Positions 1 to 64,000 of a stretch of DNA of 64,000 bases are shown piece by piece. This stretch comes from Gemmatimonadales bacterium. Its GTDB lineage: Bacteria > Gemmatimonadota > Gemmatimonadetes > Gemmatimonadales > GWC2-71-9. The notes under the pieces were generated by a model. That model was not told where the DNA came from and made no database searches. It saw only the letters and a program-made list of their open reading frames with translations. The stretch is from assembly GCA_036500345.1 (NCBI GenBank), contig DASYCE010000011.1, positions 124,001 through 188,000 on the forward strand, in the 5' to 3' direction. Each line of letters opens with the position of its first letter. Position 1 is the first letter of the stretch. A program made the position numbers and the translations under genes.

Positions 1-187
1 GGACGGCTTCGAGATCGCCCGCGAGCTCCGCAGCAACGGCGGCCCGAGGATGCGGCTGATCGCGGTCACCGGCTACGGCAGCGAACGCGACCGGCAACAC
101 GCCGCCGACGTCGGGATCGACGACTACTTCACCAAGCCGATGGAGATCGAACCGCTCCTGGCACTCCTCGGCTCGATCGGCACCTGA
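1..187 (+). CDS. Response-regulator receiver domain, C-terminal fragment
   Basis: The first 187 bases read open in frame 2 and end in TGA. The 61 visible residues match the second half of a CheY-like receiver fold: the beta-4 strand with its switch residue (LIAVTGYG), a helix (ERDRQHAADVGID), then the conserved lysine-proline pair (DYFTKPMEI) and a last helix. The phospho-acceptor aspartate lies upstream of the window. The protein stops right after the receiver, so this is either a single-domain regulator or the C-terminal receiver of a hybrid kinase; the window cannot tell which. The GYG switch segment and short tail resemble receivers attached to hybrid kinases or CheB/CheR-type fusions, which is only a hint. 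Confidence 0.8.
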   Translation, partial: DGFEIARELRSNGGPRMRLIAVTGYGSERDRQHAADVGIDDYFTKPMEIEPLLALLGSIGT

Positions 188-232
188 CGGGCGGCACCGC
201 TGTGCGTCGGCGCGCCGCGTTCCCCGACAATG

Positions 233-1132
233 CTACTTCAGGAATGTCCCGTCGGCGAGTTCGCGAAACGCCTGCCCGAGCTCCTCGCGGGTGTTCATCA
301 CGATCGGGCCGCGCCACGCTACCGGTTCGCGCAACGGCTCCCCGGATACCAGCAGGAAGCGGATCCCTTCTTCGCCCGCCTGCACGGTGACTTCGTCGCC
401 GCGGTCGAAGAGGACCAGCGAGCGGTTGCCAACGGTCTCATGAATCACCTGATCCGGAATACCCGCCACTTCCGTCGCCACCGGCATCGGATCGGAGGCG
501 TTGGAAAAGCGGCCGCTCCCGGCGAAGACATAGGCGAAGGCGTTGCGCGTCGTCTCGACCGGCAGACTCTTCCGCTTCCCCGGAGGCACCGAGATATCGA
601 CGTATGACGGGTCGGCGGCGATTCCCTCGACCGGCCCGCGAATTCCCCAGAAGTTGCCGGTGATCACCCGAGCCACCGTGCCGTCGTCGTCGGTGCGAAC
701 CGGGACGTCGCCGGCCTTGATCTCCTGGTAGCGCGGCGCCGTCATCTTCTTCGATGCCGGAAGGTTGGCCCAGAGCTGGAAGCCGTGCATCCGGCCCTCG
801 GCATCGCCCTGCGGCATCTCCTGATGGATGATCCCGCTTCCGGCAGTCATCCACTGCACGTCACCTGCGCCGATGGTTCCGGCGTTGCCGATGCTGTCGG
901 CGTGGTCGACCGTTCCGGCGAGGACGTAGGTAATCGTCTCGATCCCGCGATGTGGGTGCCACGGAAAGCCGGCGAGATAGTCGGCCGGCCGGTCGTTGCG
1001 GAAATCATCAAGCAGCAGGAACGGATCGACCTCGGCTGTGTCTCCAAAGCCGAACGCTCGGCGGAGATGCACCCCGGCGCCTTCGAGCGTCGGCATGGCG
1101 TGGACAATTCGTTTGACGGGTCGGATGGACAT
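233..1132 (-). CDS. Pirin family bicupin protein
   Basis: A 299-residue protein starting MSIRPVKRIVHAMP. It carries the pirin metal-binding signature HPHRGIETITYVLAG near residues 60-75, a second histidine in GSGIIHQEMP, and a second cupin half with a typical pirin C-terminus (GEPLREPVAWRGPIVMNT). Pirins are Fe(II)-binding cytoplasmic bicupins; some have quercetin dioxygenase activity and others are redox or transcription cofactors, so the substrate cannot be named. The reading frame is open for 52 codons further upstream, but that extension has no pirin homology and does not look like an export signal. I therefore take the ATG at 1132, although its ribosome site is weak. It is a monocistronic-looking minus-strand gene. 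Confidence 0.93.
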   Translation of the reverse strand: MSIRPVKRIVHAMPTLEGAGVHLRRAFGFGDTAEVDPFLLLDDFRNDRPADYLAGFPWHPHRGIETITYVLAGTVDHADSIGNAGTIGAGDVQWMTAGSGIIHQEMPQGDAEGRMHGFQLWANLPASKKMTAPRYQEIKAGDVPVRTDDDGTVARVITGNFWGIRGPVEGIAADPSYVDISVPPGKRKSLPVETTRNAFAYVFAGSGRFSNASDPMPVATEVAGIPDQVIHETVGNRSLVLFDRGDEVTVQAGEEGIRFLLVSGEPLREPVAWRGPIVMNTREELGQAFRELADGTFLK

Positions 1133-1552
1133 CGGGTCTTCGGTCCTGTCGATCTGGCGCAGGGAGATTCCTGGCGCGGTCTTCAAGAGTAAACAATAGG
1201 AGGTTCCCGGGGACTGCACTGCTGATGACTGACCGGTAGTAGCCGCGATTGGCGTGTCAGCGAAGGCCGAATCCCCTTGCTGTCTCATCGCATCGGAAGC
1301 TCTGGACCCGCCCGTCGATAGCTTCGGGCCAACATTGCAGTCGCATCGGCTTCATGGAGATGACCCACGCCGCGACGAGGGGGCGATGGAGCCGAGGCGG
1401 TAGCGCTCGGTGATCCAGTCGGTCCTGAATCGCTCTTCGACATCGCTTGTCCGCGCAATGAACGATCGTCGCACGTGACAAGCTTGGGAGTGTCACGTCG
1501 CCGATTCACCGAGTTGAAAGGCACGGCGATTCGGCGCGCTCACTGAGGACAA
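1133..1552. other. Intergenic stretch, no gene recognised
   Basis: About 420 bases between the pirin start and the stop codon of the thioredoxin-like gene, both on the minus strand. It should hold the pirin promoter and the end of the upstream transcript. Short open frames cross it (for example 1257-1496) but lack a ribosome site or recognisable protein sequence. I see no convincing hairpin followed by a T-run. Confidence 0.5.
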
Positions 1553-2209
1553 TCACTTGATTAGCTCGATCCCATGGGTCCCCACGCGCGCAGCGGACCT
1601 CGTCACGACGCCGGGCGTTCCTATGAGTTGAATCAAAGCTCCGCTGATGGAGTCAGCCGCGAGAATAGAAGCTGCAGCGCCGGAAGAAATGCACTTGGTC
1701 AGCATTTGCCGGTCATGAATTGGAACAGCGTCGACAAGGTCGTCACTGTCCATTGATTGCCACGACGTCCGCTCGACAAGATACCGGTCGACTGCCTCGA
1801 ACTCCCCTTGAAGGTCAGCACATATAGCGATAAGTGCCGCTTGGTGTGCGAGAGGGTGAATCGAGAGCGGAAACTGACGCAATCGCACCGGAGGTAGCTT
1901 TTGCTTGGTGCTCAGGTTCTTGAGGTCGCTCCGGAGCGTGCGGCAGAAGGGGCATTGGTAATCAAAGAAGACCACGATGGTGTCTCGCTTGTCCAAGCTA
2001 TCAGGCCGGACTAACCAGATACCGTCCCGGTTCACCATTCTCCAATTCAAGGCGGCCGCCTTATTCATCGCGCGCGACTGCGAATACGCGGCGATTCTAG
2101 TCCTTACCGGCCCGTTGGGATTGAGGATCAGGTATAGAAGGCCACAAAGAACTACTGTGCAATTGACACCGATGATTGTGCGTTCAATTCTCGATACACT
2201 TCCTTGCAT
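1553..2209 (-). CDS. Membrane-anchored thioredoxin-like (DsbA-type) protein with CPFC motif
   Basis: A 218-residue protein with an N-terminal membrane anchor (about residues 10-30, IIGVNCTVVLCGLLYLILN) followed by a periplasmic thioredoxin fold of the Thioredoxin_4/DsbA kind. The active site is CPFC in VVFFDYQCPFCRTLRSDL, and a TPG segment near the C-terminus (LIGTPGVV) sits where the cis-proline loop belongs. The helical insert with SIHPLAHQAALIAICA is typical of DsbA-like folds. This family makes or shuffles disulfides in exported proteins. The start at 2209 is chosen because GAGGA lies 8 bases upstream; an open extension of 35 codons has no such support. It is the last gene of a minus-strand group whose middle gene encodes a four-cysteine secreted peptide, which I infer may be its substrate. 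Confidence 0.85.
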   Translation of the reverse strand: MQGSVSRIERTIIGVNCTVVLCGLLYLILNPNGPVRTRIAAYSQSRAMNKAAALNWRMVNRDGIWLVRPDSLDKRDTIVVFFDYQCPFCRTLRSDLKNLSTKQKLPPVRLRQFPLSIHPLAHQAALIAICADLQGEFEAVDRYLVERTSWQSMDSDDLVDAVPIHDRQMLTKCISSGAAASILAADSISGALIQLIGTPGVVTRSAARVGTHGIELIK

Positions 2210-2297
2210 TGTTGCATTCCTCGGAATAGGAGCACGGTCGCCGTCGGCGACGTCCTCCGCTTCCAACGGAAGCCGCCGACGGAAAAGGCCAGCTACC

Positions 2298-2564
2298 TCA
2301 AGGGAAGCAGCCATCCGCGCCTAAGGCAGTGTGGACATTGCACAGCCCAGCCATCGCCGCCCCGTGGTCTCCGCTATGACAGCCCATGTCATCGGCCCAC
2401 GCAAAGCTGTGCTGATTTGATCCGTCGACCCACTTGTGTCCGCACCAGCCGCTGCCGCTGTCATTCTCGCCGGGCGCTGTATCGGCCCGAGCCGTGGTTG
2501 CTTGCAGGCTGAGCACCATGATGGCTGCGGCAGCCGTGCTGGTCACTAGCATCGCAATTCGCAT
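2298..2564 (-). CDS. Small secreted four-cysteine peptide, unknown function
   Basis: An 88-residue protein that I do not recognise as a named family. Residues 1-27 form a clear Sec signal peptide (MRIAMLVTSTAAAAIMVLSL then ATTARA|D). The mature part of about 60 residues is rich in Gly, His, Asp and Trp and holds four cysteines (41, 62, 75, 86) in WCGHKW, MGCHSGDHG, LCNVH and GCFP contexts, suited to two disulfides or metal binding. The start has a strong ribosome site (AGGAG, 6 bases upstream). It begins 12 bases after the propeller gene and lies 88 bases before the thioredoxin-like gene, on the same strand, so co-transcription is likely. A toxin, a signalling peptide or a structural peptide are all possible; none is shown. 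Confidence 0.8.
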   Translation of the reverse strand: MRIAMLVTSTAAAAIMVLSLQATTARADTAPGENDSGSGWCGHKWVDGSNQHSFAWADDMGCHSGDHGAAMAGLCNVHTALGADGCFP

Positions 2565-2576
2565 TGGACTCTCCTA

Positions 2577-3776
2577 TCAGTGTGGTGGGTGAATGAGGCG
2601 GAAGCGGAACAAACGGATCGTCGAACTCAGTCCATCTGGATACGTTTCCTGGGCAATCACAGAATCCGAAAGAAACTGAGTCAGCGCTTGATCAACTTGC
2701 TGTGATGCGATGAGAGTCGCCGTGGAATCGGTGACGGAGTAAACCGCCAGAACGGCATCAAGAACCAGATCTCGATCAAAGCCGTAGAATGATCGAATCG
2801 GTCGCCCTGTACGCGTCAGACCGGGCGGTGTCGTTGCTGAATCGAGCGAGAATCTCCACTTGCGATCAGGTACCTGTGTGATCGTCCACAGATAGCCATC
2901 GCGGCTGCGCCATGCCGACTTGGTGGTCGCGATCGGCACACTGCGTATGCCGAACTGAGCAAGCTTGTTCAATTGGTCGGGACCATACGGCGTGAACCAG
3001 GATGCCGGCAACCGAAGGCGGCGAGTCCGATGCCCGTCAAACGACCATTGTTCAAAAATGGGAGCGAAGTACTCCGAAACAGTCCAGATCCCGGACCCGG
3101 CGTCCGCTAACCAGCGGGACCCCATGCCGGACCGAAATGTGCGGGGCCCGGCTGGGTCAAATCCATTGGTGTCACCAAACGTTCGCCCGCGGCCATCGGG
3201 TCCATATGCGACAAAGGTGCGAAGGTTCGAACTTCGATTCGATCCGACAACGCGTCGCCCGGCTAGGCCGACGAGTCGCGCGTCATCGAGCGGCTGCGCA
3301 ACAGTTTCGGTGATCGGGGGTTGGCCCGAAAGAGGGAACCACACGATTCGATTGATGCTGAATGCCCCTATCAGTGAATCGGACGTCGCCACGACATGAC
3401 CGATGCCCGTCAATTCGCCGGGGCCTTTGCCGCGATGGCCAATCAGCCGAATCAGCGATCCGTCCCAACCGAACTCCGCAACTTTGCTTGGCTCCGACAC
3501 CGGGCCAACGTAGAAGTGTTGGTCCATACCTTCCGCGACGTCAGCAAGAACTACGGGAACGACCGTATCCTCCACCGATCCGATTTCGGCGATTGGTGAT
3601 ATGGAGATTCGGCACTGCCGGCAGGATGGGACGTCGCTAAGGGGATTTCGGGTGAGCGTGTCGCCCGCTTCCACAACTCCAACGCCCGGAATGTGGTCAT
3701 TGGCGTGCCGCTGCCGCGGCGCACACGCCGAAGCGAACATCATCCCAACCGTAACGATTCGGGAACGGGATATCAT
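2577..3776 (-). CDS. 6-bladed beta-propeller lipoprotein
   Basis: A 399-residue exported protein. The chosen ATG at 3776 gives a lipoprotein-type signal (MISRSRIVTVGMMFASAC), with the lipobox cysteine near residue 18; an open 60-codon extension upstream has no signal-like sequence. The segment LIGHRGKGPGELTGIG near residues 130-145 is the hallmark of the 6-bladed beta-propeller family that is abundant in Gemmatimonadota and Bacteroidota. Repeated blade-like stretches follow (SDSLIGAFSINRIVWFPLSG, RDGYLWTITQ). A CRQC pair sits early in the mature protein. The family's role is not established; members often sit beside small exported peptides. It is first in a group with the four-cysteine peptide and the thioredoxin-like protein, and its DNA is visibly less GC-rich than its neighbours. 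Confidence 0.82.
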   Translation of the reverse strand: MISRSRIVTVGMMFASACAPRQRHANDHIPGVGVVEAGDTLTRNPLSDVPSCRQCRISISPIAEIGSVEDTVVPVVLADVAEGMDQHFYVGPVSEPSKVAEFGWDGSLIRLIGHRGKGPGELTGIGHVVATSDSLIGAFSINRIVWFPLSGQPPITETVAQPLDDARLVGLAGRRVVGSNRSSNLRTFVAYGPDGRGRTFGDTNGFDPAGPRTFRSGMGSRWLADAGSGIWTVSEYFAPIFEQWSFDGHRTRRLRLPASWFTPYGPDQLNKLAQFGIRSVPIATTKSAWRSRDGYLWTITQVPDRKWRFSLDSATTPPGLTRTGRPIRSFYGFDRDLVLDAVLAVYSVTDSTATLIASQQVDQALTQFLSDSVIAQETYPDGLSSTIRLFRFRLIHPPH

Positions 3777-3799
3777 GGTCGGCCGATCATTAGCATCGT

Positions 3800-3871
3800 T
3801 CAAAACGAAGAAGTAGCAAGGCGCAGGCGCCGCAGTCGATCCCATTTCACAACGAAGGCAGCCTTCTTCAT
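3800..3871 (-). CDS. Possible 23-residue leader peptide
   Basis: A short frame, MKKAAFVVKWDRLRRLRLAT plus SSF, preceded by GGAG with 5 bases to its ATG. It ends 24 bases before the propeller start. The peptide is strongly basic and amphipathic. It could be a translated leader that couples to the propeller gene, a small membrane-active peptide, or chance. Length alone makes it weak; the ribosome site is the main support. Confidence 0.35.
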   Translation of the reverse strand: MKKAAFVVKWDRLRRLRLATSSF

Positions 3872-3929
3872 CGTAGCTCCTTAACAGATTTCCGATAGTC
3901 CCGCGCAATCCGTCGAGTAACATTGATCC

Positions 3930-4421
3930 ATGACTACTCCAGATCTCTTCGGCCAAGGGTCGAACCTCACCGCCGTGCAGATGTGCGTCCGGGCCGGCGC
4001 CGGATTCGTGATCGCCGTTGTCCTCGTCCGGATCGCGGGGCGCAGGTCGTTCGGCATGCGTTCCCCGTTCGACGTGGTGATCTCCCTCCTCCTCGGCGCT
4101 GTGCTGAGCCGGGCGGTGGTCGGTGCATCGCCGTTCTGGCCCACCGTGGCGGCGTCAACCGTCCTGGCGCTGCTGCACCGGCTCTTCGGATTGCTCGGGA
4201 CGATGAGCCACCGGATCGGCCGGGTGATCAAGGGCGAGAGCATCGTCGTCTTTGCCAACGGAACGGTTGACCCGGTACATCTTCGCCGCGCGCTGATCAG
4301 CGTCGAGGATCTGACCGAGGCGGTGCGGGTCAATCTCAATCAGAACTCGTTCGACGGGATCGAGCAGATCCGCGTGGAGCGGAACGGCGAAGTCGGGATC
4401 GTGGTCGCCCAGCCGAAGTGA
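3930..4421 (+). CDS. DUF421 (YetF-type) membrane protein
   Basis: A 163-residue protein with about three N-terminal membrane helices (residues 20-40, 48-65, 70-90) and a small cytoplasmic C-terminal domain. The sequences IAGRRSFGMRSPFDVVISLLLG and GESIVVFANGTVDPVHLRRA, with the late segment LTEAVRVNLNQNSFDGIEQI, match the DUF421/YetF layout. In these proteins the cytoplasmic domain is an alpha/beta fold of unknown biochemical role, reported in connection with spore and envelope stress in Bacillus. It is divergent from the propeller group and is followed after 51 bases by the CHAD gene on the same strand. Length is at the short end for the family, which usually has 160-230 residues. Confidence 0.87.
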   Translation: MTTPDLFGQGSNLTAVQMCVRAGAGFVIAVVLVRIAGRRSFGMRSPFDVVISLLLGAVLSRAVVGASPFWPTVAASTVLALLHRLFGLLGTMSHRIGRVIKGESIVVFANGTVDPVHLRRALISVEDLTEAVRVNLNQNSFDGIEQIRVERNGEVGIVVAQPK

Positions 4422-4472
4422 TCGGTGCGTCCGGGGGATTCGTCCGACGTCTTTCCGGGAGAGGGAGGCGTC

Positions 4473-5423
4473 ATGGACCTGGTGACGCAGGAAATGCTGG
4501 GTGAATCGGCCGAACACGGCGCTCGCGCCATCGCCCACGAGTACCTGCAGCACGCGGTGAAGCGGGCCGCGCCGCTCCTGGTGCCGCCCGCGACGGCGGA
4601 TGCCGCTGCCGCCGAGCGCACATCGGCTGACGTCCACGACTTCCGCGTCGCCTTGCGTCGACTGCGCACCTGGCTTCGAGTCTGCAAGAAGCCGCTCGAT
4701 GAGATCGTCCCGAAGAAGCGGCGCCGCGCGCTGCGACGGATATCGCGCTGCGCCGGCAGGGCACGCGACGTGGAGGTCGAACGATCGTGGTTCGGTGAAT
4801 CGCAGCTCCCCGGGGCCGACGCCGCGACCCTCGCCGCGGCCAGCCACTTCCGAAACCGGCTCGACAAGAAGGAGCTGAAACGGGTCGACCGGCTTCGTCG
4901 CGCGATTGCCAGCGATTGGCCCGCGGTGGCCGAACAACTCGGCAACGATCTCCGCCACGATGCGCCGGAGGGAACGGGCGACAAGTTCGGACCTCACCTT
5001 GCCGGCGCACTTCGCGATGAACTGGAGGAGTTGCGGCAGACGGCGGGAACGCGCCCTCGCACATCCGATGTCGGCGCGATCCACAAGACCCGGATCGCAG
5101 CGAAGCACCTCCGGTATCTCCTGGAGTCGTTCGAACCGAAACTCGGGCGAGGAACCCGGACGCTGTCCCTGCTGACCGGCGCGCAGGAGAAGATCGGCGC
5201 GCTGCACGATCAACAGCTGGTGGCGAAGCGGATCGACAAGGAGATCTCGGCCAAGGGGGCCAACGGGGGAATCGTGAAGTTGCGGCGGATCGCCCGTCAG
5301 CGCATCCGGGACGCCACTCCTGCCGCGCGAAAAACCGCCGCCGCCTTGTCGCAGCCGCAGATTGGCCGCGACGTCGGCGCGCTGGCGACGCGATGTGAAC
5401 GACGGCCGAGGAGATTGCGGTAG
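4473..5423 (+). CDS. CHAD domain protein
   Basis: A 316-residue, Arg/His-rich all-helical protein. It shows the features that define CHAD domains: conserved histidines in VHDFRVALRRLRTWL (about residues 55-70), a duplicated second half with IHKTRIAAKHLRYLLESF, and LGALHDQQ-like text (IGALHDQQLVAKRI). CHAD proteins bind inorganic polyphosphate through their basic surface and localise to polyphosphate granules; many are fused to CYTH phosphatase domains, but none is present here. The start at 4473 is preferred over an upstream GTG because AGGGAGG lies 5 bases before it. It may be co-transcribed with the DUF421 gene. Confidence 0.9.
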   Translation: MDLVTQEMLGESAEHGARAIAHEYLQHAVKRAAPLLVPPATADAAAAERTSADVHDFRVALRRLRTWLRVCKKPLDEIVPKKRRRALRRISRCAGRARDVEVERSWFGESQLPGADAATLAAASHFRNRLDKKELKRVDRLRRAIASDWPAVAEQLGNDLRHDAPEGTGDKFGPHLAGALRDELEELRQTAGTRPRTSDVGAIHKTRIAAKHLRYLLESFEPKLGRGTRTLSLLTGAQEKIGALHDQQLVAKRIDKEISAKGANGGIVKLRRIARQRIRDATPAARKTAAALSQPQIGRDVGALATRCERRPRRLR

Positions 5424-5465
5424 GCCGGGACCGAGCCTGAATCACCCCAGCGGGAGCTCTCCGAA

Positions 5466-5495
5466 GCGCGGAAGAGGGGCGCGAAGGTTCCGCGC
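5466..5495. terminator. Possible hairpin between convergent genes
   Basis: A perfect 8-base stem (GCGCGGAA with TTCCGCGC, 14-base loop) lies between the ends of the CHAD gene and the MacB-type gene. Neither side has a convincing T-run, so its role as a terminator is tentative. Confidence 0.4.
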
Positions 5496-5528
5496 AAAAC
5501 GAAGAGTTCCTGGCGGATCCCCAAGCGG

Positions 5529-6743
5529 CTATTCGTACCGCAACGCCTGGATCGGGTCGAGACTCGCCGCACGCTGCGCCGGCCAGAGGCCGAAGGTGAG
5601 CCCGACGACCGCGGAGAATGCGAACGCCACCAGGATCGCGACGATCGAGAGCTGCGTCGCGGCGCCATATTGCCGGGCGACGAAGATCGAAGCACTGACC
5701 CCGGCGGCGATCCCGAGGACGCCGCCTGCAACACAGAGGACCAGCGCCTCCACCAGGAACTGCGCCATGATCGTGAAGCGCGTCGCACCGAGCGCCTTCC
5801 GGATCCCGATCTCCTTGGTCCGCTCGGTGACCGACACGAGCATGATATTCATGATGCCGATCCCGCCAACCAGCAGTGACACCGCGGCGATCGAGATGAG
5901 CAGACTCGAGAAGGTATCGGCGGTCTGCTGCCGGGTCGCGAGGAAGTCCATCGGCGACATGATCCGGAAGTCGTTCGGATCCCCCGGCTGGATCTTGTGC
6001 TGGCGACGCAGCACATCCTCGGCGTCGACCATGCTCCGCTGCAACGGCACACCCGGCGCTGCGATCACGGAGATCGACCGCAACCGGTCGGTGCCGAAGA
6101 CGCGGAATTGTGCCGTCCGCAGCGGAATCAGGATCTGCTCGTCTGGATTGTCGTATCCCTGCGCCCCCTTGGCGCTCAGCACGCCGATCACTTCGAAATC
6201 GACCTGACGAATGGCGATCAATCGTCCGATCAGCGCCGCCGGGTTGACGCCGAGCAGCTTGGGGACGTCGGCACCGACGACGGCATAGCGCTGGCGTGAG
6301 GCGTCGTCGCCGTTGGTGAACATCCTGCCGAAGGGGATGGTGTAGTTGTGGGCGTCGGCGTAGTTCGCCGTGGTGCCGACGATGCTGGTGTTGATGTTGT
6401 GATCGAGGTACACGACCTGCTGATTGCGGGAGAGTTCGGGAACGACGGCGGCGAAGGTGGTGCCGTCAGCGGCGAGCGAATCGGCATCGGCGACATACAT
6501 CGCCGCTCGTGTCGCCGACGCGACGTGCCCTTGCATCCGTCCCATCCCCGGATTGATACTGATCAGGTTGGCGCCCAGTGCGTTGATCTGGTCCTGCACC
6601 GCCTGCTTGGCACCGCTCCCCATCGCCACGACGGTGATCACCGCTGCCACACCGATGATCACACCCAGCATCGTCAGCGCGCCGCGAAGCTTGTTCGCCC
6701 GGATGCTGCCGATCGCGACCCGAATCGTTTCACCGACCAACAT
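5529..6743 (-). CDS. MacB-type ABC transporter permease
   Basis: A 404-residue protein with the MacB/FtsX layout: one N-terminal helix in NKLRGALTMLGVIIGVAAVITVVAMG, a periplasmic MacB core domain (about residues 50-260, including NINPG-like ISINPGMGRM), then three C-terminal helices of the FtsX domain with the marker segment GGIGIMNIMLVSVTERTKEI and GIRKALGA. Such proteins transmit ATP-driven movement to the periplasm and pair with MacA adaptors, in export of peptides or drugs or in mechanotransmission. No ATPase or MacA gene is next to it, so its partner must be encoded elsewhere. It lies 124 bases downstream of the DUF1697 gene. Confidence 0.9.
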   Translation of the reverse strand: MLVGETIRVAIGSIRANKLRGALTMLGVIIGVAAVITVVAMGSGAKQAVQDQINALGANLISINPGMGRMQGHVASATRAAMYVADADSLAADGTTFAAVVPELSRNQQVVYLDHNINTSIVGTTANYADAHNYTIPFGRMFTNGDDASRQRYAVVGADVPKLLGVNPAALIGRLIAIRQVDFEVIGVLSAKGAQGYDNPDEQILIPLRTAQFRVFGTDRLRSISVIAAPGVPLQRSMVDAEDVLRRQHKIQPGDPNDFRIMSPMDFLATRQQTADTFSSLLISIAAVSLLVGGIGIMNIMLVSVTERTKEIGIRKALGATRFTIMAQFLVEALVLCVAGGVLGIAAGVSASIFVARQYGAATQLSIVAILVAFAFSAVVGLTFGLWPAQRAASLDPIQALRYE

Positions 6744-6867
6744 CGTGCCCGCCTCCGCCCAGCGTCTCCGAAGATGCGCGACTTTGCGTTGCCGGAATCA
6801 TCGCGGCGTGCGCAATTGCCGACGACTCCGCAATGTATAACGTATCGCTCCCATCTCCAGTGCCAAC

Positions 6868-7377
6868 TCAACTCGCCGAGAGCTCCGCGAGCCGCGCCAC
6901 CGTGTTCATGTTGCGCGCGGTTGCAGCCTTTGCCGCAGGAATCCGGAGTGTCGACTTTCCCATTCCCGCCGGATAGTAGACGAAGATCTCGCGCGTCCCG
7001 AGACGGATCACTTCATCGGTCTGTCCAGCCACGCGCGCCAGCGCATCCTTCGGCGGGTCGTTGTCGAGGAAGTGGACGTAGGTGAGGTTCCCGGCCTTGG
7101 TGCGGAACGGATTGGCGGAGACAACGCCCTGCATCTCCGCCCCGGTGCGAATGAAGACGTCGATCGCCGATCCCATATGCGCAAAGAGACACTTCTCCAG
7201 CGCGCCTTTCACGGCGCGCGGCCGCAGCTTGCTCCGGAAGACCACGTTGCCGCTGGCGATGTACGTCGCTACCTCGGTGAAGCCGGCTCCGATGCACAGT
7301 TGCTTGAGATCGGCCATCGCGAGTTTGCCGGTGCCACCGACATTGATGGCGCGGAGGAGAGCGACATATGTTGCCAT
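6868..7377 (-). CDS. DUF1697 domain protein
   Basis: A 169-residue cytoplasmic protein that begins with the family signature MATYVALLRAINVGGTGKLA, followed by DLKQLCIGAGFTEVATYIAS and GNVVF. The C-terminal part with STLRIPAAKAATARNMNTV matches the usual end of DUF1697 proteins, in which an R-N-W/M-x-T motif is conserved. Biochemical function is unknown. Its ATG is one base after the stop of the multicopper oxidase gene, so it is translated from the same message, though the link may be only positional. Confidence 0.93.
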   Translation of the reverse strand: MATYVALLRAINVGGTGKLAMADLKQLCIGAGFTEVATYIASGNVVFRSKLRPRAVKGALEKCLFAHMGSAIDVFIRTGAEMQGVVSANPFRTKAGNLTYVHFLDNDPPKDALARVAGQTDEVIRLGTREIFVYYPAGMGKSTLRIPAAKAATARNMNTVARLAELSAS

Positions 7378-7378
7378 C

Positions 7379-9061
7379 TCAGCGCACGTGCATCGTGGTC
7401 ATCATCCCGGATCCGAGATGCTCTGCGATATGGCAGTGGAGCATCCAGTCGCCCGGATTCGATGCGTCGATCAAGAGGTCGACCGTCGAGCCCACCGGGA
7501 TCAGCACCGTATCCTTCCAGACGAGGTTGGCGGTGGGGACGCCGTCCCGCGCCACGACCAGCATCCGCTGGCCATGCAGGTGGATCGGATGCTGCATCGG
7601 GTGAAATGACTTGGGGTCGTTGTAGATCCGGAGCTTGATCACGTCGCCGCGCTTCACCTGCCAGTCGATGGCGTCGTTTTCCTTCCCCGTCGCATCGTCG
7701 CGGATGATCCATCGCACCTGACTCGCCGTCGAGAGCCAGTTCATGTCGGGCATCCCGTCAACCCATTCCACGGGGTGGAAATACGCCGTGTCGATGCTCA
7801 TGAACTGCACCGTGAAGAGCGGGAGCGCCGTGACGGCGACGGTGAGCGTGAGCTGCTTGTCGGGCGGCCTCGAGAAATACTGCCGGTATCGAGCGATGTC
7901 TGCTGACACCGCCGCATTGGCGCGGAGGTGGGTGAAGGACGCCGCGTAGTCCGGCGTCGCCGGCGACGAATCGACAGTGACCCACCCCAGGGTGTCGACC
8001 ACGGCCTCGAATTCTCCCTTGTAGTGATTGATCGCCTGGATCGCGTTGACCAGCGGGAATCGCCCCGGCCGGTCGAAGCGCGCTTCGATCACATAGCGCT
8101 CCGCCGGGGCGAGCACAACGCTGGCGACCGATTCCTCCCGTTCGAATCGGCTCTGATCCGACGCGACCACCTTCATCGCGACACCGGGAAATGACACGTT
8201 CCATGTGCGCGAGGAAGCAACGTCGGTGAAAAAAAATCGCACCACCTGCCCCCGCTTCACCGTCAGCGACCAGTCCGGCTCGCCGTTGACGAGCGGGATG
8301 TTCCCCACCCGGCCCATCAGCGCGAAATCCGGCGCTTCCCGGCCGAAGGGAATCAGCGTGTCGGCGTTGATCATCAGGTCGCCGAGCATCAACGACTGTT
8401 CACTGTTTGCCGGTGAGTAATAATCGGAATCGGGACTGTCGACCAGCATGCTGCCGTACAGCCCCATCGCCTGCTCGATATCCTCCCGCACGTGCGGGTG
8501 ATACCAATAGATCCCCGCATCGGGAAAGCGGACCGTGTAGGTGTAGTCACCACCCGGCGGTACCTCATGTTGCGTCAATCCCGGAACGCCGTCGTCGCGG
8601 TTGTCGAGCCGGAGCCCGTGCCAGTGCACGCTGCTCGGCAGGTCAATGTGATTGTGAAATCGTACCGTGATCGTGGCATGCTGCGCGACGCGAATCAGCG
8701 GGCCGGGTATCTGGCCGTTGAAGCCGTACATGACGAAGGCCTTGCCGCGAATGTTGCGCGACACCAGCGTCGCCGTCAGGTCGAGCGTGTCGCCATTGCG
8801 AAGGCGGACAATTGTGGTCGGGGTCGTTGCTGCGAGCATCGACCGGTCGACGCCAATCCCCGGCAGAAACGGTGCAACCGGCGGCAGCAGTCCGGCGAGA
8901 GCCGGGAGAATCATCATGCCGGCTGGCATCGGGATCGGCATCGATGCCGCGGCCCCCATCTGCATCCCCTGCATTCCAGCCATGGAGGTCGAGTCCTGCG
9001 CCTGCAACGGTCCCGCCGCGGCGGCGAATAGTCCGAGCGCGCACGCGGTGCGCCGGATCAC
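7379..9061 (-). CDS. Three-domain multicopper oxidase, exported
   Basis: A 560-residue protein with a Sec signal (residues 1-22, ending LQAQ) and a methionine-rich stretch just after it (residues 27-50, about eight Met). All four copper-ligand blocks are present: HWHG at 146-149, YWYHPH at 185-190, then HPMQHPIHLHG and HCHIAEHLGSGMM near the C-terminus, so type 1, 2 and 3 sites look complete. The family oxidises phenols, metals or amines in the periplasm with O2. The annotated GTG start overlaps the TGA of the previous gene (GTGA); the frame stays open far upstream, but that part is an out-of-frame shadow of the previous gene. It belongs to an overlapping group with the LVIVD protein and a small exported protein. 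Confidence 0.92.
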   Translation of the reverse strand: MIRRTACALGLFAAAAGPLQAQDSTSMAGMQGMQMGAAASMPIPMPAGMMILPALAGLLPPVAPFLPGIGVDRSMLAATTPTTIVRLRNGDTLDLTATLVSRNIRGKAFVMYGFNGQIPGPLIRVAQHATITVRFHNHIDLPSSVHWHGLRLDNRDDGVPGLTQHEVPPGGDYTYTVRFPDAGIYWYHPHVREDIEQAMGLYGSMLVDSPDSDYYSPANSEQSLMLGDLMINADTLIPFGREAPDFALMGRVGNIPLVNGEPDWSLTVKRGQVVRFFFTDVASSRTWNVSFPGVAMKVVASDQSRFEREESVASVVLAPAERYVIEARFDRPGRFPLVNAIQAINHYKGEFEAVVDTLGWVTVDSSPATPDYAASFTHLRANAAVSADIARYRQYFSRPPDKQLTLTVAVTALPLFTVQFMSIDTAYFHPVEWVDGMPDMNWLSTASQVRWIIRDDATGKENDAIDWQVKRGDVIKLRIYNDPKSFHPMQHPIHLHGQRMLVVARDGVPTANLVWKDTVLIPVGSTVDLLIDASNPGDWMLHCHIAEHLGSGMMTTMHVR

Positions 9062-9531
9062 TGCGAGATGCCGCGGAAGAGCGGGTGTGTCAGGAAGGTT
9101 TGCAGCCAACCACTCGGCGAGGTCCCGTGCAACACGATCGGACCGGTGTGCGTGGTCGATCCCGCCGTCGCTTCGGCGGTGATGACCAGGAGAAACTTGT
9201 TCATCGACGTCTCGCCGACCGTGGCAGTGTCGCCGGAAACCGTGCCCAGACGATGCCACTCCGTCAGGTCTGGTGAGACCTCCCAGGCCACGAGCGCGTG
9301 GTAGGGGCCGAGCGTCGCCGGGGCCGGGAGATTCGCCGCCGAGATTCGCACGTTGTACCGATGCCGGCCGTCGGCGGTCACCGCAACGCCGAACGGCGAC
9401 GCCGCGAAGACGAGACGCGCTTCGCCGTGCGCGCCCGGTGCCCTGGCGCCGGGGAGGAGGACGATGCGGTACGGTCCCTCCGGATCCCGCGACGCCAGGG
9501 CCAGCACGGCGGCGGCCAGCGCGCCGATCAT
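9058..9531 (-). CDS. Small exported protein of unknown function
   Basis: A 157-residue protein I do not recognise. It starts with a short hydrophobic segment (MIGALAAAVLALAS) that could be a signal peptide or anchor, followed by a beta-rich domain with YRIVLLPGARAP, HRYNVRISAANLP and HALVAWEVSPDL. The text GLTEWH-like 'DLTEWHRLGTV' and 'MNKFLLVITAE' suggest an immunoglobulin-like sandwich. Its ATG overlaps the stop of the LVIVD gene (ATGA), and its TGA overlaps the GTG of the oxidase gene, so the three are translationally coupled. That tight placement suggests a partner or maturation role for the oxidase. Confidence 0.78.
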   Translation of the reverse strand: MIGALAAAVLALASRDPEGPYRIVLLPGARAPGAHGEARLVFAASPFGVAVTADGRHRYNVRISAANLPAPATLGPYHALVAWEVSPDLTEWHRLGTVSGDTATVGETSMNKFLLVITAEATAGSTTHTGPIVLHGTSPSGWLQTFLTHPLFRGISQ

Positions 9532-10928
9532 TGGCGCGGCGCGTTGCCGCCGGTCGTGCCACCGCCGCCAGCCTGGGCAATGGGGCCGTGATCGTAGTCC
9601 TGCACGCTGGAGATGTTCGGCATGCCGACGCTCTTCCCGTTCCAGCCGGTGAAGCCATCCATCCGGAAGAGCCAGAGTCCGCTGCGCATGTCGCTGATCG
9701 CGATCAATCCGTCGGAGTTACGGATATCGACGCCGAACGCACCCTGCTCGACGCTCGTGGTGCTCTCCCAGTTGACGTCGGGATTGCCGCCGAACCCGTG
9801 CTCGTGGACGCAGTTGGTGCAGGTGTAGTACCAGCCGTCGGTCCTGGGATGCACCGGATCGCGGAGGTCGAAGGCGAAGAAACCATCTTCATACGCAGAG
9901 ACGAAGACGAAGGGCCAGCGGACTTCGTGATTGTGGGAGAGGTCGTGCCAGTCGGCGGTCCATGCGGAGACCGGAAGGTCGAGATTCTGGCGCTTGCCGT
10001 CCTGTCCCGCGCGCAAATCCCAGATCCGCAGCGGGGTGTACTGGTACTCGGTCTCCGTCACCGCGTAGTTGCCATCGGGCGACGGGGTGAAGGTGTGCGC
10101 GATGTCATATCCGAGACCGGTGATGGTAAAGAGCTGCACCGGATGTTCCGGATGGGTGATGTCCCAGGCAGAGTAGCCGCCGAGACCTGCGCCGTAGAAG
10201 ACGTCACGGTGCCGCGCAACGTCGTAGCCCACATAGAAGTCATGATAGCCGCCGGCCATGACCTGCTTCATCGGCGTCGGATTGTCGACCTCACCGATCA
10301 GCCAGCTGCCCGGCTCAGCGTTGCTTACGACCTTCGCGAGATCGTAGATCACCGCCTTGGTCTGGCCAACGGTGGCGAAGTAGAGAACGCGGCCGTCGGA
10401 ATGCTTGTAGGCGAAGGTGTTGTGGAAGCCGCCTGGCGCCTGCGGGTAGCGGATGCGCGCCACGACCTTGACGCTGGCAGGATCGGGCAGGCCGGTGACA
10501 TCGAAGATCACCGCGCCAAGGTCTGCGTCGGGACTTCCCTGGTTGAACTGATATGACTGCGCATAGTAGTAACGATTGCCGATCTTGAAATACTTGCCGT
10601 CCATCGCGCCGATTCCCCGGTGAAGTTCGGGGTTTTCGATGGTCCAATCCACCAGCTTCTTCGGATGCGCCGGATCCCGCACGTCATACATCTGCGCATC
10701 GAAATTCACGAAGCCCGAGACGTAGACGTATGGGCGTCCGGGATCCTGCTCCATTTCGACATCCGCGTCCTTCCAGACGCCAGGATGAGTCACCACGTGG
10801 GCGACGACGTGCACGTTCGGCGACCCGCCGGTCTTCAGGCCGGGCGTGGGAACGGTTCTCCCGGGATCCTGCCCGTGCGCTGAGGCCACCACCCCGGAGA
10901 GAATCAGCGCTGTCATTCGTGCCCGCAT
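9528..10928 (-). CDS. Exported LVIVD-repeat beta-propeller protein
   Basis: A 466-residue secreted protein (signal MRARMTALILSGVVASAHGQ). Repeated blade motifs of the form V-x-D-V-x-D-P-x-x-P-x-x-V are visible: QMYDVRDPAHPKKLVDW, VIFDVTGLPDPASVKVV, SAWDITHPEHPVQLF, FAFDLRDPVHPRTDGWY. These are LVIVD repeats, which build a beta-propeller on the cell surface or in the periplasm. A CTNCVH segment near residue 375 could bind metal. It precedes the small exported protein and the multicopper oxidase with 4-base overlaps, so a joint role on the cell surface is likely. The S15 peptidase gene ends 47 bases upstream on the same strand. Confidence 0.85.
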   Translation of the reverse strand: MRARMTALILSGVVASAHGQDPGRTVPTPGLKTGGSPNVHVVAHVVTHPGVWKDADVEMEQDPGRPYVYVSGFVNFDAQMYDVRDPAHPKKLVDWTIENPELHRGIGAMDGKYFKIGNRYYYAQSYQFNQGSPDADLGAVIFDVTGLPDPASVKVVARIRYPQAPGGFHNTFAYKHSDGRVLYFATVGQTKAVIYDLAKVVSNAEPGSWLIGEVDNPTPMKQVMAGGYHDFYVGYDVARHRDVFYGAGLGGYSAWDITHPEHPVQLFTITGLGYDIAHTFTPSPDGNYAVTETEYQYTPLRIWDLRAGQDGKRQNLDLPVSAWTADWHDLSHNHEVRWPFVFVSAYEDGFFAFDLRDPVHPRTDGWYYTCTNCVHEHGFGGNPDVNWESTTSVEQGAFGVDIRNSDGLIAISDMRSGLWLFRMDGFTGWNGKSVGMPNISSVQDYDHGPIAQAGGGGTTGGNAPRQ

Positions 10929-10975
10929 GTCGACTCCTTGAAGGGGACTACGTCAGGACCTGAAGTCACGCCAAT

Positions 10976-12937
10976 TTACTGCCCCAAAGCACGCTTGAGC
11001 GCTGATTCGCCGCCCAGAACCGGAATGGAGATCGACGTGCCATCGAGGTCGACCGTCAGCTCGGTTCCGGGCGTCGGGCGGAGGGTGAAGCCGTAATCGC
11101 TCGACAGAATCATCAGCGCAAGCTGCTGCCCCGGCTTGATGATCTGGTCGTCTGGCTGAAGCGGGAAGGTCATGGTGTAGAACTTCCCCGGCACCAGCGG
11201 CATGCCGGGGATCTTCGAGGTATAGTCGTCGCCATTCTTGAGCGACTGGTAGTTCTGCGGGTCAGCCCACCCGCGCGTGACGACCCCGATCTGGCCGGCG
11301 CTCCCGATCGGCGCCGGATCGAACGGCAGGGTCACGAGATAGACCGAGAGATTCGCCGCCGGCTTGCTCACCGCAATCTTGAGCGTCACCAGCGTGCTCC
11401 CGGACATGTGGATCGAATCCTTGAGCACCGGAAGGGCATAGAGGAGCCGGTTGGTCGACGTGCTCGCTTTCGCCATGTCGCCCGGCTTCACGTGCCAGTC
11501 ATCGACCAGCTTCTCCGCCCCCTGCTTCCCCTCGGCCTTGAGGGTCAACGCCGCGACGCCGTTGCCACCCTTTGCCGGATGGAGCGTGACCATCGCCGTG
11601 CCGGGGATCGGGTAGTCGGCGTAGAACGTCGGCGGCGCCGCGCCGCGCCCGCCGCCGGGAACGACTGCAGTCGACTGGACAATCATCGCGCGCGGCAGCG
11701 TGTCGACGCCGTTGTTGATGCCATACAGGTAGTGCGCCCACCATTTGTTCTGGATCTCCTGCGGCGGCGGCGCGCCATGACCGCCCTGGCTCATGTAGAT
11801 CTTGGCCGACGGATTGATCTTCTTGAGCGCTTCCCACATCCGGATCGTGTTGTCCGGCATGACGTTCCAGTCGTTGAATCCGTGTGCGAAAAGGACCGCG
11901 GCGTGGACGTTCTTGATCAGCAGCGTCTGGTCGCGCTCCGCCCAGAAGTTGTTGTAGTCTCCATGCTGGCGATCGGCCTGTTGCGCGAAGAGTCCGTCAC
12001 GGTAGATGCTGTCGCAGCGCGCGCGCACGCGTCCGCTGTGCACGAAGTCGTAGAGGACCTCGACGTCTTCGCCGAGATAGCCGCCGGGAGAGCGATCGAG
12101 TCCGTAGGAGCGGTAGTAGCGGTAATCAGAGGTGTTCGGCGAGATCGGGATTACCGCTTCGAGCCCCGGCACGCCGGTCACCGCGGCCGCCATCGGCAGC
12201 GCACCTTCATACGACGTCCCGTAGATCCCCACCTTGCCGTTCGACCAGCCCGCGGCACTCACTTCCTGGTTGCCGTCGAATGTGGTGTACGCCTTGGCGC
12301 GTCCGTTGAGCCAGTCGATCACGAACCTGGCGCCGTTGCGTTCGGTGGAGTCGCCGGCGGTGGGACATCCGCCGGAAAGACCGGTCCCCGCCGCCTCGAC
12401 GTTGATGGCGATCAGGCCGCGCGGCACCCACTGCGATGCGTAGCGCGCCTCGACCGGAGGATCGGCGAGGAACGGGCGATACGTCGCCGGCGTCCGCTTT
12501 GGCGGCGGCGCACCGATCTCCTGCTCGACGTTCCAGTCGGCGTCCGAGTTGCCCGGACCGATGTATGGCGACGCAAGCATGATGACCGGCAGCTTGATCC
12601 CGGCCTTCTCTGCTGCCGTGGAGCGTACGATGTCGGCATGAACCCGATCGGGCTTCCCATCGTGGTCGCTGTCGAAATTGGTCTCGACCCAGACCCGCTC
12701 CTTCACCCATTGCGTCGTGTCGGCGTATTCGGACACCGGCTGCAGCATCCCGTCGCGAACGATCGGACCGAGATGGCCCAGCGTCGTGATCGCGGAGACC
12801 GGGCGGGTGGTATCGCCGCCCCGCCCCGCACGCTGTGCCGAGAGCGGGCCGACCAGCGCAAGCGCCAGGAAGGCGGTGGCGGCCGACGTGATACAGGATT
12901 CAATCCGCAATGACAGCCGGGGATGCTCAATTGACAT
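10976..12937 (-). CDS. Exported S15 family X-Pro dipeptidyl-peptidase-type hydrolase
   Basis: A 653-residue protein with a signal peptide (MSIEHPRLSLRIESCITSAA, then TAFLALALVGPLSAQ). The alpha/beta hydrolase domain shows the nucleophile in GIYGTSYEGALP, the acid in HGFNDWNV and the histidine in GGHGAP; a C-terminal jelly-roll domain (PepX_C type) follows from about residue 450. Homologues cleave after proline or hydrolyse acyl esters and beta-lactam-like amides; cocaine esterase belongs here. The substrate is not predictable, but a periplasmic peptide-scavenging role fits. The ATG at 12937 is chosen because it starts the signal peptide; the frame is open for 55 more codons. It diverges from the peroxiredoxin gene. 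Confidence 0.9.
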   Translation of the reverse strand: MSIEHPRLSLRIESCITSAATAFLALALVGPLSAQRAGRGGDTTRPVSAITTLGHLGPIVRDGMLQPVSEYADTTQWVKERVWVETNFDSDHDGKPDRVHADIVRSTAAEKAGIKLPVIMLASPYIGPGNSDADWNVEQEIGAPPPKRTPATYRPFLADPPVEARYASQWVPRGLIAINVEAAGTGLSGGCPTAGDSTERNGARFVIDWLNGRAKAYTTFDGNQEVSAAGWSNGKVGIYGTSYEGALPMAAAVTGVPGLEAVIPISPNTSDYRYYRSYGLDRSPGGYLGEDVEVLYDFVHSGRVRARCDSIYRDGLFAQQADRQHGDYNNFWAERDQTLLIKNVHAAVLFAHGFNDWNVMPDNTIRMWEALKKINPSAKIYMSQGGHGAPPPQEIQNKWWAHYLYGINNGVDTLPRAMIVQSTAVVPGGGRGAAPPTFYADYPIPGTAMVTLHPAKGGNGVAALTLKAEGKQGAEKLVDDWHVKPGDMAKASTSTNRLLYALPVLKDSIHMSGSTLVTLKIAVSKPAANLSVYLVTLPFDPAPIGSAGQIGVVTRGWADPQNYQSLKNGDDYTSKIPGMPLVPGKFYTMTFPLQPDDQIIKPGQQLALMILSSDYGFTLRPTPGTELTVDLDGTSISIPVLGGESALKRALGQ

Positions 12938-13095
12938 GTAGTCGCTCGTGTAAAGGACAGGTCGTGGCACGGTAACGTCGGCCACAAATATGGCAGGGGC
13001 GCCGTCGGGAGGCTCGCCCCGGCGCTGCTCATGCACCGCGCCAGGAATCACGGTATACTCTCGCGCGAACACCCCAACCCATCCGGAGCCTTTCA

Positions 13096-13758
13096 GTGTC
13101 ACTGCGCATCGGCGATGCGGCGCCCGATTTCACCGCACAAACTACCGACGGCCAAATCACCTTTCATCAGTGGCTCGGCGACTCCTGGGGAATGCTCTTC
13201 TCGCACCCCAAGGATTTCACGCCGGTCTGCACCACCGAGCTCGGTGCGCTGGCACATCTGAAGCCCGAATTCGACCAGCGCGGCGTGAAGATGATCGGGC
13301 TCTCGGTCGATCCGATCGACCGCCACGTCGGGTGGTCGAAGGACATCGAAGAGACCCAGGGGCTCGCGCCGAACTATCCGATGATCGGAGACACCGACCT
13401 GCATGTCTCCAAGCTCTACGGGATGCTCTCGGGCGACGCGGGTGACAGCTGGGACGGGCGCACCGCCGTCGACAACCAGACCGTGCGGAACGTCTTCATC
13501 ATCGGGCCCGACAAGAAGATCAAGTGGATGATCGCGTATCCGATGAGCACCGGACGGAACTTCGAGGAAGTGCTCCGGTCGATCGATTCGCTGCAGCTCA
13601 CGGCGAAGCACAAGGTGTCAACGCCGGCAAACTGGCGGCAGGGCGAGGATGTGATCATCTCGGGAAACGTGAACGAAGAAGAGGCTCGCAAGACATATCC
13701 CGGCGGCTGGAAGCAGCCGAAGCCGTACATCCGGATCGTACCGCAGCCGGGCCGATAA
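13096..13758 (+). CDS. 1-Cys peroxiredoxin (Prx6 type)
   Basis: A 220-residue cytoplasmic protein. The peroxidatic cysteine is in the universal motif, here HPKDFTPVCTTELGALA (Cys about residue 45), with the supporting arginine in TVRNVFIIGPDKKI. The long C-terminal extension (YPMSTGRNFEEVLRSID, then NEEEARKTYPGGWKQPKPY) is diagnostic of the Prx6 group and no resolving cysteine is seen, so it should need an external reductant. It reduces peroxides and possibly peroxynitrite. The start codon is GTG with GGAG 8 bases upstream. The gene is followed by a strong hairpin. Confidence 0.95.
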   Translation: MSLRIGDAAPDFTAQTTDGQITFHQWLGDSWGMLFSHPKDFTPVCTTELGALAHLKPEFDQRGVKMIGLSVDPIDRHVGWSKDIEETQGLAPNYPMIGDTDLHVSKLYGMLSGDAGDSWDGRTAVDNQTVRNVFIIGPDKKIKWMIAYPMSTGRNFEEVLRSIDSLQLTAKHKVSTPANWRQGEDVIISGNVNEEEARKTYPGGWKQPKPYIRIVPQPGR

Positions 13759-13788
13759 GCCGGGCTGTTCCGGGACGCTGACCATCAG

Positions 13789-13823
13789 CGCCTTGTCATC
13801 ACCGGTACCGTGGTGGCAAGGCG
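13789..13823 (+). terminator. Hairpin after the peroxiredoxin gene
   Basis: A long stem beginning CGCCTTG and ending CAAGGCG, with inner pairing of TCACCGGTACC-type sequence, starts 31 bases after the peroxiredoxin stop. It ends in TTCGACT and has no long T-run, so termination is likely but not certain. Confidence 0.6.
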
Positions 13824-13955
13824 TTCGACTATCCGTGATCGTCTCGTGGCGCGACCGTTGCGAGACGGCCGCCGAACGCACGAATTCTCCCCGCACCTTC
13901 TGGTCGCTGCACCACGCGACACCCCGTCGCGCACGCCGACCACCTGGAGAATTCG

Positions 13956-15293
13956 ATGCGCCCTACGATGCGGTACCGCCTCGCCCTCGTCACGCTTGCG
14001 CTTGTTGTCGCCGCGTGCCAACCGGACCAGAACCCCACCGCGCCGGCCACGCCGCCGAGCCTCAGGAATGACAAGACCAGCACCGTGCCCGTCGTGGTCG
14101 GCGTCGAGGTAGTGCCGCTCCTGCCGAACGATATCCTCGCCACGATCAACGGCATCCACGTGTTCAACGGCGGATTCGGTTCGGCGATCGACCAGCCCGA
14201 AGGCGGCAACAACGACTTCTATTCGCTGACCGACCGCGGACCGAACGTCGCCGGCAACGGCACCGACAAACTCTTCGCCGTGCCCGATTTCCATCCGCAG
14301 GTTGGTCGGTTCCATCTCGAAGGGGCCACGCTGGTGCGGCAAGGTGTGATCGTGCTCAAGAATGAGTTCGGTGTTCCGATGAGCGGCCTCCCGGTGGGCG
14401 CAGCGGGGTGCGGCGCCACCGGCGAGATCCCCCGCGACATCAACGGAAATCTCCTCCCGTTCGACCCCAACGGCATCGACAGCGAAGGGCTTCGCGTCCT
14501 CGGCGATGGTTCGTTCTGGGTCTCCGATGAGTACGGTCCGTTCATGATTCACTTCTCCCGCACTGGCGTCACCCTCGAGAAGGATTCGCCGTGCAGCGGA
14601 CCGAATCCGCTCCCCGCCGTGTTGACCCATCGCCAGGCGAACAAGGGAATGGAAGGGCTCGCGGCGCTCAATGGCGGACATCTGCTGGTGGGAATCGTCC
14701 AGAACCCGCTCGACAATCCCGCCCACGCCGATGCCAAGAAGTCGCACCTGCTTCGCATCGTGATGAACGACGTGCAGCATGGCAAGACCGCGCAGTATCT
14801 CTACCCGATGGATGACCCTAGCTACGGCGCCAGCGACATCGAAGCCGTCTCGAACACGACCTTTCTCGTCGACGAGCGCGACGGCAACTTCCTCGGCGAT
14901 CCGGCAAATCCTGCAGTCCAGAAGAAGCTCTACCTGATCGATATCAGCGGTGCCACCGATATCAGCGATCCCGCCAACGGACCGAACGGCCTGATCGTCG
15001 GCGGGAAGACGATGGAGCAGATGTCCGACGCCGACCTGGTCGCCAACAAGATCGTGCCGGTGAAGAAGACGCTCGTGGTCGACATGCTCGCCTACGGCTA
15101 CACGCACGACAAGGCGGAGGGTGTCGCGTTGATCGATGGCGGGAAGACGATCGTGGTGTCGAATGACGATGACTTCGGCGTGAGCGACGACGGGCACGCC
15201 CACCTGATCCAGAAGCTGCTTCCGTCAGGTCTGGTCGATCACAATGAGGCGTGGTTCTTCCACCTGAGCAAGTCGCTCAAGTCCGATCACTGA
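13956..15293 (+). CDS. Phytase-like (esterase-like) lipoprotein
   Basis: A 445-residue exported lipoprotein (MRPTMRYRLALVTLALVVAAC; lipobox at Cys 21). The body matches the 'esterase-like activity of phytase' family: NNDFYSLTDRGPN near residues 87-99, a block with GIDSEGLRVLGDGSFWVSDEYGPF, then NKGMEGLAAL and late DKAEGVALI with NDDDFGVSDDG. These form a calcium-binding beta-propeller. Real phosphatase or phytase activity has rarely been tested in the family. It is monocistronic between two hairpins. Confidence 0.88.
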   Translation: MRPTMRYRLALVTLALVVAACQPDQNPTAPATPPSLRNDKTSTVPVVVGVEVVPLLPNDILATINGIHVFNGGFGSAIDQPEGGNNDFYSLTDRGPNVAGNGTDKLFAVPDFHPQVGRFHLEGATLVRQGVIVLKNEFGVPMSGLPVGAAGCGATGEIPRDINGNLLPFDPNGIDSEGLRVLGDGSFWVSDEYGPFMIHFSRTGVTLEKDSPCSGPNPLPAVLTHRQANKGMEGLAALNGGHLLVGIVQNPLDNPAHADAKKSHLLRIVMNDVQHGKTAQYLYPMDDPSYGASDIEAVSNTTFLVDERDGNFLGDPANPAVQKKLYLIDISGATDISDPANGPNGLIVGGKTMEQMSDADLVANKIVPVKKTLVVDMLAYGYTHDKAEGVALIDGGKTIVVSNDDDFGVSDDGHAHLIQKLLPSGLVDHNEAWFFHLSKSLKSDH

Positions 15294-15307
15294 ACGGTAC
15301 AACGGAC

Positions 15308-15339
15308 CCCGCGAGCCGGCAGTGATGCCGGTTCGCGGG
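15308..15339. terminator. Bidirectional terminator-like hairpin
   Basis: A 14-base stem (CCCGCGAGCCGGCA pairing with TGCCGGTTCGCGGG, one G-T pair, loop GTGA) fills the 48-base gap between the convergent phytase-like and membrane-protein genes. It has no T-run. Confidence 0.65.
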
Positions 15340-15341
15340 CC

Positions 15342-16787
15342 CTACCGCGACAGCCATCCCAGGTATTTCATCGAGTCGTCGAAGAAGAGCATCGTCGACA
15401 CGCGCCCCGCCCGATGTTCCGGGCCCCACGTGACGTAGCGGGAACTCCCCGCCCTTACCAGATAGAAGAGCCGAGCCGAGTCGGGGGTGCCGACGGCGGC
15501 ATTGATCGCCTGCTGCGCGTGCGAGCAGACCGGCCCGGACGACACCAGCGCCAGATCGTGCGGATCAATGCCGGAGAATCCCACGGCGCGCCGGCTGGCG
15601 CTGTCAACCGGGTTGGTGAGGAGTTCGCCAAGGCGCGCCTCGAGCCGGGCCGAGTTGGCATCGACACCAAGACACGACAACGGCTGCCGCCGGCCAAGCG
15701 CACACGCTGCCACGAGGAAGACGACGACTGCCGCGGTGAGCGTCATGTCGCGCCGGTAGGTCTCGCTGTTGGGATAGTCGATCGGCCGGAGCTTCCGTTC
15801 GACCGACGGTGCGAATCCGACGCCGACGGCGAAGAGCAGCAGCATCACCCATGAACGGATCGATTCGGCGCGCGTGTCGCCGCCAGGGCTCGCCTGTGCA
15901 GCGGCGGATGGAGTGACAGCGGCAACCGTCGAATCCGGCAATTCCGCCGCCGTCACGATCGCCAGGCGGCGCTCCGCCTCGAGCCAGAAGGTCGCCGGAA
16001 GCGCCGGCGACGCGGCGACTTCCGCAGCCATCGTGCGGATTCCGGCCGCCATCGGGGAGAGCGGCCCGAGCTTCTGGTACGCCATCGACGGCATCGGCAG
16101 CAGGTTGATCACCACGATCGCGACGAATGCGATGATCACGGCACCGATCGGTGCAGCAACGACTCCCGAATTCGGTTCGGTCCCGGTGACGAATGCGATC
16201 GCGATCCCGAACAGACCCCACCACGAGAAGAGTGCGAACCACGGCGCGTGCCCGAAGCCCATCGTCCAGATCACTCCGCTCGCGACAGTGATCAGCGCGC
16301 CGATCCAGAGGCCGCTCGCAATCCTCGTCAACAGATTGTCGTCACTCCTGTCGTGACCACGGCTGATCGCCCAGGCGATGATCGCACCGGCCGGAAGGAA
16401 CGAGGTCAGCGACGCGAGGAACGGCCTGAGGAACAACGACGCAGTGTGCGCCACGAGGTCTTCGGTCAGGAACCCGATGAAGCCGAAGCCGGTCGCCCAT
16501 GCGAGTGCCAGAATCGTCTGGCGACCGGGCGTGTCGTGATGGACCGGCGGCTCGCCACGACTCTCCCGCCGCGCGATCTCGACGTAGTGCTGCACCCAGT
16601 GCACCGCGAGGCCGATGAAAGCGGCGAGGAGGATCGTGATGGCAGCCTCGTGGTTGGTCGACCGGAACGACAGCCAGACGACCCACGCCAGCGTCGAGCC
16701 GACGCTGCCGAGCACGCCCCCGGCGAGTGCGGCGCGATACGAGGTGTATCGCGCCGTGGCATCGTCCATCCGGGTGGGCGAGGTCAT
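15342..16787 (-). CDS. Polytopic membrane protein, unknown function
   Basis: A 481-residue protein not assigned to a family. It has about seven membrane helices: pairs at roughly residues 20-60, 90-130, 150-200 and 210-240, a cytoplasmic or periplasmic stretch of about 80 residues rich in Ala, then two more helices (SWVMLLLFAVGVGFAPSV and MTLTAAVVVFLVAACALG) and a soluble C-terminal domain of about 130 residues. That last domain contains two cysteines and SSRYVTWGPEHRAG, and no known motif. The ATG at 16787 is chosen because CAGGAG lies upstream; the frame stays open over the divergent promoter region. It faces the Ser/Thr kinase gene, with which it may share regulation. Confidence 0.7.
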   Translation of the reverse strand: MTSPTRMDDATARYTSYRAALAGGVLGSVGSTLAWVVWLSFRSTNHEAAITILLAAFIGLAVHWVQHYVEIARRESRGEPPVHHDTPGRQTILALAWATGFGFIGFLTEDLVAHTASLFLRPFLASLTSFLPAGAIIAWAISRGHDRSDDNLLTRIASGLWIGALITVASGVIWTMGFGHAPWFALFSWWGLFGIAIAFVTGTEPNSGVVAAPIGAVIIAFVAIVVINLLPMPSMAYQKLGPLSPMAAGIRTMAAEVAASPALPATFWLEAERRLAIVTAAELPDSTVAAVTPSAAAQASPGGDTRAESIRSWVMLLLFAVGVGFAPSVERKLRPIDYPNSETYRRDMTLTAAVVVFLVAACALGRRQPLSCLGVDANSARLEARLGELLTNPVDSASRRAVGFSGIDPHDLALVSSGPVCSHAQQAINAAVGTPDSARLFYLVRAGSSRYVTWGPEHRAGRVSTMLFFDDSMKYLGWLSR

Positions 16788-16952
16788 CGAAAGTGTGCTC
16801 CTGAACGGGACGGCCGGGGGAATCGGCCGCGATTCTAACTCGCGCCATTCCGGGGCGCCAGACAGCGCCGCGACGGCCGCCGTCCGTGGCGGAAAGGCCG
16901 CTCTCCCCGTAGCTTCCGCCGACCCTCCAGACATCCTTCCAACCGGACGCGA

Positions 16953-19900
16953 ATGGATCTGCGCGAGCAGTTGCAGCAGCACCTGGGATCGTCATATCTC
17001 CTCGGCCGCGAGCTCGGCGGTGGCGGGATGTCGCGGGTCTTCGTTGCCGACGAAGTCCGCCTCGGGCGCCAGGTGGTCGTCAAGGTCCTGAGTCCCGACC
17101 TTGCGCAGGGGATCAACGCCGAACGGTTCGAACGAGAGATCAAGACGGCGGCGTCGCTGCAGCAGGCGAACATCGTCCCGCTCCACGCCGCCGGCGAGGT
17201 CTCGGGGCTGCCGTATTTCACGATGCCGTTCGTGGAAGGCGAATCTCTCCGGCATCGACTGACGCAGGGCCCGCTCTCGATCAACGAAGTGGTCGTCATC
17301 CTTCGCGACGTCACCCGCGCGCTCGCGTACGCACACGCCCGCGGCGTCGTGCATCGCGACATCAAGCCGGACAATGTCCTCCTCTCCGGGGGCGCGGCGG
17401 TCGTCACCGACTTCGGCATCGCGAAGGCGATCAGCGCATCGCGCACCGATGCACCCGGTGGAACCCTCACGCAACTCGGCACCTCGATCGGCACGCCGGC
17501 GTACATGGCCCCGGAGCAGGTCGCCGGCGATCCGAATCTCGATCATCGCGTCGACCTCTACGCCCTCGGATGCATGGCGTACGAGCTTCTCACCGGACAA
17601 CAGCCGTTCGCCAACCGGACACCGCAGAAGATGCTGGCCGCGCACCTCAGCGAGACCGCGACGTCGGTGCAGCAGCTTCGGCCGGACACGCCGCAGGGAC
17701 TCGTCACGCTGGTCTATCAGCTGATGGCGAAGGACCCGAACGACCGGCCGCAGACGGCAAGTGATGTCCTCCGCGCGCTCGATGCGGCGATCACCAGCAG
17801 CGCGCCCACCGTGGCGTTTTCCGGACCGGGAATGCTGCGAAAGTCGCTGCTCTACTACGCCATCTCGGTCGTCGTGGTGCTCCTCTGCACCCGCGCAGCG
17901 ATCATCGCGATCGGGCTCCCCGACTGGGTCTTCCCCGGCGCGATCGTCTTGCTGGCGCTGGGCCTCCCGGCGCTGCTGATCACCGCCTACGTGCAGCGGG
18001 TGGCGCGGCACACCGCGACCGCGACGCCGACGCTCACGCCGGGCGGCACGATGTCGCAGAGGATGCCGTCGGGGACGATCGCGACGATGGCGATCAAGGC
18101 ATCGCCGCATGTGACCTGGCGGCGCACCTGGCGCGGCGGAGTCGTGGCGATCGGCGGCTTTGTCTTCCTCGTCACCCTCTTCATGGTGACGCGCGCGTTC
18201 GGCATCGGACCGTGGGGATCGCTGCTCGCGTCGGGAAAGCTCGCCGCGACCGATCGCGTCGTCCTCGCCGACATCGGCGTGCCGCCGGCGGATTCCGCCC
18301 TCGGCCCGATCGTCGACGAAGCGATCCGCGCCGCGTTGTCGCAGTCGCGGTCGGTCAATCTCGTCCCGCAGACCGACATCGCCGAAGCGATGCAGGAGAT
18401 GAAGCGATCGAAGGATGCCGCGCTCAATGATCCGACCGTGGTGCACGACGTAGCGCAACGCACCGGCGCCAAGGCCGTCCTCGGCGGGCGCCTCGCGCGC
18501 CTCGGCAATGGCTACGCGGTCAGTCTCGAGCTCTCCGCGGCGCAGGGTGGCGCGGTGCTGGCGTCGTACCAGGCGACGGCGGCGAGTTCGCAGGACCTGC
18601 TCTCGACGATCGACGGACTCGCCCGCAAGCTCCGCAGCAAGGTCGGTGAGTCGCTGAAACAGGTGCAGCGCACCATCCCGCTCGAACGGGCGACCACCAC
18701 GTCGCTCGCGGCGCTGCGGAAGTACAGCGACGCCGTCGTCGCCAACGACATCGACTTCGACTATCCCCGCGCGATCCAGTCGGCACGCGACGCGGTCGCA
18801 CTCGACTCGACCTTTGCGCTGGCATGGCGCAAACTTGCCGTCGCGCTGTTCAACAGTTTCGCGCCGGCGTCCGCCCAGGATTCCGCCATCGAACACGCCG
18901 TACGCTATGCCGACCGGCTCCCCGATCGCGAGCGGTATCTCCTCCTCGGCTACCATTTTGAAAACGGGATCACTACCGCCGATCGACGCAAGTCACTCGA
19001 CGCCTACCGCAGCGCCTACCAGGTCGACTCATCAAGCACCGTCGCGACCAACCAGCTCGGGCTGCTGTTCAATCAGCGACACCAGCAGGATAGCGCAGTG
19101 CGGTATTGGCGTCGGCAGGTTCAGCTCGCACCGAACGCAGGGAACGTGGGGCGCGTGGTCGTCCAGCTGGCTCAGGGAGGTCACGGCGCGGAGGCGGCGG
19201 CGCTGCTCGATTCGGTCGTCAAGGCGGACCCGGCGGTCGCCACTTCGAACCTGATGATGTACGACGCTCGAGCCGCGGCGTTGATCGCACTCGGCAAACG
19301 CGACTCCGCCCTCGCGATCTCTGCGCAGATGATCCGATCGCCCGATGCGACGTTGCATCTGAATGGTCTCTTCATGGAATCGACCAACGCGTCGGTACTC
19401 GGCAAGCTCCAGCGGATGATCGAGGCCGACAGCGAACTGGCCATCGCCGCCCCCGGCTCGAATCCCGCGCTGGACGTCCCGCTCGCGCGCGCCCAGGCCG
19501 ACATCATCCTTCGAGACAGGGCAGCCGATGGCGTCAAGCTGGTCGACGATGTCGTCGCGGGGCGCGCCTGGACCGGGATCGCGCCGAGCGACCGTCCCTA
19601 CTTCGGAGTGATCGAGCTGTATGCTCGTGCCGGCCGCCCTGATCGCGCCCGCGCCATACTGGCGCAGTTCCAGAGCGACGATCCTGGTGCCAAGGCCCCT
19701 GACTCCAAGGCCGACGTCGCGCTCGCGGAGGGAAGAATCGCCGTCGCCGAGGGGAAGTTTGACGACGCGATCCGTCAGCTTCGTGCAGCGGAGTTCCGCG
19801 AAGACGGGTCTCCGGTCGAGTGCCGCGCGTGCGTCGAGTTCGAGCTCGCCCGCGCCTTTGACCTCGACCATCAGGGAGATTCCGCCGTCGCCCATTTCGA

Positions 19901-20144
19901 ACGGTATCTCTCGTTCCCTCCCGCGGAGCGCTCCGTCGGCGTCGTCACCGCGGACTATCTCTACCTCGCTGCAGTCGAGAAGCGCCTCGGCGAGCTGTAC
20001 GAGGGAAAGCACGATCGCGCCAGGGCGCTGCAACACTACAGTGCATTCGTCGATCTCTGGAAAGGCGCCGATCCCGACCTGCAGCCGGTCGTCGCGTCGG
20101 TTCGGCAGCGGATGGCGCCGCTGACTGCGCAAGAAGGGCACTGA
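16953..20144 (+). CDS. Membrane Ser/Thr protein kinase with TPR-like C-terminal half
   Basis: A 1063-residue protein of the PknB type. The kinase domain covers about residues 15-275: glycine loop LGGGGMSRV, ATP-binding Lys 44 in VVVKVL, catalytic HRDIKPDN at 134-141, DFG at 153-155, and GTPAYMAPEQ in the activation segment. Two helices at about 295-350 and one near 395-415 follow, then a FlgO/TolB-like segment (VVLADIGVPPADSALG to GAKAVLGGRLARL) and repeated helical pairs resembling TPR up to the end. This order is common in Gemmatimonadota and Acidobacteria. It probably phosphorylates cytoplasmic proteins in response to a signal sensed outside. The prolyl oligopeptidase gene follows after 30 bases. 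Confidence 0.93.
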   Translation: MDLREQLQQHLGSSYLLGRELGGGGMSRVFVADEVRLGRQVVVKVLSPDLAQGINAERFEREIKTAASLQQANIVPLHAAGEVSGLPYFTMPFVEGESLRHRLTQGPLSINEVVVILRDVTRALAYAHARGVVHRDIKPDNVLLSGGAAVVTDFGIAKAISASRTDAPGGTLTQLGTSIGTPAYMAPEQVAGDPNLDHRVDLYALGCMAYELLTGQQPFANRTPQKMLAAHLSETATSVQQLRPDTPQGLVTLVYQLMAKDPNDRPQTASDVLRALDAAITSSAPTVAFSGPGMLRKSLLYYAISVVVVLLCTRAAIIAIGLPDWVFPGAIVLLALGLPALLITAYVQRVARHTATATPTLTPGGTMSQRMPSGTIATMAIKASPHVTWRRTWRGGVVAIGGFVFLVTLFMVTRAFGIGPWGSLLASGKLAATDRVVLADIGVPPADSALGPIVDEAIRAALSQSRSVNLVPQTDIAEAMQEMKRSKDAALNDPTVVHDVAQRTGAKAVLGGRLARLGNGYAVSLELSAAQGGAVLASYQATAASSQDLLSTIDGLARKLRSKVGESLKQVQRTIPLERATTTSLAALRKYSDAVVANDIDFDYPRAIQSARDAVALDSTFALAWRKLAVALFNSFAPASAQDSAIEHAVRYADRLPDRERYLLLGYHFENGITTADRRKSLDAYRSAYQVDSSSTVATNQLGLLFNQRHQQDSAVRYWRRQVQLAPNAGNVGRVVVQLAQGGHGAEAAALLDSVVKADPAVATSNLMMYDARAAALIALGKRDSALAISAQMIRSPDATLHLNGLFMESTNASVLGKLQRMIEADSELAIAAPGSNPALDVPLARAQADIILRDRAADGVKLVDDVVAGRAWTGIAPSDRPYFGVIELYARAGRPDRARAILAQFQSDDPGAKAPDSKADVALAEGRIAVAEGKFDDAIRQLRAAEFREDGSPVECRACVEFELARAFDLDHQGDSAVAHFERYLSFPPAERSVGVVTADYLYLAAVEKRLGELYEGKHDRARALQHYSAFVDLWKGADPDLQPVVASVRQRMAPLTAQEGH

Positions 20145-20174
20145 GCTGCATCGGTCCTGATTCAGGAGCGCGCC

Positions 20175-22406
20175 GTGCCGGTTCGCCGAATTGTCTCTGC
20201 CGCACCCGTGATCTGCTCTGCATCACTCCAGCTGGCGGCGTGGACAGCCGGCACTCCCCCGCTCGGCGCGCAGACCCGTGCACTGCCCCCGGCCCCAGTC
20301 GCGGCAGTGCGCCCGGTGACCGACGACTACTTCGGCACCAAGGTCGTCGACGACTACCGGTATTTCGAACACCTGAACGAGCCCGATGTCCAACAGTGGA
20401 TGAAGGCCCAGGCCGAGTACACGGATTCCGTGCTCGCGAGGATCCCAGGCCGCGCGGCGTTCCTCGCGCGGATCCACGAACTCGACGCATCGGAGCAAGC
20501 ACTGGTGACCTCCGTCTGGCGCCGGCCCGGCGATCGCTATTTCTACCTGAAGCGCCTTGCCAGTGAGCCCACCGACAAGCTGTACGAGCGAACCGGCCTG
20601 CGCGGCGCAGAGCGAGTTCTCGTCAATCCGGCGGACGTCCCGCTGTTGCCCCAGCATCGGGGCAGAGGACCGAGCAGCATCAACGGCGTCACGATTTCGC
20701 CCGACGGCCGGTACGCCGTCGTCGGCATCGCGCCGGGCGGAGCGGAGTTCGACAGTGAATTCCACGTGTTCGTCACCGCGACGGGGCGAGAGACCGGCGA
20801 CGTCATTCCTCGCAACAGCTCCAACGAAGTGGGTTGGCTACCCGGAAATCGCGGATTCGTCTACGCGCGGCCGCAGGAGCTTCCCCCCGGCGCCCCCGCC
20901 ACCGCAGCGGAACAGAAGGAGCGCAGTTACCTGCACGTGCTGGGGACACCCACCCCCAGCGACCGTGCGGTGTTCGGCTACGGGGTGACACCATCCGTCG
21001 TCGTCGATTCATCCAACGGTGCCGGCGTCCGTACCGGCCCGGGGTGGCGATACGCACTCGGCGTGCTCAGCGACGGCACCTCGCGCAACGGCGCGTGGTA
21101 CATCACCTCGATCGACTCGCTTGGGATGCCGCACGCGGCGTGGCAGAAGATCGCCGGGTTCTCCGATCAGGTCACCCGCGCCGCGCTGCACGGCGATGAC
21201 CTCTATCTCCTGACCTCACACAATGCATCGCACTTCAAGATCCTTCGTACCGACGCGCGGCATCCGGATCTGGCGACGGCGGAGACGGTGGTGCCCGAAA
21301 GCGAGGCGATCGTCCATCAGATGAGCGTGGCACGGGACGCGATGTACGTGCAAGAGACTGACGGCGGCGTCGATCACGTACTGCGGGTTCCGTTCGGACG
21401 GGACCCGGTGGTCGAGCACCTGACGCTGCCGTTCGCCGGCAAGGCCGATCTGAACGTCGATCCGGAGCTCCCCGGTGCACTGATCTGGCTGGCAGGTTCC
21501 ACCCGGGCATTCGCCCTCTATTGCTACCATCCCGCCACGAGAAGCCTGACAGACACGAAGCTGCAGCCGGAGGGGCCCGTCGACCAGCCGACGACGATCG
21601 CGTCGTCCGAGGTCGAGGTCACGAGCTGGGACGGCACAAAGGTCCCGCTCACGATCGTGCATCCGACGGGGATGAAACTGGATGGCTCGCATCCCACGAT
21701 GCTCGTCGGCTACGGCGCCTACGGCGATGCCCTCGAACTCGAGTACGATCCAATTCAGATCGCCCAGTACGAACGGGGCGCCGTGGTGGCCGCGTGCCAC
21801 GTGCGCGGCGGCGGTGAGCACGGCGAGGCGTGGCATGCGGCCGGCCAGAAGCTCACCAAGCCCAATAGCTGGAAAGACTTCATCGCGTGCGCCGAATATC
21901 TGATCGCCAACGGGTACACGTCGCCGGCACATCTTGCGGGCGAGGGCGGGAGTGCCGGCGGCATCATGATCGGCCGGGCGATCGAGGAGCGACCCGACTT
22001 GTTCGCAGTCGCGGTCGCAAGTGTGCCGCTGGCCGATGGCCTGCGATCGGAAACCACCGCCAATGGCGTGCCCAACGTCGCCGAATTCGGCAGCACGAGC
22101 ACAGAGGACGGCTTTCGCGCCTTGTACGCAATGAGTCCCTACGCGAACATCAAGGATGGAGTGAATTATCCGGCGGTACTCGTGACCACGGGGATCAACG
22201 ATCCACGGGTCCCTCCATGGGAAGCCGCAAAATTCGCAGCGCGGCTGCAGGCCGCAACCGCGAGCGGGAAGCCGGTGCTGTTGCAGGTGGACTACCACGC
22301 AGGCCACGGCGCCATGACCGCTGCGCAGGGGCTGCAATTTGAGGCCGACAGCTGGAGCTTCATCTTCTGGCAGACCGGCGATCCGGCGTTTCAGCCGAAG
22401 CGTTGA
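20175..22406 (+). CDS. Exported prolyl oligopeptidase family protein (S9A)
   Basis: A 743-residue protein with a signal-like N-terminus (to about residue 33, LGAQ). The N-terminal signature VTDDYFGTKVVDDYRYFEHL and the propeller domain (about 100-470) precede a catalytic alpha/beta hydrolase domain. The nucleophile lies in GEGGSAGGIMIG, the aspartate in TTGINDPRVP and the histidine in YHAGHGAM. Enzymes of this clan cut short peptides after proline; the propeller excludes large proteins. The start codon is GTG with AGGAG 5 bases upstream. The 30-base gap to the kinase gene suggests one transcript. Confidence 0.93.
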   Translation: MPVRRIVSAAPVICSASLQLAAWTAGTPPLGAQTRALPPAPVAAVRPVTDDYFGTKVVDDYRYFEHLNEPDVQQWMKAQAEYTDSVLARIPGRAAFLARIHELDASEQALVTSVWRRPGDRYFYLKRLASEPTDKLYERTGLRGAERVLVNPADVPLLPQHRGRGPSSINGVTISPDGRYAVVGIAPGGAEFDSEFHVFVTATGRETGDVIPRNSSNEVGWLPGNRGFVYARPQELPPGAPATAAEQKERSYLHVLGTPTPSDRAVFGYGVTPSVVVDSSNGAGVRTGPGWRYALGVLSDGTSRNGAWYITSIDSLGMPHAAWQKIAGFSDQVTRAALHGDDLYLLTSHNASHFKILRTDARHPDLATAETVVPESEAIVHQMSVARDAMYVQETDGGVDHVLRVPFGRDPVVEHLTLPFAGKADLNVDPELPGALIWLAGSTRAFALYCYHPATRSLTDTKLQPEGPVDQPTTIASSEVEVTSWDGTKVPLTIVHPTGMKLDGSHPTMLVGYGAYGDALELEYDPIQIAQYERGAVVAACHVRGGGEHGEAWHAAGQKLTKPNSWKDFIACAEYLIANGYTSPAHLAGEGGSAGGIMIGRAIEERPDLFAVAVASVPLADGLRSETTANGVPNVAEFGSTSTEDGFRALYAMSPYANIKDGVNYPAVLVTTGINDPRVPPWEAAKFAARLQAATASGKPVLLQVDYHAGHGAMTAAQGLQFEADSWSFIFWQTGDPAFQPKR

Positions 22407-22477
22407 TGCGACGAGGCGCGCCAACCCTCAGCGAGATCTACGTGATCCGGAACTTCGACACGAAGCGGCGGCGGCTG

Positions 22478-22864
22478 TCAGTGCCCCGCGGCCCGCTGCA
22501 CGTCGGGCGGGAAATCCTCCATCTCCTGAATCTGCCGCACCTCGATCGTGTCGCCCTCGAGCATCGGCGCCTTGCGCGCCCATGCGATCGCCTCGTCTCG
22601 CGAATTCACCTTGATCGTCCAGTAGCCACCGACCATCTCCTTCGCTTCGGCGAACGGCCCGTCGGTGACGCTCGACGTCCCCTTCCCGAATGCGATCCGC
22701 GCGGCCTGCGGCGGTGGGCGAAGGCCGTTCATGTCGAGCACGATGCCGGCATCGATCATCGACTGGTTGAACTTCGTCATCTTGGCGACGAGATCGGCGG
22801 GCGGCGTGAAGTCGGCATCCGCTGATTCGTAGGCCTTCGGGATCACCAGCAGCATGAAGCGCAT
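22478..22864 (-). CDS. YCII-related (YciI family) protein
   Basis: A 128-residue ferredoxin-like fold protein starting MRFMLLVIPKAYE. The motifs VLDMNGLRPPPQAARIAF, VTDGPFAEAKEMVGGYWTIKV and AIAWARKAP with a following EVRQI segment define the DGPF-type branch of the YCII family. Homologues are often encoded near ECF sigma factors, which is not the case here. Catalytic activity is not established, though a histidine-aspartate pair was proposed for YciI. Confidence 0.92.
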   Translation of the reverse strand: MRFMLLVIPKAYESADADFTPPADLVAKMTKFNQSMIDAGIVLDMNGLRPPPQAARIAFGKGTSSVTDGPFAEAKEMVGGYWTIKVNSRDEAIAWARKAPMLEGDTIEVRQIQEMEDFPPDVQRAAGH

Positions 22865-22903
22865 TGTCGTATCTCCCCAATAGTCCGTTCTGTCGGATTC
22901 GAA

Positions 22904-23332
22904 TCAGTTGGCGAACTGCCCCGTGGAATGAACCGCATCGAGGCGCAAAGCGATCCATCCCCGGCGCCCACGAGCGACCAGAACCGTCAGCACTCCGACG
23001 ACGAACGGCGTCACCGCCATCGCACCGCCGCCGATGGCGAGAGTGACGATCACCGCACCGGCCATGATGATCGAGAGCCCAGTTGCCGCGATCGGGGTCA
23101 ACTCACGACGGATCCGGAGCGCACCCGGGAGGATCAGCCCCAGGGCGCCGAGGAACTCCATGGCGCCGATGAAACGGAGGAATCCCACCGGAAGTGGCGC
23201 CATCCGCGCCAAAGTGGCAGCAGGGGTCGCTTCCTTCATTCCACCGGCAAAGAGGAAGAGGGCAGCGAGGATGATCTGGACCGCCCAGAGCGCCTTGGTG
23301 TTGCGGCTTGAAGCATTGGATGAGGACGACAT
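22904..23332 (-). CDS. DoxX family membrane protein
   Basis: A 142-residue protein with four membrane helices (about residues 13-30, 45-65, 72-95, 100-120). The text WAVQIILAALFLFAGGMKE and FLRFIGAMEFLGALGLILPG matches the DoxX layout. DoxX proteins are quinone-linked or thiol-linked redox membrane proteins, and many have no assigned role. The ATG at 23332 has GGAG 7 bases upstream; the frame remains open 18 codons further, without support. It is 39 bases before the YCII gene and probably shares its message. Confidence 0.87.
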   Translation of the reverse strand: MSSSSNASSRNTKALWAVQIILAALFLFAGGMKEATPAATLARMAPLPVGFLRFIGAMEFLGALGLILPGALRIRRELTPIAATGLSIIMAGAVIVTLAIGGGAMAVTPFVVGVLTVLVARGRRGWIALRLDAVHSTGQFAN

Positions 23333-23429
23333 GGTCTGGCTCCGCGTTCGAGGTGTCGCCGGGACCGAGTGTTCCGGCTCTACCACTGCGTCGAACGGGG
23401 CCGACCGAAATCGACAGGGCTACCATGAC

Positions 23430-23822
23430 CTAGCTGTCACACCTCCCGCCGCGGCACTCCCAGCCGATGACCAGCGCGATCCCGAACAGGGCGATGACCG
23501 GAGAAAGCCAGATCCACGCCTCGCGACCGGGATGTCCGGCGCGCGGCTGGGAGATGTCGGCCAGGGCGTATTGCACGCGGCAGCTGTCGCAATTGAGGTG
23601 CTTGAGCCAGGGCACGCCGCTCAGCGAGTCGGCCGAAAACCGCACCCCGTGGAGACGCACCACCTGATCGTGAACATGGAACTCCAGGATTGCCCGTTGA
23701 TCGACCGGGTGCGGCGCAGGACTGATGGCGACCGGCTGCCAGTTGGCACAGCCGTACGCCGCGAAGACGACCAGGAGCAGGGCGCTGTTCCAGCGGGTGC
23801 GGAGACCTCGCATCATCGGCAT
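23430..23822 (-). CDS. Small lipoprotein with C-terminal membrane helix, unknown function
   Basis: A 130-residue protein with a lipoprotein signal (WNSALLLVVFAAYGC; Cys about 25), a short beta-rich domain (ILEFHVHDQVVRLHGVRFSA, SLSGVPWLKHLNCDSCR) and a C-terminal helix (WLSPVIALFGIALVIG) ending in two Cys residues. The phrase 'V-R-L-H-G-V-x-x-x-x-D-S-L-S-G' is like small exported proteins seen in Gemmatimonadota genomes, which have no known role. It diverges from the PadR gene. Confidence 0.65.
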   Translation of the reverse strand: MPMMRGLRTRWNSALLLVVFAAYGCANWQPVAISPAPHPVDQRAILEFHVHDQVVRLHGVRFSADSLSGVPWLKHLNCDSCRVQYALADISQPRAGHPGREAWIWLSPVIALFGIALVIGWECRGGRCDS

Positions 23823-23886
23823 GCGACGAATCTACGCCCGATTCATCAGTCGGTTCACGATGCACGAACCGGTCGCTCCTCACCCC

Positions 23887-23932
23887 TTGCCCACAGAGGT
23901 ATTCCGGAGCGATACTCTTGCCACAGAGGTAT
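23887..23932 (+). promoter_or_regulatory. PadR-gene promoter with direct repeat CCACAGAGGTAT
   Basis: TTGCCC at 23887-23892 and GATACT at 23911-23916, 18 bases apart, form a fair sigma-70-type promoter. The 12-base sequence CCACAGAGGTAT occurs twice, at 23891-23902 and 23921-23932, exactly 30 bases apart (about three helical turns). One copy overlaps the -35 region, the other the likely start site. This suits autorepression by the PadR protein encoded 20 bases on. Confidence 0.55.
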
Positions 23933-23952
23933 GCACCGCTACGGAGGTACCG

Positions 23953-24288
23953 ATGGCTGGCTCCGATCTCTTCACCGGTTCGCTCGATCTGCTCGTCCTC
24001 AAGGCGGTGACGTGGGGGCCGCGCCACGGATACGCGATTGCCCGGTGGCTGCGGGAACAGACCGGCGAGACGCTGCCGATCCACGAAGGGGTCCTCTACC
24101 CTGCGCTCCATCGCCTCGAACGGAAGGGATGGCTCGACGAGGAGTGGGGGGCGACCGAGTCGAACCGCGAGGCGAAGTTCTACCGGATCACCCCGGCGGG
24201 GCGCGCCGCGCTCCGAGTCGAGACGGCGCGATGGCGCGCATACACCCAGGTGATGAACACCGCGCTCGCCGCGCAACACGGGCCGTGA
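23953..24288 (+). CDS. PadR family transcriptional regulator (pair 1)
   Basis: A 111-residue winged-helix regulator. The start MAGSDLFTGSLDLLVLKAV, then GPRHGYAIARWLREQ, the recognition-helix segment HEGVLYPALHRLERKGWLD and the wing FYRITPAGRAALR are the PadR signature. The ATG at 23953 has GGAGG 5 bases upstream; the long open extension before it covers the promoter. PadR proteins are dimeric repressors that release DNA when a ligand binds. It is 4 bases from the ADOP permease gene, which it most likely controls together with itself. Confidence 0.95.
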   Translation: MAGSDLFTGSLDLLVLKAVTWGPRHGYAIARWLREQTGETLPIHEGVLYPALHRLERKGWLDEEWGATESNREAKFYRITPAGRAALRVETARWRAYTQVMNTALAAQHGP

Positions 24289-24292
24289 CGCG

Positions 24293-26938
24293 ATGAAGCG
24301 CCGCTTCGATTGGCCGCACGGCCGCGATCAGGTCAATCAGGACGTCGATCGCGAGCTGTCGTTCCATCTCGACGAACGGCGCCGCGAACTGATCGCGGCC
24401 GGTGCCTCGCCCGACGACGCCGACCGCGCCGCACGCGACGAGTTCGGCGACCGTGCCTCGATCGAATCGGAGGTGCGGACGCTGCGGCGCGACACCGTAC
24501 GCGCTCGCCTTCGTCGCAACTGGTGGGACGATGTCGGCCAGGATCTCCGGATCGCGGTCCGCAGTCTCCGCCGCGCTCCCGGGTTCACTGTCGTCGCGCT
24601 GCTTACGCTCGCCCTCGGCATCGGCGCCAACAGCGCGGTCTTCTCCGTCGTCAACGGCGTCCTGCTCAGACCGCTGCCGTACCCCGCCGCAGGACAGCTC
24701 GTGCAACTCTGGACCGATCAGCGTGCGCGCACTGGCCGGGCGCAGCCCGAGTGGCTCACGCCACCGGACTTTGTCGACTGGCGCGAGCAGAACAAGACCT
24801 TTTCGAGCATGGCATCGTACCAGAATTGGGCGCCAACGATCACCGGTGCCGGCGACCCCGAAGCACTCAACGGATTGATGGTGAGCGGCGATTTCTTCCG
24901 GACCCTTGGCGTGAGCGCCGAGGTCGGCCGCACACTCACGGCCGCAGACGACGACCCCGCCGCGGAGCCGGTCGTCGTGCTGAGCGACGCGTTCTGGCGC
25001 ACCAGATTCGGCGGCGATCGCGGAATCGTCAATCGGGAGATTCAGCTCAACGGGCAGTCATGGCGCGTGGTCGGCGTGATGCCGCCGGCGTTTCGCGCGC
25101 CGGTCGCAATTTCGATGGTGGTCTTCCGTCCCGTTCGGCGTCCGGCGACCAGTGGATGCGGGCGCGGCTGCATAGTGCTGCGGGCAGTCGGGCGCCTGAA
25201 GCCGGGTATCACACTGGCGCAGGCACAGGCCGATATCGGTACCATCGCGCGTCACGAGGCGGAGGCGTATCCCGAGACCAACCAGAAGGTCGGCGCGTGG
25301 CTCATCCCGTTGCACGAGCAGGTCACCGGCCCGACACGCCAACCCCTCCTCGCGCTGACGGCTGCGGTCGCACTGGTCCTGCTGATCGCGTGCGTCAACC
25401 TCGCCAACCTTCTTCTCCTCCGCGGCGAAACTCGGGCGCGCGAGCTCACCGTGCGCGCCGCTCTCGGCGCCGGCCGCGGGCGGCTGCTGCGTCAGTTGAT
25501 GACAGAAGGGGTTCTTCTCGCCGGCATCGGTGGTCTGCTCGGCCTGGCGCTCGCGGCAGTGGCGTCACGCGCGCTCGCGGCGGTCGTCCCGCCGATCGTG
25601 CAGCAGATGCAGCAGGTCGCCGTGAACGGCACCGTGGTGGCGTTCACCGCGTTGACGACTGTCACTGCTGGAATGCTCTTCTCGCTACTCCCCGCCATCC
25701 GGTCGACCGGCTACGACCACCTCGGCCTCCTTCGTTCAGGAGTGCGTGCAGGAAACGCGCACCGCAATCGGCTCCAGCACTCCCTCGTCGCCGGGCAACT
25801 CGCGCTCGCGGTGATTCTCCTCGTTGGCGCGGGACTCCTGATCCGGAGTCTTGCCTCGATGGAGCACGTCGATCTCGGCTATCGCAGTGAGGGAGTGCTC
25901 TTCGACGCCCTCGCGCTCCCGGCTTCGCGGTATGACAATGCCAGGGCGATGTCGATGATGAGCAGCATTCTCGAGCAACTGCGCGCCAACCCGGCGATCA
26001 GGTCGGCGGAGATCACCGATCAGCCGCCGCTCAGCGCCGGCGATCAGGACATGACGGCAATTCCGGTCGGCGAACCATTCGACCCGAATGCGCCACCGAG
26101 TCTCTGGTATCGGGCGACCTCACCCGGGTATCTGCAACAGATGCACCTGCATCTCGTGGCCGGGCGGTACTTCGGCAACGGCGATCGCGCCGGTTCGACA
26201 CCAGTCGGGATCGTCAACGCCGAGGCGGCGCGCAAACTCTGGCATGGAGAGAATCCTGTCGGCCGCACGCTTGCCGCCGGGCCCGAAGCCGCGGCACCGC
26301 GTCTCACGGTGGTGGGGGTGATCGCAACCGATCACGCCGATGGTCCCAATCAGCCGGTCAAGGGTGAGCTCTTCGTCCCGCTCGGGCAGGTTCCCGTCAA
26401 CGGCTTCACTGTGGTGATCGAGCCGGCGCATGGGGACGCAGCCGCGATCGCAGCGCTCCGCTCGACGTTGCACGCCGCCGATCCACTCCTCCCGTTCGCC
26501 GAGCCGGTTGCGATCGAGAGTACGGTGAGCGATGTCGTGGCGCTGCCGCGGCTCTACGCCATCGTGATCGGTGTCTTCGCGACGGTGGCGCTCGCGCTGG
26601 CGATCATCGGGGTCTACGGCGTGATGGCATACGTGGTGGCGCAGCGTCACCGTGAAATCGGCGTTCGCCTCGCGCTCGGCGCATCGCCGTCCGTCATCCG
26701 TCGATTGATGCTCTGGCGCGGCGTGCGGCTGGCGATCATCGGCGCTGTCGCCGGGCTCACCGGCGCCGCGGCGCTGACCCGTCTCCTCGGATCGCTGCTC
26801 TTTGGGGTCAGCGCCACCGATCCGATGACCTTCGCCGGCGTCCCGCTGATTCTCGGCGCGGTGGCTCTTGTCGCGTGCTGGATTCCCGCGCGACGCGCCA
26901 TGCGGATCGATCCGATCGAGGCGATCCGGGCCGAGTAG
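24293..26938 (+). CDS. ADOP-type duplicated permease (pair 1)
   Basis: An 881-residue membrane protein of the 'acidobacterial duplicated orphan permease' type. An N-terminal cytoplasmic domain (DQVNQDVDRELSFHLDERRR to RDEFGDRASIE) is followed by two MacB/FtsX units. The first has a helix at FTVVALLTLALGIGANSAVF, a periplasmic MacB core and three helices near 360-460; the second repeats this up to the end with FATVALALAIIGVYGVMAYV. The closing text ARRAMRIDPIEAIRAE is typical. These permeases lack their own ATPase and their substrate is unknown. It follows its PadR gene by 4 bases. Confidence 0.93.
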   Translation: MKRRFDWPHGRDQVNQDVDRELSFHLDERRRELIAAGASPDDADRAARDEFGDRASIESEVRTLRRDTVRARLRRNWWDDVGQDLRIAVRSLRRAPGFTVVALLTLALGIGANSAVFSVVNGVLLRPLPYPAAGQLVQLWTDQRARTGRAQPEWLTPPDFVDWREQNKTFSSMASYQNWAPTITGAGDPEALNGLMVSGDFFRTLGVSAEVGRTLTAADDDPAAEPVVVLSDAFWRTRFGGDRGIVNREIQLNGQSWRVVGVMPPAFRAPVAISMVVFRPVRRPATSGCGRGCIVLRAVGRLKPGITLAQAQADIGTIARHEAEAYPETNQKVGAWLIPLHEQVTGPTRQPLLALTAAVALVLLIACVNLANLLLLRGETRARELTVRAALGAGRGRLLRQLMTEGVLLAGIGGLLGLALAAVASRALAAVVPPIVQQMQQVAVNGTVVAFTALTTVTAGMLFSLLPAIRSTGYDHLGLLRSGVRAGNAHRNRLQHSLVAGQLALAVILLVGAGLLIRSLASMEHVDLGYRSEGVLFDALALPASRYDNARAMSMMSSILEQLRANPAIRSAEITDQPPLSAGDQDMTAIPVGEPFDPNAPPSLWYRATSPGYLQQMHLHLVAGRYFGNGDRAGSTPVGIVNAEAARKLWHGENPVGRTLAAGPEAAAPRLTVVGVIATDHADGPNQPVKGELFVPLGQVPVNGFTVVIEPAHGDAAAIAALRSTLHAADPLLPFAEPVAIESTVSDVVALPRLYAIVIGVFATVALALAIIGVYGVMAYVVAQRHREIGVRLALGASPSVIRRLMLWRGVRLAIIGAVAGLTGAAALTRLLGSLLFGVSATDPMTFAGVPLILGAVALVACWIPARRAMRIDPIEAIRAE

Positions 26939-26997
26939 CGGGCATTTGCAGGCAGAGTGACGGCGTCGCTCAGCGCGGCGAGCGCGCGACCGCCGGC

Positions 26998-27015
26998 GGA
27001 TCGGCGAACCGATCC
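26998..27015. terminator. Short hairpin between convergent genes
   Basis: A 7-base stem (GGATCGG with CCGATCC) around a CGAA tetraloop lies between the ends of the ADOP gene and the M1 peptidase gene. It has no T-run, so the assignment is tentative. Confidence 0.4.
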
Positions 27016-27045
27016 TCTCCGGGTACCCCGATCGCCGAGACATCG

Positions 27046-29094
27046 CTACTGCCGCTGCCATCCTGTCGCAGCACTCCGTGACTGGTTGCTCCGATCAACA
27101 TCCGGGAAGAACTCATCCGGATCGATCGTCACCGCGGTGATCGTGTTCGCGCCGGGGAATGTCACCGTCGTCTGCCGCTTGCCGGCGAGCCAGACATCGA
27201 CCGGAATCGTGACGCGCGTCACGCTGCTGTCGCGATGCGTCACCGCGACGAAGACAGGCATCGGCGCGACGCCGTGATCGCCGATCGTCACCACGAGCGA
27301 ATCACCGACGGTCGCGACGTTGTCGATCGCCTGGTCGAGCGGCCACGCATGATAGAACCACGTGCTCCAGAACCACGACAGATCGCGTCCCGCCGCGCGG
27401 GACACCGCGTTGAAGAAATCGTACGGCTGCGGATGCTTGCCGATCCACTCCTTGCCGTAGCTGATCAGCGCCTGATGGAGGACGTCTCCGCCGAGAATGC
27501 CGCGGAGCGCGGTGAGGACCTGCGCGGTCTTGTCGTAGTAGACGACGAGATAGGTGTTGTCGGGGAAGAGATCGCCCGGACGCATCAATTCGTCGTCGTC
27601 GCCGCGGCGTACCGTGCCAAGGTAGAGGCGGCGCTGGCCGTGCTCCGAGTCGTTGGCGCGCCCCCCCGTGCGATTCTCCCCATACAGCGCGCGCATTCCC
27701 TGCGCAACGTCGAACTGGGTGAACCCCTCGTCCATCCACGGGTTGCGCGTCTCATTCGAACCGACCTGCATCGGGAACCACATATGCCCGGTCTCGTGCA
27801 TCAGGTCGCCCGCCAGCGAAAGCGTATCGGCCCACGGCTGCATCAGCGTCATCATCGGGTATTCCATCCCGCCGCTGTCGAGGATTCCCTCCATCGACGT
27901 CATCTGCGACCACGGATATCGCCAGAGCCAGTTCGACATCTGCTCGATCGCGTCGCGGGTGAATCGTGCGCCGCCAACGGCCCACGCGGCGGCGTCAGGC
28001 GTCAGGCGATAGAAGGAATTGATGTCGACCGTGTCGCGACCACCGGCGTCGTTCTTGACCAGTGCCCGGGTCGCGTCCCATGCGTATTCGTTACTTGTGC
28101 CCCAGGAAAAATCGCGGACATCCTTCGCGACAAAGTGCCACGTCGTCGTCGGACCATTCGTCGACGCGAACACCGCGTGCGGATCTTCACCGGGCGATGC
28201 GATCCGCACGGTGCGCCCGGTGCGCCGCGCCACCGCCAGCGAATCACGCGCCGCCCGCGACAGAACCGCCGATGCATTGACCAGTGAACCGGTCGCACCA
28301 ACGACCCATCCGCTCGGCACACCGAGGTCAACATCGTAGTCGGCGGGATCCATGTAGAACTCCGCCTCCAACAGGTACGGATCGGTGACCCACCCATCGA
28401 CGTCGTCGTACACCGCGACTTCCGGGTACCAGTACCCCATGAAGTAGACGTTCCCGTCACGCCCTTCGCGGCCATCGGCGGGCGCCGGCGCCGGTGTGTA
28501 CGACCAGGCGATATCGAGCGCGACCGTGGCACCGGAAACGAGCGGAGTCACGAGCGGGATCGACATCACCGTGCCGTCGACGGCGTATTCACCCGGCGTC
28601 GGCCGTCGCGCCGGAGCCGCCGTCACCGGCATCGCGGGGTTGCGATCGGCCTCGGCGCGAATCGCCGTCCCGTCGACGAGCACCGATTCGAGGGTGACGC
28701 CATCGGTGACCGGAACGCTCTGTCGTCGTGGCGAACCCGCGGCGAAGGCGTTCTGCCGCAGATAGATCTCGATGGTGCGAAGCGTATCGGGCGAAAAGTT
28801 GCGATAGGTGATCCGCTCCTTTCCGGTCACCCGATGCGCCACGGGGTCGAGCGCGGCGTGAATGTCATAACTCGGATGCTGCACCCAGTAATTCGCCCCG
28901 GGTGCCCCGGTCCGCGTCCGGGTGCCGCGCGCGACTGCTCGGCTGAAATGGTTCGACTCGAAGATCGGACCGGGAATCGGGCGCGGCTCGTGCACGATCG
29001 CCGCGGGGTCACTGAGCGGCGCGGGGAGCGTTTGCGCGCGGATCGATGGAGCAATCGATACCAGGATCGATACAACAATCACGGCGGATTTCAT
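27046..29094 (-). CDS. Exported M1 family metallopeptidase
   Basis: A 682-residue protein with a signal peptide (MKSAVIVVSILVSIAPSIRA). The gluzincin motifs are complete: GGMEYPM as the exopeptidase motif, then HETGH with the second zinc glutamate 19 residues on in WMDEGF. The N-terminal beta domain (YDIHAALDPVAHRVTGKERI) is that of M1 aminopeptidases. It removes N-terminal residues from peptides in the periplasm. Two starts are close together: ATG 29100 with GGAG 10 bases upstream, and ATG 29094 with GAGG 7 bases upstream; I use the second. An open extension of about 95 codons upstream covers the preceding gene's 3' end in another frame and is rejected. Confidence 0.92.
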   Translation of the reverse strand: MKSAVIVVSILVSIAPSIRAQTLPAPLSDPAAIVHEPRPIPGPIFESNHFSRAVARGTRTRTGAPGANYWVQHPSYDIHAALDPVAHRVTGKERITYRNFSPDTLRTIEIYLRQNAFAAGSPRRQSVPVTDGVTLESVLVDGTAIRAEADRNPAMPVTAAPARRPTPGEYAVDGTVMSIPLVTPLVSGATVALDIAWSYTPAPAPADGREGRDGNVYFMGYWYPEVAVYDDVDGWVTDPYLLEAEFYMDPADYDVDLGVPSGWVVGATGSLVNASAVLSRAARDSLAVARRTGRTVRIASPGEDPHAVFASTNGPTTTWHFVAKDVRDFSWGTSNEYAWDATRALVKNDAGGRDTVDINSFYRLTPDAAAWAVGGARFTRDAIEQMSNWLWRYPWSQMTSMEGILDSGGMEYPMMTLMQPWADTLSLAGDLMHETGHMWFPMQVGSNETRNPWMDEGFTQFDVAQGMRALYGENRTGGRANDSEHGQRRLYLGTVRRGDDDELMRPGDLFPDNTYLVVYYDKTAQVLTALRGILGGDVLHQALISYGKEWIGKHPQPYDFFNAVSRAAGRDLSWFWSTWFYHAWPLDQAIDNVATVGDSLVVTIGDHGVAPMPVFVAVTHRDSSVTRVTIPVDVWLAGKRQTTVTFPGANTITAVTIDPDEFFPDVDRSNQSRSAATGWQRQ

Positions 29095-29138
29095 CTTCAT
29101 ACCTCGCGTACTCCAGATCAAAGCCGGACTGGATGACA

Positions 29139-30161
29139 TCAATGCCCGTTGAGCGCACCGAGCACCTGAACACCAAGGCGCACCGGTTCCCAGAATTCGA
29201 GCCCGGCGAAAATCAGGTCGTCGGCGTGGCTGAAGGCGGAGTCCGACGCCTGGTTGGATCCAGACGCCGGCTGCTCGGTCGTCGTGCCGACGATCATCAC
29301 CGCTTCTTCCGTGGGATCGATGATCAGCAGATAGCATGAGATGTGTGCCGGGGTCGACTCGTGGACCATGTACCGCGACAGGCATCGGGAGATCCCGTGC
29401 GCGTGAAAGGTGAACGAGGACGTCGCAATGAATTCCCCGGGCCGCTGCTGAAACCCCGTCGCTTCGATATCGGTCAACATCCGGAACGCCGCTTCGGCAG
29501 CGGAACGGTCGCGGAAGACCCGGAAATCCACCTGGTCGTCGGGGTGGACTCCTTCGCGAACGGTGGCACGCGTCGCGCCGATTTCACCGGCATTCTCGGT
29601 CGACACCGTGGTGTACGATGTGATCTTCGCGCTCTTGTCGGAGAATTGGCTCTCGTCCATCGAATGGTTCTGCAGGAACGAATAGATGTCGGCCGGTTTG
29701 AAGATCGCCGGCTTCCCGTGCGGCGTCGGTTCGGTGTCGGGCGATGAAGGCGGCGGGGGCAGCTCCGGCGGTGTGACCGCTGCCGGCGGCGCCGCGGGCG
29801 GGGTAGCGGGTGGAGTCGCGCCGACCACGACCCGATGCCACGCACCGGTGCCAAGCTTCCCGGTTGCGGTCAGCGTGTCGTTGTGCGGCTCGAGATAGGT
29901 GCCGGTATCGGCCCACGCCAGGGTGGTCGATTCGAGCGTGTAATGTCCGCTGCGGGCACGGAAGATTCCGCTGTGCGCCGGAGTGTTCCCCGGCCCCTCG
30001 GCGTGGAAGGCGTACGTGCCGTTCGCCCGGATCTCCCAGACCCACCGCGCCACGCCGTCGGCGTTCGGCACCATCACATCCCAGGTCCCGACCAGCCGGG
30101 GATCAACCTTTGACGGCGCACAGGCCGCGAGCAACGCTGTCAACGCAAGCGCGTATCGCAT
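29139..30161 (-). CDS. Lipoprotein of unknown function with proline-rich linker
   Basis: A 340-residue lipoprotein (MRYALALTALLAAC; Cys 14). The first domain (about 20-110) resembles a small lipocalin-like beta barrel, with VGTWDVMVPNADGVARWVWE and GTYAFHAEGPG. A linker of about 45 residues rich in Pro and Ala follows, then a second domain (about 160-340) with no recognised motif but four cysteines. It lies 38 bases before the M1 peptidase gene on the same strand and may be co-transcribed with it. Confidence 0.7.
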   Translation of the reverse strand: MRYALALTALLAACAPSKVDPRLVGTWDVMVPNADGVARWVWEIRANGTYAFHAEGPGNTPAHSGIFRARSGHYTLESTTLAWADTGTYLEPHNDTLTATGKLGTGAWHRVVVGATPPATPPAAPPAAVTPPELPPPPSSPDTEPTPHGKPAIFKPADIYSFLQNHSMDESQFSDKSAKITSYTTVSTENAGEIGATRATVREGVHPDDQVDFRVFRDRSAAEAAFRMLTDIEATGFQQRPGEFIATSSFTFHAHGISRCLSRYMVHESTPAHISCYLLIIDPTEEAVMIVGTTTEQPASGSNQASDSAFSHADDLIFAGLEFWEPVRLGVQVLGALNGH

Positions 30162-30300
30162 CAGACCATCCGTGCCGGAGTGGGGATCGGGAGCACCGCA
30201 AATATACCGTTTGCATGGGGTCGGTGGTGCCGAGATCCACAGTTGCCAATTGCGTCCCCGGCGGTACTGTTCGGAGCATCCTCATGGCAATGAGTCACTC

Positions 30301-30792
30301 GTGACCCGTTCATTCATTGCGGTTCTTGCCCTGCTCGCCGGGACGCTCGGCTGTTCATCGTCCGGATTGACCACGACGGTCGATGACGGCCAACAGGTGC
30401 TTCGCGCTGTCCAGTTCTCCCACCCGATCGGCATTCTCGATCAGCTGACACTCCGCAAGTACGGCCGTCTCGTTGCAGTGGTCCAGCTCGATTCCACCGC
30501 ACTCCTGATGACATCATCGTACGACCAGATTCGCGCACTCCCCGGCGTGACCTTTGTCGGGCCCTCGCTGGGAACGTCCGACACCGTCCATCTCGAGTTC
30601 GGCGTTCGCGCCCGCGATTCGTCGGTGGCAACGGCCGAATCGATCGTTTCGCAAATCGGGCAGACTGCGTACTCCCCCTACCATGGCTTCGTCTCGGGAA
30701 TCGCCGCCGCAAATCATCTGGGCGAACTCGACAACTTCGCCTCGGTCATCGCATACGCCTGGTACAACTACGATCCAGATCATGACGATTGA
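30301..30792 (+). CDS. Small lipoprotein, unknown function
   Basis: A 163-residue lipoprotein starting at GTG (read as MTRSFIAVLALLAGTLGC; lipobox Cys 18). The mature part has alternating hydrophobic strands (RLVAVVQLDSTALLMTS, GVTFVGPSLG, VHLEFGVRARD) consistent with a peptidase-inhibitor-like or BMC-like alpha/beta fold, but I do not recognise the family. The open frame begins 318 bases upstream inside the divergent promoter; the GTG is chosen because it starts the signal peptide. No good ribosome site is seen. A six-codon frame ending TCGTGA overlaps the start. Confidence 0.65.
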   Translation: MTRSFIAVLALLAGTLGCSSSGLTTTVDDGQQVLRAVQFSHPIGILDQLTLRKYGRLVAVVQLDSTALLMTSSYDQIRALPGVTFVGPSLGTSDTVHLEFGVRARDSSVATAESIVSQIGQTAYSPYHGFVSGIAAANHLGELDNFASVIAYAWYNYDPDHDD

Positions 30793-30813
30793 TCCCGGCG
30801 TAGCAAAGATCTC

Positions 30814-31233
30814 CTACCGCGGATCTCCCTTGAAGATCCACTGCACGCCAAACCGGTCGTAAAACTGCCCGTAAGTTCCGAACGGCATGGCGTGCAGCTC
30901 CTGGAATCGCTCCTTCTCTGCTCCCACCGCGAGCCGGTCGAACACCACCCTCAGCTCGTCGTAACCGCCGCCGATGACGAAGATCGCGAAGGTGTTCCCC
31001 TGCACCGGATCGAACGACGGCGATGCCATCCAGTCGGTGGCGACGATTTCGATCGCTCCGCTCTTCAATTGCGCGTTGATGATCCGCTGATGCTTCTCGG
31101 CGGGGAATTGCGTCTTCATCGGTGTGTCACCGACCTTCGTCAGGATCAACTCACCGCCAAGCGACTGGTGGTAGAACGTCATCGCTTCGGCGCAGTTGCC
31201 GTCGAACAACAGAAATGGCGCGCAACGCAGCAT
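30814..31233 (-). CDS. VOC family protein (PhnB-like)
   Basis: A 139-residue protein of the vicinal oxygen chelate fold. The start MLRCAPFLLFDGNCAEAMTF and the segments FYHQSLGGEL, NAQLKSGAIEIVATD and the closing FGTYGQFYDRFGVQWIF match PhnB-like ('3-demethylubiquinone-9 methyltransferase' pfam) proteins. The reaction cannot be named: these proteins have been linked to metal-dependent or antibiotic-binding roles without firm assay. It follows the ankyrin gene by 51 bases. Confidence 0.9.
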   Translation of the reverse strand: MLRCAPFLLFDGNCAEAMTFYHQSLGGELILTKVGDTPMKTQFPAEKHQRIINAQLKSGAIEIVATDWMASPSFDPVQGNTFAIFVIGGGYDELRVVFDRLAVGAEKERFQELHAMPFGTYGQFYDRFGVQWIFKGDPR

Positions 31234-31284
31234 CGGTGATCTCCGTCAGATGATTCGAGTGTGATCGTCACCGCGACAGTGCGG

Positions 31285-32802
31285 CTACTCCGTCTTCGCC
31301 TTCCGCTGCTTCCCTGCCTGATACGCCGCCATCGCCGCATCGCTCCCCTCCAGCGTCGGCAGCGGATTCTCCGTCTTCGCCCCCGCGCCGATCAGCGCCG
31401 TCACCACCGCGGCGTAATCGCCGGTCTTCGCGTGCCAGCCGTGCAGCGAGCCGTGCAGCGCCCACCCCAGCGGCGGGATCTTGTGCTCGTTGTCGCGGGA
31501 GTCGAGCGGCGGATGGTACGAGAGGATCTCCCGCACCATCGCGGCGTTGCCGTGCCACGACGCCCAATGCAGCGACGTGCCGCCGTGCAGTCCGTTCGCC
31601 GCGACCGGCCACCCGGCCTTGAGCAGCAGCCGGACGGCCTTGGTGTTGTTGCCGACCGCCGCGCCGACGAGGCGGTGCACCAGTTCTGCCGAAATCGGCG
31701 CGTTGCGGTCGCGCTGCGCCATGAACTGCTCGAACAGCGCTTCGTCGCCGAGGAGGCACGCCTGGGTCACCTTCACGTCGTTGGAGCTGTGATCCATCAG
31801 GTAGTCGTAGACGTCTCGATGCCCGAACTCCTGCGCCACCATCTGCGGCGTCTTTCCCTGCCCCAGGGTCCAGACATAGATCGACCCGCCGGCGCGCGGA
31901 TTCTGCATCGGAAAGTGGCGCGGACCAATGATCCGTTCGACGACGGTCGGATCACGTTCAACGAGCGCTCGGGCGCGATCGAGATCGCCGAGCGCCGCGA
32001 TGAGGAAGATGTCGGCATCGGCTCCGGCATCGACGAGATAGCGCGCCACTTCCTGGCGTTCGCGGATGGCGTACTGTGCGGCGGTCGATTCGTGGTCGAC
32101 GTCGCGCGCGTTGAGGTCGGCGCCATGCTCGACGAGATAGCGCGCCGTCGGCACGTCCTTCGCCCAGTGCAGCGGCGTCTTTCCGTCGCCACTGCGCTGG
32201 TGCACCGCCTGGGGATTGGCCGCCACCAATCTTGCCAGCTGGTCGACGAGGCCGAACTTCGCCGCGGCCACTGCGTCGACAATCGCTCCGCGCTCGACGA
32301 GGAACGGCATCAGTTCATCGCTCGAACTCTCGAGAACCGAGAATCCGCCGGCCCACCAATCGCTCTTCACCGACAAGTCGGCACCCGCCGCCAGCAGCAG
32401 GTCGATCATCTCGCGATTGCTCCGCTGCACTGCGGCGAGGAGCGGCGTGGCGCCGAAGCTGAGAACGTCGGTACCGCGATTGATGATCGCCTTGAGCTCC
32501 GGATGCGCACCGAGGAGATCGCGGACTTTCGCGACATTGTTCCCCTTGATCGCGAGATAGAAGGCGGTGGTCGGATCGGCCGTGAGCGATTCGACCTTCA
32601 TCTTGAGCTCCGGCCAGCTCTTGAAGCCGTACTCGCGCGCGATGACGTGCTGCGCGTCGGCGAGCTTGTCGCCCCCGTCCACGCCGGCGTCGCGGAAGCG
32701 TTGCGTGCCTTCGGCGCTGCCATCGCGCACCGATTGCAACAGGGTCTTGGCCTGGTTCTTCAGATGGTCGAGATCAGGATGGTCCGGCAGGACGCGTGGC
32801 AT
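31285..32802 (-). CDS. Ankyrin repeat protein
   Basis: A 505-residue cytoplasmic protein. An N-terminal helical segment (PDLDHLKNQAKTLLQSVR) typical of a group of bacterial ankyrin proteins is followed by about ten ankyrin repeats, for example ATPLLAAVQRSNREMIDLLL, GKTPLHWAKDVPTARYLVEH and GTSLHWASWHGNAAMV. They give a protein-binding surface; no catalytic domain is visible. The ATG at 32802 has GGGGGAG just upstream; a TTG 36 bases earlier is less likely. The partner is unknown. Confidence 0.9.
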   Translation of the reverse strand: MPRVLPDHPDLDHLKNQAKTLLQSVRDGSAEGTQRFRDAGVDGGDKLADAQHVIAREYGFKSWPELKMKVESLTADPTTAFYLAIKGNNVAKVRDLLGAHPELKAIINRGTDVLSFGATPLLAAVQRSNREMIDLLLAAGADLSVKSDWWAGGFSVLESSSDELMPFLVERGAIVDAVAAAKFGLVDQLARLVAANPQAVHQRSGDGKTPLHWAKDVPTARYLVEHGADLNARDVDHESTAAQYAIRERQEVARYLVDAGADADIFLIAALGDLDRARALVERDPTVVERIIGPRHFPMQNPRAGGSIYVWTLGQGKTPQMVAQEFGHRDVYDYLMDHSSNDVKVTQACLLGDEALFEQFMAQRDRNAPISAELVHRLVGAAVGNNTKAVRLLLKAGWPVAANGLHGGTSLHWASWHGNAAMVREILSYHPPLDSRDNEHKIPPLGWALHGSLHGWHAKTGDYAAVVTALIGAGAKTENPLPTLEGSDAAMAAYQAGKQRKAKTE

Positions 32803-33094
32803 GACTCCCCCTTCGTGGGTGCCCGGCGTCCGCTGCAATGGGCTGAAGAGAGGTCGATGTGTGCTGCGGTCGAACCCAGGTGGGATGATCCCTGCCCGCG
32901 GACGGGGTGGCGCCCTGGAGCGCGGGGAGATTCTAGCGCGGGGGTCGCGGGCGAGACAAGGGGTCGATCACCGGCACCGCCGTATCGCGCCGTCGACACC
33001 ATCCTGTCCGCACCATTCCGCCGCCCGCCAATGCGTGCCCGCCGGTCCCGCTGTATCGTCCTGTATCACCAAACTCCCCACCTGGAGCACAGGA

Positions 33095-33727
33095 ATGCAT
33101 TCGATTCGCCACCGTCTGATGATCGGCGCCGCGCTGTCGGCCGCTCTCCCCGCGATCGCCGTGGCGCAGAACCCGCCGCCGGCCGCCACCGAAGTCGGCG
33201 CGTCACAGCTCGCGATGGTCGACCTCCTCCCCACGGGGATGCCGAGACTCAACGTGACGTCGCCCGCGTTCACGCAGATGAGCGACATCCCGATGCAGAA
33301 CACCCAGTACGCCGGGAACGTCTTTCCCGGGCTGCATTGGACCGGCGGCCCCGGGTCGACCAAGTCGTACGCCATCATCATGCAGGACGGCGATGCGATG
33401 CGTCAGGGCGCGCCGATCCTTCACTGGACGATGGTCAACATTCCGGCCGCGACTCGCACCCTCGACCCCGGTATGACCGCCGCTCCCGACGGTTCGCAGT
33501 TCGGCCCGAACATGCGCGGCGCCAATCAGCCGTACACCGGTCCACGCACGCCGGCCGGCCCGAAGCACCGCTATCACATCCAGATCTTCGCGCTCGACAT
33601 CGTCCTCCCCGACGTCGCCCGTGCCGACTACGGTTCGCTCACCGCCGCGATGAAGGGACATGTCGTCGCCGGTGGTGAGCTCGTGGGCCTGGGGCAGGCG
33701 CCGGCGCCGAGTGGACCGGGGGACTGA
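33095..33727 (+). CDS. Exported PEBP family protein (YbhB/YbcL type)
   Basis: A 210-residue protein with a clean signal peptide (MHSIRHRLMIGAALSAALPA, cleaved after IAVAQ). The ligand-binding motifs of the phosphatidylethanolamine-binding family are present: FPGLHWTGGPGSTKSYAIIMQD, HWTMVNIPA, and YTGPRTPAGPKHRYHIQIFALD. In bacteria these are called Raf kinase inhibitor-like proteins; no such role exists here and the ligand is unknown. The ATG at 33095 has GGAG 7 bases upstream; 176 open codons upstream are the antisense shadow of the ankyrin gene. Confidence 0.93.
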   Translation: MHSIRHRLMIGAALSAALPAIAVAQNPPPAATEVGASQLAMVDLLPTGMPRLNVTSPAFTQMSDIPMQNTQYAGNVFPGLHWTGGPGSTKSYAIIMQDGDAMRQGAPILHWTMVNIPAATRTLDPGMTAAPDGSQFGPNMRGANQPYTGPRTPAGPKHRYHIQIFALDIVLPDVARADYGSLTAAMKGHVVAGGELVGLGQAPAPSGPGD

Positions 33728-33742
33728 CGGCACCGATCCGCC

Positions 33743-33798
33743 GACTTGTCGACTGTCGACACCGTCTTGTTGACAGCCGACAAGTCAGCGGGTATTCT
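33743..33798 (+). promoter_or_regulatory. Promoter with 18-base inverted repeat before PadR (pair 2)
   Basis: TTGACA at 33770-33775 and TATTCT at 33793-33798 are separated by 17 bases, an excellent sigma-70-type promoter. Arms GACTTGTCGACTGTCGAC (33743-33760) and GTTGACAGCCGACAAGTC (33769-33786) are inverted copies with 16 of 18 matches and an 8-base spacer. The right arm covers the -35 box and part of the spacer, so a bound dimer would block the polymerase. Confidence 0.75.
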
Positions 33799-33819
33799 GC
33801 GGCCAACCTGGAGTTGCCC

Positions 33820-34161
33820 ATGGCCGCCACGTCCGATCTCCTGCAGGGAACCCTCGACCTCCTGATCCTGCAGACCCTCTCGTCCGGCTCGCTCCATGGC
33901 TGGGCGATCTCGCAGCAGATCGGCCAGACATCGAAGCAGCTGCTCCAGGTCAACCAGGGCTCGCTCTACCCCGCCCTCCACCGACTCGAGGGCGACGGAT
34001 TCCTCGCAGCCAGATGGGGGATGTCGGAAACCGCCCGACGCGTCCGTTTCTATTCCCTCACCCGCACCGGCCGCACCCGCCTCGCCCGCGAAACCCGCAA
34101 CTGGCGCGAATACAGCAACGCCGTCGACCTGATTCTCGGATCGGAACGGAGACCGGCATGA
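33820..34161 (+). CDS. PadR family transcriptional regulator (pair 2)
   Basis: A 113-residue winged-helix protein starting MAATSDLLQGTLDLLILQTL. The segments LHGWAISQQIGQTS, VNQGSLYPALHRLEGDGFLA and FYSLTRTGRTRLARE give the PadR fold. The ATG at 33820 has GGAG 6 bases upstream; an earlier TTG in frame lies inside that ribosome site. Its stop overlaps the ADOP start (ATGA), so the two are made together. The perfect promoter with a large inverted repeat lies directly upstream, which suggests autorepression. Confidence 0.95.
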   Translation: MAATSDLLQGTLDLLILQTLSSGSLHGWAISQQIGQTSKQLLQVNQGSLYPALHRLEGDGFLAARWGMSETARRVRFYSLTRTGRTRLARETRNWREYSNAVDLILGSERRPA

Positions 34162-36866
34162 CGATCCGCGCCATCCTTCGCGCGCTCAGGCTGATCGCCA
34201 CGCCGCGCGCCGCCGAGCACGACATCGACGACGAAATCGAAGCGCACATCTCGCTGCAGGCGGCACGACACGTTGCCCTGGGCATGGACGCCGACGCCGC
34301 GCGGCTCAAGGCCGAGAACGAATTCGGACCGGCGGCGGCAACGAAGCAGGCGGTCCTTGGCGTGCACGCCAATCCCGGTGCCGCGTGGCCCGAAGTCTTC
34401 GCCGGTGACATCCGGTTCGCCTGCCGGTCGCTCGCACGCCATCGCGTCTTCAGCGGTGTGACGATCACCGTGCTCACCCTCGGCATCGCCGCGGCGACGC
34501 TGATGTTCTCCGTCGTCTCCGGCGTCATCCTCCGTCCGCTGCCGTATCAGCATCCCGACCAGCTGGTGATGATCTGGGCCGATTTCAATGATCCGTCGGT
34601 CGCCGGGATCCCCGAACCGGTGAACGGACTGCAGATCGTCGGCATTCAGCAGCACGGGCGCGTCTTCCAGAGCGTGTCGGGCGTCGAGTCGCGGCAGATG
34701 AATCTCCAGACCGACAACGCACCGGAGCGGATCGACGGCGCCGGCGTCGACGACAACTTCTTCCAGACGATGGGCGTGACACCCGCGATCGGCCGCGGAT
34801 TCCAGGCGGGCGAGGAGAACCCCGGCGCCGACCACGAAGTGGTGATCGGATGGGATCTCTGGCAGCGTCGCTTCGCCGGCGACCGCGGCGTGATCGGCCG
34901 GAAGATCCTGCTCAACAACGAGCCGTACACCGTGATCGGCGTGGCACCGCAGCGGTTCAATTTCCCTGCGGGCGCCGGCATGCCGTCGACCGTCCCTGTG
35001 CCGGTCGCAACCGAACTCTGGGTTCCGGTGAAGCCCGCGCTGTACGGTCCATCGGAGGATCTGGCGGTGGCGCGCGTCAAGCGGGGAACGACCCTCGCCG
35101 CGACGCTCGCCGATCTCGACGACGTGGCGCATGCGCTCGACCTGCAGATCCCGGGCGCCAAGGGATTTTTCGCGATGCATGCCATCCCGCTGCGCACCCA
35201 GCTGGTCGGCGATGTGCAGGGGATGCTCTTCATCCTGCTGGGCGCCGTCGGCGTCCTGCTGATCATCGCGTGCACCAACGCGGCCCAGCTCTTCCTCGCC
35301 CGCCTGCAGGGGCGCCGCGGCGAACTCGCGATCCGCGCGGCGCTCGGCGGGTCGGCGGCGCGCATCGCCCGGGTCCTCCTCCTCGAAGCGCTGGCACTGA
35401 CCGGGATCGCCGGCGTCGCGGGCGCGGTGCTCGGCTCGATCGCCGTGGGGCTGGTGCGCCACGCCGGATCGAACCGGATGCCGAGAGTGAGCGATATCGC
35501 GTTCGACGGACGAGTCATTGCAGCCGCCGTCGCGATCACCGTGATCGCCGGCCTGCTCTTCGGCGTCGTTCCAGCATTCCGTGCAGGGCGCATGCGGCTC
35601 GCCGAGGCCCTCAGGCGCCGGGGCCGGAGCGGCGACTTCGGTTCGCCACGGACCCGGCGGATCCTGATTGTCTCGGAGATCGCCCTCTCCGTGATGCTGG
35701 TCACCGGATCGGGATTGCTGATCCGTTCGCTGGGGCACCAGCTCGGCGGTGATCTCGGATTCACCGCGCCCCACGGCCTCACCTTCGAACTGTCGCTCCC
35801 CGCGCTCGCCTATCCCGAGAAGCAGGGCGCGACGTTCATGGAACATCCGAAGAGCGTCGACTTCTTCCACCAGGCCCTTGAGCGGATCCGCGCGATTCCC
35901 GGAGTCAAGGCAGCGGCGATCGGCAAACCGCTGCCGATGAGCGGTTCGGAAGAAGGAACAGTCTTCACGCCGGAGAACAGTGATCCGCGGCTGACGGCCA
36001 ACGGGCACGCGCCGATCATCGACTACACCGTCGCGAGCCCGCAGATGTTCACCGCGCTCGGCACGCCGCTGCTGAATGGCCGCGACTTCGACGAGACCGA
36101 CCAGCACGACTCGCCACCGGTCGTGATCCTCAACGCGGCGGCAGCACATTGGCTCTGGCCGGGACAGAGCGCGGTGGGACACCGGCTCCGCCTGGGGGGG
36201 GCTCGATCGCAAGCGACCTGGATGACGGTGATCGGCGTCGTGGCGGATATGCGTCGCTATTCGCTCATCAAGGATCCGTCGCCGGAGATCATCGTGCCGT
36301 ACACGCAACGCCCCTATCCGACCTTCGCGCCGATGCAGTTCGTGGTGCGGAGCACGGTGGGCTCGGCAGCGCTTGCCGCACCGATTCAGCGGGCGATCTC
36401 GTCGATCGACCCGACGATTCCGGTGGCGCAGATGCGGACGATCGACCAGCTCGTGGCCGATGTGTCTGCCAACGCGCGCTTCGCCACGATCACCATGAGC
36501 ATCTTCGGGATCGCAGCACTCCTGCTGGCGATGGTGGGATTGTATGGCGTGATCGCCTATACGGTGAACCAGCGGCGCCAGGAGTTCGGGCTGCGCACGG
36601 CGCTCGGCGCCGGCCGGGGCGACATCATCCGGCTGGTCCTCCGCGACGGGCTCACGCTCACGGTGATCGGCCTCAGCATCGGTGCGGTCCTCGCGGTGGC
36701 AGGCGGGCGCGTGCTCCGGTCGATGCTGTACCATGTATCGGTGGTTGATCCCGTGACAGCGATCGCGACGATTGGCGTGCTCGCCGGAGCGACGATCCTC
36801 GCATGCGTCATCCCGGCGCTGCGTGCGGCCGGAGTCGATCCGCGCATAGCATTGGAGGAGGGATAG
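34158..36866 (+). CDS. ADOP-type duplicated permease (pair 2)
   Basis: A 902-residue protein of the same type as the other two large permeases here. The cytoplasmic N-terminus (DIDDEIEAHISLQAARHVAL and KAENEFGPAAATKQ) is followed by two MacB/FtsX units. Helices include FSGVTITVLTLGIAAATLMF near residue 100, the group MLFILLGAVGVLLIIACTNA near 355, and the last group IFGIAALLLAMVGLYGVIAY with VNQRRQEFGLRTALGAGRGD. It ends LRAAGVDPRIALEEG. No ATPase gene is adjacent. A very long open frame on the opposite strand across this gene is a codon-bias shadow. Confidence 0.93.
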   Translation: MTIRAILRALRLIATPRAAEHDIDDEIEAHISLQAARHVALGMDADAARLKAENEFGPAAATKQAVLGVHANPGAAWPEVFAGDIRFACRSLARHRVFSGVTITVLTLGIAAATLMFSVVSGVILRPLPYQHPDQLVMIWADFNDPSVAGIPEPVNGLQIVGIQQHGRVFQSVSGVESRQMNLQTDNAPERIDGAGVDDNFFQTMGVTPAIGRGFQAGEENPGADHEVVIGWDLWQRRFAGDRGVIGRKILLNNEPYTVIGVAPQRFNFPAGAGMPSTVPVPVATELWVPVKPALYGPSEDLAVARVKRGTTLAATLADLDDVAHALDLQIPGAKGFFAMHAIPLRTQLVGDVQGMLFILLGAVGVLLIIACTNAAQLFLARLQGRRGELAIRAALGGSAARIARVLLLEALALTGIAGVAGAVLGSIAVGLVRHAGSNRMPRVSDIAFDGRVIAAAVAITVIAGLLFGVVPAFRAGRMRLAEALRRRGRSGDFGSPRTRRILIVSEIALSVMLVTGSGLLIRSLGHQLGGDLGFTAPHGLTFELSLPALAYPEKQGATFMEHPKSVDFFHQALERIRAIPGVKAAAIGKPLPMSGSEEGTVFTPENSDPRLTANGHAPIIDYTVASPQMFTALGTPLLNGRDFDETDQHDSPPVVILNAAAAHWLWPGQSAVGHRLRLGGARSQATWMTVIGVVADMRRYSLIKDPSPEIIVPYTQRPYPTFAPMQFVVRSTVGSAALAAPIQRAISSIDPTIPVAQMRTIDQLVADVSANARFATITMSIFGIAALLLAMVGLYGVIAYTVNQRRQEFGLRTALGAGRGDIIRLVLRDGLTLTVIGLSIGAVLAVAGGRVLRSMLYHVSVVDPVTAIATIGVLAGATILACVIPALRAAGVDPRIALEEG

Positions 36867-37011
36867 CGCGACGACGGCGCCCGTAGCATCGACTTCCGCA
36901 CCACCACACCCCGCGGACTCGTTCCGATCGATTCTGTCATCTGTACGTCAGCTTCGCACCGCACTCGCAGCTGAGAGAAGAGTGTCACTAGCACACTAGG
37001 TGTTTCCCTGA

Positions 37012-37040
37012 TTGTGCGAATCGGGAATTGCAGTTAATAC
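37012..37040 (+). promoter_or_regulatory. Possible promoter before the PAS kinase operon
   Basis: TTGTGC at 37012-37017 and TAATAC at 37035-37040, with 17 bases between, lie in a locally AT-rich stretch about 100 bases before the kinase start. The match is partial. Confidence 0.4.
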
Positions 37041-37140
37041 AAAGCGAATCTTCTCAGCCGACAATCATTGCCTTCTGTGAGAGACCCGATGACAATCGCG
37101 GGCCGCGCTGATCGCTTTCTGCAGATGGCCGTTGCGCCAG

Positions 37141-38721
37141 ATGCCTGTGCCGTGGGGCGTTGTCGTGGCCGATAGCCGCGACGCGGAGTCCGCTGCGCTC
37201 ACCGACGCTCGCGCGCTCGCGAGTCGTTTCCCGATTCTCGAAGCCGCTCCCGACGCGATGCTGCTGGTCGATGCCGACGGCAGGATCGTCCTCACCAACA
37301 GCGAGGCTGAGCGACTCCTCGGCTACGCACCGGGCGAGCTTCTCGGCGAGACGGTCGACACGCTGGTGCCGCTCGGGCTGCGCCGCGGCCACCCCGGGCA
37401 CCGGGCGCAATACTTCAGCGATCCTGTCACACGGCCGATGGGGAGCGGCGTCGAACTGTCGGCTCGCCGGAAGGACGGCAGCGAATTTCCGGTGGAGATC
37501 TCGCTCAGCCCGATCGAGGTCGACGGGCGCAGGTTCGCGATCGCAGCAGTGCGGGATGTGACGATCCGCCGGCGCACCGACGGGAAGTTCCGTGCGCTCC
37601 TCGAAGCGGCACCCGACGCGATGATCATCGCCGGTGCGGACGGCAGGATCTCGCTGGTCAATTCCCAGACAGAACGACTCTTCGGCTATCCCCGCAGCGA
37701 GCTGATCGGCGAGACGATCGACATGCTCGTCCCCGACCGCTTTCGCGGTGGACATCCTGCGCATCGCGGTGACTACTTCGCCGATCCGCGCCCTCGGCCG
37801 ATGGGGAGCGGACTGGCGCTCTGGGGCCGCCGCAAGGACGGCTCCGAGTTTCCCGTCGAGATCTCGCTCTCTCCGGTCGACACGGAGGAGGGGACGCTCG
37901 TCACTGCGGCGGTGCGCGACATCAGCGAACGGTTGCGCCACGACGACACGCGCCGTGAACTGATCCAGCAGAAGCTCGAGCAGGAGGCGTTGGCGAGACA
38001 TGCCGCCGACCTCGCGCGATCGAACGCGGAGCTGGAGCAATTCGCCTACGTCGCGTCGCACGACCTGCAGGAGCCGCTCCGCATGGTGGCGAGCTACACG
38101 CAGCTGCTGGCCCGGCGCTATCGCGGCAAGCTCGACCAGGACGCCGACGACTTCATCGGCCATGCCGTCGACGGCGTGACCCGGATGCAGCAGCTGATCA
38201 CCGATCTGCTGATGTATTCACGCGTGGGGACGCAGGGTCGGCCGCTCGAACCCACCGACTGCGAGGCAATCTTCTCCACGGTCGTGACCGATCTTGCCCC
38301 GTCGATCGCGACGCGCCACGCGATGATCACCAACGACGCGCTCCCCGTTGTTCTCGGCGATCCGTCCCAACTGACGCAGCTCTTCCAGAACGTGCTCGGC
38401 AACGCACTCAAGTTCCACGGCACCGAGGCGCCACGGATCCATGCCTCGGCCCAGCTCGAACGAGACCATTGGCACTTCGCCGTGCGCGACAACGGGATCG
38501 GGATTGCGCCGGAGTATGCCGATCGGGTCTTCGCGATGTTCCAGCGGCTGCACACCAGCGCCGAGTATCCGGGAACAGGGATCGGACTCGCCATCTGCAA
38601 GAAGATCGTCGAGCGGCACGGCGGGAAGATCTGGGTCGAATCGGATCCCGCGAAGGCGCCGGGGACGACATTCCACTTCACCCTCGCCGCTGCAACATCC
38701 GGGACGACCCATGCGATTTGA
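37141..38721 (+). CDS. PAS-PAS sensor histidine kinase
   Basis: A 526-residue cytoplasmic kinase with no membrane helix. Two PAS domains (about 30-145 and 150-270) share the repeat text GSEFPVEISLSP and RPMGSG, so they arose by duplication. A coiled stretch leads to the dimerisation helix with the phosphorylated histidine in YVASHDLQEPLRMV, and the ATPase domain shows NVLGNALKFH, RDNGIGIAPEYADRVF and GTGIGLAICKKIVERHGG. The H-box matches the phytochrome-like class that pairs with small Rcp1-type receivers, which is exactly what follows. Several starts are possible; no ribosome site decides, so the ATG at 37141 is provisional. Its end overlaps the next gene by 11 bases. Confidence 0.88.
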   Translation: MPVPWGVVVADSRDAESAALTDARALASRFPILEAAPDAMLLVDADGRIVLTNSEAERLLGYAPGELLGETVDTLVPLGLRRGHPGHRAQYFSDPVTRPMGSGVELSARRKDGSEFPVEISLSPIEVDGRRFAIAAVRDVTIRRRTDGKFRALLEAAPDAMIIAGADGRISLVNSQTERLFGYPRSELIGETIDMLVPDRFRGGHPAHRGDYFADPRPRPMGSGLALWGRRKDGSEFPVEISLSPVDTEEGTLVTAAVRDISERLRHDDTRRELIQQKLEQEALARHAADLARSNAELEQFAYVASHDLQEPLRMVASYTQLLARRYRGKLDQDADDFIGHAVDGVTRMQQLITDLLMYSRVGTQGRPLEPTDCEAIFSTVVTDLAPSIATRHAMITNDALPVVLGDPSQLTQLFQNVLGNALKFHGTEAPRIHASAQLERDHWHFAVRDNGIGIAPEYADRVFAMFQRLHTSAEYPGTGIGLAICKKIVERHGGKIWVESDPAKAPGTTFHFTLAAATSGTTHAI

Positions 38722-39166
38722 AGCGCTGCCGCGGCCGATCGAGATCCTCCTCGTCGAGGACAACGCGGGCGACGTGCGCCTGACTCGCGAGCTCTTCAAG
38801 GAATGCAAGGTGCGCAACACGCTGGCGGCAGTCGGAAACGGCGTCGATGCGCTACGGTATCTGCGTCAGGAGGGAGATTTCGCCGGTGTCACTCGCCCCG
38901 ATCTCGTCCTCCTTGATCTCAACCTGCCGCGGATGAACGGGCAGGAGGTCCTCGCGGCGATGAAGGGCGACGAAGCGCTGCGGCGGATTCCGGTCGTGAT
39001 CCTCACCACGTCCAAGGCAGAGGAGGACATCGTCCGGTCGTACAACCTCCACGCCAACTGCTACATCACCAAGCCGGTCGGTCTCGATCAGTTCATGACG
39101 GTGGTGCAGTCGATCGAGCAGTTCTGGCTGGCGATCGTGACGCTCCCTCCGGATCGGCGGCGATGA
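38711..39166 (+). CDS. Rcp1-type stand-alone receiver
   Basis: A 151-residue single-domain response regulator. ILLVEDNAGDVRLTRELFKE carries the acidic pocket, LVLLDLNLPRMNG the phospho-acceptor Asp (about 70), VVILTTSKAEEDI the switch Thr/Ser and YITKPVGLDQF the conserved Lys. The long beta4-alpha4 region and LLDLNLPRMNG are typical of Rcp1-like receivers that serve bacteriophytochrome-class kinases. It has no output domain, so it probably acts by phosphotransfer or protein contact, perhaps on the hybrid kinase that follows with a 4-base overlap. Confidence 0.93.
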   Translation: MRFEALPRPIEILLVEDNAGDVRLTRELFKECKVRNTLAAVGNGVDALRYLRQEGDFAGVTRPDLVLLDLNLPRMNGQEVLAAMKGDEALRRIPVVILTTSKAEEDIVRSYNLHANCYITKPVGLDQFMTVVQSIEQFWLAIVTLPPDRRR

Positions 39167-41445
39167 CGTCGCCGATCACGGTTCTTCTCGTCGAAGACAA
39201 CCCCGGCGACGCCAGACTCGTGACGGAGCTGCTGCGCGATGCGACGGGGGCGACGTGCCAGGTCGAGTCTGTAGCGCGGCTTCTCATCGCACTCGAGCGG
39301 ATCGCTGCCGGCGGCATCGATCTCGTATTGCTCGACCTCGGCCTCCCCGATAGCCAGGGCGCCGCGACGTTCGACGTCTTGCACCGCGCCGTTCCCGAGA
39401 TGCCGGTGATCGTGCTCACCGGACTTGGCGACGAAGCGCTCGGCCTGCAGCTGATCGGTCACGGCGCGCAGGACTACCTCGTCAAGGGCACCGTCGACGG
39501 CGGCGCGATGTCGCGCGCCATCCGCTATGCGATCGAGCGGGCGACCTCCGAACGGACGCTGCGTGAACGGGAGTCGCAATTCCGTGAGCTGGCCGAGAAT
39601 ATCGACGAAGTCTTTTTCGTGCAGGCGGCGGATTTCTCACGGACGCTGTACATCTCGCCGGCGTACGAAACGATCTGGGGGCGAAGTTGCCAGAGCGTGT
39701 ATGACAACCCGGCGGCGTTCATGGACGCCGTTGTTCCCGAAGACCGGGCGGCGCTGGCGGCGGGAATCGCGATCAACAAGCAGGGCCGCGCCACCCACAA
39801 TCTCGAGTTCCGGGTGCAACGACCTGACGGGACGATTCGTCAGGTTTCGGTGCGCGCGACCGGGATCCGCAATGAGCAGGGTGTCGTCTACCGGATCAGT
39901 GGTGTGGCGAGCGACATCACCGAGGAGCGTCGAATTCAGGACGCGCTCCGCGACAGTGAGGCGCTCTACCGCCAGATCACCGATACCTCGTTCGATGCGA
40001 TCGAAAGAATCGAAGACGGCATTCTTCGCGAGGCGAACGCCGGCTTCGTGCGGATGTTTGGCTATGACTCGGTTGACGAGGTGATTGGCAAGCCCGTCTC
40101 CGCATTCGTTGCCGACGAGTCGCAGGCCGAAGTGGCGCGCAGGGTCAGTCAGGAGATCGAGGGGAGTTACGAGTTCGTCGGCCTCAGGAAGGACGGCGCA
40201 CGGATCCAGGTCGAGGCGACGTCGCGGACCCACGCCAGCGGAGATCGCCGTTACCGGCTGACTGCCCTCCGCGATCTGACCGAGAAGCGGGTCCTCGAGG
40301 AGCAGTTCCGCCAGGCACAGAAGATGGAAGCGATCGGGCGACTCGCCGGCGGCGTGGCGCACGACTTCAACAACCTCCTGATGGTGATCACCGGCTGCGG
40401 CGAGCTTCTCCTGGAGGATCTTGCGGCCGGCGATCCGCGGCGCGAGAACGCGGATGAACTCATCAAGGCGGCAGAAGCGGCGGCGGCGCTGACACGGCAG
40501 CTGCTCGCCTTCTCCCGCCAGCAGGTGATCCAGCCACGGGTGATCACGATCGAGAGCGTGCTGCAATCGTCGGAAAAGATGCTGCGACGGTTGATCGGAG
40601 AGGATGTGGCGCTGGCGCTGGCGCTCAACCCGGCACCGGCGACGGTGAAGATCGATCCGCACCAGCTCGAACAGGTGGTAATGAACCTGGTGGTCAATGC
40701 GCGCGACGCGATGCCGTCGGGCGGCCGGATCACGATCGACACCACCGTCCTCGATCTCGACGACGCCTATGTGCGATCGCACTGGCCGGCGACGGCGGGG
40801 ATGTACGTGATGCTGGCGGTGACCGACACCGGGATCGGGATGGATGAATCAACCCGGGCCCGGATCTTCGAGCCGTTCTTCACCACCAAGGAGATGGGGA
40901 AAGGGACCGGTCTCGGCCTGTCGATGGTATACGGCATCGTGCGGCAGAGCGGCGGGTTCATTTGGGTCTACAGCGAGCCGGGTCGCGGTGCCACCTTCAA
41001 GATCTACCTGCCGCTGGTCGACGGCTCGGCGGACGTGGTTGATCATGTGACGGAAATCGGGGCCGCCCCGACCGGCACCGAGACGATCCTCCTGGTGGAA
41101 GACGAGGAGGCGGTGCGGTCAGTGGTCCGGCAGGCGCTCGACCGGCATGGTTACAAGGTCCTGGTGGCACCGGACGGTGCAGCGGCGATTGGAATCCTCA
41201 CTGCGTCGGACCAGCCGGTGCACCTGCTGATCACCGACGTGGTGATGCCGGGGCTGAGTGGGCGGCAGTTGGCGGAGCAATTCGCAACGATGCGTCCCGC
41301 TGCACGAATTCTGTTCATGTCGGGATATACCACCGATGCGGTGGTGCGTCATGGCGTCCTCGACCCGGGGATCGCCTATTTGCAGAAGCCGTTTTCGCCG
41401 GCGGCGCTGCTGCGGAAGGTGAGGCAGGTCCTCGACGGGCGGTGA
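39163..41445 (+). CDS. Hybrid histidine kinase REC-PAS-PAS-HisKA-HATPase-REC
   Basis: A 760-residue cytoplasmic protein. An N-terminal receiver (1-125; LVLLDLGLPDSQG) is followed by two PAS domains (about 135-255 and 260-375), a dimerisation domain with the histidine in GRLAGGVAHDFNNLLMVITG, the ATPase domain (NLVVNARDAM, DTGIGMDESTRARIFEPFF, GKGTGLGLSMVYGIV) and a C-terminal receiver (LLITDVVMPGLSG, Asp about 695). The AHDFNNLL H-box is the class used by many NtrC-like and chemosensory kinases. Two receivers allow internal phosphorelay. It shares a 4-base overlap with the receiver gene upstream, so the three make one signalling unit whose signal is unknown. Confidence 0.93.
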   Translation: MTSPITVLLVEDNPGDARLVTELLRDATGATCQVESVARLLIALERIAAGGIDLVLLDLGLPDSQGAATFDVLHRAVPEMPVIVLTGLGDEALGLQLIGHGAQDYLVKGTVDGGAMSRAIRYAIERATSERTLRERESQFRELAENIDEVFFVQAADFSRTLYISPAYETIWGRSCQSVYDNPAAFMDAVVPEDRAALAAGIAINKQGRATHNLEFRVQRPDGTIRQVSVRATGIRNEQGVVYRISGVASDITEERRIQDALRDSEALYRQITDTSFDAIERIEDGILREANAGFVRMFGYDSVDEVIGKPVSAFVADESQAEVARRVSQEIEGSYEFVGLRKDGARIQVEATSRTHASGDRRYRLTALRDLTEKRVLEEQFRQAQKMEAIGRLAGGVAHDFNNLLMVITGCGELLLEDLAAGDPRRENADELIKAAEAAAALTRQLLAFSRQQVIQPRVITIESVLQSSEKMLRRLIGEDVALALALNPAPATVKIDPHQLEQVVMNLVVNARDAMPSGGRITIDTTVLDLDDAYVRSHWPATAGMYVMLAVTDTGIGMDESTRARIFEPFFTTKEMGKGTGLGLSMVYGIVRQSGGFIWVYSEPGRGATFKIYLPLVDGSADVVDHVTEIGAAPTGTETILLVEDEEAVRSVVRQALDRHGYKVLVAPDGAAAIGILTASDQPVHLLITDVVMPGLSGRQLAEQFATMRPAARILFMSGYTTDAVVRHGVLDPGIAYLQKPFSPAALLRKVRQVLDGR

Positions 41446-41475
41446 TGCGTGTCGGCGGCGATTCGGGAGACTGGA

Positions 41476-43137
41476 TCAGCGTGGTGCCGCGTCGGATGCC
41501 GCAAGCACGAGCGCATCGTCAAGTGATGCCGCCAGATTCTCACGGCCAATTTCATCGAGACGCTGTGACCGTTCGAGCGCAACGAGCGGCTGCGCGTGGA
41601 CACCGGCGAGTATTACGCGGGTCCCGCCACGACGCGCCTGGCGCACCAGCTCACCCAGGACATGAATTCCGGTGGCATCGATCGCCGGCACATGCCGCAT
41701 CCGGAGAATCAGCACCCGCGGCCGTGCCGCCACCTGCCCCAGCGCGTTCTTGAACGACTCCGCGGCACCGAAGAAGAAGGGGCCGTTGATCTCGTACACC
41801 TCCACCCCGACCGGAATCGTCCTGGGACGAATCAGCTCGTCGTCCTCGCCATCGGACGATCCGGGGTCCCGCAACTCGCGGGTAATCATCGTCACGTTGG
41901 TGACCTCGGCCATCCGCCTCATGAACAGGAACGCGGCAAGGACCATCCCGACTTCGATCGCAACGGTCAGGTCGACTAGTACCGTGAGCGTGAACGTCGC
42001 GAGCAGAACGAGGACATCGCTCGCGGGAGCGCGCAGGTCGCTGACGAAGGTGCGCCACTCGCTCATGTGGTAGGCGACGATGACGAGGATCGCCGCGAGT
42101 GCCGAAAGCGGAATCAGCGCCGCCCATCGGCCCACGAATAGGGTGATGGCGAGGAGCGTGAGCGCGTGCACCATCCCGGCGACCGGGGTGCGCCCGCCGT
42201 TCTTGATGTTGGTGGCGGTGCGCGCAATGGCGCCAGTCGCCGGAATGCCGCCAAAGATCGGCGAGACGATGTTGGCGATCCCCTGCGCCACCAGTTCCAT
42301 GTTCGAGCGGTGCCGACCGCCGATCATCCCGTCGGCGACCACTGCGGAGAGGAGCGATTCCACCGCCGCCAGGATGGCGATGGTGAACGCGGGGCCGATC
42401 AGCGCGCCGGCCCGCGCCAGCGTGACGCGCGGAATGACCGGCATCGGCAGGCCGGCATGCACGCCACCGAATCGGGTCCCGATCGTTTCCACCGGCAAAC
42501 GAAACACGGTGGCGACGACCGTGCTGGCGATCAGTGCCACGAACGGGCCCGGGATGCGGCGGCTGATCTTCGGCCACGCAATCATCGTCAGCAGCGATCC
42601 GGCGGCGATCGCGAGCGCCCAGAGGTTGATGTCGTGCCAGTGACTGCCGAATGCTGTCCACCGCGGGACGAACGCCGCGGGCACCGCACCCATGCGCAGC
42701 CCGAAGAAGTCCTTGACCTGGCTCGACAGGATGATGATCGCGATGCCGCTGGTGAAGCCGATGATCACCGGATGTGGCACGAACTTGATCGCCGAGCCGA
42801 AGCGCGCCAGCCCCAGTGCGACGAGAATGACGCCGGCCATGAGCGTGGCGATGGCAAGACCGTCGACGCCGTACTGCTGCACGATCCCGTACACGATCAC
42901 GATGAACGCCCCGGTCGGCCCGCCGATCTGCACGCGGGAGCCACCGAGCGCAGAGATCAGAAAACCGGCGATGATCGCGGTGTACAGGCCGCGCTCGGGG
43001 GAGACGCCACTCGCGATGGCGAAGGCGATCGCCAACGGGAGCGCCACAATGCCGACGATGACGCCGGCGGTGGCATCCGCCATGAACTGATGGCGGTCGT
43101 AGTCCCTGAGGGTTGTGGCGAGCTTGGGTAGCAACAT
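41476..43137 (-). CDS. SulP family anion transporter with STAS domain
   Basis: A 553-residue protein with about 12 membrane helices. The start [20 protein letters not shown], the segment [20 protein letters not shown] and [22 protein letters not shown] are SulP signatures. A C-terminal STAS domain (from about residue 435) has the text [20 protein letters not shown] and [15 protein letters not shown]. SulP members move sulfate, bicarbonate or other anions with sodium or protons; the substrate is not determined by sequence. It lies downstream of a receiver gene by 27 bases on the same strand. Confidence 0.95.
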
Positions 43138-43164
43138 TCGAGTTGGGTGAGCGTCCCGAGCCCG

Positions 43165-43539
43165 TCAGGCGGCGTTGGGGAGGAGCCGGCGGATCTCGGC
43201 GACGAGGTCGTCGAAGAGGAACGGCTTGCTCATGAAGGCGTTGGCACCTGCAGCAAACGCCGCACGCTGATCCTCCGGCGCATCGCGCGCAGTGAGCATC
43301 AGGATCGGTACGGTGCGGCCGTCGGCGCGGAACGACCGCGCGATGTCGATCCCGCTCTTGCGCGGCAGCATGTGATCGAGAAGCACGAGATCGACGTCGT
43401 CACCGATCTTCGCCTGCGCGTCTTCGCCGGTCGTCGCCCATTCCACGTCGAACCCTTCATCGCGCAAGCCATGGGCAATGAAGCTCCCGACGCGGGGGTC
43501 GTCTTCGACGAGCAGGAGGCGCAGCGGCGCTTTCGTCAT
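43165..43539 (-). CDS. Stand-alone receiver protein
   Basis: A 124-residue single receiver domain. LRLLLVEDDPRVGSFIAHGL, the Asp in LVLLDHMLPRKSGID, LMLTARDAPEDQ and FMSKPFLFDDLV give all conserved positions. It resembles the receiver of the OmpR-type regulator next to it, so duplication is likely, but it has lost or never had an output domain. Its start overlaps that regulator's stop by 4 bases, which suggests that both serve the GAF kinase upstream. Confidence 0.93.
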   Translation of the reverse strand: MTKAPLRLLLVEDDPRVGSFIAHGLRDEGFDVEWATTGEDAQAKIGDDVDLVLLDHMLPRKSGIDIARSFRADGRTVPILMLTARDAPEDQRAAFAAGANAFMSKPFLFDDLVAEIRRLLPNAA

Positions 43540-44243
43540 GACGCGTCGCCAGTCGCATCGGCGCCGTCACTGCCGGATTCGCGCAAGGCGAAACCGACCC
43601 CTCGTACGGTCTGCAGCAGTTCGACGCCGGCGGCATCCGCCAGCTTGCGGCGAAGATTTCCCACATGCACGTCGACCACGTTGCTCTCGGGATCGAAATG
43701 CATGTCCCAGACCTTCTCCAGCAGCGTGGTGCGCCGGACGACTTCGTCGGCGTGCAGCAGGAAATACTCCAGGAGCTGGAACTCCTTGGGCGTCAGGTTC
43801 ATCCGCTTGCGGCCGACGGTGACGCGATGATGGGCCCGGTCCATGGTGATCGGCCCGAACCGCAACTCCTCCAGTCGGCCGGTCCCGCCGCGGCGCGTGA
43901 GCGCGCGCAACCGCGCAAGGAGCTCATCGAAGCGGAACGGCTTGGCGAGATAGTCGTCGGCGCCGGCATCGAGTCCTCGGACGATATCCTCGGGTGCGTC
44001 GCGCGATGTGAGCATCAGGATCGGCGTGGTGCGCCCCTCGCGCCGCAGTTCAGCTGCGATCTGGAAGCCGTTCTTCTTGGGGAGCATCACGTCGAGCAGG
44101 ATGGCGTCGTAGTCGTACACGTGTGCCAGCATCCCCGCCTGATCGCCGTCAGTCGCGACATCGACCGCGTGCCCTTCCTCCTCGAGCCCCTGCTTGATGA
44201 AGGAGGCGATTTTCCGCTCGTCTTCGACGACCAGGATCTTCAT
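43536..44243 (-). CDS. OmpR/PhoB-type response regulator
   Basis: A 235-residue regulator. The receiver (1-120) has MKILVVEDERKIASFIKQGL, phospho-acceptor in AILLDVMLPKKNG, LMLTSRDAPEDI and YLAKPFRFDELLARLRAL. The winged-helix DNA-binding domain (about 130-225) shows RVTVGRKRMNLTPKEFQLLE, VVRRTTLLEKVWDM and VVDVHVGNLRRKLAD. It resembles CusR/CzcR-type regulators in the linker and helix text, which in other bacteria respond to metals; that is a family trend, not proof. The ATG at 44243 starts the receiver; the longer frame upstream overlaps the kinase gene. Weak ribosome site. Confidence 0.92.
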   Translation of the reverse strand: MKILVVEDERKIASFIKQGLEEEGHAVDVATDGDQAGMLAHVYDYDAILLDVMLPKKNGFQIAAELRREGRTTPILMLTSRDAPEDIVRGLDAGADDYLAKPFRFDELLARLRALTRRGGTGRLEELRFGPITMDRAHHRVTVGRKRMNLTPKEFQLLEYFLLHADEVVRRTTLLEKVWDMHFDPESNVVDVHVGNLRRKLADAAGVELLQTVRGVGFALRESGSDGADATGDAS

Positions 44244-44301
44244 GGCGCGAAAGGTGGCGAGGCCCCGATGAAGGGGGCGCCAATCCAGGATGAAGGTTTC
44301 T

Positions 44302-45525
44302 TCATCCTTGCGCGCCGAGCGGCAAGTCAAGCACAAAGATGCCGGCGCCCTCCTGCGGGGTGGCGCCCAGGTCGCCACCGAGAAGCCGCGCCAACCGCCG
44401 TGAAAGCGGCAGCCCAAGGCCGATCCCCTGCTTCTCGCCGTCCGCCTTGGTGACGTAGATGTCGAAGATCCGCTCGACCTCGTCTTCGCGAATCCCAGGC
44501 CCCTCGTCACGGACGGTGTAGCGCATCCGGTCACCGGCGACCGCGGCCGAGAGCTCCACCGCCGACTTCTCCGGGGTGTACTTGATGGCGTTGCTCAGGA
44601 GGTTCACGAGGATCTGCTCGACCCGGCTGGCGTCGGTCTCGATCGGCGGGAGCGTCGGCCCCAGCTTGACGAGAATCCGCACCTCCTTGGTGTTGGCTGA
44701 TGGCATGACCCGGCCGATAGCACGCCTCGCCACGCCGACGGAATCGACCAGCCTGATCACCGGCTTGAGCCGATCCTCGTCGAGGCGGCTGAGGTCGAGG
44801 AGGTCATTGATCAACCCCACCGCCTGCTGCGCGGAGTCGAGCACTTCGAAGGCTGCGGGGGGCACGGTGGCCGGATCCTTCTTCCGGACCAGGAGCTCGG
44901 ACCAGCCGTAGACCGCCGCGAGTGCGTTGCGCAACTCGTGATTGACCATCGCGAAGAAGCGCTCACGAGTCCGATGCAGCTGATGGACTTCGGCAAGCAG
45001 CCGCGCGCTCTCCTCGTGCAATCGGGCGTTCTCCACGGCCGACGCGGTCATCGCGGCGAGCAGGATGGCGATGTGTTCGTCTTCGTCGGTGAACTCGCTG
45101 CCGTCGAGCTTTTCGGTGAGGTAGAGATCGCCGAAGATGCCGCGGCGCCCGGCGACGGGGACGCCGAGGAATGTGTGCATCGGAGGGTGATGCGGCGGGA
45201 AGCCGTACGAATCGGGGTGACGCGCCAGGTCGGGGAGCCGGATGGGCCGTCCCTCGCGGATCACCAGGCCGAGAATGCCGTGACCCGTCGGCCGTGGTCC
45301 GATCCGGGCGATTTCCTCGTCGCTGAGGCCGTGGGTGACGAATTGTTCGAGGAGGCGTCCATCCGGCGCGAGGACACCAATCGCTGCGTAACGTGCGCCG
45401 ATCACGTCGGCAGCGATCTCGGCAACCCGATGGAGGACGCGATCGAGCGAGGCTTCTGAGGTGAGTGCGACCCCCGCCAGCACCAGCTTTTCCAGTCGCT
45501 CACCGCGACGAATCGCACGCTCCAT
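44302..45525 (-). CDS. GAF-domain sensor histidine kinase, DevS/DosS-like
   Basis: A 407-residue soluble kinase. One GAF domain (about 20-170) contains YAAIGVLAPDGRLLEQFVTH, TGHGILGLVIREGRPI and GFPPHHPPMHTFLGVPV followed by FGDLYLTEKLDGSEFTDEDE. This run is strikingly like the first GAF domain of mycobacterial DevS/DosS, which binds heme and senses O2, NO and CO. The kinase core has FFAMVNHELRNALAAVYGW (phospho-His), NLLSNAIKYTP, RDEGPGIREDEVERIFDIY and GIGLGLPLSRRL. Heme binding here is inferred from similarity and the His-rich loop. The ATG at 45525 starts the conserved part. It is divergent from the nos region and heads a three-gene unit with the two regulators. Confidence 0.88.
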   Translation of the reverse strand: MERAIRRGERLEKLVLAGVALTSEASLDRVLHRVAEIAADVIGARYAAIGVLAPDGRLLEQFVTHGLSDEEIARIGPRPTGHGILGLVIREGRPIRLPDLARHPDSYGFPPHHPPMHTFLGVPVAGRRGIFGDLYLTEKLDGSEFTDEDEHIAILLAAMTASAVENARLHEESARLLAEVHQLHRTRERFFAMVNHELRNALAAVYGWSELLVRKKDPATVPPAAFEVLDSAQQAVGLINDLLDLSRLDEDRLKPVIRLVDSVGVARRAIGRVMPSANTKEVRILVKLGPTLPPIETDASRVEQILVNLLSNAIKYTPEKSAVELSAAVAGDRMRYTVRDEGPGIREDEVERIFDIYVTKADGEKQGIGLGLPLSRRLARLLGGDLGATPQEGAGIFVLDLPLGAQG

Positions 45526-45704
45526 CGATTCGCTCCGAAGGTGACGGAATCGCCCCGGACAACAGGGCTCAGGCAAGCTCCGCCGCGTCCCGACAGATGT
45601 CAAGCATCGATCGCAGGATCCACAAGAAACCTTCATCTTCGCTCCACCTGCGCTTCATCACCCGACCGGTACACTCCGTCCAACAACTCTGACGGAGCTG
45701 CCCG

Positions 45705-46739
45705 ATGTCGATCGAAACCGAGCACCAGCCGACCCGCCGGTCATTCCTGTGCCAGGGAGCGAGCATCGCGCTCGCCCTTCCGGCTGTGAGCGCCGTCGTC
45801 GCCGCGTGCGACCGCCCCAAGGCTGCCGCTGCAGCTGCTGCGAAGCCCGTCGCGCCACCGCTGACGCCGCGCCAGAAAGCCGACGCGATGGATGCGGTCC
45901 ACGAACGGGGAATGAAGGCGTTTCCGGCAAAGACCACCGGTGTCGGTAGCGTCGATCTGGCGCCGCGCATTGAGCACGGCGTCAAGATCTTCGATCTGAC
46001 CGCGGAGAAGATCCAGTGGGAGACGCAGCCCGGGAAGATGGTGGAAGCATTCGCCTACAACGGGATAGTCCCCGGTCCGACGATCCGCGTCCGCGAGGGT
46101 GACCGAGTCGAGGTGAATCTCATCAACAAGCTCGACCAGTCGACGGTGATTCACTTCCATGGCCTCGAGCTCCCCAACGACCAGGACGGCGTGCCCTTCA
46201 TCACCCAGCCGCCGGTCAAGCCGGGGGAGACCTACACCTATCGCTTCACGGTGCCGAACGCCGGGTCGCACATGTACCACTCGCATCACAACTCCGCCGA
46301 GCAGGTGAGCAAGGGGATGCTCGGCGCGTTCATCGTCGAGCCACGGGATCCGAATCCGGCGCACCGCGCCGACATCGACGCGCTGATGATCCTCAACGAC
46401 GGCGTGCATGGCTACACGCTCAATGGCAAGTCATTCCCCGCAACCGCGCCGATCGTCGCCAGCAAGGGCCAGACAGTGCGGATCCGTTTCATGAATGAAG
46501 GGATGATGATCCACCCGATGCACCTGCACGGGATGCACATGACCGTGATTGCGAAGGACGGGTGGGATCAGCCGCAGCCGTGGAAGTGCGACACGCTCAA
46601 CATCGCGCCCGGTGAGCGCTGGGACGTGCTGGTCAAGGCGAACAATCCGGGAACATGGGCATTCCACTGCCACATCCTGCAGCATGCCGAGAGCATGGAA
46701 GGGATGTTCGGGATGGTGACGGCGCTGGTGGTCACATGA
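45705..46739 (+). CDS. Two-domain multicopper oxidase, Tat-exported
   Basis: A 344-residue protein with a twin-arginine signal (TRRSFLCQGASIALALPAV). Each half is a cupredoxin. Copper ligands: HFHG 150-153 and HSH 192-194 in domain 1; HPMHLHG 270-276 and HCHILQH 321-327 in domain 2, closed by GMFGM. The only type 1 cysteine is in domain 2 (Cys 322), which is the arrangement of two-domain laccase-like oxidases that form trimers. Copper nitrite reductases instead carry type 1 copper in domain 1, so it should not be called NirK. The ATG has GGAG 7 bases upstream. It sits 118 bases before nosZ on the same strand; its substrate is unknown. Confidence 0.9.
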   Translation: MSIETEHQPTRRSFLCQGASIALALPAVSAVVAACDRPKAAAAAAAKPVAPPLTPRQKADAMDAVHERGMKAFPAKTTGVGSVDLAPRIEHGVKIFDLTAEKIQWETQPGKMVEAFAYNGIVPGPTIRVREGDRVEVNLINKLDQSTVIHFHGLELPNDQDGVPFITQPPVKPGETYTYRFTVPNAGSHMYHSHHNSAEQVSKGMLGAFIVEPRDPNPAHRADIDALMILNDGVHGYTLNGKSFPATAPIVASKGQTVRIRFMNEGMMIHPMHLHGMHMTVIAKDGWDQPQPWKCDTLNIAPGERWDVLVKANNPGTWAFHCHILQHAESMEGMFGMVTALVVT

Positions 46740-46759
46740 GCCAGCCGACGACTCCGCCG

Positions 46760-46781
46760 CAGATGAATGGCTCTTCATCTG
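46760..46781. promoter_or_regulatory. Perfect inverted repeat upstream of nosZ
   Basis: CAGATGAA and TTCATCTG are perfect inverted copies 6 bases apart, centred 88 bases before the nosZ start and 31 bases after the oxidase stop. It could be an operator or a small hairpin. The AGATG/CATCT halves resemble NsrR sites but the spacing is one base shorter than that consensus. Confidence 0.45.
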
Positions 46782-46857
46782 TCGTTCACGCTCCTCTACA
46801 GCCCGGGATCACACTTTCGGTGCATCAGCTGGTACGAACCATCGATCCGAGGTTGCC

Positions 46858-48867
46858 ATGTCACTGTCGAGACTGAGCTGTTCCCTGATCGTCGCGAGCG
46901 CCGTTGCGGCGACCGCCTGCCGCACTCCCGCGCCGCAGGACCTCCTCACCGGCGACGCTGCCCGGGCGGTGTACGTCGCACCCGGCCACTACGATGAGTT
47001 CTACGCCTTCCTCTCCGGCGGCTACAGCGGCCAGGTCGCGGTGTACGGACTACCCTCGGGGCGGCTCCTCAAGGAGATCCCGGTCTTCTCGGCGTTCCCG
47101 GAGAATGGCTACGGCTACACCGAGGAGAACCGCGCACTGCTGCAGACGACGTACGGGATGGTGCCGTGGGATGACACCCATCATCCTGAACTGTCGCAGA
47201 CCAATGGTCTCCCCGACGGCCGCTGGCTCTTCATCAACGGCAACAACACGCCGCGCATCGCGCGCATCGACCTGACCCGATTCGAAACCGATGAGATCAT
47301 CCAGATCCCCAACTCGGCGGGCGGGCATGCGTCGCCGTTCACCACCGGCAATTCGGAATATGTCGTCTCCGCGACGCGCTTCTCGGTTCCGGTGCCGAAC
47401 AGCGACGTGCCGATCGCCGACTACAAGGAACGTTTCAAGGGGACGTTGTCGTTCGTGCGCGCCGACCAGCCGGGGAAGATGGACATCGCTTTCCAGATCC
47501 TGATGCCGGGGTACGACTACGACCTTGGCCACGCCGGCAAGGGACCGTCCGACGGCTGGTTTTTCTTCACCAGCTACAACAGCGAGCAGGCGTACACCAA
47601 GCTCGAAGTGAATGCATCGCGCAACGACAAGGACTACATCGCCGCGGTGCACTGGAAGCTCGCCGAGCAGTGCGTCAAGGATGGCAAGGCACACCGCACG
47701 CCGGCGGAGTACGATCACAACTACGTCGACGAGAAGAGCCGCATCGCGGTCACCGAACGCAAGCACAGCGTCCTGGTCCTGAAGCCGGAGGATTGTCCCG
47801 GCGTCGTCTACCTGATTCCCACGCCGAAGTCGCCGCATGGCGTCGATATCGATCCGACCGGTGAATACATCGTCGGTGGCGGCAAGCTCGCCACGGTGAT
47901 CCCGGTGCACTCGTTCACGAAGATGCAGCAGGCGATCGCCGCGAAGGCATTCGATGGCGATCTCGACGGCATCCCCGTGCTCAAGTACGAAGCCGTCCTC
48001 GCGGGCGAAGTGCAGCACCCGGGCCTCGGGCCGCTGCACACCGAGTTCGACGGGAAGGGATACGCCTACACCTCGATGTTCATCTCGTCCGAGGTGGTGA
48101 AATGGAAGCTGGGAACGTGGCAGGTCGTCGATCGGGCGCCGACGTACTACTCGATCGGCCACCTGATGATCCCCGGCGGCGATTCGCGCCAGCCGTGGGG
48201 GAAGTACCTCCTGGCGATGAACAAGATCACCAAGGACCGCTACCTCCCGACCGGCCCGGAGCTCGACCAGTCGGCACAGCTCTTCGACATCAGCGGCGGG
48301 AAGATGCGACTCCTCCTCGACTTCCCCACCGTCGGCGAGCCGCACTACGCACAGGCACTCCCCGCGTCGTTGATTCGCGCGCGGCAGGTGAAGTTCCTCG
48401 CGCTCGCCGGCAACACCAATCCGTACGTGGCTCGCAGCGAGGCGGACGGCGGGATCACGCGCAGCGGCAAGGCCGTGCACGTCAAGATGATTGCGATCCG
48501 CAGCCACTTTGCCCCGGACAATCTCGAGGGGGTGATGCTCGGCGACACGGTGTACTTCCATGTCACCAACATCGAGCAGGACTGGGACATCGTCCACGGC
48601 TTCGCGGTCCTGGGGATGAACACGGCGAACCTGATCCTTCTGCCCGGTGAGACGCGCACGTTGCGCTGGGTCCCCCAGGAGGTCGGCGTCTTCCCGTTCT
48701 ACTGCACCGACTTCTGCAGTGCGCTGCACCAGGAGATGCAGGGGTACATCCGCGTGAGTGCGCCGGGGAGCAACGTGCCGCTCACCGCCAACACCTCCCC
48801 CAAGGCGGCAACACAGCAGGCGCGGATGCCGATGAACCATGGCAGCATGAAAGGGGCTGGGCGATGA
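46858..48867 (+). CDS. nosZ: Nitrous oxide reductase, clade II (nosZ)
   Basis: A 669-residue periplasmic enzyme reducing N2O to N2. The signal (SRLSCSLIVASAVAATAC) is Sec-type, not Tat, as in clade II enzymes; the cysteine at 21 could be lipidated. The N-terminal propeller carries the CuZ histidines: 108 and 109 in DDTHHPELSQTNG, 157 in GGHASPF, 327 in KSPHGVD, 394, 435 in SIGHLMIPGG and 496. The C-terminal cupredoxin domain carries CuA: His 580 in DIVHGFAV, Cys 616 and 620, His 624 and Met 627 in CTDFCSALHQEM. The ATG has GAGG 5 bases upstream. The next gene overlaps by 4 bases. The C-terminus ends in a short Met/His-rich tail. Confidence 0.97.
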   Translation: MSLSRLSCSLIVASAVAATACRTPAPQDLLTGDAARAVYVAPGHYDEFYAFLSGGYSGQVAVYGLPSGRLLKEIPVFSAFPENGYGYTEENRALLQTTYGMVPWDDTHHPELSQTNGLPDGRWLFINGNNTPRIARIDLTRFETDEIIQIPNSAGGHASPFTTGNSEYVVSATRFSVPVPNSDVPIADYKERFKGTLSFVRADQPGKMDIAFQILMPGYDYDLGHAGKGPSDGWFFFTSYNSEQAYTKLEVNASRNDKDYIAAVHWKLAEQCVKDGKAHRTPAEYDHNYVDEKSRIAVTERKHSVLVLKPEDCPGVVYLIPTPKSPHGVDIDPTGEYIVGGGKLATVIPVHSFTKMQQAIAAKAFDGDLDGIPVLKYEAVLAGEVQHPGLGPLHTEFDGKGYAYTSMFISSEVVKWKLGTWQVVDRAPTYYSIGHLMIPGGDSRQPWGKYLLAMNKITKDRYLPTGPELDQSAQLFDISGGKMRLLLDFPTVGEPHYAQALPASLIRARQVKFLALAGNTNPYVARSEADGGITRSGKAVHVKMIAIRSHFAPDNLEGVMLGDTVYFHVTNIEQDWDIVHGFAVLGMNTANLILLPGETRTLRWVPQEVGVFPFYCTDFCSALHQEMQGYIRVSAPGSNVPLTANTSPKAATQQARMPMNHGSMKGAGR

Positions 48868-49493
48868 CCCGCCGCGGCCGCATTCTCCTCGCAATCGCCG
48901 CGCTGCTGACGATCGCCGCGCTGATCCTCCCGCTCTGGACCGTTCGGCTGGTCGCGCCGCAGTATCCCGAAGGGCTCGGACTGGCGATCCGGACCAGCAC
49001 TGTCGTCGGGCTCAAGCCCGGCGACCTGCTCAGCATCAATGAATTGAATCACTACATCGGGATGCGTGTGATCGTACCGAACGCGATTCCCGAACTGGCG
49101 TGGATGCCGAAGATCGTTGCCTTCCTCGCGGCGATTCTGCTGATCGCCGCCGCGTTCGGGTCGCGCCGGCTCGCGGCGGCGTGGTGCGTCCTTGCGGTGG
49201 CGCTCGCTGCCGCCGGCATCTGGGACTTCCATCGCTGGGAATATGACTACGGCCACAATCTCGATATGGCGAACGCGATCATCGTCATCCCGGGGATGAG
49301 CTATCAGCCTCCGCTGCTGGGAAGCAAGCAGCTGCTCAACTTTACCGCGACATCATGGCCGGCGAGTGGCACTCTGGCTCTCGGCGGCGCGATGATTCTC
49401 GTTGCACTTGCTGCCGCGGACCGAAAGCGCACTTCGCGCCGCCCCGTTCCGATCGTGCCGGCCGTCCCTCATCTCGCCGGGACGCCAGCGTGA
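48864..49493 (+). CDS. NosB-like membrane protein of the nos cluster
   Basis: A 209-residue membrane protein with about four helices (8-28, 75-95, 100-118, 160-185). Between them lies a periplasmic segment with GLKPGDLLSINELNHYIGM and a later one with YDYGHNLDMANAIIVIPGMS. Genes for such proteins follow nosZ in clade II clusters and are called nosB; their role is not defined, perhaps electron transfer or assembly. It overlaps nosZ and nosD by 4 bases on either side (ATGA and GTGA), so translation is coupled throughout. Confidence 0.82.
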   Translation: MTRRGRILLAIAALLTIAALILPLWTVRLVAPQYPEGLGLAIRTSTVVGLKPGDLLSINELNHYIGMRVIVPNAIPELAWMPKIVAFLAAILLIAAAFGSRRLAAAWCVLAVALAAAGIWDFHRWEYDYGHNLDMANAIIVIPGMSYQPPLLGSKQLLNFTATSWPASGTLALGGAMILVALAAADRKRTSRRPVPIVPAVPHLAGTPA

Positions 49494-50719
49494 TCGCAGT
49501 GCTCGCCGTCGCCGCCATGCTGCAGTCTCCGCTGGTCGTTTCGGTCACGGGGCCATACACCAGCATCGCTGCCGCAATCACGGCGGCGCCTGCCGGTGGC
49601 ATCGTGGTGGTACGAGCCGGTGTCTACGCCGAGCCGACGATCACGATCAATCGCGCCATCACCCTCGCGGGCGAACCGGGCGCGATTCTCGATGGCGGGG
49701 GGACGCATGCAATCATCATCGTGCACGCCGACAGCGTCACGATCCGCGGCCTTGAATTCCGGAATACCGGCTTTGCGTACAAGGAAGACCGTGCCGCGGT
49801 GCGCGTCGTCGATTCGCACGACTGCACCATCGACGGCAATCGCTTCACGCACACCTTCTTCGCGATCTATCTCGCCCGGGCGACCGGCTGCACCGTACGC
49901 AACAACACGATCACCGGCGTTCCGGGACGCGAGGCAGTCAGCGGCAACGGCATCCATCTCTGGTCGTGCCGCGAGATCGCCGTGCTGGGGAACACGATCC
50001 GTGGCCACCGCGACGGGATCTACCTCGAATTCACCCGCCACGCCGACGTGCGCGGCAACGTGAGCGAGGGGAATGTCCGGTACGGGATGCACTTCATGTA
50101 TTCCGATTCCTCCAGCTATACCGGGAACACCTTCCGCTCCAATGCGAGCGGCGTCGCGGTGATGTACACCCGTGTCGTCGCAATGCACGGCAACCTTTTC
50201 ACCTCGAATCACGGCCCGGCCTCGTACGGTCTCCTCCTCAAGGAGATCCAGGACGCACACCTCGACTCCAATACCTTCCGCGGCAACACCGTCGGGCTGA
50301 TGGCAGACGGCGCCGACCGGCTGGTGGCAACGCGCAATCAATTCATCGACAACGGCTGGGGTGTCCGGCTGCTGGCCAGCACCGGCGACGGGCGATTCGA
50401 GGCGAACGCGTTCGCCCGCAATTCATTCGACATCGCAGCCAACGGCGACGGCAACAGCACCGATCTCGACGGCAACTGGTGGGACGGTTATCACGGCTGG
50501 GATCTCGATCACGACGGCGCTGGTGATGTGCCGTATCGCCCGATGCGCCTCTTCGCCGCATTGGTCGAGCGCTCGCACCCGGCACTCCTCTTCCAGCACG
50601 CCCTCTTCGTCCGGCTCCTCGACGCCGCCGAACGCGTCCTCCCGGTGCTGACGCCGGCGAGCGTCGTCGATCACCACCCGCTGATGCGCGATCCGATGAT
50701 CGCGAGGGAATCACGATGA
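49490..50719 (+). CDS. nosD: NosD, periplasmic copper-sulfide maturation protein
   Basis: A 409-residue exported protein of the right-handed parallel beta-helix type. The signal is VIAVLAVAAMLQSPL. Many helix turns show the CASH/PbH1 pattern with N-T and G-N repeats: DSHDCTIDGNRFTHTFFAIY, GCTVRNNTITG, EIAVLGNTIRGHRDGIYLEF, SSYTGNTFRSNASGVAVMYT, and the conserved end GNWWDGYHGWDLDHDGAGDVPY. NosD works with the NosF/NosY transporter to assemble the CuZ cluster. The GTG start at 49490 overlaps the nosB-like stop (GTGA); an upstream frame of 45 codons belongs to another reading frame of that gene. Confidence 0.95.
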   Translation: MIAVLAVAAMLQSPLVVSVTGPYTSIAAAITAAPAGGIVVVRAGVYAEPTITINRAITLAGEPGAILDGGGTHAIIIVHADSVTIRGLEFRNTGFAYKEDRAAVRVVDSHDCTIDGNRFTHTFFAIYLARATGCTVRNNTITGVPGREAVSGNGIHLWSCREIAVLGNTIRGHRDGIYLEFTRHADVRGNVSEGNVRYGMHFMYSDSSSYTGNTFRSNASGVAVMYTRVVAMHGNLFTSNHGPASYGLLLKEIQDAHLDSNTFRGNTVGLMADGADRLVATRNQFIDNGWGVRLLASTGDGRFEANAFARNSFDIAANGDGNSTDLDGNWWDGYHGWDLDHDGAGDVPYRPMRLFAALVERSHPALLFQHALFVRLLDAAERVLPVLTPASVVDHHPLMRDPMIARESR

Positions 50720-51438
50720 TTACGCTGCACCGCGTATCGAAACGGTTTGGCCGGACGGTGGTCCTGCAGGATGCGAGCGCCGACATCCGCGCGGGACGGA
50801 TCACCGCGATGATCGGGCCGAACGGCGCCGGCAAGACGACGCTGCTCAAGCTGATCCTCGGCCTGGCGACCCCCGACCGCGGCACGATCCGAGTCGGTGG
50901 TCACCTGCTCGATGGCTCGCCGGACTACCGCGACGCCATCGGGTACGTCCCGCAGATCGTCCGCTTTCCGCAGCAGCTCACCGGACGCGAATTGCTGGCA
51001 ACGTTCGCGGCGCTCCGGCCTCGCGCACTCAAGCCCGACCTCTCTCTTGCAGCGGCGTTCGGCGTCACCGACGCACTCGATCGCCCGCTCGGCCTCCTCT
51101 CGGGCGGCACTCGGCAGAAGATCAACACGGTGCTCGGATTTGCCTTTCGGCCACAGCTGTTGATTCTCGACGAACCGACTGCGGGGCTCGATCCCGTCGC
51201 GAGCCGGGCGCTCAAGAACCGGCTGATCGGGGCGCGGACCGCGGGCGCCACGGTGCTAATCACATCGCACCTTCTGACTGAGCTCGAGGAATTGGTCGAC
51301 GACATCGTCTTTCTTGCCGACGGATCGATCCAGTGGGAAGGCTCGGTCGAACAGCTCGAGGCCACGACCGGTCAGTGCACCCTTGAACGAGCCGTCGATC
51401 GCCTCTGGGCGCGCCCCTCGCTCCAGGCGGTCGCATGA
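50716..51438 (+). CDS. nosF: NosF, ABC ATPase for NosZ maturation
   Basis: A 240-residue ATPase. Walker A GPNGAGKTTLLKLI (about 35-48), signature LLSGGTRQKI, Walker B LLILDEPTAGLDPVASR, and the switch His in ITSHLLTELEEL are all intact. NosF powers the NosY permease, which acts with NosD in supplying sulfur for the copper-sulfide centre. The start overlaps the nosD stop by 4 bases. Length matches the family. Confidence 0.95.
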   Translation: MITLHRVSKRFGRTVVLQDASADIRAGRITAMIGPNGAGKTTLLKLILGLATPDRGTIRVGGHLLDGSPDYRDAIGYVPQIVRFPQQLTGRELLATFAALRPRALKPDLSLAAAFGVTDALDRPLGLLSGGTRQKINTVLGFAFRPQLLILDEPTAGLDPVASRALKNRLIGARTAGATVLITSHLLTELEELVDDIVFLADGSIQWEGSVEQLEATTGQCTLERAVDRLWARPSLQAVA

Positions 51439-52226
51439 ACGCCGTCGCCCGGTTCGGCGGCGTCACCTTGCGCGGATCCTCGCGCTATCGCGGCCTCGTC
51501 GCGACTGCCGCGATCCTGATGATCGCCGGCGAATTGCTGATCCGCTTCGGCGGCGGCGGCCTGGCCACGATCGTCTCGCTCCTCGACGTGGTATTGATCG
51601 TGACGCCGCTCGTGGCGCTCGTCGCGGGGACGGTGCAGGTGCACCAGGCGCGCGAAGTCACCGAACTCCTGCTGGCTCAGCCGGTGACGCGACGCACCGT
51701 CTTCATCGGACTCTACCGCAAGACTGTGCTGCCGCTGATGGCGACGCTGGCGATTGGTCTCGTCGCACCATTTGTGTGGCACGGCCTGCTCGACGCCGCG
51801 ATGCTCGGTCAACTCGGCGGGCTCGTGCTTGCCGCGTGGGCGCTGGCGATGATCGGCTCGGCGCTGGCCTTCGTGATCGCGGTTGCGATCGAAAACCGGG
51901 TGCGCGCCCTCGGCGTGGCGCTGGCGGCGTGGCTCGCTGCCGCGGTCCTCTGGGACGGCGCTCTCCTTCTCGGCGCGATGGTGTGGGGCGACCGTCCGAT
52001 CGAGCTCCCGCTCCTCGGGCTTCTCGCTTTCAACCCGATCGACCTCGCTCGGGTGCAACTCCTCATAGGCACCGACGCAGCGGCGCTCTCCGGCTACACC
52101 GGCGCAGTGGTCCAGCACGTGATTGGCACATCGGCAGGACATCTCTACCTGATCGTCGCACTGACGCTCTGGCTCATCGGGCCGCTCTGGTTCGCGGCGA
52201 AAACCTTCCAACGAAAAGACTTCTAG
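51435..52226 (+). CDS. nosY: NosY, ABC permease for NosZ maturation
   Basis: A 263-residue permease with six membrane helices (about 20-40, 47-68, 98-118, 128-150, 158-180, 238-257). The text VHQAREVTELLLAQPVTRRTVFIGLY is the conserved loop of NosY and related ABC-2 permeases, and LLAFNPIDLARVQLL is a NosY-type motif. It overlaps nosF by 4 bases. No nosL follows; the next gene encodes a cupredoxin lipoprotein. Confidence 0.93.
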   Translation: MNAVARFGGVTLRGSSRYRGLVATAAILMIAGELLIRFGGGGLATIVSLLDVVLIVTPLVALVAGTVQVHQAREVTELLLAQPVTRRTVFIGLYRKTVLPLMATLAIGLVAPFVWHGLLDAAMLGQLGGLVLAAWALAMIGSALAFVIAVAIENRVRALGVALAAWLAAAVLWDGALLLGAMVWGDRPIELPLLGLLAFNPIDLARVQLLIGTDAAALSGYTGAVVQHVIGTSAGHLYLIVALTLWLIGPLWFAAKTFQRKDF

Positions 52227-52234
52227 GAGATTGT

Positions 52235-52678
52235 ATGTCGACAGCACGGGTACAAGGACTCTTCCTCTTCTGCAGCGCACTGTCCCTCATCGGGTGCGGC
52301 AAGGGGCCGGTGGCAACAAACGACGCGGCCACGCCACCCTCGGCCGCGAGCGTAGCCGCGCCCGCCGCTGCAAAACCGACCCGTACCATCATCGCCATCA
52401 CCCTCGTCACCGACGAGAAGGGCAGCCGCTTTGAACCGGCCGCAGTGACGGCCAAGCGCGGAGATCTCCTTCGGTTCACGCTTGGTGCCGGCGTGCACAA
52501 CGTGGATTTCCTCGCCGACAGCAACGCCGGTGTCGCGGGACTGCCCGCGCCGAGCGAGATGCTACAGCTGCCGCAGCAGACCTTCGACGTTCCGGTCAAC
52601 TTCCCCGCGGGGACCTATTACTTCCAGTGTGATCCGCACGCACCACTCGGGATGACGGGCAAGCTGAAGGTGGAGTAA
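52235..52678 (+). CDS. Cupredoxin (plastocyanin-like) lipoprotein
   Basis: A 147-residue lipoprotein (VQGLFLFCSALSLIGC; Cys 21), then a flexible Ala/Pro/Ser linker and a cupredoxin domain. Type 1 copper ligands are complete: His in GAGVHNVDF, Cys in YYFQCDPHAPLGM, with His and Met in the same loop. AGGAGA lies 4 bases from the ATG. It starts 8 bases after nosY, so it belongs to the same transcript. I infer a periplasmic electron carrier to NosZ or a copper supplier. A strong hairpin follows. Confidence 0.9.
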   Translation: MSTARVQGLFLFCSALSLIGCGKGPVATNDAATPPSAASVAAPAAAKPTRTIIAITLVTDEKGSRFEPAAVTAKRGDLLRFTLGAGVHNVDFLADSNAGVAGLPAPSEMLQLPQQTFDVPVNFPAGTYYFQCDPHAPLGMTGKLKVE

Positions 52679-52713
52679 TGGCTGACCGCCAACCGTCAGG
52701 TGTCTGATCGCAA

Positions 52714-52751
52714 CGGGGTTTCGGCATGGAGCGTCCATCGCCGAAACCCCG
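52714..52751 (+). terminator. Strong hairpin closing the nos operon
   Basis: CGGGGTTTCGGC pairs perfectly with GCCGAAACCCCG, and ATGGA pairs with TCCAT inside, with one bulged base. It begins 36 bases after the cupredoxin stop and separates nosZ-cupredoxin from the following three-gene group. No T-run is present. Confidence 0.7.
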
Positions 52752-52916
52752 ATTCGTCTCCACTGGAGAGCCGCGTTTGCGCCCTTTTCCGCCGCCACAG
52801 GCGGCAAGGCGGTCATCCGGATGATCGCACGCACACTTGTCACCCGCTGGTCAGGTTTCCGGCAATACACTTCGCGCTGGCGAGTATCGCATTCTTTCGG
52901 GAGTCACCTCGTCACA

Positions 52917-53594
52917 ATGAACGATCTACGTGGGTTGTTAGCGGTGGGCGTGGTGATGCTCGGTGGATCGCTCGCACCGCTTCAGCTCGCGGCCCAGAGC
53001 GACACCATTCCGGTCACCGCCCCCGCCGCCCCCGCCGCAACCGTCGGCATCGCCGGACCGCCGTCGCGCTGCGACATCTGCCACGTCGCCGATTCGGCGG
53101 CGATGCCGCAGCAGCGGCCGATGGCGATTCAGCTCTCCAACGGCTATTACACTCGCCTCCACATTCACCTGCTGGCGAGCTACGTCACCCTTCCGGTGAT
53201 GGCCACCGAATTCGTCCTCGGCGAGAAGCTCATCAGCGATGAGCGGCAGGGACTGCGCGGATCGTCGGCCCTCACCGGCGCGCACAGCGCCACGGCGATC
53301 GCGCTGGTGTCGCTCTTCGGAATCAACACTGTCACCGGCGTGCTCAACCTCTACGAAGCGCGGCATGTTTCGGACGGACGAGTGCGGCGCACCATTCACT
53401 CGATCCTGATGCTCGCCGCCGATGCCGGTTTTGCCTACACCGCATCGGTCGCCGGCTCAGCCAAGCTTCGCCGCGATGTGACGCCCACGCCCGGGACGCT
53501 CCCATCAGGGGCGGACCGCCACCGCACCGCGGCGATCGCATCGATCTCCGTTGCCACCGCGGCAACCCTCATGATGTGGATCTGGAAACACTGA
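52917..53594 (+). CDS. Four-helix membrane protein with single CxxCH heme motif
   Basis: A 225-residue protein not assigned to a named family. A signal peptide (LLAVGVVMLGGSLAPLQLAA) precedes a periplasmic stretch with one CxxCH motif (Cys 52, Cys 55, His 56 in RCDICHVADS), which would attach heme c. Four membrane helices follow (about 82-102, 122-145, 158-180, 203-223). Histidines lie near helix ends at 82, 84, 123 and 161, positions that could bind heme b, as in cytochrome b561-type bundles. I infer a membrane electron carrier. Its stop overlaps the next gene's ATG by one base. The ATG at 52917 starts the signal; the preceding 32 open codons have no support. Confidence 0.78.
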   Translation: MNDLRGLLAVGVVMLGGSLAPLQLAAQSDTIPVTAPAAPAATVGIAGPPSRCDICHVADSAAMPQQRPMAIQLSNGYYTRLHIHLLASYVTLPVMATEFVLGEKLISDERQGLRGSSALTGAHSATAIALVSLFGINTVTGVLNLYEARHVSDGRVRRTIHSILMLAADAGFAYTASVAGSAKLRRDVTPTPGTLPSGADRHRTAAIASISVATAATLMMWIWKH

Positions 53595-54103
53595 TGATCG
53601 ACGCACCCGGACTGGTTCACTTCTTCGCGCCGTGGAAAGAGATCTATTCCAACTCGCCGGTGGTCGATACCGGCGTGATCTTCGTGCATCTCGCCGGGAT
53701 CCTGATCGGAGGCGGGACGGCGCTCTTCACCGATCGCGCCACGCTCCAGGTCCGCAACGGAGAAAGTGAAGCGGCGCGCGCTGCCGCCATCGAACTCCAG
53801 GAATCCCATCGCGTCGTCGTCGGGTCGCTGGTGGTGGTGCTCATCAGCGGGATCGCCCTCGCAACGTCCGACCTTCCGACCTTCTTGCACGCGCCGCTCT
53901 TTGCGGTCAAGCTGGCGTTCGTGACGCTGCTGGTGATCAACGGCGCGCTGCTGATCCGGGCCGAGCGGGTTTTCGGCGAACCGTCGAGCGGCGCGGAACG
54001 TTCAGATCGAACCTGGAAGGGAGTGCGACGCCACGCCCGTGCGTCGCAGGTCCTCTGGCTCTGCACCCTGCTTGCGGGCACCGCACTGGCGAACCTTACA
54101 TGA
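53594..54103 (+). CDS. Four-helix membrane protein, possible heme b carrier
   Basis: A 169-residue protein with four helices (about 24-45, 72-92, 100-122, 150-168). Histidines at 32, 72, 99 and 147 lie at or inside helix ends. The segment VVDTGVIFVHLAGILIGGGT and ESHRVVVGSLVVVLISGIAL resemble small DUF2214-like or DoxX-like membrane proteins. Function is unknown; its place between a CxxCH protein and a Rieske protein suggests quinol oxidation. An in-frame GTG at 53576 is the alternative start. The next gene overlaps by 4 bases. Confidence 0.75.
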   Translation: MIDAPGLVHFFAPWKEIYSNSPVVDTGVIFVHLAGILIGGGTALFTDRATLQVRNGESEAARAAAIELQESHRVVVGSLVVVLISGIALATSDLPTFLHAPLFAVKLAFVTLLVINGALLIRAERVFGEPSSGAERSDRTWKGVRRHARASQVLWLCTLLAGTALANLT

Positions 54104-54621
54104 GCGAGATTGAGCGGGAGGACGTGGGCGCCTGCCCGTCATGCGAAGCGATCGACCGGCGGGTCTTCGTCGAGCGCGCGTCGATACTCGCGGCGTCTGC
54201 GCTCCTGAGCCTCGGCGTGCCGCGCCGAGTGCTGGCGATGATGCGGCCGATCCCGGTCGATGCGATCGCGCGGCGCGGGAGCACTGTCTCGTACCCGGTT
54301 CCAGCTGCGGACGGCGCCCAGATCGACAAGTCGAATGGTGTCATCATCACGCGCTGGCAGGGGGTCGTGATCGCCTTCAACCTCGCCTGCCCGCATCAGC
54401 GAGCGCCGTTGCGGTGGAACGGCCAGGATGCCCAGTTCGAATGCCCCAAGCACCACTCGCACTATCTCCCCGATGGTACGTACGTCTCGGGTCGCGCCAC
54501 TCGGTCGATGGACCGGCTGGCGATCACGAAGACGGCGAGCGGGGTTGAGGTCAATCTCGACCAGATGTTCAAGGAGCCCGACAACCCGGCGACGTGGAAG
54601 GCGGCAGAGGTCACGGTGTAA
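54100..54621 (+). CDS. Rieske [2Fe-2S] protein with Tat-type signal
   Basis: A 173-residue protein. A twin-arginine motif (DRRVFVERASILAASALLSL) precedes a Rieske domain. Cluster ligands are Cys 97/His 99 in ACPHQ and Cys 115/His 118 in ECPKHHSHY. The second cysteine pair that forms a disulfide in bc1-type Rieske proteins is missing, so the cluster potential may be lower. An N-terminal CPSC pair precedes the signal and is unusual. It overlaps the previous membrane gene by 4 bases. I infer the electron-transfer subunit of a small quinol-oxidising complex. Confidence 0.88.
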   Translation: MSEIEREDVGACPSCEAIDRRVFVERASILAASALLSLGVPRRVLAMMRPIPVDAIARRGSTVSYPVPAADGAQIDKSNGVIITRWQGVVIAFNLACPHQRAPLRWNGQDAQFECPKHHSHYLPDGTYVSGRATRSMDRLAITKTASGVEVNLDQMFKEPDNPATWKAAEVTV

Positions 54622-54650
54622 CGGCCTCAGTCTCCTTCATCAGGCCGTCA

Positions 54651-55045
54651 GTCGACATCGTCGAGGCGTCGGTCGACTTGTACAAGGCGTCGGTGCGACC
54701 CGCCGGCGCGTTTGCCTCTTCCGCAAGCCGTCCGGGTGACCCGACAGCGAAATCAGTCTCTTCCGCAAGCCATTCGTCTCTTCCGCAAGCCATCCGGGTA
54801 ACCCGACATCGAAATCAGTCGCCCCCGCAAGCCGTTCGTCGACTTGTACAAGGCGTCGGTGCGACCCGCCGGCGCGTTTGCCTCTTCCGCAAGCCGTCAG
54901 GGTAACCCGACAGCGAAATCAGTCTCTTCCGCAAGCCGTCCGTCTCTTCCGCAAGCCATCCGTCTCTTCCGCAAGTCGTCCGGGTAACCCGACATCGAAA
55001 TCAGTCTCTTCCGCAAGCCGTTCGGGTGACCCGCCGTCGCGTCTG
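54651..55045. repeat. Composite minisatellite
   Basis: Interleaved repeats fill this stretch. A 13-base core TCTTCCGCAAGCC starts at 54717, 54759, 54779, 54883, 54925, 54945, 54965 (one change) and 55007; adjacent copies are 20 bases apart. A 25-base unit beginning GGGTRACCCGACA and ending AAATCAGTC starts at 54734, 54796, 54900 and 54982, with a partial copy at 55024. A larger unit starting GTCGACTTGTACAAGGCGTC occurs at 54672 and 54838, period 166. Neither 20 nor 166 is a multiple of three, and no frame is kept, so it is not coding. It follows the Rieske stop by 29 bases and could end that transcript. Confidence 0.85.
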
Positions 55046-55061
55046 CCTCGTGCGGCAGCCG

Positions 55062-55265
55062 CTACTTCCGGCGCCGCCGCTTCATCCCGGCGCCGGCCAT
55101 CCCGACGAGCCCGGTGGCGAGGAGCGCCATCGTCGACGGTTCGGGGACGGTGTTGATCTCGGCGAGCGCCCCGCCCACGCCGTAGGAAAAGTCCAGCGAC
55201 GTACTGCTGGTAGACTGGCTCATCGGTTCGAAGTTCGCGCCAGCGGGACGCAGATCGGGCGCGCA
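55062..55265 (-). pseudogene. Truncated PEP-CTERM gene remnant
   Basis: Only the last part of a PEP-CTERM gene survives. The frame read on the minus strand gives LDFSYGVGGALAEINTVPEP followed by a helix and MKRRRRK, ending at TAG (55062-55064). An ATG at 55223 leaves 53 residues without a signal peptide. The last 100 bases are almost identical to the end of the intact gene next to it. The remnant starts abruptly just beside that gene's terminator, which looks like a deletion or recombination junction. Confidence 0.8.
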
Positions 55266-55305
55266 ATAAACAAACCAGCGCGCCTCAACTTCGAGAGCGC
55301 GCTGG
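55263..55305 (-). terminator. Terminator of the first PEP-CTERM gene
   Basis: On the minus strand CCAGCGCGC pairs with GCGCGCTGG around a loop with inner CTC/GAG pairing, followed by TTTGTTTATT. It is a good intrinsic terminator and one of three near-identical copies. Confidence 0.88.
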
Positions 55306-55335
55306 CGAGAGAAAATCTTGTGCGCTGTGCGCTGA

Positions 55336-56049
55336 CTACTTGCGGCGCCGCCGCTTCATCCCGGCGCCAGCCATCCCGACGAGCCCGGTGGCGAGGAGCG
55401 CCATCGTCGACGGTTCGGGGACGGAGCTGACGTCGGCGAGCGTGCCGCCGATGCCGTAGGAAAAGTCCGTTTCATCGGAAGCCACATCGGTGGTCGGGAC
55501 GAAATCTACGGCGAAGAAACTACTGTTCCAAAAGCCGGAACCGTTGATATTCGAGTTGACGCCTGACGCTCCGCTGGTTGTTGTGACGAAGTCTCCACCA
55601 GTGCCGTTGCCAACGACCGAAATCCCCATCCAGTACGTCCCCGGCGCGAGGAAGAACGACAACCCGCTGATATGTGCCTGATACTCCTCCAACGAGAACG
55701 GGCTCGTCAATTCATCGGTCTGGGTCACAGCCCCGGATCCTGATTGGACCAACGTGCCGCCATTCCCGGTGCTCATGCCGCTTCGAATCTCCCATTGCGC
55801 GCCCTGCCACTGGACGGTGCCCACGAACAGACCGTACAGGTCAGTCACATTCCACCCCGATCCGCCGACGACGAAGTCGTCGTAAACCATCGACTGGCTG
55901 ACGCCCGTATTGAAGTCGCTGGACAACGCGTCGAGCCCGTTGGGAGTCCCGTTGAAAAACAAGTTCTGCGCTGATGCCGGGGCAGCAACGAGCCCCGCGA
56001 GCAGCGAAAGAGCTGCGAGGGAACGAACCAGCACGCTGGGTGTCTTCAC
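55336..56049 (-). CDS. PEP-CTERM exported protein (copy A)
   Basis: A 237-residue secreted protein. The signal peptide (VKTPSVLVRSLAALSLLAGL to ASAQ) and the C-terminal sorting signal (VPEPSTMALLATGLVGMAGA then MKRRRRK) are clear. The middle is a beta-rich domain with QSMVYDDFVVGGSGWNVTDL, WEIRSGMS and SGLSFFLAPGTYWMGISVV. PEP-CTERM proteins are processed by an exosortase and usually reach the surface or extracellular matrix. The GTG at 56049 is chosen because GGAGG lies 4 bases upstream and copy B starts the same way. Function of the domain is unknown. Confidence 0.93.
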   Translation of the reverse strand: MKTPSVLVRSLAALSLLAGLVAAPASAQNLFFNGTPNGLDALSSDFNTGVSQSMVYDDFVVGGSGWNVTDLYGLFVGTVQWQGAQWEIRSGMSTGNGGTLVQSGSGAVTQTDELTSPFSLEEYQAHISGLSFFLAPGTYWMGISVVGNGTGGDFVTTTSGASGVNSNINGSGFWNSSFFAVDFVPTTDVASDETDFSYGIGGTLADVSSVPEPSTMALLATGLVGMAGAGMKRRRRK

Positions 56050-56235
56050 GATTCCTCCAAAGGAATTGGAACAGCAACTCAAGCGAGATATTCGAATCGA
56101 CTCCGCAAATCTCTGTCGCGCTCCGTCGACAGAATCGTTGGCGGGAAGCCACAGCGTGCTCGCCAGACCAGCATCGCAACTACCGGCGGATCAAGGCTTT
56201 GCGGTAATTTTGCGTCGGAACGAAGAGTGGTTCAG

Positions 56236-56277
56236 CAAGAAACAAACCAGCGCGCCTCGAGTTCGAGAGCGCGCTGG
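56236..56277 (-). terminator. Terminator of the second PEP-CTERM gene
   Basis: The same CCAGCGCGC/GCGCGCTGG stem with a CTCGA-type inner extension and TTTGTTTCTTG downstream, located 26 bases after the stop of copy B. Confidence 0.88.
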
Positions 56278-56302
56278 CGAGAGGAGAAATCTTTTGCGCT
56301 GA

Positions 56303-57022
56303 CTACTTGCGGCGACGCCGTTTCACGCCGGCGCCGGCCATTCCGACGAGGCCGGTGGCGAAGAGCGCCATCGTCGACGGTTCGGGAACGGTGTTGATCT
56401 CCGCGGCGGTCCCTTCGACGTCGTACGCAAAGTCGGAGGGCCCCGTGAGCCCGGCATCCTCGGCAGAAGCGAAGTCCGCTCCGAAGAACGAGCTATTCCA
56501 GAACGCGAGCAGGTCAGGATCGGAATTCACCCCGCCCGAGCCGCTGGTCACTTCCACGAACGCCTGACCACCCGAGGTACCGTTGATGAGCGAGATCCCC
56601 ATCCAGTATGTCCCCGGCGCGAGAAAGAACGACAATCCGCTGATGTCGGTCTGATATTCCGTCAGGCCGACAACGGTATTGCCGGTCGCTGTCATTGCCA
56701 TGCTCGATGTTCCTGACTCAAGCAGCGACCCGCCGTCCCCCAGAGATATGCCGCTCCGGATCTCCCATGCCGCCGTCGACGTGAGATACTGGCTCAGGAA
56801 ATACCCCGACAGACCGGTGACATTCCATCCTGATCCACCCACGATGAAATCGTCGTAAATCATCGACTGAGAGACGGATAGATCCTGTTCGCTGGAGACC
56901 CCGCCAACGCCGTTCGGCAGTCCGTTCAGGAAGAGTGTCTGCCCGTGGGCCGGGACCGTGCCGAGCGCCAGCAGCAGCGACGCACCCGCAAACGAGCGGG
57001 CGAGGAAAGCAGGAATCTTCAC
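56303..57022 (-). CDS. PEP-CTERM exported protein (copy B)
   Basis: A 239-residue paralogue of copy A. Signal KIPAFLARSFAGASLLLALG to AHGQ; the core shares QSMIYDDFIVGGSGWNVTGL, WEIRSGIS, and ISGLSFFLAPGTYWMGISLI; the sorting signal is VPEPSTMALFATGLVGMAGA then VKRRRRK. Start codon GTG with a GGGGG ribosome site. The shared domain is probably a carbohydrate-binding-like or structural beta-sandwich, but this is not shown. The duplicate pair differs most in the loops. Confidence 0.93.
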   Translation of the reverse strand: MKIPAFLARSFAGASLLLALGTVPAHGQTLFLNGLPNGVGGVSSEQDLSVSQSMIYDDFIVGGSGWNVTGLSGYFLSQYLTSTAAWEIRSGISLGDGGSLLESGTSSMAMTATGNTVVGLTEYQTDISGLSFFLAPGTYWMGISLINGTSGGQAFVEVTSGSGGVNSDPDLLAFWNSSFFGADFASAEDAGLTGPSDFAYDVEGTAAEINTVPEPSTMALFATGLVGMAGAGVKRRRRK

Positions 57023-57200
57023 AAATCCCCCAGGGCAACGCAGGTTGTGAACAGGACAGGACGATCGCGGGCGAAACTGTGTTGAGCGTCATCGACAGAA
57101 ACGTCGAGCCGATGCCACGGACAAACCGACTCCCCTTATCAAAACTTCCGGCGGAACCATCAATTGCGGAACGGGGGAGGTGGATCGACGATGGTTTGAG

Positions 57201-57242
57201 CAAAAAACAAACCAGCGCGCCTCGACATCGAGAGCGCGCTGG
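57201..57242 (-). terminator. Terminator of the third PEP-CTERM gene
   Basis: The third copy of the CCAGCGCGC/GCGCGCTGG hairpin, followed on the minus strand by TTTGTTTTTTG, the best T-run of the three. Confidence 0.9.
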
Positions 57243-57267
57243 CGAAGGAATGAAGCTCGCCCGCAGA

Positions 57268-58197
57268 CTACTTCCGGCGGCGCCGCTTCACCCCGGTCAG
57301 CCCGATCAACCCGAGCCCCACCATCATCATCGCCGACGGTTCCGGTGCCAGATCCTGATCGGTATCGGGGTTGTTGATCTCATCGATCTGCAGTGAAAAA
57401 TCGGCGTTGAACGTCGGCGCCGAGAAGTTCGGCACAGATCCACCCGGCGCGCCGACGTCCGATGAGAATTCGGAGAACTCACCGTTGCCGCTCCAGCCGC
57501 CCGTTCCGGTGATCGAAGGACCCGAGGGTGCATTGAACGAATTCCCCTGGTCGTTCTCGCCCTGGCTGTTGCCGTCCTGATTCCGGCTGACCGAGTTCGT
57601 CACCACCGTACCGCCGCTCGCGAAGGTGTTCACCCCGCTCCCACCATTGAACGAACTCGGCCCGTCGCCGCCGATCGTATGGTGGCGGTTGAAATCACTC
57701 GACACCGGTGCTGTGCCCCCGTTGCGCGACGTCGGAATTCCACCGCTGAAGGTGCTCCCCGGGCTGCCCCAGCCGATGCCACCGGGCCCGCCACCGCTGC
57801 CGGAAGCGCCCAGCCCCACGATCGCGGGGAGACCGGCGAAGTACCACGCCGACCCGCCGCCCCAGCCGCCGCTCGTCCCGTTCGACGTCATCGGCACTGC
57901 GCCGTGGTCATCGGCGTAGTTGACGTCCAGCAGCGGCAGCGGCGCGGCTGGCCGAGCCAATTCCGGACCCCGCAGCGCGCCGAGGAGGTTGCCGCCGGAC
58001 GGATCGCTCCAGCTGAGTGCGAAGGGGATCAGCACCACCGGCTTCAGTGCCGTCAGCTTGGGAAGCTTGCGGGCGATGGCCAGCTGCATGTTGTTCGCGG
58101 TCGGCTTCTCGCGGCTGCATCCGGTCATTGCAGCTATGAGGGCTGCGGCACCGAGTACCGAGGCCCTGTCGAATCCGGTGTGATGGTGTGTTTTCAT
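57268..58197 (-). CDS. Glycine-rich PEP-CTERM exported protein (copy C)
   Basis: A 309-residue secreted protein unlike copies A and B in its core. The N-terminal signal (FDRASVLGAAALIAAMTGC) also reads as a lipobox. A long low-complexity region rich in Gly, Ser and Asn follows (for example GLGASGSGGGPGGIGWGSPG). The end is a sorting signal, APEPSAMMMVGLGLIGLTGV then KRRRRK. The glycine-rich part suggests a flexible surface or matrix protein. The ATG at 58197 starts the signal; the frame is open 23 codons further upstream. It shares the terminator type of copies A and B. Confidence 0.85.
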   Translation of the reverse strand: MKTHHHTGFDRASVLGAAALIAAMTGCSREKPTANNMQLAIARKLPKLTALKPVVLIPFALSWSDPSGGNLLGALRGPELARPAAPLPLLDVNYADDHGAVPMTSNGTSGGWGGGSAWYFAGLPAIVGLGASGSGGGPGGIGWGSPGSTFSGGIPTSRNGGTAPVSSDFNRHHTIGGDGPSSFNGGSGVNTFASGGTVVTNSVSRNQDGNSQGENDQGNSFNAPSGPSITGTGGWSGNGEFSEFSSDVGAPGGSVPNFSAPTFNADFSLQIDEINNPDTDQDLAPEPSAMMMVGLGLIGLTGVKRRRRK

Positions 58198-58454
58198 GTT
58201 GGCTTGTGACGACCCGCGGCGCGCATCGTACACACCTGATTCGCACAGCTCTTGAGGCTGTCTCACGGCTTACATCAGCACATCCTCTTCGTGATCTCCT
58301 CGCTATCATCTTCGAGCGGGAAATTGCGCCGCAATTGTGGCCGACTCGCTACAAATCGACGTCGCCGTCGAAAAATCTGTGGCGAACGATTGGCGAACTG
58401 TGGTCCAATGAAAGCACTGAGGCGTCGAGGAGCTCTCCGGCTCCGAACTGTTCC

Positions 58455-61118
58455 CTACCCTCGCAGCGTTTGCGCCGGATCGACCTGTCCCGCACGCCAG
58501 GCGGGAATCGCCGACGCCGCAACGGCGACGCCGAGCACCAGGACCGATGCGGCCGCGAATGTGACAACGTCGGTCCGGCCGATCCCGAACAGGAAGGTCC
58601 GGAGGATCCCGCTCACTGCCGCACCCCCGGCGATGCCGATCACCACTCCCACGCCGGCGAGGGTCATCCCCTGGCGAAGAACCATGAGGACGATGTTGCC
58701 GCGCGACGCGCCGAGCGCGGTGCGCACGCCGATCTCGCTGATCCGCTCCGTGACGCTCCCCGAGATGAGCCCGAAGACGCCGATCGCGGCGAGCACCAGG
58801 GCGGTGAGACCGAACGCCATGAACACGGTAAGGACGAAGTGCCGCTGCGCCTCGGAGCGATCGAGAAGCTGCTCCATCGTGGCGACGCGGATGATCGGCT
58901 GGTTGCGGTCGACCGACCAGATGGCGCGTTCGACCGCAGGGACCAGCGCAGCCGGATCCGCCGTAGTGCGCACGGCGATTGACTCGGCACCGTCGATCCA
59001 CGGCCACTGCCCGGTGGCACCGTAGAAGGCGTTCCCACCGTCGTCGGCCAGAGACGCCTGCTTCACGTCGCCGACCACGCCGACGACGACCGCCCAGGGC
59101 CGGGTGGTGTCACCGATTTCCGGCCCGGCGCGAAAGTGCTGGCCGATCGGATCGGCACCGCCGAATTCCGACTTCGCCATCGACGCGCTGATCACCACCG
59201 ACTCGCCGTTTCCCGGTCGATCGCCGGCATCGAGGAGACGGCCGCGCAGCAGCGGAATCCCCATGGTGTGGAACCACGATGGACTGACGTTGTAGCGCAG
59301 GGCGCTGTGGCCGGCGTTCGCGTCGGCGAGCGCGATCGATTCGATCCGGAAACCGTAGGTATCGAGGTCGCCGCTCAGCGGCAGCAGGCTGGTGAACGCC
59401 GCATCGGTGACGCCCGGAACGGCGCGAACGGCGTCGAGCGCGCTGGTGAAGAATTGATAGCGCGCGCTGGCGCTGTCGTACTGATGTCCGGCGGCCTCGA
59501 CCTGCATCGTCAGCAGGTGCTGCGCGTTGAATCCCGGTGCGATGGAAAAGAGCCGGGTCAGCGATCGCAGCATCAGTCCCGCTCCCACCAGAACCATCAG
59601 TGCCAGCGCCACCTCGGCCGTGACCAGTACCCGGCGAACCGATGGATGGGTGACGCCGGTGGTCCGGGCTCCGGATCGGATGTCACTGTGGAGGTCGGGA
59701 CGGGCGCCTTGCAGCGCTGGCGCGATTCCCACCAGCAGACCGACGATTGACGTCAGCACCAGCGCAAAGAGGAGCGCCGTGGTATCGAGGCGGATCGCTC
59801 CGACGCGCGGCAGATCTGCCGGGGCGAGCGAGACGAGGGCGCGCACGCCGATTGCCGCGATGCCCAGCCCCGCGATCCCGCCGACCATCGCGAGCAGTAC
59901 GCTCTCGGTGAGCAGCTGTCGGACGAGCCGCCCGCGACCTGCGCCAAGCGTGGCGCGCAGCGCCAGCTCGCTGCGACGCTGTGCCCCGCGCGCGAGGAGG
60001 AGGTTGGCAACATTGACGGCGGCGATCATCAGGAGCAGTGCCACCGCCGCCAGCACGGCGAGCAGCGCCGGACGCACATCGCGGGTGATCGCCGCCTGCA
60101 GCGATTCGAGGGTGAGTCCACTCGCCATCGCCGCCCACGGCGGTCGCTGGAATGCAGGCTGGGGTGTCGCGCCGATCGCCGTCACCTCGCGTTGTGCGAT
60201 CGCCGGTGTCACCCCGTTCACGAGGCGGCCGACCATCCGTTCATGGTGACCCCATTCGGGGCTCTGGAACGAGGCGTTCGATCGGTACCGCCGCGTCGTC
60301 CAAAGCTGTGCCCGCGGCGCCAGATAGTTGTCGAATGTCCGCGGCATCACGCCGATGACGGTGAACGGATCACCGTCGAGGATGATCGCTCGGCCCAGGG
60401 CAGATCGCGGGTCGCCGAAGTGGAGTCGTGCCAGCGCGTCGGTGATGATCACGACGCGCGGCGCGCCAATGACATCGTCGGCTGAGGTGAAATCGCGGCC
60501 GATCGCGGGCGAGACGCCGAGCGCCGGGAAATACCCGGTGCTGACCAGATCGCCGGTGAGCCGTTCAGGGTCGCCCTGTGGCTGCGTCAGCGCCGGCTGC
60601 CACCGGTCGGCGATGGCGACGGCACTGAACGAATGGGCGCGCGCAGCGATCTCGAGATAGGTGCCGTAGGTCACGGCGATCGGCGCACCGCTGGCGTTCC
60701 GATCCGACAACATCACGACGCGGTCGGCATGCGGATACGGCAGTGGCGCGAAGAGAATCGGGTCGACCGCACTGAAGATCGCGGTACTTGCGCCGATGCC
60801 GATGGCGAGCGTGAGGATCGCGGCGAGAGCAAATCCGGGACGGTGCGCCATCCCGCGCGCGGCGTATCGCACATCGGCGATCAGCGAGGCGACCCGCTCT
60901 TCCCACCCGTGCGAGCGGACCTCTTCCCGGATCGCCCCCGTGGAACCGAAGGCAAGGCGGGCGTTGCGCCGCGCCTCGTCCGGTGCGGTTCCGCGCGACA
61001 CCGCGTCGGCGCTCGCCGCATCGATGAACTGCTGCGCTTCGTCGCGCAGCTCCCGATCGGCCTGGTCGCGATGCATCAGGACACGGAATCCACGGGTCAC
61101 CTGCCGCCAGAGCGACAT
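58455..61118 (-). CDS. ADOP-type duplicated permease (pair 3)
   Basis: An 887-residue member of the same family as the permeases at 24293 and 34158. N-terminal cytoplasmic part with RDQADRELRDEAQQFIDAAS and RRNARLAFGSTGAIREEV; first unit with FALAAILTLAIGIGASTAIF, MacB core to about 330, three helices; second unit with VFMAFGLTALVLAAIGVFGL and ERISEIGVRTALGASRGNIV; end AWRAGQVDPAQTLRG. The ATG has GGAGGGG upstream and is one base after the PadR stop. The frame upstream covers that PadR gene and is ignored. Confidence 0.93.
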   Translation of the reverse strand: MSLWRQVTRGFRVLMHRDQADRELRDEAQQFIDAASADAVSRGTAPDEARRNARLAFGSTGAIREEVRSHGWEERVASLIADVRYAARGMAHRPGFALAAILTLAIGIGASTAIFSAVDPILFAPLPYPHADRVVMLSDRNASGAPIAVTYGTYLEIAARAHSFSAVAIADRWQPALTQPQGDPERLTGDLVSTGYFPALGVSPAIGRDFTSADDVIGAPRVVIITDALARLHFGDPRSALGRAIILDGDPFTVIGVMPRTFDNYLAPRAQLWTTRRYRSNASFQSPEWGHHERMVGRLVNGVTPAIAQREVTAIGATPQPAFQRPPWAAMASGLTLESLQAAITRDVRPALLAVLAAVALLLMIAAVNVANLLLARGAQRRSELALRATLGAGRGRLVRQLLTESVLLAMVGGIAGLGIAAIGVRALVSLAPADLPRVGAIRLDTTALLFALVLTSIVGLLVGIAPALQGARPDLHSDIRSGARTTGVTHPSVRRVLVTAEVALALMVLVGAGLMLRSLTRLFSIAPGFNAQHLLTMQVEAAGHQYDSASARYQFFTSALDAVRAVPGVTDAAFTSLLPLSGDLDTYGFRIESIALADANAGHSALRYNVSPSWFHTMGIPLLRGRLLDAGDRPGNGESVVISASMAKSEFGGADPIGQHFRAGPEIGDTTRPWAVVVGVVGDVKQASLADDGGNAFYGATGQWPWIDGAESIAVRTTADPAALVPAVERAIWSVDRNQPIIRVATMEQLLDRSEAQRHFVLTVFMAFGLTALVLAAIGVFGLISGSVTERISEIGVRTALGASRGNIVLMVLRQGMTLAGVGVVIGIAGGAAVSGILRTFLFGIGRTDVVTFAAASVLVLGVAVAASAIPAWRAGQVDPAQTLRG

Positions 61119-61119
61119 C

Positions 61120-61455
61120 TCACCCCTCCGCGCTGAGGAGGCGTGCCACGGCACCGGCGCGGCGCTTCCAGTCGGCGGTGGCGGCATCAAGCTGCCGGCG
61201 GCCGGCGCGGGTGAGCGAATAGATCCGCACCCGGCGCCCCTGCTCGCTCTCGCGCCACGCCGCGTCGAGGGCACCGGCGCGCTCGAGCCGCTGCAGCGCC
61301 GTGAGGAGGGAACCCGGATTGACGCGGAAAACATCGCGAGAGAGCTGTTCCACCCGCCGAGCGATCGCGTAGCCGTGCATCGGCTCGAGGGACAGCGTCT
61401 TGAGGATCAGCATGTCCAGGGTCCCCTGGATCACGTCCCGATTCGGTTCGTCCAT
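61120..61455 (-). CDS. PadR family transcriptional regulator (pair 3)
   Basis: A 111-residue winged-helix repressor beginning MDEPNRDVIQGTLDMLILKT. The segments EPMHGYAIARRVEQLSRDVF, VNPGSLLTALQRLERAGALD and IYSLTRAGRRQLDAA define the PadR fold. It heads a two-gene unit with the ADOP permease and lies just after a strong promoter with a direct repeat. Confidence 0.95.
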   Translation of the reverse strand: MDEPNRDVIQGTLDMLILKTLSLEPMHGYAIARRVEQLSRDVFRVNPGSLLTALQRLERAGALDAAWRESEQGRRVRIYSLTRAGRRQLDAATADWKRRAGAVARLLSAEG

Positions 61456-61477
61456 CGATCGCTCCGGTCTGGTAGTC

Positions 61478-61512
61478 GCCTCATAGTATTGGCGTCATAG
61501 TATGACTGTCAA
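61478..61512 (-). promoter_or_regulatory. Promoter with TCATAGTAT direct repeat before PadR (pair 3)
   Basis: On the minus strand TTGACA (61512-61507) and TACTAT (61488-61483), 18 bases apart, form a good promoter. The sequence ATACTATGA occurs twice, at 61503-61495 and 61489-61481, 14 bases apart, covering the spacer and the -10 box. A regulator bound there would block transcription. The PadR start codon is 26 bases further on. Confidence 0.75.
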
Positions 61513-61556
61513 CCTATGATGCGCGACCCGCCGGATCCGTCGCGCCACGCATCTGG

Positions 61557-62309
61557 CTAGCCGATCGGCACGTACCGGAGGATCGCTCCGCCCTGCCGCT
61601 GCTTCGTTTCGGCATTGAGAATCCGCCGGGTGCGGGTGCCGACGAAGTAGCGCGTGACGATCGCGGGGTCGGCGAACTCGATCACCCACACCGGCTCCGC
61701 CGCCGTGCTCTTCATCGTCCCGACGACGGTGAAGGTGTCGTGCTCGACCTTCTCGTCCGCCTCGGAAAAGAGCGGTGCCACCACCGTCAGCCCTTTGCGG
61801 AACGGCAGCGCGCGCGCCAGCGTCTCGACCTCGTCGAAGGCGAACACCGGTTCGGGGAACGTGTCGTGCACCTCGCGCGGCGCCGAATCGCCCTTGACGA
61901 CCGTGCCGGTCACCACGCGCCCATGGTATTGATAGCGCCGGACCGCCCCGCCGTACGAAAGCATTTCGGCCACCGGCGAGAGATCGTGCAGGGCGATGGT
62001 TGCGGTGTCGATCGACGAGAACGGCGGCGCCCAGGTGCTGGTGATCTGGAGGACACCACGCTCCGCGGCAGGATGAGCGGTGCGGGTGACCTGGCCGAAT
62101 CGCGTCTCGGTGGTGTCGCCTCCCTTCCGCCGGCTGACCTGCCAGACCTGCGATTCGTCAGCCGTCTTCGGCGCCGTGAGGAGGGCGCTTCCGGGGAGGA
62201 GGCGTTCGATCGGGGACGGCGTCTGGGCAAGCGCCCGAACCGGGAGGAGCACCGAGACGATCAGGGCGGCGGCGATCGACCCGTATTGGCGCGACGAACG
62301 AAGCGGCAT
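61557..62309 (-). CDS. Exported DUF3108-like protein
   Basis: A 250-residue periplasmic protein with a signal peptide (SIAAALIVSVLLPVRALAQ). The beta-rich text, including EVHDTFPEPVFAFDEVETLA, LPFRKGLTVVAPLFSE, VWVIEFADP and the end RRILNAETKQRQGGAILRYV, resembles the DUF3108 fold of outer-membrane-associated proteins. Role unknown. It diverges from the transglutaminase-type gene, with 179 bases between them. Confidence 0.7.
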   Translation of the reverse strand: MPLRSSRQYGSIAAALIVSVLLPVRALAQTPSPIERLLPGSALLTAPKTADESQVWQVSRRKGGDTTETRFGQVTRTAHPAAERGVLQITSTWAPPFSSIDTATIALHDLSPVAEMLSYGGAVRRYQYHGRVVTGTVVKGDSAPREVHDTFPEPVFAFDEVETLARALPFRKGLTVVAPLFSEADEKVEHDTFTVVGTMKSTAAEPVWVIEFADPAIVTRYFVGTRTRRILNAETKQRQGGAILRYVPIG

Positions 62310-62488
62310 CGGGATTCCATCGTGAAAGGTGGCGGGGCGATCCGACCGCTTCCCGACGAGCGGAGGGTGATCGCGGTTTCGCGATGCGCCGTATCCGGAG
62401 ACTTACCGGCTCGCCGCGACATCCGCGCGGCCCCGGGCATCATCCGGGTAGATTCCCGCAACGGTTGAACTGCCCTGGAGCAGGTTGA

Positions 62489-64000
62489 ATGACGTCCGCC
62501 ACCACGATGTTGCTGTCCGCCGCCGTCGCCTCTGCGGCGATGATCACGTCCCCCGCTCCGCAGCCGAAGGCAGACTCGCCGATCCCCGTCGGGACGATGC
62601 GGCATGCCCCGGTTCGGGTGACCGACTCGATCTACGCCCTCGCGGTCGATTCGGCCAACTATCGAGCGTACCCGTTCATCTATCTGCTCGATGAGGGGAC
62701 GATCCGCCTCGAGACCGACGGTCGCGGATCGCGGACCTATCGCCAGGTGGTGCAGATCCTCAAGCCGTCGGGGGTGGCGCGATGGGCGGAGCAACGCGTC
62801 GCGTATCAGCCCGATCGCGAAAAGGTCACGGTCAACTGGATGCGCGTGGTGCGGCCGTCGGGCGAGGTGATCAGCGACAAGCCGACGCTGTCCCAGACAT
62901 CCGACGTCGCGGCGTCGACCGTCAATCCGGTGTACACCCAGACCAAGGTGATCCGCTATTCCCTGGGCGATGTGGCGCCCGGAACGCTGGTCGACCTGAG
63001 CTGGACGATCGAATCGACCAGGCCGCCCCTCGCCGGTGACATGCTGAGCGGCTGGAGCTTTTCCCTCGCCACACCCGGCCTCCGCTCGCGCTTCACTCTC
63101 GATGTGCCGGATGGCATCACGCCGCACATCGTCGAGACGCATCTCAACTTCGCGCGCAACGAAATCCGCCACGACGGCAGGCACGTCTACATCTGGTCGA
63201 CCCACGACGTGCAGCCGCCGAAGGCGCAACTCTTCGCCCCCGACTCGAGCATTCCGTCGATGGGGCTCCGCGTCGGCGCACCGATGACGTGGAATACGAT
63301 CGGTCAGTGGTACAACTCGCTTTCGAAGAACCGTTATGTGCTGACGCCGGCGATCACTGCCCAGATCGATTCGATCGTCCGGTCGGCGCACAGCGCCAAC
63401 GACACGATCAACGCCCTGCACCGCTGGATCGCCAACGACCTGCGCTACGTGTCGGTGTCGCTCGGCATCGGCGGGTACCAGCCACGCTTCCCCGAAGCCA
63501 CCGTGACCACCGGCTACGGCGACTGCAAGGACAAGGCGACGCTCTTCATCGCCGCGGCAAAGCATCTCGGCATCACCGCCTATCCGGTCCTCCTCAACAG
63601 CGGCGGCGGCACGGACCGCTCGCTCCCCGCGATCGAACAGTTCGACCATGTGATCGCCGCGGTGCCGCAGGCCGGGAAGACCGGCTTCACCTTCCTCGAC
63701 CTCACCACCGACGACTTTGCTGACGGCGAGATCCCGCCGTCGTACCAGGGCGGCTTCGGACTGGTGGTCTTTCCCGACGGCAGTTCGCGCGACATCACCT
63801 TCCCGAAGGATTCGATCGGATCGACCGACGAAGTCTTCATCGGCAACATGACCGCAGACGGCAAGGTCTCCGGCACGCTCACGCTGGCGACGCACGGCTC
63901 CGCGGCCGACGCGATGCGTGCTGCCTTTGCGACCCCGCCCGATTCGGCGCGGCTCGCGGCGCTCAAGCGCACCGGGGCGAAGCCATTTCCCAATGCGACG
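62489..64000 (+). CDS. DUF3857/transglutaminase-type exported protein, 5' part
   Basis: The frame runs from ATG 62489 (GGAG 8 bases upstream) to the window's end without a stop; 504 residues are visible. A signal peptide (MLLSAAVASAAMITS) precedes a DUF3857 domain (about 55-240, with ETDGRGSRTYRQVVQILKPS and SLGDVAPGTLVDLSWTIE) and a transglutaminase-like domain (about 290-400). Its catalytic Cys is in TGYGDCKDKATLF, His in QFDHVIAAV and Asp in FLDLTTDD. Such proteins may remodel or cut peptides in the envelope, although activity is mostly untested. The rest of the protein lies outside the window. Confidence 0.9.
   Translation, partial: MTSATTMLLSAAVASAAMITSPAPQPKADSPIPVGTMRHAPVRVTDSIYALAVDSANYRAYPFIYLLDEGTIRLETDGRGSRTYRQVVQILKPSGVARWAEQRVAYQPDREKVTVNWMRVVRPSGEVISDKPTLSQTSDVAASTVNPVYTQTKVIRYSLGDVAPGTLVDLSWTIESTRPPLAGDMLSGWSFSLATPGLRSRFTLDVPDGITPHIVETHLNFARNEIRHDGRHVYIWSTHDVQPPKAQLFAPDSSIPSMGLRVGAPMTWNTIGQWYNSLSKNRYVLTPAITAQIDSIVRSAHSANDTINALHRWIANDLRYVSVSLGIGGYQPRFPEATVTTGYGDCKDKATLFIAAAKHLGITAYPVLLNSGGGTDRSLPAIEQFDHVIAAVPQAGKTGFTFLDLTTDDFADGEIPPSYQGGFGLVVFPDGSSRDITFPKDSIGSTDEVFIGNMTADGKVSGTLTLATHGSAADAMRAAFATPPDSARLAALKRTGAKPFPNAT

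Follow-up and report, generated by a model that had tools for sequence, protein, structure and literature searches.

Three overlapping genes in the 64,000-nucleotide stretch of Gemmatimonadales DNA analysed here (the window) encode two four-helix membrane proteins and a Rieske protein, and almost certainly constitute a genuine conserved module. The first gene, P1 (52917–53594, + strand), encodes an exported membrane protein of four helices in which four histidines are invariant, a putative two-b-haem protein with distant likeness to DUF4079 and cytochrome b561. The second, P2 (53594–54103, + strand), encodes another four-helix membrane protein, which resembles DUF6644, DUF2214, HemJ and CopD proteins, and the third, R1 (54100–54621, + strand), a Tat-type Rieske [2Fe-2S] protein. 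The original prediction of three overlapping genes directly after the nos operon is borne out in the window: the genes are co-directional, their stop and start codons overlap, and P1 starts 238 bp 3' of the cupredoxin gene that ends the nosZ-nosB-nosD-nosF-nosY cluster. In a Pfam scan of the single proteins only R1 exceeded a family cut-off (PF00355, at 1.2e-7), with P1 and P2 giving sub-threshold matches to DUF420 and UPF0093.

Of 101 relatives, 40 have a P1 homologue, as do 122 of the 395 genomes sampled across the Gemmatimonadota (approximately 30%). An R1-directed scan of public genome contigs, covering 84,980 species, retrieved 142 relatives, and the locus counts given here refer to the best 80 of these 142. 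They are mainly Gemmatimonadota, including Longimicrobiaceae records, and several are labelled Vicinamibacterales or Acidobacteria. P1, P2 and R1 are directly consecutive on one strand in 52 of the best 80 R1 loci, and contig ends truncate many of the others; P1 and P2 are both present in 55 of the 67 loci in this set that have at least 2.5 kb upstream of R1. Recurrence of the gene order across the Gemmatimonadota and some Acidobacteriota (Vicinamibacterales) indicates that the trio is a true conserved module. Records holding all or part of it include Gemmatimonas phototrophica (MAG, L195), Gemmatimonas sp. UKL202c (MAG, L207) and Roseisolibacter sp. H3M3-2 (L154). No named complex of P1-P2-Rieske composition was found in literature searches, to which subscription journals were mostly closed, and no named complex or family at its curated cut-off covers the trio, the exceptions being the Rieske domain and a small number of P2 relatives that barely pass DUF6644. 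The suggestion that these proteins form a conserved redox module without a name is supported.

In P1, H84, H123, H161, H202 and M220 show no variation at any covered position among 104 distinct sequences. The AlphaFold2 model (mean pLDDT 80, with the helical part mostly above 90) contains four long helices, at residues 75–110, 117–150, 155–177 and 198–222, and one conserved histidine lies near the N-terminal end of each. If these are antiparallel transmembrane helices, two histidines would be placed at each membrane face, as expected for two bis-histidine b haems, and we consider it probable that P1 binds b haem. Helix-end histidines had been pointed out in the original prediction, which allowed that they might prove variable; the case is stronger than was claimed, with four in P1 and two in P2, all invariant where covered. 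The topology signals are mixed, as the signal peptide would place the start of helix 1 outside, yet helices 2 and 3 are joined by an arginine-rich loop. Distant Pfam matches among 42 P1 members include DUF4079 (28/42, best 1.3e-5), prokaryotic cytochrome b561 (8/42) and Ni_hydr_CYTB, and in none of 61 genomes was DUF4079 found above its curated cut-off. In eukaryotic b561 proteins, four helices in a row each carry a histidine. P1 shares with the cytochrome b561/DUF4079 proteins the four conserved histidines on four successive helices, but differs from them in falling below the curated cut-off, in its signal peptide and in being tied to Rieske genes. No solved structure resembles P1 or P2 convincingly, every fold match having E > 0.09; these matches are generic four-helix bundles and were rejected as a guide to identity. 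In the PDB, P1 also has weak sequence matches to 4D2, a haem protein made by design, and P2 has some to designed repeat proteins; these seem to reflect composition and were likewise set aside.

The N-terminal linker of P1 carries a CDICH motif (53070–53084, + strand), which had been taken as a haem c site. The motif is present in the window, but it is unique to the window genome: CxxCH occurs in one of 102 distinct P1 N-termini, the window copy. A few relatives from the same genus have CxxC without the histidine, and all remaining P1 proteins have neither. Haem c was therefore rejected as a feature of the P1 family and does not define the module, and P1 differs in this respect from c-type cytochromes.

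P2 has five invariant residues, H32, H72, D93, K106 and N116, in 99 sequences. Its AlphaFold2 model has four long helices (mean pLDDT 93), in agreement with the earlier description of a second histidine-bearing four-helix protein. Distant matches of P2 members are to DUF2214, DUF6644, UPF0093 (HemJ) and CopD. Pfam matches of single P1 and P2 members lie under the curated cut-offs, some P2 proteins excepted; in G018, G005 and G073 the match at the P2 gene passes the DUF6644 cut-off, and the P2 of the window lies below it.

The cluster-binding stretch of R1, C97-P-H99 ... C115-P-K-H118, is encoded at 54388–54453 (+ strand). The first ligand pair is conserved in 124 of 124 homologues and the second in 123, the exception being a gap. 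No cysteine is found at the disulfide positions in an alignment of 34 R1 proteins, in all of which S120 and Y122 are invariant; this Ser/Tyr pair is also kept in most of a wider homologue set, which probably includes some proteins of a second Rieske type, R2 (see below). Such a pair is associated with high Rieske potential (PMC12954380). Thus R1 is, as originally described, a Tat-type Rieske protein without the disulfide, having the CxH...CxxH motif and a twin-arginine N-terminus. Just before the twin arginine there is a CxxC (C12, C15, R20 and R21; 54133–54162, + strand), of which C12 is present in 108/108 and C15 in 109/111 covering sequences. The CxxC ahead of the twin arginine, which would lie on the cytoplasmic side, is often seen in R2 too.

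The R2 gene is present in 44 of the best 80 R1 loci. Its product has a twin arginine followed by a lipobox, characteristic of a Tat lipoprotein, and mostly Ala/Phe at the positions of the Ser/Tyr pair of R1. This predicts a lower potential for R2, effect sizes being given in PMC12954380. Some R2 proteins (L081, L095, L098 and L099) contain two tandem Rieske domains. R2 is absent from the window genome, where the R1 profile retrieves only R1.

Comparison with known systems reveals partial likeness to several. As in the bc1 and b6f complexes, a transmembrane protein with a predicted b-haem pair is encoded beside a Rieske protein, and R1 has sequence matches to b6f Rieske proteins. However, neither P1 nor P2 matches the cytochrome b profile (PF00033), the trio is without a conserved haem c subunit, R1 is without the disulfide, and many relatives of the trio add a lipoprotein Rieske. 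Alternative complex III differs in that neither P1 nor P2 has an NrfD match and NrfD is not encoded in the trio cluster. AioB, the small subunit of arsenite oxidase, is also a Tat-type Rieske protein, and that of Rhizobium NT-26 lacks the disulfide and is still functional (PMC3758308). R1 nevertheless scores 27.7 bits against TIGR02694, for which the cut-off is 95.65; its CxxC near the N-terminus and its tail are conserved features of its own, and a scan of ten neighbour families turned up no gene resembling that of AioA, the molybdenum subunit. When R1 is compared with proteins of solved structure, the best sequence matches include 9rk3 and 9rk4, Rieske proteins from the anammox organism Kuenenia stuttgartiensis. 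To judge from their titles, these are the proteins of PMC12954380, which are found in Rieske/cytochrome b complexes and, unlike R1, possess the disulfide.

We consider it about as likely as not that P1, P2 and R1 assemble into a small quinol-linked complex for membrane electron transfer, working through b haems and the Rieske protein. In the mechanism proposed, the four-helix bundle of P1 would hold two b haems, one per membrane face (H84 with H161, and H123 with H202), and P2, as a second four-helix subunit of HemJ/CopD/DUF6644 type, would probably provide a further haem or quinone site. Electrons would enter the b haems of P1, with P2 assisting, from what we assume is most likely menaquinol. 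R1, exported by Tat and membrane-anchored, would take them from the membrane part and pass them to periplasmic carriers. In many relatives the lipoprotein Rieske R2 may join the chain after R1; in the window, which has no R2, R1 could donate to the adjoining cupredoxin, the natural acceptor in place of a haem c, and the cupredoxin to NosZ. The co-conserved gene order, the four P1 histidines, the distant matches of P1 to DUF4079 and b561 and of P2 to the HemJ/CopD/DUF6644 group, the R1 ligands with their Ser/Tyr pair, the R2 lipobox and, in the window, the position of the trio after nosY and a cupredoxin gene all favour this model. No sequence feature was found that indicates menaquinol oxidation, and in the best 80 R1 loci neither the cupredoxin nor NosZ is generally linked to the trio. 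As a hypothesis for the module, the idea of a minimal bc1 analogue is still reasonable. A bolder proposal is that the trio, with R2 where present, represents a class of quinol:electron-carrier oxidoreductase not described before: a b561-type two-haem four-helix protein, instead of a bc-type cytochrome b, would be paired with a Rieske protein as a solution independent of bc1, and in the window the module would have been recruited for N2O respiration. This we regard as rather doubtful.

The nos cluster of the window begins with nosZ (46858–48867, + strand; TIGR04246, 920 bits), whose product is a nitrous-oxide reductase of clade II (Sec-type) with a lipobox-like sequence at its N-terminus. Immediately 3' is a gene for a NosB-like membrane protein (48864–49493, + strand); nosB directly downstream of nosZ has been described for clade II (PMC11409646). 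There follow, on the same strand, nosD (49490–50719), nosF (50716–51438) and nosY (51435–52226), and finally the gene for a lipoprotein cupredoxin of the type 1 copper, plastocyanin-like kind (52265–52678, + strand), which is a candidate acceptor for the trio and donor to NosZ. Some relatives also have a cupredoxin gene after nosY although the trio is missing from their nos cluster. Lipobox-like signal peptides are present on NosZ (VAATAC), on the cupredoxin (LIGC) and on an upstream two-domain multicopper oxidase encoded at 45705–46739 (VVAAC), which suggests that N2O reduction here may be membrane-tethered. The NosZ of relative G002 also has a lipobox-like start (VLAAC).

The proximity of the trio to these genes had been read as a dedicated quinol:NosZ complex with haem c, and both the CDICH motif in P1 and the position of the trio, directly after nosY and the cupredoxin, speak for it. 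Published maps of nos clusters already mark genes for Rieske proteins and for b- and c-type cytochromes in the neighbourhood of nosZ (PMC11237620). Like the known electron supply of clade II nos systems (NosG, NosH, NosC1, NosC2 and the 'S' Rieske), the window has a Rieske gene near nosZ; the trio differs in being mostly away from nos genes and in having no NosG- or NosH-like member. Indeed, nosZ, nosD, nosY and the nosB-like gene are found in none of the best 80 R1 loci. Among the nos loci examined in relatives, some of them short contigs, the trio is nearby only in G002, where opposite-strand genes, one of them CRP/FNR-like, lie between it and nosZ. The ends of two G002 contigs overlap by 421 bp at 94% identity, so that an ECF/anti-sigma/TonB cassette, the trio, R2 and nos may all be neighbours in that genome. 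In three relatives from the same genus (G001, G004 and G009) the trio and nosZ are on different contigs, and in G067 (4,636,964 bp) they are 760 kb apart.

Across the 395 phylum genomes, nosZ is present in 58 of 122 with the trio versus 74 of 273 without it (Fisher p = 1e-4, kinship ignored), and this co-occurrence makes a loose functional tie possible; no association was seen among near-complete relatives outside the family of the window genome. In addition, 64 of the 122 trio genomes have no nosZ, and 74 of 132 nosZ genomes have no trio. Together with the loss of the haem c site from the family definition, these distributions refute the dedicated quinol:NosZ complex as a general statement, and we consider that reading very improbable. 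The surroundings of the R1 loci and the nos loci of relatives likewise rule out a nos-specific complex in general. Dedication to NosZ would be, at best, a local recruitment in the window, and a role of the trio in the N2O respiration of this species can be put forward only tentatively, the balance being somewhat against it.

Other readings of the module draw on its neighbours, which recurrently include an ECF/anti-sigma/TonB cassette, kinases, peptidases and similar genes. A subset of loci has genes for an ECF sigma factor, an HxxxCxxC anti-sigma factor and a TonB-dependent receptor beside the trio, at least two of the three being present in 10 of the best 80 R1 loci. Among relatives from the same genus, the trio adjoins a TonB-receptor/anti-sigma cassette in G001, G004 and G009, with the ECF sigma gene too in G004. 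The cassette occurs on either side of the trio in the Gemmatimonadota (L061, L063, L075, L131, L148, L155 and others). This gene pattern is common in metal uptake and stress regulons, and its recurrence hints at regulation of the trio. The b-haem/Rieske chain might then be an outward reductase, driving periplasmic reduction of a metal or siderophore, or the repair of oxidized proteins, rather than a respiratory branch. The lower potential predicted for R2 from its Ala/Phe residues (PMC12954380) would suit such a role, but the cassette is missing from most loci, no reductase or oxidized-substrate enzyme is linked, and R1 mostly keeps the high-potential Ser/Tyr pair, so we consider an outward reductase, the main rival to the quinol-linked model, unlikely. 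No linked catalytic redox enzyme emerged from the neighbour analysis of R1 loci. It is more improbable still that the trio is a unit for haem or metal maturation or sensing, with P2 as a HemJ- or CopD-like protein, P1 as a haem sensor and the Rieske proteins as electron acceptors in assembly. Matches to HemJ (UPF0093), CopD and DUF420, and the ECF and anti-sigma genes that adjoin some loci, point in this direction; the matches are, however, all weak and common to several b-type families, and haem-biosynthesis or copper genes are not consistently linked.

Quinol-linked electron transfer by the trio has also to be set against other quinol oxidisers. In the window genome nothing matches cytochrome b (PF00033), and two NrfD proteins are encoded elsewhere (C17 and C27), consistent with alternative complex III. 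NrfD proteins are encoded in all 72 near-complete genomes of the relatives set, which suggests that another quinol oxidiser is available. PF00033 is found in 24 of 40 genomes with the trio versus 32 of 61 without it. The trio thus occurs both with and without PF00033, and in the company of NrfD; its presence is independent of cytochrome b, and it was rejected as a replacement for a missing bc complex and is not a simple stand-in for bc1.

The Gemmatimonadota are common soil bacteria, some of which consume N2O. A conserved putative b-haem/Rieske module without a name, in approximately 30% of their sampled genomes, represents a gap in the electron transport known for the phylum. Should the trio indeed oxidize quinol, nature would have a second design in which transmembrane b haems are coupled to a Rieske protein. 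This would bear on the origin of such complexes, and on the route by which electrons reach NosZ in bacteria without a cytochrome bc complex, as in the window genome.

The window copy of the module is divergent. In the R1 tree its R1 has the longest branch of all, at 1.93 changes per site, and falls outside the well-supported clade (100/99) formed by relatives from the same genus. Its P2 is 37–39% identical to theirs, whereas those relatives share 48–61% identity among themselves. The window copy could have diverged rapidly after relocation or been acquired from elsewhere; long branches are unreliable, and the tree therefore does not choose between the two. A scan for promoters and terminators gave nothing exceeding chance. 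Further downstream, three genes on the minus strand (55336–58266) encode secreted proteins with PEP-CTERM-like sorting ends (PEPS...KRRRRK). Between these and the trio, starting less than 100 bp past the R1 stop codon, is a series of decayed direct repeats (54709–55033) with periods of 20, 42 and 62 and a unit around GTCTCTTCCGCAAGCCGTCC.
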